Origin: Gammaproteobacteria bacterium | GTDB taxonomy: Bacteria; Pseudomonadota; Gammaproteobacteria; Steroidobacterales; Steroidobacteraceae | Length of the DNA: 11,249 nucleotides | NCBI GenBank assembly: GCA_020846815.1 | Contig: JADLDF010000343.1 | Coordinates: 1 to 11,249, forward strand | Reading direction: 5' to 3' | Notes under the pieces: model-generated | Seen by the model: the letters and a program-made list of their open reading frames with translations, nothing else | What the model was told of the DNA's origin: nothing | Databases searched by the model: none | Translations under genes and position numbers: made by a program | In this document: piece by piece, positions 1 through 11,249 of the stretch | Layout of the letters: every line of letters starts with the position of its first letter | How positions within the stretch are numbered: the stretch's first letter is position 1

Positions 1-1190
1 CCCATCGCCGGGTCGTCGAGCACCGGGTCGTTGCCGCTCGGGCGGGTCGGCAGCACATAGCGGCTGTCGTAGCTGCCGATCGTCAGGCCCCGATCGCGCA
101 GCAGCAGCGACTGGAACGCGCTCATGCCCAGGCGCAGGTTGGCATCGCGCCATGCGGCCGCGGGCACGCCGGTGAGCTCGCCGAGCCGCGTGGCGATGCG
201 CTCGCGCTCGGCGGCTTCGAGCCGGTAGCCGGCGTTCAGCGCGCGGACGTAGTCGTCGGCCGCGAACTCTCGCGCGGCCTCGACCGCAGCTTCGAGCGTC
301 GCCGGCCGCGGCGCGAGCCTGTCGTGATACCAGGCGGCCGCCGTCATCGCCGTGAGATCGGTCAGCGAGCCGCGGTCGTTGCCCTCGATGCGCGGGTTGC
401 CGAGCACGAAGGTGGGGCCGAGGATCGCGATGCCGTTGACCGTGACCGCGCCGAGCGTACCGCGCGGCGGGAACACGCCGCCCGTGAGCTCGCCGGCGAC
501 CGCGATCGCGCGGATCGTGCCGTAGGATTCGCCGATCAGGTATTTCGGCGAGTTCCACCGGCCGTGCCGCGTCAGCCACTGGCGGATGAACTCGGCGACC
601 GCGCGCGCGTCGGCCGTGACGCCGAGGAAATCCTCGGCCTTGGCGCCGGGCAGCATGCGGCTGAAGCCCGTCAGCGGCGGGTCGATCATGACCACGTCCG
701 CGACGTCCAGCGGCGCGTGCGGATTGTCGGCGATCGTGAACGGTGCGGCCGTGGGCGGGTTCACCGGGTCGGGGAAGAAGATGCGCCGCGGCCCGAGCAG
801 GCCGAAGTGCATCCAGATCGATGCCGCGCCCGGGCCGCCGTTGAAGGCGAACAGCACCGGTCGCGCCGGATCGGGCCGCGCCGTGCGCTCGACGTAGGCG
901 AAGCTCGTGAAGATCGCGGACGGCACGCCCTTGGCGTTCGGAATGATCGATTCCTCGACCATTGCGTCGTAGGCGACGCGGCGGCCGCCGAAAGTGCCGG
1001 TACGGCGCGTGACGATCGGGGGTGCTGCCGTCGGGGCGGCTGCGGCCGGAGTCGCTGCCGGCGGTGGAGCGTCCGGAGCGGCTGCGCGCTGCGCGAGACT
1101 CGCCAGCGGCGCCGACGCCACCAGGGAAAGCAGCGCGAGGCGCGACGCGAGGCGCCGTGAAGGTGCGTGGGGATTGCAGGCCTGGTTCAT
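1..1190 (-). CDS. Secreted serine carboxypeptidase, peptidase family S10 (3' end outside window)
   Basis: This would remove C-terminal residues from peptides outside the cytoplasm. 396 codons are visible from the ATG at 1188-1190; the stop lies beyond base 1. The N-terminus (MNQACNPHAPSRRLASRL, then a hydrophobic LALLSLVASAPLASLA stretch) looks like a signal peptide, with a possible cut after SLA. A Pro/Ala-rich linker follows to about residue 58. Family S10 marks are the NGGPGAAS oxyanion motif (N117-G121 onward) and the nucleophile elbow LIGESYG with catalytic Ser222 (codon 525-527). The catalytic Asp and His of S10 enzymes lie further C-terminal and are not in the window, so completeness cannot be judged. 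The gene is divergent from the ThDP enzyme gene, with 179 bp between. No strong Shine-Dalgarno precedes the start, but the signal peptide fits it. Family assignment is firm; the substrate is unknown. Confidence 0.9.
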   Translation of the reverse strand, partial: MNQACNPHAPSRRLASRLALLSLVASAPLASLAQRAAAPDAPPPAATPAAAAPTAAPPIVTRRTGTFGGRRVAYDAMVEESIIPNAKGVPSAIFTSFAYVERTARPDPARPVLFAFNGGPGAASIWMHFGLLGPRRIFFPDPVNPPTAAPFTIADNPHAPLDVADVVMIDPPLTGFSRMLPGAKAEDFLGVTADARAVAEFIRQWLTRHGRWNSPKYLIGESYGTIRAIAVAGELTGGVFPPRGTLGAVTVNGIAILGPTFVLGNPRIEGNDRGSLTDLTAMTAAAWYHDRLAPRPATLEAAVEAAREFAADDYVRALNAGYRLEAAERERIATRLGELTGVPAAAWRDANLRLGMSAFQSLLLRDRGLTIGSYDSRYVLPTRPSGNDPVLDDPAM

Positions 1191-1318
1191 GCCGCCCACG
1201 CTAACGGCGCATCGTGGGCAAGTCTATGCATTGTGACATCGCGGGGGGCAGGTTCCCGCAACGCTGATGCGCACGGATGGCGACGGATCGCGGCACCGAT
1301 GGCGCGACGTGGCAGGGC

Positions 1319-1324
1319 TAGAAT
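1319..1324 (+). promoter_or_regulatory. Candidate -10 box (TAGAAT) for the ThDP enzyme/cytochrome operon
   Basis: TAGAAT differs from the sigma70 -10 consensus at one base and stands out in a GC-rich intergenic region. It lies about 45 bp before the ATG at 1370, leaving room for a short leader and the AGGGGGG ribosome site at 1360-1366. No good -35 is seen 17-18 bp upstream (ccgatg or similar), so the promoter would be weak or activator-dependent. This is a consensus match only. Confidence 0.3.
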
Positions 1325-1369
1325 CGGACCCTGCAGTCACGGCATGGCGGCCGCGGTCCAGGGGGGATC

Positions 1370-3295
1370 ATGAGCAGGAAGATCGGCAGGGGACGGAAGA
1401 TCGACCGCCGGAAATTCGTTTCGGCGATCGCGGCGGCCGGTGCGACGAGCGCCTTGCCCGAAGCGGATGCGAGTCCGGCAGGGACGGGTGCGGCGGCCAC
1501 CGGCGCCGCGCAGATCGGCGTCGCAACCGCGGGCTCGCCGTCGATCGACACGAGCTGCGGCTCCGACTTCATGGTCGACGTCGTCAAGTCGCTCGGCATC
1601 GACTACGTGTTCTCGAATCCCGGCTCGAGCTTTCTCGGCCTGCACGAGTCCATCGTCACCTACGGCGCGAACCGCGCGCCGGAGTTCATCACCTGCATGC
1701 ACGAGGAGTCGGCCGTCGCGATGGCGAACGGCTACTACAAGGCGGCGGGCAAGCCGGCGGCGGCGCTCTGCCACTCGACCGTGGGCCTGCAGCACGCGGC
1801 CATGGCGCTGTACAACGCCTGGTGCGATCGCGTGCCGCTGATCACCATCCTCGGCAACACGCTCGATCTCACCCGGCGCATGGGCGGCAACGACTGGCGC
1901 CACTCCGCGCAGGACCCGGTGGCGATGGTCCGCGACTTCGTGAAGTGGGACGACCAGCCGACCACGCTGCAGGGCTTCGCTGAATCGTTCGTGCACGCCT
2001 ACCGCATCGCCTGCACGCCGCCGATGGAGCCGGTGGCGATCGTCGCCGACAGCGAGCTGCAGGAAGTCGAGGTGCCGAATCGCGCGGCGCTGCGGGTGCC
2101 GAAGCATTCGCCGGTCGTTCCGCCGCAGGGCGAAGCCGGTGCACTGCGCGAGGCGGCGCGCTGGCTGGTCGCGGCCGAGCGGCCGTTGATCGTCGTCGAC
2201 CGCATGGCGCGCACGCCCGCGGGCATGCGGCTGCTGGTGGAGCTCGCCGAGGCGCTCGGCGCGCCGGTGATCGACATCGCCAGCCGGCAGAACATGCCGA
2301 CCCTGCATCCGCTCTACCAGAACGCGCAGAGCGCCAGGCTGATCGCGCAGGCGGACGTGATCCTCGGCCTCGAGGTCACGGACTTCTGGGGCCAGGTCAA
2401 CCAGGTCGACCGCAGCGCCAAGACCAGCCGTCCGCGTCTCGCTGCGGGCGCGAAGACGATCACGATCGACGTCAACGACCTCTACCTGAAGTCCAACTAC
2501 CAGGACTTCCAGCGCTATGCGCCGGTCGACCTCGCGATTTCGGGCGACGCCGAGGCCTCGCTGCCGGCGCTGCTGGAAGCGATCCGCGCGGCGATGACCC
2601 GCGAGCGGCGCGACTCGCTGGCGCCGCGGCTCGAGGGCTTCCGCAAGGCCCACGCGGCCGCGCGCGAGGCGGCGCGCCAGGCCGCGTCCTACGGCTGGGA
2701 TGTGAGCCCGGTGTCGACGGCGCGGCTCTGCATGGAGCTCTGGCAGGCGATCCGCAACGAGGACTGGGCCCTGGTCTCGGTCGGTGCCTCCGAGGGCTTC
2801 GTCAGCAACTGGCCGCACCGGCTCTGGAACTTCGATCGCCACTACCGCTACCTCGGCGTCGGTGCGGGCGGGGGCGTCGGCTACGGCCTGCCGGCGGCCG
2901 TCGGCGCGGCGTTCGCCAACAGGGCGCTCGGGCGCTTCTCGGTCAACATCCAGTGCGACGGCGATTTCATGTACGCCAACGGCGCGCTCTGGACCGCGGC
3001 CCACCATCGCGTGCCGCTGCTGACCGTGATGCACAACAACCGCGGCTACGGCCAGGAGACGATGCTGGTGCAGGGCCTCGCGAACCGCCGCAACCGCGGC
3101 ATCGACACCGCGCACATCGGCACCGCGATCAACGATCCGCCGATCGACTACGCGAAGCTCGCCGAGGGGATGGGTGTCTGGTCGATCGGGCCGATCACCG
3201 ATCCGGTCAGGCTTGCGCCCGCGTTGAAACGCGCGGTCGAGGTCGTGAAACAGGGCCAGCCGGCGCTGGTCGACGTCGTCACGCAGACGCGATAG
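1370..3295 (+). CDS. Tat-leader thiamine diphosphate enzyme, benzoylformate decarboxylase-like
   Basis: 641 aa. ThDP enzymes of this fold make or break C-C bonds next to a keto group. The first ~58 residues are an extension: a basic stretch, DRRKFV with Arg13-Arg14, a moderately hydrophobic Ala-rich stretch and an ADA-S possible cleavage site, i.e. a twin-arginine export signal. The PYR domain (about 60-240) has NPGS (Ser86), the cofactor-activating Glu112 in HEESAVAMANGYY, and His135 in CHSTVG. The middle domain (about 245-405) has His313 in TLHPLY and no obvious FAD motif. The PP domain has Asp530 in CDGDF and Asn557 in HNN, spaced 27 residues as in benzoylformate decarboxylase. From memory of that enzyme, Ser86/Glu112/His135/His313 match its Ser26/Glu47/His70/His281. 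Cys529 replaces the first Gly of GDG. ATG 1370 follows AGGGGGG and keeps the whole leader. The stop overlaps the ribosome site of the cytochrome gene. Acetolactate synthase-like naming is the alternative. Substrate unknown. Confidence 0.92.
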   Translation: MSRKIGRGRKIDRRKFVSAIAAAGATSALPEADASPAGTGAAATGAAQIGVATAGSPSIDTSCGSDFMVDVVKSLGIDYVFSNPGSSFLGLHESIVTYGANRAPEFITCMHEESAVAMANGYYKAAGKPAAALCHSTVGLQHAAMALYNAWCDRVPLITILGNTLDLTRRMGGNDWRHSAQDPVAMVRDFVKWDDQPTTLQGFAESFVHAYRIACTPPMEPVAIVADSELQEVEVPNRAALRVPKHSPVVPPQGEAGALREAARWLVAAERPLIVVDRMARTPAGMRLLVELAEALGAPVIDIASRQNMPTLHPLYQNAQSARLIAQADVILGLEVTDFWGQVNQVDRSAKTSRPRLAAGAKTITIDVNDLYLKSNYQDFQRYAPVDLAISGDAEASLPALLEAIRAAMTRERRDSLAPRLEGFRKAHAAAREAARQAASYGWDVSPVSTARLCMELWQAIRNEDWALVSVGASEGFVSNWPHRLWNFDRHYRYLGVGAGGGVGYGLPAAVGAAFANRALGRFSVNIQCDGDFMYANGALWTAAHHRVPLLTVMHNNRGYGQETMLVQGLANRRNRGIDTAHIGTAINDPPIDYAKLAEGMGVWSIGPITDPVRLAPALKRAVEVVKQGQPALVDVVTQTR

Positions 3296-3300
3296 GAGGG
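3294..3300 (+). promoter_or_regulatory. Strong ribosome binding site AGGAGGG overlapping the ThDP gene stop
   Basis: AGGAGGG starts inside the TAG stop (3293-3295) of the upstream gene and sits 6 nt before the ATG at 3307. It fixes the cytochrome start and indicates that the two genes are on one transcript with probable translational coupling. Confidence 0.8.
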
Positions 3301-3306
3301 TCGTGC

Positions 3307-3705
3307 ATGCGCTCCGCCTGTGTCATGCCGTTGCGTATCGTCGCCACGCTGGTTCTGGTCTTCGGTTTCGTCGGCATCGCGCTGCAGGCAAATGCTGCCG
3401 AGCCTGCGTCGCGCGCACCCTCGGCCGCCCGCGGCAAGCAACTCTACGTGACGGTCGGCTGCGTCCATTGCCACGGCAGTGTGGGGCAGGGCAGCAATGC
3501 CGGTACGCGCCTCGCTCCGGATCCGCTGCCGGCGGCAGGGATCGCCGCTTTCATCCGCGCGACCAATACGACGATGCCGCCCTACAGTGCCGAGGTGCTG
3601 AGCGATGCGGACGTCGCCGACATCGCCGCCTATCTGCGGACGATCCCGCCGGCGAAATCGCCGGACGACATCCCGGCGCTGCGCGCCGTGAAGGCTGCGC
3701 CGTAG
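3307..3705 (+). CDS. Small secreted monoheme c-type cytochrome
   Basis: 132 aa. This is an electron carrier that would act in the periplasm. Residues 1-30 are a Sec signal peptide: Arg10, a hydrophobic core IVATLVLVFGFVGIAL, and an ANA cleavage site before AEPAS. The mature part has one heme attachment site, Cys52-Val-His-Cys55-His56, in a class I cytochrome c context. Met90 in TTMPPYS is the likely sixth heme ligand, followed by the usual C-terminal helix (DADVADIAAYLRTIP). It starts 11 bp after the stop of the Tat-leader ThDP enzyme behind an overlapping strong ribosome site, so the two are almost certainly co-expressed. Both products appear directed to the periplasm, suggesting that the cytochrome is the redox partner of that enzyme; this pairing is inferred from position. 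It ends 7 bp from the convergent LLM gene. Confidence 0.92.
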   Translation: MRSACVMPLRIVATLVLVFGFVGIALQANAAEPASRAPSAARGKQLYVTVGCVHCHGSVGQGSNAGTRLAPDPLPAAGIAAFIRATNTTMPPYSAEVLSDADVADIAAYLRTIPPAKSPDDIPALRAVKAAP

Positions 3706-3712
3706 ACGATGC

Positions 3713-4714
3713 TCAGTCCGCGAACCGAGGCGCGATCTCGCGGCCGATGAGCTCGATCGACTGCTCGACGTCCTGATAGAGCCGCAGCGAGACGTGGCTG
3801 AGGCCGGCATCGCGCATCGCCTCGAGGTGATGCAGCACCGGGTCGAGCCTGGAGGGCGTCGACGTCAGCGTCAGGTGCTCGACCAGACGGTCGAGCAGCG
3901 ACTCCGGCAGGTCGTCGACCGGCGGGCCGCCGGTCGCCCAGCGATAGAACGCGGCCTGGCGCGCTTCGATCGTGTCGTACTCGGCGTCGGTCAGGAAGGT
4001 GGTGCAGACCCAGCGGCGGAACAGGCCGCGGAACGCGAGCCAGCGGCGTGCTTCGGCGCGCGCCTTGGCTTCGTCCTCGTAGACGTGCCAGGCGACGAAG
4101 TTGTTGAACTGCAGGGGTGCCGTGGCGGCGTGCCGGCGGGCGCGTGCTGCGGCGATGGCCGGCTTCAGCAGCGCCGGCGGCAGGTCGCTCAGCATGATGC
4201 CGTCGGCGGTCTTGGCGGCCATGGCCAGCATCTGCGGGCCGTTGGCACCGACCCAGATCATCGGCGGCGGCGCGCTCAGCCAGTCGCAGGCGAAGCCCCG
4301 GGTGCGGAACAGCTCGCCCTGGAAGTCGAAACGCCGGCCGGTCGCGGCCTCGCGCAGCAGTGCCAGGGCCTCGCGCACCGCGAGCACGCGCCGCTCGGGC
4401 TTCAGGCCGATGCCCTCGAGCGCCTCGCCGCCGCCGCCGAGCACGAGCTGCGCGCGACCGCCGGCGAGCTCGTTCAGCGTCAGCAGCGACATCGCGAGCT
4501 TCGCGGGATGAGTGTCGAAAGGGTTGACCGCGATCGGGCCCATCCTCAGCGTGCGCGTCGCCTGCGCCAGGGGCACGAACGCGACGAAGGGATCGCGGGC
4601 GCCGAGCAGGCTCGAGGTCCAGATGGCTTCGAGGCCGTGACGTTCGGCGAGCGTGCCGAGCTCGGCCAGGCGTTGCGGTGGCAGGCGCGGGTCGAGGATC
4701 AGGTGGATGCGCAT
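3713..4714 (-). CDS. LLM-class (luciferase-like) flavin- or F420-dependent oxidoreductase
   Basis: 333 aa, a normal length for single-subunit members of the bacterial luciferase/Mer fold, a TIM barrel that binds FMN or coenzyme F420. Typical family blocks are the N-terminal first strand (MRIHLILDP), AERHGLEAIWTS, the RTLRMGPIAVNPFDTHP block, TLNELAGGRAQLVLGGGGEAL near the middle, and MIWVGANGPQMLAMAAKTADGIMLS. No signal peptide is seen, so it should be cytoplasmic. ATG 4712-4714 was chosen because the conserved first strand begins there; the reading frame stays open upstream but that extension is basic and unlike the family. There is no clear Shine-Dalgarno. Its 3' end faces the cytochrome gene with only 7 bp between stops. 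Reaction and substrate cannot be told; resemblance to F420-type Mer-like members is only an impression. Confidence 0.88.
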   Translation of the reverse strand: MRIHLILDPRLPPQRLAELGTLAERHGLEAIWTSSLLGARDPFVAFVPLAQATRTLRMGPIAVNPFDTHPAKLAMSLLTLNELAGGRAQLVLGGGGEALEGIGLKPERRVLAVREALALLREAATGRRFDFQGELFRTRGFACDWLSAPPPMIWVGANGPQMLAMAAKTADGIMLSDLPPALLKPAIAAARARRHAATAPLQFNNFVAWHVYEDEAKARAEARRWLAFRGLFRRWVCTTFLTDAEYDTIEARQAAFYRWATGGPPVDDLPESLLDRLVEHLTLTSTPSRLDPVLHHLEAMRDAGLSHVSLRLYQDVEQSIELIGREIAPRFAD

Positions 4715-5008
4715 CGCTGGGACTTCGCTTCGCGGTGAGTGGCGTCGGTGGCGGGCACGAAGCTCATACGCATTCTTGCATAGCTCCTGCAGGAGTTTCC
4801 CGCGCCGCACCGCACGAGACATGGATGGTCGCCCGGCGGGCTCGCCGTGACCGGGAAATCGGCGTCATCGCGCACGGGCGCGGATCTTGCAGAAATCCTC
4901 GTTGAGGCTGCGCAGACGATCATGCCGTTGTGGCAGTGAGTGCGAGCGCGGGCTGGGTGGCGGCGCGGCCGCGTGCCCGCCTGGCCCGGGCCGTGCAACC
5001 TCGGCGCC
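4715..5008. other. Intergenic region upstream of the LLM gene; no gene seen
   Basis: 294 bp between the LLM start and the transporter stop, both minus strand. Frames open through it give arginine-, alanine- and cysteine-rich translations without recognisable domains, so I see no coding sequence. It should hold the LLM promoter. The only notable structure is the CTCCTGCAGGAG palindrome at 4784-4795. Confidence 0.5.
4784..4795. repeat. Perfect 12-bp palindrome CTCCTGCAGGAG
   Basis: A perfect dyad lies about 70 bp upstream of the LLM start, in slightly less GC-rich surroundings. It could be an operator for a dimeric regulator near the LLM promoter. Twelve-base palindromes do arise by chance in this composition, and no regulator gene is adjacent. 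Confidence 0.25.
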
Positions 5009-5866
5009 TCAGGCGCGGCGCTCCCGCCAGGCCACGTAGAGCCCGGCGCCGATCACCAAGGCCGCGCCGGTGAGCATCGTCGCGGACGGATGCGTGTTCC
5101 AGAATGCCCAGTCGATGCCCATGCCCCAGAGCAGCGCCGTGTACTCGATCGGTGCGACCGTCGAGGCTGGGGCATGGCGGAACGCCTCGGTGATGGATTG
5201 CTGGCCGATCGTGCCGAGCACGCCGACCGCGAGGATCCACGGCCAGTGCGCGTCCTGGATCGTCACCCAGCTGGGCAGCGAGATCGCACTGCAGACGAGC
5301 GCGACCACCAGCAGGAACGAGAACACCATCGCCGGCGAGCGCTCGGTGCGGGTCATGGTCCGCGCCATGATCGCCGTCAGCGCGTAGCAGAGCGCGGAGA
5401 CGACGGCCGCGAGGCCGGCGACGAACGCGAGGCCGCTGCCGCTCGGCTGCAGGATCACCATCACGCCGGCGAGGCCGGCCAGGATCGCGAGCCAGCGCCC
5501 GAGGTCGACGCGCTCGCCGAGCAGCAGTGCGGCGAGCGCCACGATCAGCAGTGGCGCGGCCATGTAGATCGAATAGACGTCGGCCATCGTCTGGCCGCGC
5601 AGCGCGAACACGAAAGTGCCGAGCATCATCACGCCGAGCAGGCCGCGCAGCAGGTGCGGCAGTGCGCGCACCGGCTTGAGCTCGCCCAGCCGGCCGCGCC
5701 AGGCGAGCGGCGCGACCACGAACGGCAGCGAGGCGAGCGCGCGGATCGCACCGACCTGCAGCGGTGGATAGTGCGCCGAGAACAGCTTCAGCAGCGCATC
5801 CATGAACGAGAACGCGGCGACCGCGACGAACATCGCGAGCACGCCGCGGGCGGCGGTCTGGCTCAT
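5009..5866 (-). CDS. EamA/DMT-superfamily inner-membrane transporter
   Basis: 285 aa, the usual length for ten-helix EamA proteins made of two repeated five-helix halves. About ten hydrophobic segments are visible, from GVLAMFVAVAAFSFMDALL at the start to TGAALVIGAGLYVAW at the end. The first half carries the family pattern of a membrane segment followed by a short basic loop (PLAWRGRLGEL) and LLLGERVDLGRWLAILAGLAGVM, where GER ends a helix; this block is typical of EamA repeats. The C-terminus WRERRA is basic, fitting a cytoplasmic end. Such proteins export or import small metabolites, but the substrate cannot be read from sequence. ATG 5864-5866 starts just before the first helix; no clear Shine-Dalgarno. 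It lies 294 bp upstream of the LLM gene on the same strand, probably a separate transcript. Confidence 0.9.
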   Translation of the reverse strand: MSQTAARGVLAMFVAVAAFSFMDALLKLFSAHYPPLQVGAIRALASLPFVVAPLAWRGRLGELKPVRALPHLLRGLLGVMMLGTFVFALRGQTMADVYSIYMAAPLLIVALAALLLGERVDLGRWLAILAGLAGVMVILQPSGSGLAFVAGLAAVVSALCYALTAIMARTMTRTERSPAMVFSFLLVVALVCSAISLPSWVTIQDAHWPWILAVGVLGTIGQQSITEAFRHAPASTVAPIEYTALLWGMGIDWAFWNTHPSATMLTGAALVIGAGLYVAWRERRA

Positions 5867-6026
5867 CGTGACGGGGAGGGTCTCGTGGACGACGTGCCAG
5901 CTTAGGCGATCCGGCGCGACCGCGCGCCGTGACGAGACTGCCGGAGGGAATCGGCCGGCCCAGGCCGGGCGAAGGCCGACCCACTGGGCAAGGGTGAACC
6001 GGCCGGGCGGCTGGCGGCGACGCCGT

Positions 6027-6323
6027 TCAGGGCATCTCGAACGAGGCGATGTCGTAGATGCCGGTGTTGGCGCGCAGCGGCTTCAGGTTCTTCTGGTACT
6101 CGTCGCTCTCGTAGAACGCCTTCAGCCGCTCCATGTCCGGGAAGCGCAACAGCACAACGCTCTTGCCCTCGAACAGCTTGCCTTCATAAAGCTTGACCGC
6201 CTTGCCGCGGATCATGTATTCGCCGCCGAACTGCTTCGACAGCGCGGCGGAGCCGGCGGAGTAGCGCTTGAAGTCTTCGGTGACCTGGGTGAGCTCGACG
6301 ACGGAGAGCAGGTAGGCGGGCAT
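6027..6323 (-). CDS. DUF1330 family protein
   Basis: 98 aa, the normal length for this small ferredoxin-like alpha/beta barrel family. Family marks are the start MPAYLLSVVELT, the EDFKRYSAGSAAL helix, GGEYMIRGKAVKLYEG, and the block VVLLRFPDMERLKAFYESDEYQ, which is the most recognisable DUF1330 segment. No signal peptide or membrane segment, so cytoplasmic. The ATG at 6321-6323 has a good GAAGGAG ribosome site 7-8 bases upstream on the minus strand, fixing the start. It is divergent from the aspartic protease gene, with 77 bp between. The biochemical role of the family is not established. Confidence 0.92.
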   Translation of the reverse strand: MPAYLLSVVELTQVTEDFKRYSAGSAALSKQFGGEYMIRGKAVKLYEGKLFEGKSVVLLRFPDMERLKAFYESDEYQKNLKPLRANTGIYDIASFEMP

Positions 6324-6400
6324 GGCGGCTCCTTCGGCTGGGGTTGTCTGCGGACGCTGCGCGGATCCATGATCGTGGCGTGCACGAGCGGCCCGGAATC

Positions 6401-7351
6401 ATGCCGATCAGGATCGTCGTCGCGGTAGCCTCACTGGTCTGCGCGGCCGCCGCGCGGGCGCAGGCGCCCGAACCCGTGGCGGCCACCGCGCAGGAGTCGC
6501 CTGCCGTTGCCGAGATCACGGTCTCGGCGCCGCAGCCGCGCTACGTCGCGCCGACGCAGCGCGACCGCATCGGCCGCATCTGGGCGCCGGTCTACCTCGA
6601 CGGTCAGGGGCCGTTCCGCCTCGTGCTCGACACCGGCGCGAACCGCTCGGCGATCGTGCCGCACGTGCTCGACCAGCTCGGCTATCGCGATCGCACCGCC
6701 AGGACCATCCGCGTCCGCGGCGTCACCGGTACGGCGGTGGTGCCGGTGATCCGCGTCGGCCGCATGGAAATCGGCGACCTGGTGCTGCAGCCGGCGATCC
6801 TGCCGGTCGTCGCCGACGTGTTCGGCGGCGCCGACGGCGTGCTCGGCAACGACGGCCTGCTCGACAAGCGCATCGTCATCGACTTCCGGCGCGACTCGAT
6901 CACCGTCAAGCGCTCGCGCCGCGAGCCGCCGGGCCCGGGCTTCCAGACGCTGCCGATCCGCTTCCTGCGCGACAAGCTGCTCGGCGTCGACGTGATGATC
7001 GGCGGAGTCCGCGCCAAGGCGATCATCGACACCGGTGCGCCGGACTCGCTCGGTAACGAGGCGCTGATGAAAGCACTGAAGCGCCAGCCGCCCGAGGAAC
7101 CGAACGCCGAGATCATCGGCGTGACGCTGGACGTGGAAAAGGGCAACCGCGTGCGCCTGCCGACCATCCGCATCCAGGGCATCAGGATCCGCGGCGCCAC
7201 CATGACCTTCGGCGACGTGCATATCTTCAAGTACTGGCGCCTGACCGGCGAGCCGGCGATCATGATCGGCATGGACGTGCTGGGTGTGCTCGACCAGATC
7301 ATCATCGACTACCACACGCGGCAGCTGCACCTGCGCATCCGCGACGGTTGA
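6401..7351 (+). CDS. Secreted retropepsin-like aspartic protease with two DTG motifs
   Basis: 316 aa. The N-terminus MPIRIVVAVASLVCAAAARA reads as a signal peptide with an ARA cleavage site, followed by an Ala/Pro/Val-rich linker to about residue 48. The first retropepsin-like domain has the active-site LDTGANRS (Asp77), then a glycine-rich DGVLGNDGLL region and IVIDFRRDSITV. A second half repeats the pattern with IIDTGAPDS (Asp210) and IMIGMDVLGVLDQIIIDYHTRQLHL. Two DTG triads in one chain could supply both catalytic aspartates without dimerisation, like a single-chain pepsin but with bacterial retropepsin-type (TIGR02281/Asp_protease_2-like) motifs. The ATG at 6401 was chosen because it begins the signal peptide; the frame is open 19 codons further upstream but that part looks non-coding. 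No strong Shine-Dalgarno. Substrate unknown; both ends of the gene look intact. Confidence 0.88.
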   Translation: MPIRIVVAVASLVCAAAARAQAPEPVAATAQESPAVAEITVSAPQPRYVAPTQRDRIGRIWAPVYLDGQGPFRLVLDTGANRSAIVPHVLDQLGYRDRTARTIRVRGVTGTAVVPVIRVGRMEIGDLVLQPAILPVVADVFGGADGVLGNDGLLDKRIVIDFRRDSITVKRSRREPPGPGFQTLPIRFLRDKLLGVDVMIGGVRAKAIIDTGAPDSLGNEALMKALKRQPPEEPNAEIIGVTLDVEKGNRVRLPTIRIQGIRIRGATMTFGDVHIFKYWRLTGEPAIMIGMDVLGVLDQIIIDYHTRQLHLRIRDG

Positions 7352-7589
7352 GCCGCGCTACGGCGAGGCGATCGTCGCGGTGCCGGTCACCGTCTCGCCA
7401 TTGCGCATGGCGCGCCAGGTCGTCGGTGCGATGGGCGCGATGGAGCGCAGCCAGCCCGGCGGCAAGATCCGTTACGACCTCAGTGGCAAGTTCTCCGGTA
7501 CCGGGTTTCGCAGCGTGCGCTTCGGCTCGCAGGACGAGCTCGAGCTGCCCGGTGCGGCACCGGCCTCCTCCGGAAGCGGAGGGATCTGA
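7352..7589 (+). pseudogene. C-terminal remnant of a LEA14-type (LEA type 2/WHy domain) protein
   Basis: The frame ending at the TGA 7587-7589 reads GEAIVAVPVTVSPLR, then a charged stretch and KIRYDLSGKFSGTGFRSVRF, ending in DELELPGAAPASSG. This matches the last third of LEA14-like beta-sandwich proteins, where a G-x-A-x-V-x-V-P-V strand is followed by a helix and a YxLSGxL strand. The first half of the domain and any start codon with a leader are missing: just 5' of about 7350 the frame runs into the end of the protease gene and its translation becomes unrelated to the family. Intact relatives are usually about 150 aa; about 75-80 residues remain here. It may still be translated from an internal ATG (for example 7407). 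Its last bases carry the ribosome site (AGCGGAGGGA, 7576-7584) of the next gene. Confidence 0.65.
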
Positions 7590-8426
7590 ATGAGCGGCAT
7601 TGCAAAGACCCTCGTCGGCCTGCTGGTCCTCGCGGTGCTGGGGCTCGGCGTCGGCGCCGGGCTGCTGGATTCGAACGCGCTCGCCGCGGCCCTGATCGCG
7701 AAGGGCTGGCGCGTGATCCGCATGGATTATCTGAACGCCGGTCTGACGGGCTTCGACGGCAAGGGCGTCAACGACATGGAGCGCAACGTCATGATCCTCG
7801 CCGAGCTGCCCGCGAAGCTCGGCGTCGGGCGCTTCGACCTCGTCGGCACGTCCTCCGGCGGCCAGATCGCCTTCATGTTCGCCGGCCGCCATCCGGAGCG
7901 CGTCGGCCGCTTCGTGCTGATCAATTCGGGCGGCATGCCGCGCACCGCGCAGAGCAATCCGAACCGTCCGCGCGGCAGCTGGCTCGCGCGCTACGTCAAC
8001 GCGCGCTACCGCTCGCTCGGCCAGTGGCAGAAGGACCTCGGCGGCAACATGCCTTCGCTGCGGCCGCTGCCGCCGCAGCTGGTGGAGCTGGTCTACGACA
8101 TGAACCGGCGCGAGGGCGGGCGCGCGGCCGCAGCCGCGTACCTGCGCAATTTCAAGACCGGCGACACGGCCGCCTATCTCGCCGCGGTGCAGGCGCCGAC
8201 CATGATCCTGCAGGGCATGGCGAACCCGACCCTGGTACACACCGAGGCCGAGGTACAGAGCTACTGGATGACCGCGGCACCTACGCTGATCCGCAAGTAC
8301 CCGAAGCTCGGCCATTACCCCTATATGGAGAGTCCGGCCGAGGTCGAGGCCGACGTGATCGCCTTCCTCTCCGGCCGGTACGACGGCGAGCTGCGCCGGA
8401 CGGTGCGTGCGCCGGTCGCGCTTTGA
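7590..8426 (+). CDS. Membrane-anchored alpha/beta hydrolase with missing oxyanion segment, probably inactive
   Basis: 278 aa. Residues 5-25 form one membrane segment (KTLVGLLVLAVLGLGVGAGL), as in membrane-anchored hydrolases of this family. The usual next 50-60 residues, including the first strands and the HG oxyanion motif, are absent: the membrane segment joins directly to ALAAALIAKGWRVIRMDYL, which in relatives follows the HG-x-x-x-x-x-x-W segment. The nucleophile elbow GTSSGG keeps Ser88, and His242 in LGHYPY fits the catalytic His. The acid position, usually G-x-x-D, reads GMAN, so Asn212 replaces Asp. ATG 7590 is one base after the LEA14 remnant stop and has AGCGGAGGGA before it. The frame is open throughout, so the deletion was in frame. 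I read it as a decaying or repurposed gene; a sequence error cannot be excluded. Confidence 0.75.
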   Translation: MSGIAKTLVGLLVLAVLGLGVGAGLLDSNALAAALIAKGWRVIRMDYLNAGLTGFDGKGVNDMERNVMILAELPAKLGVGRFDLVGTSSGGQIAFMFAGRHPERVGRFVLINSGGMPRTAQSNPNRPRGSWLARYVNARYRSLGQWQKDLGGNMPSLRPLPPQLVELVYDMNRREGGRAAAAAYLRNFKTGDTAAYLAAVQAPTMILQGMANPTLVHTEAEVQSYWMTAAPTLIRKYPKLGHYPYMESPAEVEADVIAFLSGRYDGELRRTVRAPVAL

Positions 8427-8520
8427 GACCGCCGTCAGGTTCCGGACGGTTTCGACCGAGTTCACCGTACCCTGGCCCGCCTGAGCAGCAGGTGGGCAGG
8501 CCGAGCACGGCGGCGCAACG

Positions 8521-8548
8521 GCCGGGCGCGGCTCGCGCCGCGCTCGGC
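8521..8548. terminator. GC-rich hairpin between convergent genes, possible bidirectional terminator
   Basis: A 12-bp stem with one G-T pair closes a TCGC tetraloop: GCCGG plus GCGCGGC pairs with GCCGCGC plus TCGGC. It lies in the 158-bp gap between the hydrolase (+) and the basic protein (-), 36 bp before the latter's stop codon. Neither side has a T tract, so it is not a classic intrinsic terminator; termination is inferred from stem strength and position. Confidence 0.4.
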
Positions 8549-8584
8549 ACCGGGCGACGCCGCATCATCCGTTGCGGCGCAGGT

Positions 8585-9040
8585 TCAGCGCGGCGGCGTG
8601 GATGCCGACGGCGCTTCGGGGGCGGTTGCGCCGTCCGCGACCAGCTGCTCGACGCGATCGGCGACTTTCTCGAGCGTCGCCGCCATGGAGTCGACCGCGT
8701 TCTGGGCAGCCACTTCGGCCTTGCGGGTCGCGGCCTGCGTGCCGGCAGCCGCTTGTGCGATCCCGCTCCTGGCACTGGCGCGGGCGCGCCTTGCGGTCTG
8801 ACGGGTGCCACGTGCCAGCTTGCGCAGTGCCACCTTGCCCTTGCGGCTGGCGCGCGCCGCAACCGCGCGGCCGCGTGCGAGGGTCGAGGTCTTCTTGCGG
8901 GCGGGCGCGGCCGCAGCGGACTTGGCTTTGGTCTTGGTCTTTGCGCGTGCGGTCGTTGTACGGCGCTTGGCCTTGCCGGCTGCGGCGGCGCCGCGGTTCG
9001 AGCTGCGGGTCCTGCGTGAGGTCTTCTGCTTCGACGCCAT
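8585..9040 (-). CDS. Histone H1-like Lys/Ala/Arg-rich basic protein with C-terminal amphipathic helix
   Basis: 151 aa. Residues 1 to about 95 are low-complexity and very basic (for example KAKRRTTTARAKTKTKAK and ARKKTSTLARGRAVAARAS), resembling bacterial histone-H1-like tails that bind nucleic acid. From about residue 105 the composition changes to an amphipathic helix, NAVDSMAATLEKVADRVEQL, with an acidic Pro/Ser/Thr tail. That helix resembles oligomerising segments of phasin-like proteins; PhaF-type phasins also pair a helical domain with an H1-like tail, but in the reverse order. It should be cytoplasmic and nucleoid-associated. The ATG at 9038-9040 is preceded by a strong GGAGGAG ribosome site, which fixes the start. 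No catalytic motif. The function beyond DNA or RNA binding is a guess; granule association is a weaker alternative. Confidence 0.75.
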   Translation of the reverse strand: MASKQKTSRRTRSSNRGAAAAGKAKRRTTTARAKTKTKAKSAAAAPARKKTSTLARGRAVAARASRKGKVALRKLARGTRQTARRARASARSGIAQAAAGTQAATRKAEVAAQNAVDSMAATLEKVADRVEQLVADGATAPEAPSASTPPR

Positions 9041-9076
9041 GCGTAGCTCCTCCGTGCCGCGGATGCGGCCTGCCGG

Positions 9077-9106
9077 ACGCTAACGCCGCGTGACGCGCGG
9101 GGTCAA
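9077..9106 (-). promoter_or_regulatory. Candidate sigma70-like promoter for the H1-like gene
   Basis: On the minus strand TTGACC (9101-9106) matches the -35 consensus at five of six bases, and TAGCGT (9077-9082) is a weak -10 at 18-bp spacing, leaving a leader of roughly 30 bp before the ATG. It is the best -35 in this divergent 226-bp gap. Consensus match only. Confidence 0.35.
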
Positions 9107-9266
9107 TGGCGTTCGCAACGTGGCGCGCTCCACTCGCGCATCGCCACCGATTGCTGCATCGCGAATCCGGCCGATTCCGACACGAGATCGGGGAGGTCGC
9201 CGGACGAGCCATTCCAATGGCCTGCGTGACAGTCGCGGGCCCATCACGCCGCAGGAGTGCCCGGTC

Positions 9267-10091
9267 ATGCAGGACATCGTCTTCATCCACGGCATGTTCC
9301 TCAATCCCCGGAGCTGGCAGCCCTGGGTACGGTTTTTCGAGGAGCGCGGCCATCGCTGCCATGCACCAGCCTGGCCGCTGCACGAGGGCGATCCGCAGGC
9401 GCTGCGCGAGAATCCTCCGCCGGGTCTCGGCAAGCTGTCGCTGGCGGCCGTCGTCGATGCGATGGAGCGCGTGGTCGCGCCGCTCGAGCGCCCCATCCTC
9501 GTCGGCCATTCGGTCGGCGGGCTCATCGTGCAGATCCTGGTCGGCCGCGGTCATGGCTCGGCCGGCGTGCCGATCTGCTCGGTGGCGCCGAACCGCATGC
9601 TCTCGCTCGACTGGAGCTTCTTCCGCAACAGCGCCTCGATCACCAACCCGCTCAAGGGCGATGCGCTGTACCCGATGGACGCCGACGGCTTCCACCGCAA
9701 CTTCGCCAATACGCTGCCGCGCGCCGATTCGGATGCGGCCTGGCAGCGCTACGCCATGCACGAGAGCCGCAACGTGCTGCGCGACTGTATGGGCGACGAC
9801 GGCAAGGTGGACCTCGACGCCGCGCACGCGCCGCTGCTGTTCGTCGCGGCCGACCGGGACGAGATCATCCCGCCCGAGCTCTGCCGCAAGAACGCCCGCG
9901 CCTACACCCATCCGGGCAGCCGCGCCGACTACGTCGAGTTCGAGAACCGCGGCCACTTCATCTGCGGCGAGCCGCAATGGGAGGAGGTGGCCTCGCATAT
10001 CGAGAACTGGGTGCAGTCGGAAGCGGGCCAGGCCGGCGGGCTCGCGCGCGCGCCGTCGGTGGCGGCGAGCGGACCGAGGCCCGCGCCGTAA
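9267..10091 (+). CDS. Alpha/beta hydrolase, intact catalytic triad
   Basis: 274 aa. A soluble serine hydrolase with a complete set of active-site features: oxyanion motif FIHGMF (His8-Gly9), nucleophile elbow GHSVGG with Ser82, acid Asp198 in AADRDEIIPP, and His230 in ENRGHFICGEPQWEEV. The region between Ser82 and Asp198 forms the cap. The C-terminus after about residue 253 is a loose Ala/Pro/Gly-rich tail (QAGGLARAPSVAAS) probably outside the fold. No signal peptide, so cytoplasmic. ATG 9267 was chosen because it immediately precedes the first strand DIVFIHG and has AGGAG at 9253-9257; the frame is open about 59 codons further upstream, but that part looks like non-coding translation. It is not a near copy of the hydrolase at 7590-8426. 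Substrate unknown; esterase or lipase-type activity is the likeliest guess. Confidence 0.9.
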   Translation: MQDIVFIHGMFLNPRSWQPWVRFFEERGHRCHAPAWPLHEGDPQALRENPPPGLGKLSLAAVVDAMERVVAPLERPILVGHSVGGLIVQILVGRGHGSAGVPICSVAPNRMLSLDWSFFRNSASITNPLKGDALYPMDADGFHRNFANTLPRADSDAAWQRYAMHESRNVLRDCMGDDGKVDLDAAHAPLLFVAADRDEIIPPELCRKNARAYTHPGSRADYVEFENRGHFICGEPQWEEVASHIENWVQSEAGQAGGLARAPSVAASGPRPAP

Positions 10092-10394
10092 GGACAGAGG
10101 ACGGCCTGGGCGCATGCGTGCGTCCGGGCCGGGCCGGCTGATTCCTGGACGACCGTCGTCGTCACAATGACGGCTGGATGCTGCGGGCCCGGAGCCGGCC
10201 GCCGTGGCGGAGCCCGGATCAGCGCGCGGTACAGAGCGGAATAGAGCCACCAGGCCGGTAGGGGGTTGCGGCCGGATCTCTTCCCGGCCTGCGCGATTCG
10301 GCGTGCGAAATAGCGCGCGCCGCTGCGCTGCGCTGCCTGTCGCGGTTCCGCCACGTTGAATTCCGGGCTCCGCGCCCCTAATCTCGGGAATCCG
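10092..10394. other. Intergenic region before the HNH gene; no gene seen
   Basis: 303 bp. A small hairpin at 10158-10174 (GTCGTCA, CAA loop, TGACGGC with one G-T pair) may help end the hydrolase transcript, but it lacks a T tract. The middle is GC-rich with short direct repeats of CGCTG near 10320-10335. Minus-strand frames are open through it but run on antisense to the flanking genes, so I do not call a gene. The HNH promoter candidate is at its 3' end. Confidence 0.5.
10356..10384 (+). promoter_or_regulatory. Candidate promoter for the HNH gene (TTGAAT, 17 bp, TAATCT)
   Basis: TTGAAT (10356-10361) is two mismatches from the -35 consensus, with TAATCT (10379-10384) as a weak -10 at the ideal 17-bp spacing. 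If used, the transcript would begin about 10391, only a few bases before the ATG at 10395, so the message would be nearly leaderless. It would also rule out the in-frame TTG at 10356 as the start codon. Confidence 0.35.
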
Positions 10395-11069
10395 ATGACC
10401 GGTATCGACCTCGATCTGGCCGACCATGGGTACGACGACGATGTGCGCATCGATTCGCGCCCTGGCCTGGTGTCGCTCCAGCACCACGTGCTGCGGACCG
10501 ACGTCTCCGGCATGCCCCTGGAGTGGATCGACTACAAGGAAGCCGCAAGGCTCTATCACCAGAGCCAGGTCGCCTATACCTGCGGCACGCCGATCTTCCA
10601 GCTCTGCGGTGGCACCAATGCACTGACGGGCCGCCGCACCATTCTCGAGGTGAACTCCATCGTGGCCACGATGGGGCACACGGGCAACCCCGGCAACCTG
10701 CGCCACGACTACATCCCGCCGCTGAACAACCAGACCCTGTTCCGGCGCGACGCCTATCTGTGCCTCTACTGCGGCGGCCGCTTCCCGTCCCGCGAGCTGT
10801 CGCGCGACCACGTGCGGCCCTTCAGCCAGGGCGGCCGCGACACCTGGAACAACGTCGTCACGGCCTGCCGCCGCTGCAACAACCTCAAGGCTTCGCGCAC
10901 GCCCGAGCAGGCCAAGATGCACCTGCTGGCCGTGCCCTTCACGCCGACCTATGCAGAATACATCTTCCTCAAGGGCCGCCGCGTGCTGTTCGACCAGATG
11001 GCCTACCTGATCGCGCATTTCCCGCGTTCGAGCCCGCTGCACGGGCGGCTGCGCAAGCTCATGTCCTAA
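10395..11069 (+). CDS. HNH endonuclease
   Basis: 224 aa. The C-terminal half holds a textbook zinc-type HNH nuclease: Cys123-x-x-Cys126 (CLYCGGRF), catalytic Asp138-His139 in SRDHVRPFSQGG, Asn152/Asn153 in TWNNVV, and Cys158-x-x-Cys161 followed by NNLK. This ββα-metal fold cuts DNA with one divalent ion. The N-terminal ~100 residues (V-L-R-T-D-VSGMPLEWIDYKEAARLYH onward) form a domain typical of chromosomal HNH proteins of this length, with no other enzymatic motif seen. No signal peptide. ATG 10395 is preferred over the in-frame TTG at 10356 because a promoter-like sequence overlaps the latter. No modification enzyme or phage gene is adjacent, which argues against a restriction or homing role. 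The next gene encodes a 5'-3' exonuclease, so a joint DNA-repair role is possible. Confidence 0.9.
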   Translation: MTGIDLDLADHGYDDDVRIDSRPGLVSLQHHVLRTDVSGMPLEWIDYKEAARLYHQSQVAYTCGTPIFQLCGGTNALTGRRTILEVNSIVATMGHTGNPGNLRHDYIPPLNNQTLFRRDAYLCLYCGGRFPSRELSRDHVRPFSQGGRDTWNNVVTACRRCNNLKASRTPEQAKMHLLAVPFTPTYAEYIFLKGRRVLFDQMAYLIAHFPRSSPLHGRLRKLMS

Positions 11070-11072
11070 GAT

Positions 11073-11113
11073 AGATCCGATCCATTTTCCTTGAGGGAAA
11101 ATAGATCGGATCT
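11073..11113. repeat. Long near-perfect hairpin, REP-like palindrome or terminator
   Basis: Two 18-bp arms (11073-11090 and 11096-11113) pair at 17 positions, with one C-A mismatch (11083/11103), around a TTGAG loop. The outer arms read AGATCCGATC and GATCGGATCT; the inner arms TTTTCC and GGAAAA. It begins 3 bp after the HNH stop and lies 24 bp before the exonuclease start. AT-rich inner arms and the GATC core are unlike the surrounding DNA. It resembles RAYT-associated REP palindromes of proteobacteria and could also terminate transcription, though no T tract follows. Confidence 0.75.
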
Positions 11114-11137
11114 GTCGCCCTGCTGCTCGTTATCTCC

Positions 11138-11249
11138 ATGGTTTATCTGATCGACGCCTCCGTCTACGTCTTCCGGGCGTACTACTCCATGCCGCCGGAC
11201 ATGACGGATCGGGACGGCAATCCGGTGCATGCGCTTTTCGGCTTCGCGC
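11138..11249 (+). CDS. PolA-type 5'-3' exonuclease (FEN family), 3' end outside window
   Basis: Only 37 codons are visible. They read MVYLIDASVYVFRAYYSMP and then a charged stretch DMTDRDGNPVHALFGFA, which is the N-terminus of 5'-3' exonuclease/flap endonuclease domains (PIN-like fold) as in DNA polymerase I or stand-alone ExoIX/Xni-type proteins. Asp6 in LIDAS is the first metal-binding acidic residue, and the GNPVHALFGF block lines the DNA-binding arch entry. The window does not show whether this is a stand-alone nuclease or full polymerase I; the divergent N-terminus suggests a stand-alone protein. The upstream region lacks a clear Shine-Dalgarno. The REP-like hairpin separates it from the HNH gene. 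Confidence 0.85.
   Translation, partial: MVYLIDASVYVFRAYYSMPPDMTDRDGNPVHALFGFA

Follow-up and report, generated by a model that had tools for sequence, protein, structure and literature searches.

Pyruvate oxidase (PoxB/POX) is a ThDP enzyme that sends electrons to the respiratory chain; it is a cytoplasmic-side enzyme, linked to FAD and quinone. The 2-oxoacid:ferredoxin oxidoreductases have a different domain architecture and are cytoplasmic. In p-cresol methylhydroxylase and other periplasmic dehydrogenase–cytochrome c pairs, each enzyme has a small cytochrome c to itself, and these pairs use flavin, PQQ or molybdenum, not ThDP. The general view, to our knowledge, places ThDP enzymes in the cytoplasm, and we do not know of ThDP among the cofactors of Tat cargo. 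A full-text literature search, whose reach excludes most subscription papers, returned no description of an exported ThDP enzyme–cytochrome c system.

The window, the whole 11,249-nucleotide stretch of DNA analysed here, carries a ThDP enzyme gene followed closely by a cytochrome c gene. The features of the pair are as follows.

1370..3295, forward strand: ThDP enzyme with a Tat leader, 641 aa, with TPP_enzyme_N, M and C domains
1370..1549, forward strand: N-terminal extension, residues 1–60, made up of the RR leader and an Ala-rich linker (from the alignment; the sister clade is without it)
1406..1420, forward strand: RRKFV twin-arginine core, residues 13–17
1700..1705, forward strand: His111-Glu112, both invariant in 110/110 aligned rows
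2957..3040, forward strand: ThDP/Mg2+ motif DGD...NN, residues 530–557, with D530, G531 and N557 invariant in 110/110 rows
3294..3300, forward strand: AGGAGGG ribosome-binding site in the sequence, overlapping the TAG stop codon of the enzyme
3307..3705, forward strand: partner cytochrome c, 132 aa, with an N-terminal signal peptide (by eye) and one CxxCH
3460..3474, forward strand: CVHCH haem c attachment motif, both Cys in 62/62 and the His in 98% of family rows
3574..3576, forward strand: Met of the MPPY stretch, probably the distal ligand of the haem, with Met-Pro in 62/62 family rows

The two genes are separated by 11 bp (3296–3306). Because a gene on the opposite strand lies upstream (1–1190) and a convergent luciferase-family gene lies downstream (3713–4822), the pair stands alone in the window. 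The earlier note had described a full-length ThDP enzyme with an N-terminal RR and an Ala-rich extension, followed 11 bp on by a signal-peptide monohaem cytochrome c whose ribosome site lies over the enzyme stop. Both halves of this description are borne out by the two open reading frames, the three Pfam domains of the first and the AGGAGGG that precedes the second.

The Pfam matches of the enzyme (TPP_enzyme_N 82 bits, M 45.3 bits and C 91.6 bits) fall in the order seen in the ThDP decarboxylase/acetolactate synthase superfamily. Membership of the ThDP superfamily is likewise indicated by E112, D530, G531 and N557, all unchanged throughout alignment A1, whose 110 rows are our own choice and leave out the leaderless full-length homologues P0016, P0020, P0048, P0055 and P0062. 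When aligned to solved structures, Glu112 falls on E47 of benzoylformate decarboxylase, which we take to be the ThDP-activating glutamate. The ThDP core starts near residue 62, and the AlphaFold model of the enzyme has a mean pLDDT of 89.4, with most of the core above 90 and residues 1–12 and 21–58 below 50. Residues that mark the clade, such as E563 and M565, presumably line the active site. The best NCBIfam model is NF006203/PRK08327 ('thiamine pyrophosphate-requiring protein') at 265.4 bits, below its cut-off of 456, and the enzyme reached neither the benzoylformate decarboxylase equivalog cut-off (NF005485, 175.8 bits against 493) nor that of acetolactate synthase (TIGR00118, 136.8 bits against 538.35). 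The catalytic set of benzoylformate decarboxylase (S26, E28, H70 and H281) is incomplete in the enzyme: S26 and H70 are present as S86 and H135, but E28 is replaced by F88.

The second open reading frame matches Pfam Cytochrome_CBB3 and Cytochrom_C, has one CxxCH and keeps a conserved Met downstream of it, the features of a class-I monohaem cytochrome c. By analogy with class-I cytochromes c, the Met of MPPY is probably the distal haem ligand. The protein also shows a weak sequence match to the cytochrome subunit of p-cresol methylhydroxylase (E 4.3e-4). Across the 61 paired partners counted below, 59 have one CxxCH, one has two and one has none; the partner in Caballeronia zhejiangensis carries two haem motifs, and the L045 partner, which lies upstream of its enzyme, has its haem His replaced (CFSCL). 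Fusions of enzyme and cytochrome were sought as a CxxCH within the enzyme, and none occurs in the 120 homologues listed (best 120 of 7,907).

The window enzyme starts with MSRKIGRGRKIDRRKFVSAIAAAGATSALP, a twin-arginine leader whose full stretch is MSRKIGRGRKIDRRKFVSAIAAAGATSALPEADA. In alignment A1, whose rows we chose and which does not contain the five leaderless homologues named above, R13, R14 and F16 are present in 91/91 Tat-clade rows, and the leader is absent from all 19 sister-clade rows. Among the best 120 of 7,907 homologue matches, 115 are full-length (at least 560 aa), and 110 of these have RRx[FL][LFVIM] within their first 60 residues; the listed proteins of the other five, which show no RR motif, begin later. 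Behind the motif, 101 of the 110 RR-bearing proteins among these best 120 have at least 10 uncharged residues and 108 have an AxA-like site, which is weak as a criterion when the leader is so rich in Ala; the position next to the motif holds K in 40 of the 110 and S in 35. By comparison, RRxF[LFVIM] occurs in the first 45 residues of 10/732 other called genes in the loci. The motif, the uncharged stretch and the AxA-like site recur across homologues as in a Tat substrate, and the Tat motif noticed in the window sequence extends to its relatives, at 110/115 of the full-length proteins among the best 120 of 7,907.

We then compared the window with 83 further loci: the best 80 of 148 species-level genome loci and three plasmid loci, 84 in all with the window. 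These hold 90 enzyme genes, 66 with a Tat leader (Tat+) and 24 scored as lacking one (Tat−). A cytochrome profile was made from 45 copies in these loci and searched in six frames; being built from neighbours in the same loci, it finds this cytochrome family best, and it was used for the counts because simple gene calling missed some cytochromes. A family cytochrome lies within 400 bp of 61/66 Tat+ enzyme genes versus 3/24 genes scored Tat−. The three are L046 and L049, which are cut by contig ends, and L035, whose frame is broken and whose leader is visible in another frame. The five Tat+ genes with no family cytochrome within 400 bp are those of L031, where it lies 1.1 kb off on the opposite strand, L060, where the contig ends, L053 and L054, and the second gene of L070, which belongs to a second ThDP family and has another cytochrome. 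In the acidobacterial L053 and L054 the leader is kept, and neither a family cytochrome (by profile) nor a CxxCH (in called genes) was found; these are the only intact Tat+ genes of the window's own family (family 1) for which no cytochrome was found. The leaderless sister clade is without the cytochrome in the loci examined.

In 58 of the 61 pairs the cytochrome follows the enzyme on its own strand; in two it is downstream on the other strand and in one upstream. The resulting 58/66 Tat+ enzymes with a same-strand downstream family cytochrome were scored over 400 bp, and the control, a small same-strand CxxCH gene after 1/469 genes of the same loci, over 150 bp; the control is a lower bound, because the simple gene caller missed true cytochromes, the window's own included. 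The gap could be estimated for 57 genes and is 11 bp in 16 and 7–14 bp in 42. In 1.16 Mb of loci the profile matched 69 segments, 67 of them no more than 1.6 kb from an enzyme gene; the other two (L040, L028) are long reading frames that overlap an enzyme gene, and a few of the 69 are other cytochromes near the enzyme, weak in L002 and dihaem in L026, L029 and L043. When genes were called simply and clustered, no neighbour recurred in more loci than the cytochrome (44), and an alpha/beta hydrolase family came next (10 loci). No pathway gene is common across the loci examined, and a pathway read from shared neighbours was rejected, the next family after the cytochrome being present in only those 10 loci. 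In the public annotation of Caballeronia zhejiangensis, a gene for a 'thiamine pyrophosphate-binding protein' is followed after 8 bp by one for a 'c-type cytochrome'.

A further sample gave a similar picture, with a cytochrome at 19/20 Tat+ genes and the single miss cut by a contig end. One of the 19 (L086) has its cytochrome on the other strand, some of the genes are paralogues in genomes already sampled, and the row for L087 was dropped, as it is a truncated copy of the third L037 gene and the cytochrome counted for it belongs to a neighbour. Among the non-duplicate Tat− rows of this sample, 4/8 have a cytochrome within 400 bp (the L087 cut copy, two L130 pieces and one L131 piece); L092–L094 have none, and for the second L131 piece it is 823 bp away. 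A conserved adjacent cytochrome c, which the earlier note had proposed to look for among homologues, is found in both samples. With the conserved Tat motif, it supports, as far as sequence evidence reaches, the note's reading of a periplasmic ThDP reaction whose electrons the cytochrome would take up.

The pair appears to move as a unit. L037 has three tandem enzyme–cytochrome pairs and L058 has two, and in the third pair of L037 both the enzyme and the cytochrome have their nearest counterparts in the L058_8001 pair. For the 61 pairs (Tat+ rows whose cytochrome is no more than 400 bp away), the mirror-tree correlation is r = 0.786, against 0.147 for the best of 2000 shuffles; in a broader set of 67 rows, including cytochromes more than 400 bp away or belonging to another gene, r = 0.51. 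Shared species history accounts for part of the mirror-tree correlation. On a tree of 86 rows, which left out L046, L060, L066 and the second L070 gene and gave L035 and L049 no Tat state, a minimum of one change is needed for the Tat state and of three for the cytochrome, and the non-Tat group has a support of 100 as one side of a branch. The FastTree support of 0.036 given to the Tat clade after re-rooting was distrusted, the non-Tat side of the branch having 100. Within family 1, leader and cytochrome thus probably arrived together once and then stayed together. Since this gain seems to have happened a single time, the 61 pairs do not count as separate events, and their number would speak for long retention and not for many origins.

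A second ThDP family provides a separate case. L070 holds a further ThDP enzyme that is 24% identical to the window's, has its own Tat leader and lies beside a different CxxCH protein, to which no Pfam model matched. The leader is present in 120/120 listed homologues of this family (best 120 of 1,389). A small CxxCH protein adjoins the enzyme in 7/7 loci whose identity is about 37% or higher (L133, the same locus as L070, together with L134 and L136–L140), the CxxCH proteins being judged alike by eye; it is upstream of the enzyme in five and downstream in two, and the L138 enzyme frame has one internal stop. L135, 30% identical to this family and without an RR leader, was left out of the seven. 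In a tree of 22 of the 65 family-1 genes, 24 leaderless genes and nine of the second family, the two Tat families group apart from each other, leaderless enzymes falling between them, and the fewest changes are two, a result of moderate weight given the long branches and quick method, and one in which gain and loss cannot be told apart. At a strict threshold, 297 genomes from the phylum of the L070 organism gave no further second-family match. The presence of a second Tat+ family beside a different cytochrome c in 7/7 loci suggests that the enzyme–cytochrome c pairing probably arose twice. That two enzyme lineages each have a cytochrome of their own raises the likelihood that the pairing has a functional basis.

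The window enzyme family is uncommon. At E 1e-80 or better, and with every count including a central genome chosen for having the gene, matches occur in 4/398 genomes of the phylum of a Bradyrhizobium locus (three of them less than 40% identical), 11/146 of the genus of that locus, 6/199 of the phylum of an acidobacterial locus and 15/73 of the family of L003. All five host genomes tested have genes for TatC and for cytochrome c assembly.

Taken together, the sequence data make it very probable that window-type enzymes are exported and have a dedicated cytochrome partner. As to function, we lean towards a periplasmic 2-oxoacid (or acyloin) oxidase that would pass electrons from the ThDP carbanion to its own cytochrome c, the two genes making up a respiratory unit; both the substrate and the transfer are what we infer. 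The enzyme would fold and load ThDP and Mg2+ in the cytoplasm before Tat export, and the cytochrome c would be exported separately and have its haem attached in the periplasm. There, the two proteins would form a complex, and the ThDP ylide of the enzyme would attack a 2-oxoacid, or else an acyloin or a 1,2-diketone, to form a carbanion/enamine, from which two electrons would pass singly to the cytochrome, leaving acyl-ThDP. Hydrolysis of acyl-ThDP would yield the carboxylic acid, and the reduced cytochrome would deliver its electrons to terminal oxidases. Such a flow from ThDP to a cytochrome appears chemically reasonable, because ThDP intermediates donate electrons to Fe-S clusters (PMC5020499) and to dyes, O2 and an oxime (PMC11908136). 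The electron-transfer reading is strengthened by the same arrangement in the second ThDP family with its different cytochrome c. A relay-free form, a Tat-exported ThDP 2-oxoacid:cytochrome c oxidoreductase that would use no flavin, Fe-S or lipoyl group and would have evolved at least twice, through the recruitment of different cytochromes c by two distant ThDP enzyme lineages, is one that we offer only tentatively.

The enzyme might instead be a periplasmic non-redox decarboxylase, lyase or carboligase, with the cytochrome serving a different periplasmic dehydrogenase, one that supplies the enzyme's substrate or oxidises the aldehyde it produces. The closest folds among the structures listed, the non-oxidative benzoylformate decarboxylases, would fit such a role, as would L029 and L043, where a dihaem cytochrome and a PQQ-dehydrogenase-like protein come after the pair (in L043 by cluster only), and L026, where a dihaem cytochrome accompanies a gene cut by the contig end. 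However, no dehydrogenase is widely common to the loci, the most shared neighbour being the cytochrome itself, and the second ThDP family has a cytochrome of its own; we consider this function unlikely.

A PoxB-like route, in which enzyme-bound FAD or another organic redox cofactor reduces the cytochrome, appears less probable still. Three segments of an acetolactate synthase that presumably line its FAD, GGG, LGMLGMHG and GARFDD, have been replaced or deleted both in the window enzyme and in five relatives; the comparison bears on FAD segments of the acetolactate-synthase type. The lack of a FAD motif remarked on at the first reading of the sequence thus stands for these three segments, each absent or replaced.

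Two further explanations are very improbable. In one, the cytochrome gives electrons to the enzyme or protects it, for example by draining off-path radicals that arise with O2, and is not the catalytic acceptor; the periplasm is oxygen-exposed and a ThDP carbanion can react with O2 (PMC11908136), but such a role by itself leaves the absence of the partner beside leaderless sister genes unexplained. In the other, the RR leader is non-functional, the enzyme is cytoplasmic and the cytochrome is its neighbour by chance or regulatory association, against which stand an RRx[FL] core kept while the linker behind it varies (110/115, best 120 of 7,907), the absence of that core from 19/19 sister rows and a pairing far in excess of the 1/469 control.

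If the periplasmic oxidase reading is true, ThDP would join the list of Tat-cargo cofactors, bacteria could carry out the oxidation of 2-oxoacids or similar compounds outside the cytoplasm, with no need for uptake or CoA, and ThDP would couple straight to cytochrome c. The relay-free form, if true, would add a new class of respiratory enzyme, with haem c in the periplasm taking single electrons directly from a ThDP-bound carbanion. Cultured genera (Bradyrhizobium, Caballeronia and Novosphingobium) have the two genes, which are short and lie side by side, so the claim is directly testable.

Among known systems, benzoylformate decarboxylase and its relatives are about 25% identical to the window enzyme, which differs from benzoylformate decarboxylase in having F88 for E28, a Tat leader and a cytochrome c partner. 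NF006203/PRK08327 and the leaderless sister clade (38–45% identical) share a middle-domain deletion with the window enzyme; the sister clade has neither the Tat leader nor the cytochrome. Several sister-clade loci contain ABC binding proteins, and L072, L076 and L077 have an aldehyde dehydrogenase upstream. In contrast to PoxB, the window enzyme has a Tat leader and a cytochrome c partner and is without FAD segments of the acetolactate-synthase type. The 2-oxoacid:ferredoxin oxidoreductases (PMC5020499) are alike in pairing ThDP radical chemistry with a one-electron acceptor and differ in using Fe-S clusters and ferredoxin.

The partner cytochrome, the monohaem cytochrome c family adjoining the ThDP enzyme gene, carries a conserved IPxL tail past its last helix (about 3670-3690 in the window), the leucine of which is kept in 98% of 62 family rows. 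This tail is a possible element for docking to the enzyme.

At L045, a locus around one enzyme homologue, the gene for the partner cytochrome (L045:1-396) precedes that for the enzyme, and the cytochrome reads CFSCL at the haem-motif position, which may be either a real loss or an assembly error. The enzyme frame is broken in three Bradyrhizobium loci (L035, L130 and L131), yet the adjoining cytochrome still matches the family profile.

Two further genes lie in the window:
window:9090-10091, probable alpha/beta hydrolase
window:10356-11069, HNH endonuclease
The hydrolase was judged by eye from its reading frame (MQDIVFIHGMF...); a family search with a different frame, 9257-10091, gave no match. 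The endonuclease weakly resembles the models for Cas9d and IscB, with scores of 39-40 bits that fall far short of the cut-offs.

In three loci from Acidobacteria, the N terminus of the partner cytochrome looks like a membrane anchor, and a gene for a dihaem cytochrome comes next; in L029 and L043 one for a PQQ-dehydrogenase-like protein comes after that (in L029, 542 bits against 'acido-empty-quinoprotein', below the cut-off of 650).
L026:3813-5191, partner cytochrome and following gene(s)
L029:7679-10673, the same
L043:6205-9165, the same

A second ThDP enzyme family, 24% identical, also has a Tat leader, with a small cytochrome c of a different kind alongside; no Pfam model matched the L070 copy of this cytochrome.
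L070:9807-12069, second-family enzyme and cytochrome (L133 is this same locus; also in L134 and L136-L140)

Three enzyme-cytochrome pairs stand in tandem at L037:8001-14959, in a small genome (about 2.6 Mb) with nine enzyme matches in total. In two other loci a stretch of ~6 kb takes in a Tat-leader enzyme with its cytochrome, together with an ABC-type binding protein and a paralogue of the enzyme that has no leader:
L057:7884-13483
L059:7761-13288
These leaderless paralogues share 39-40% identity with the window's enzyme, and the layout looks as if a single pathway spanned both sides of the membrane.
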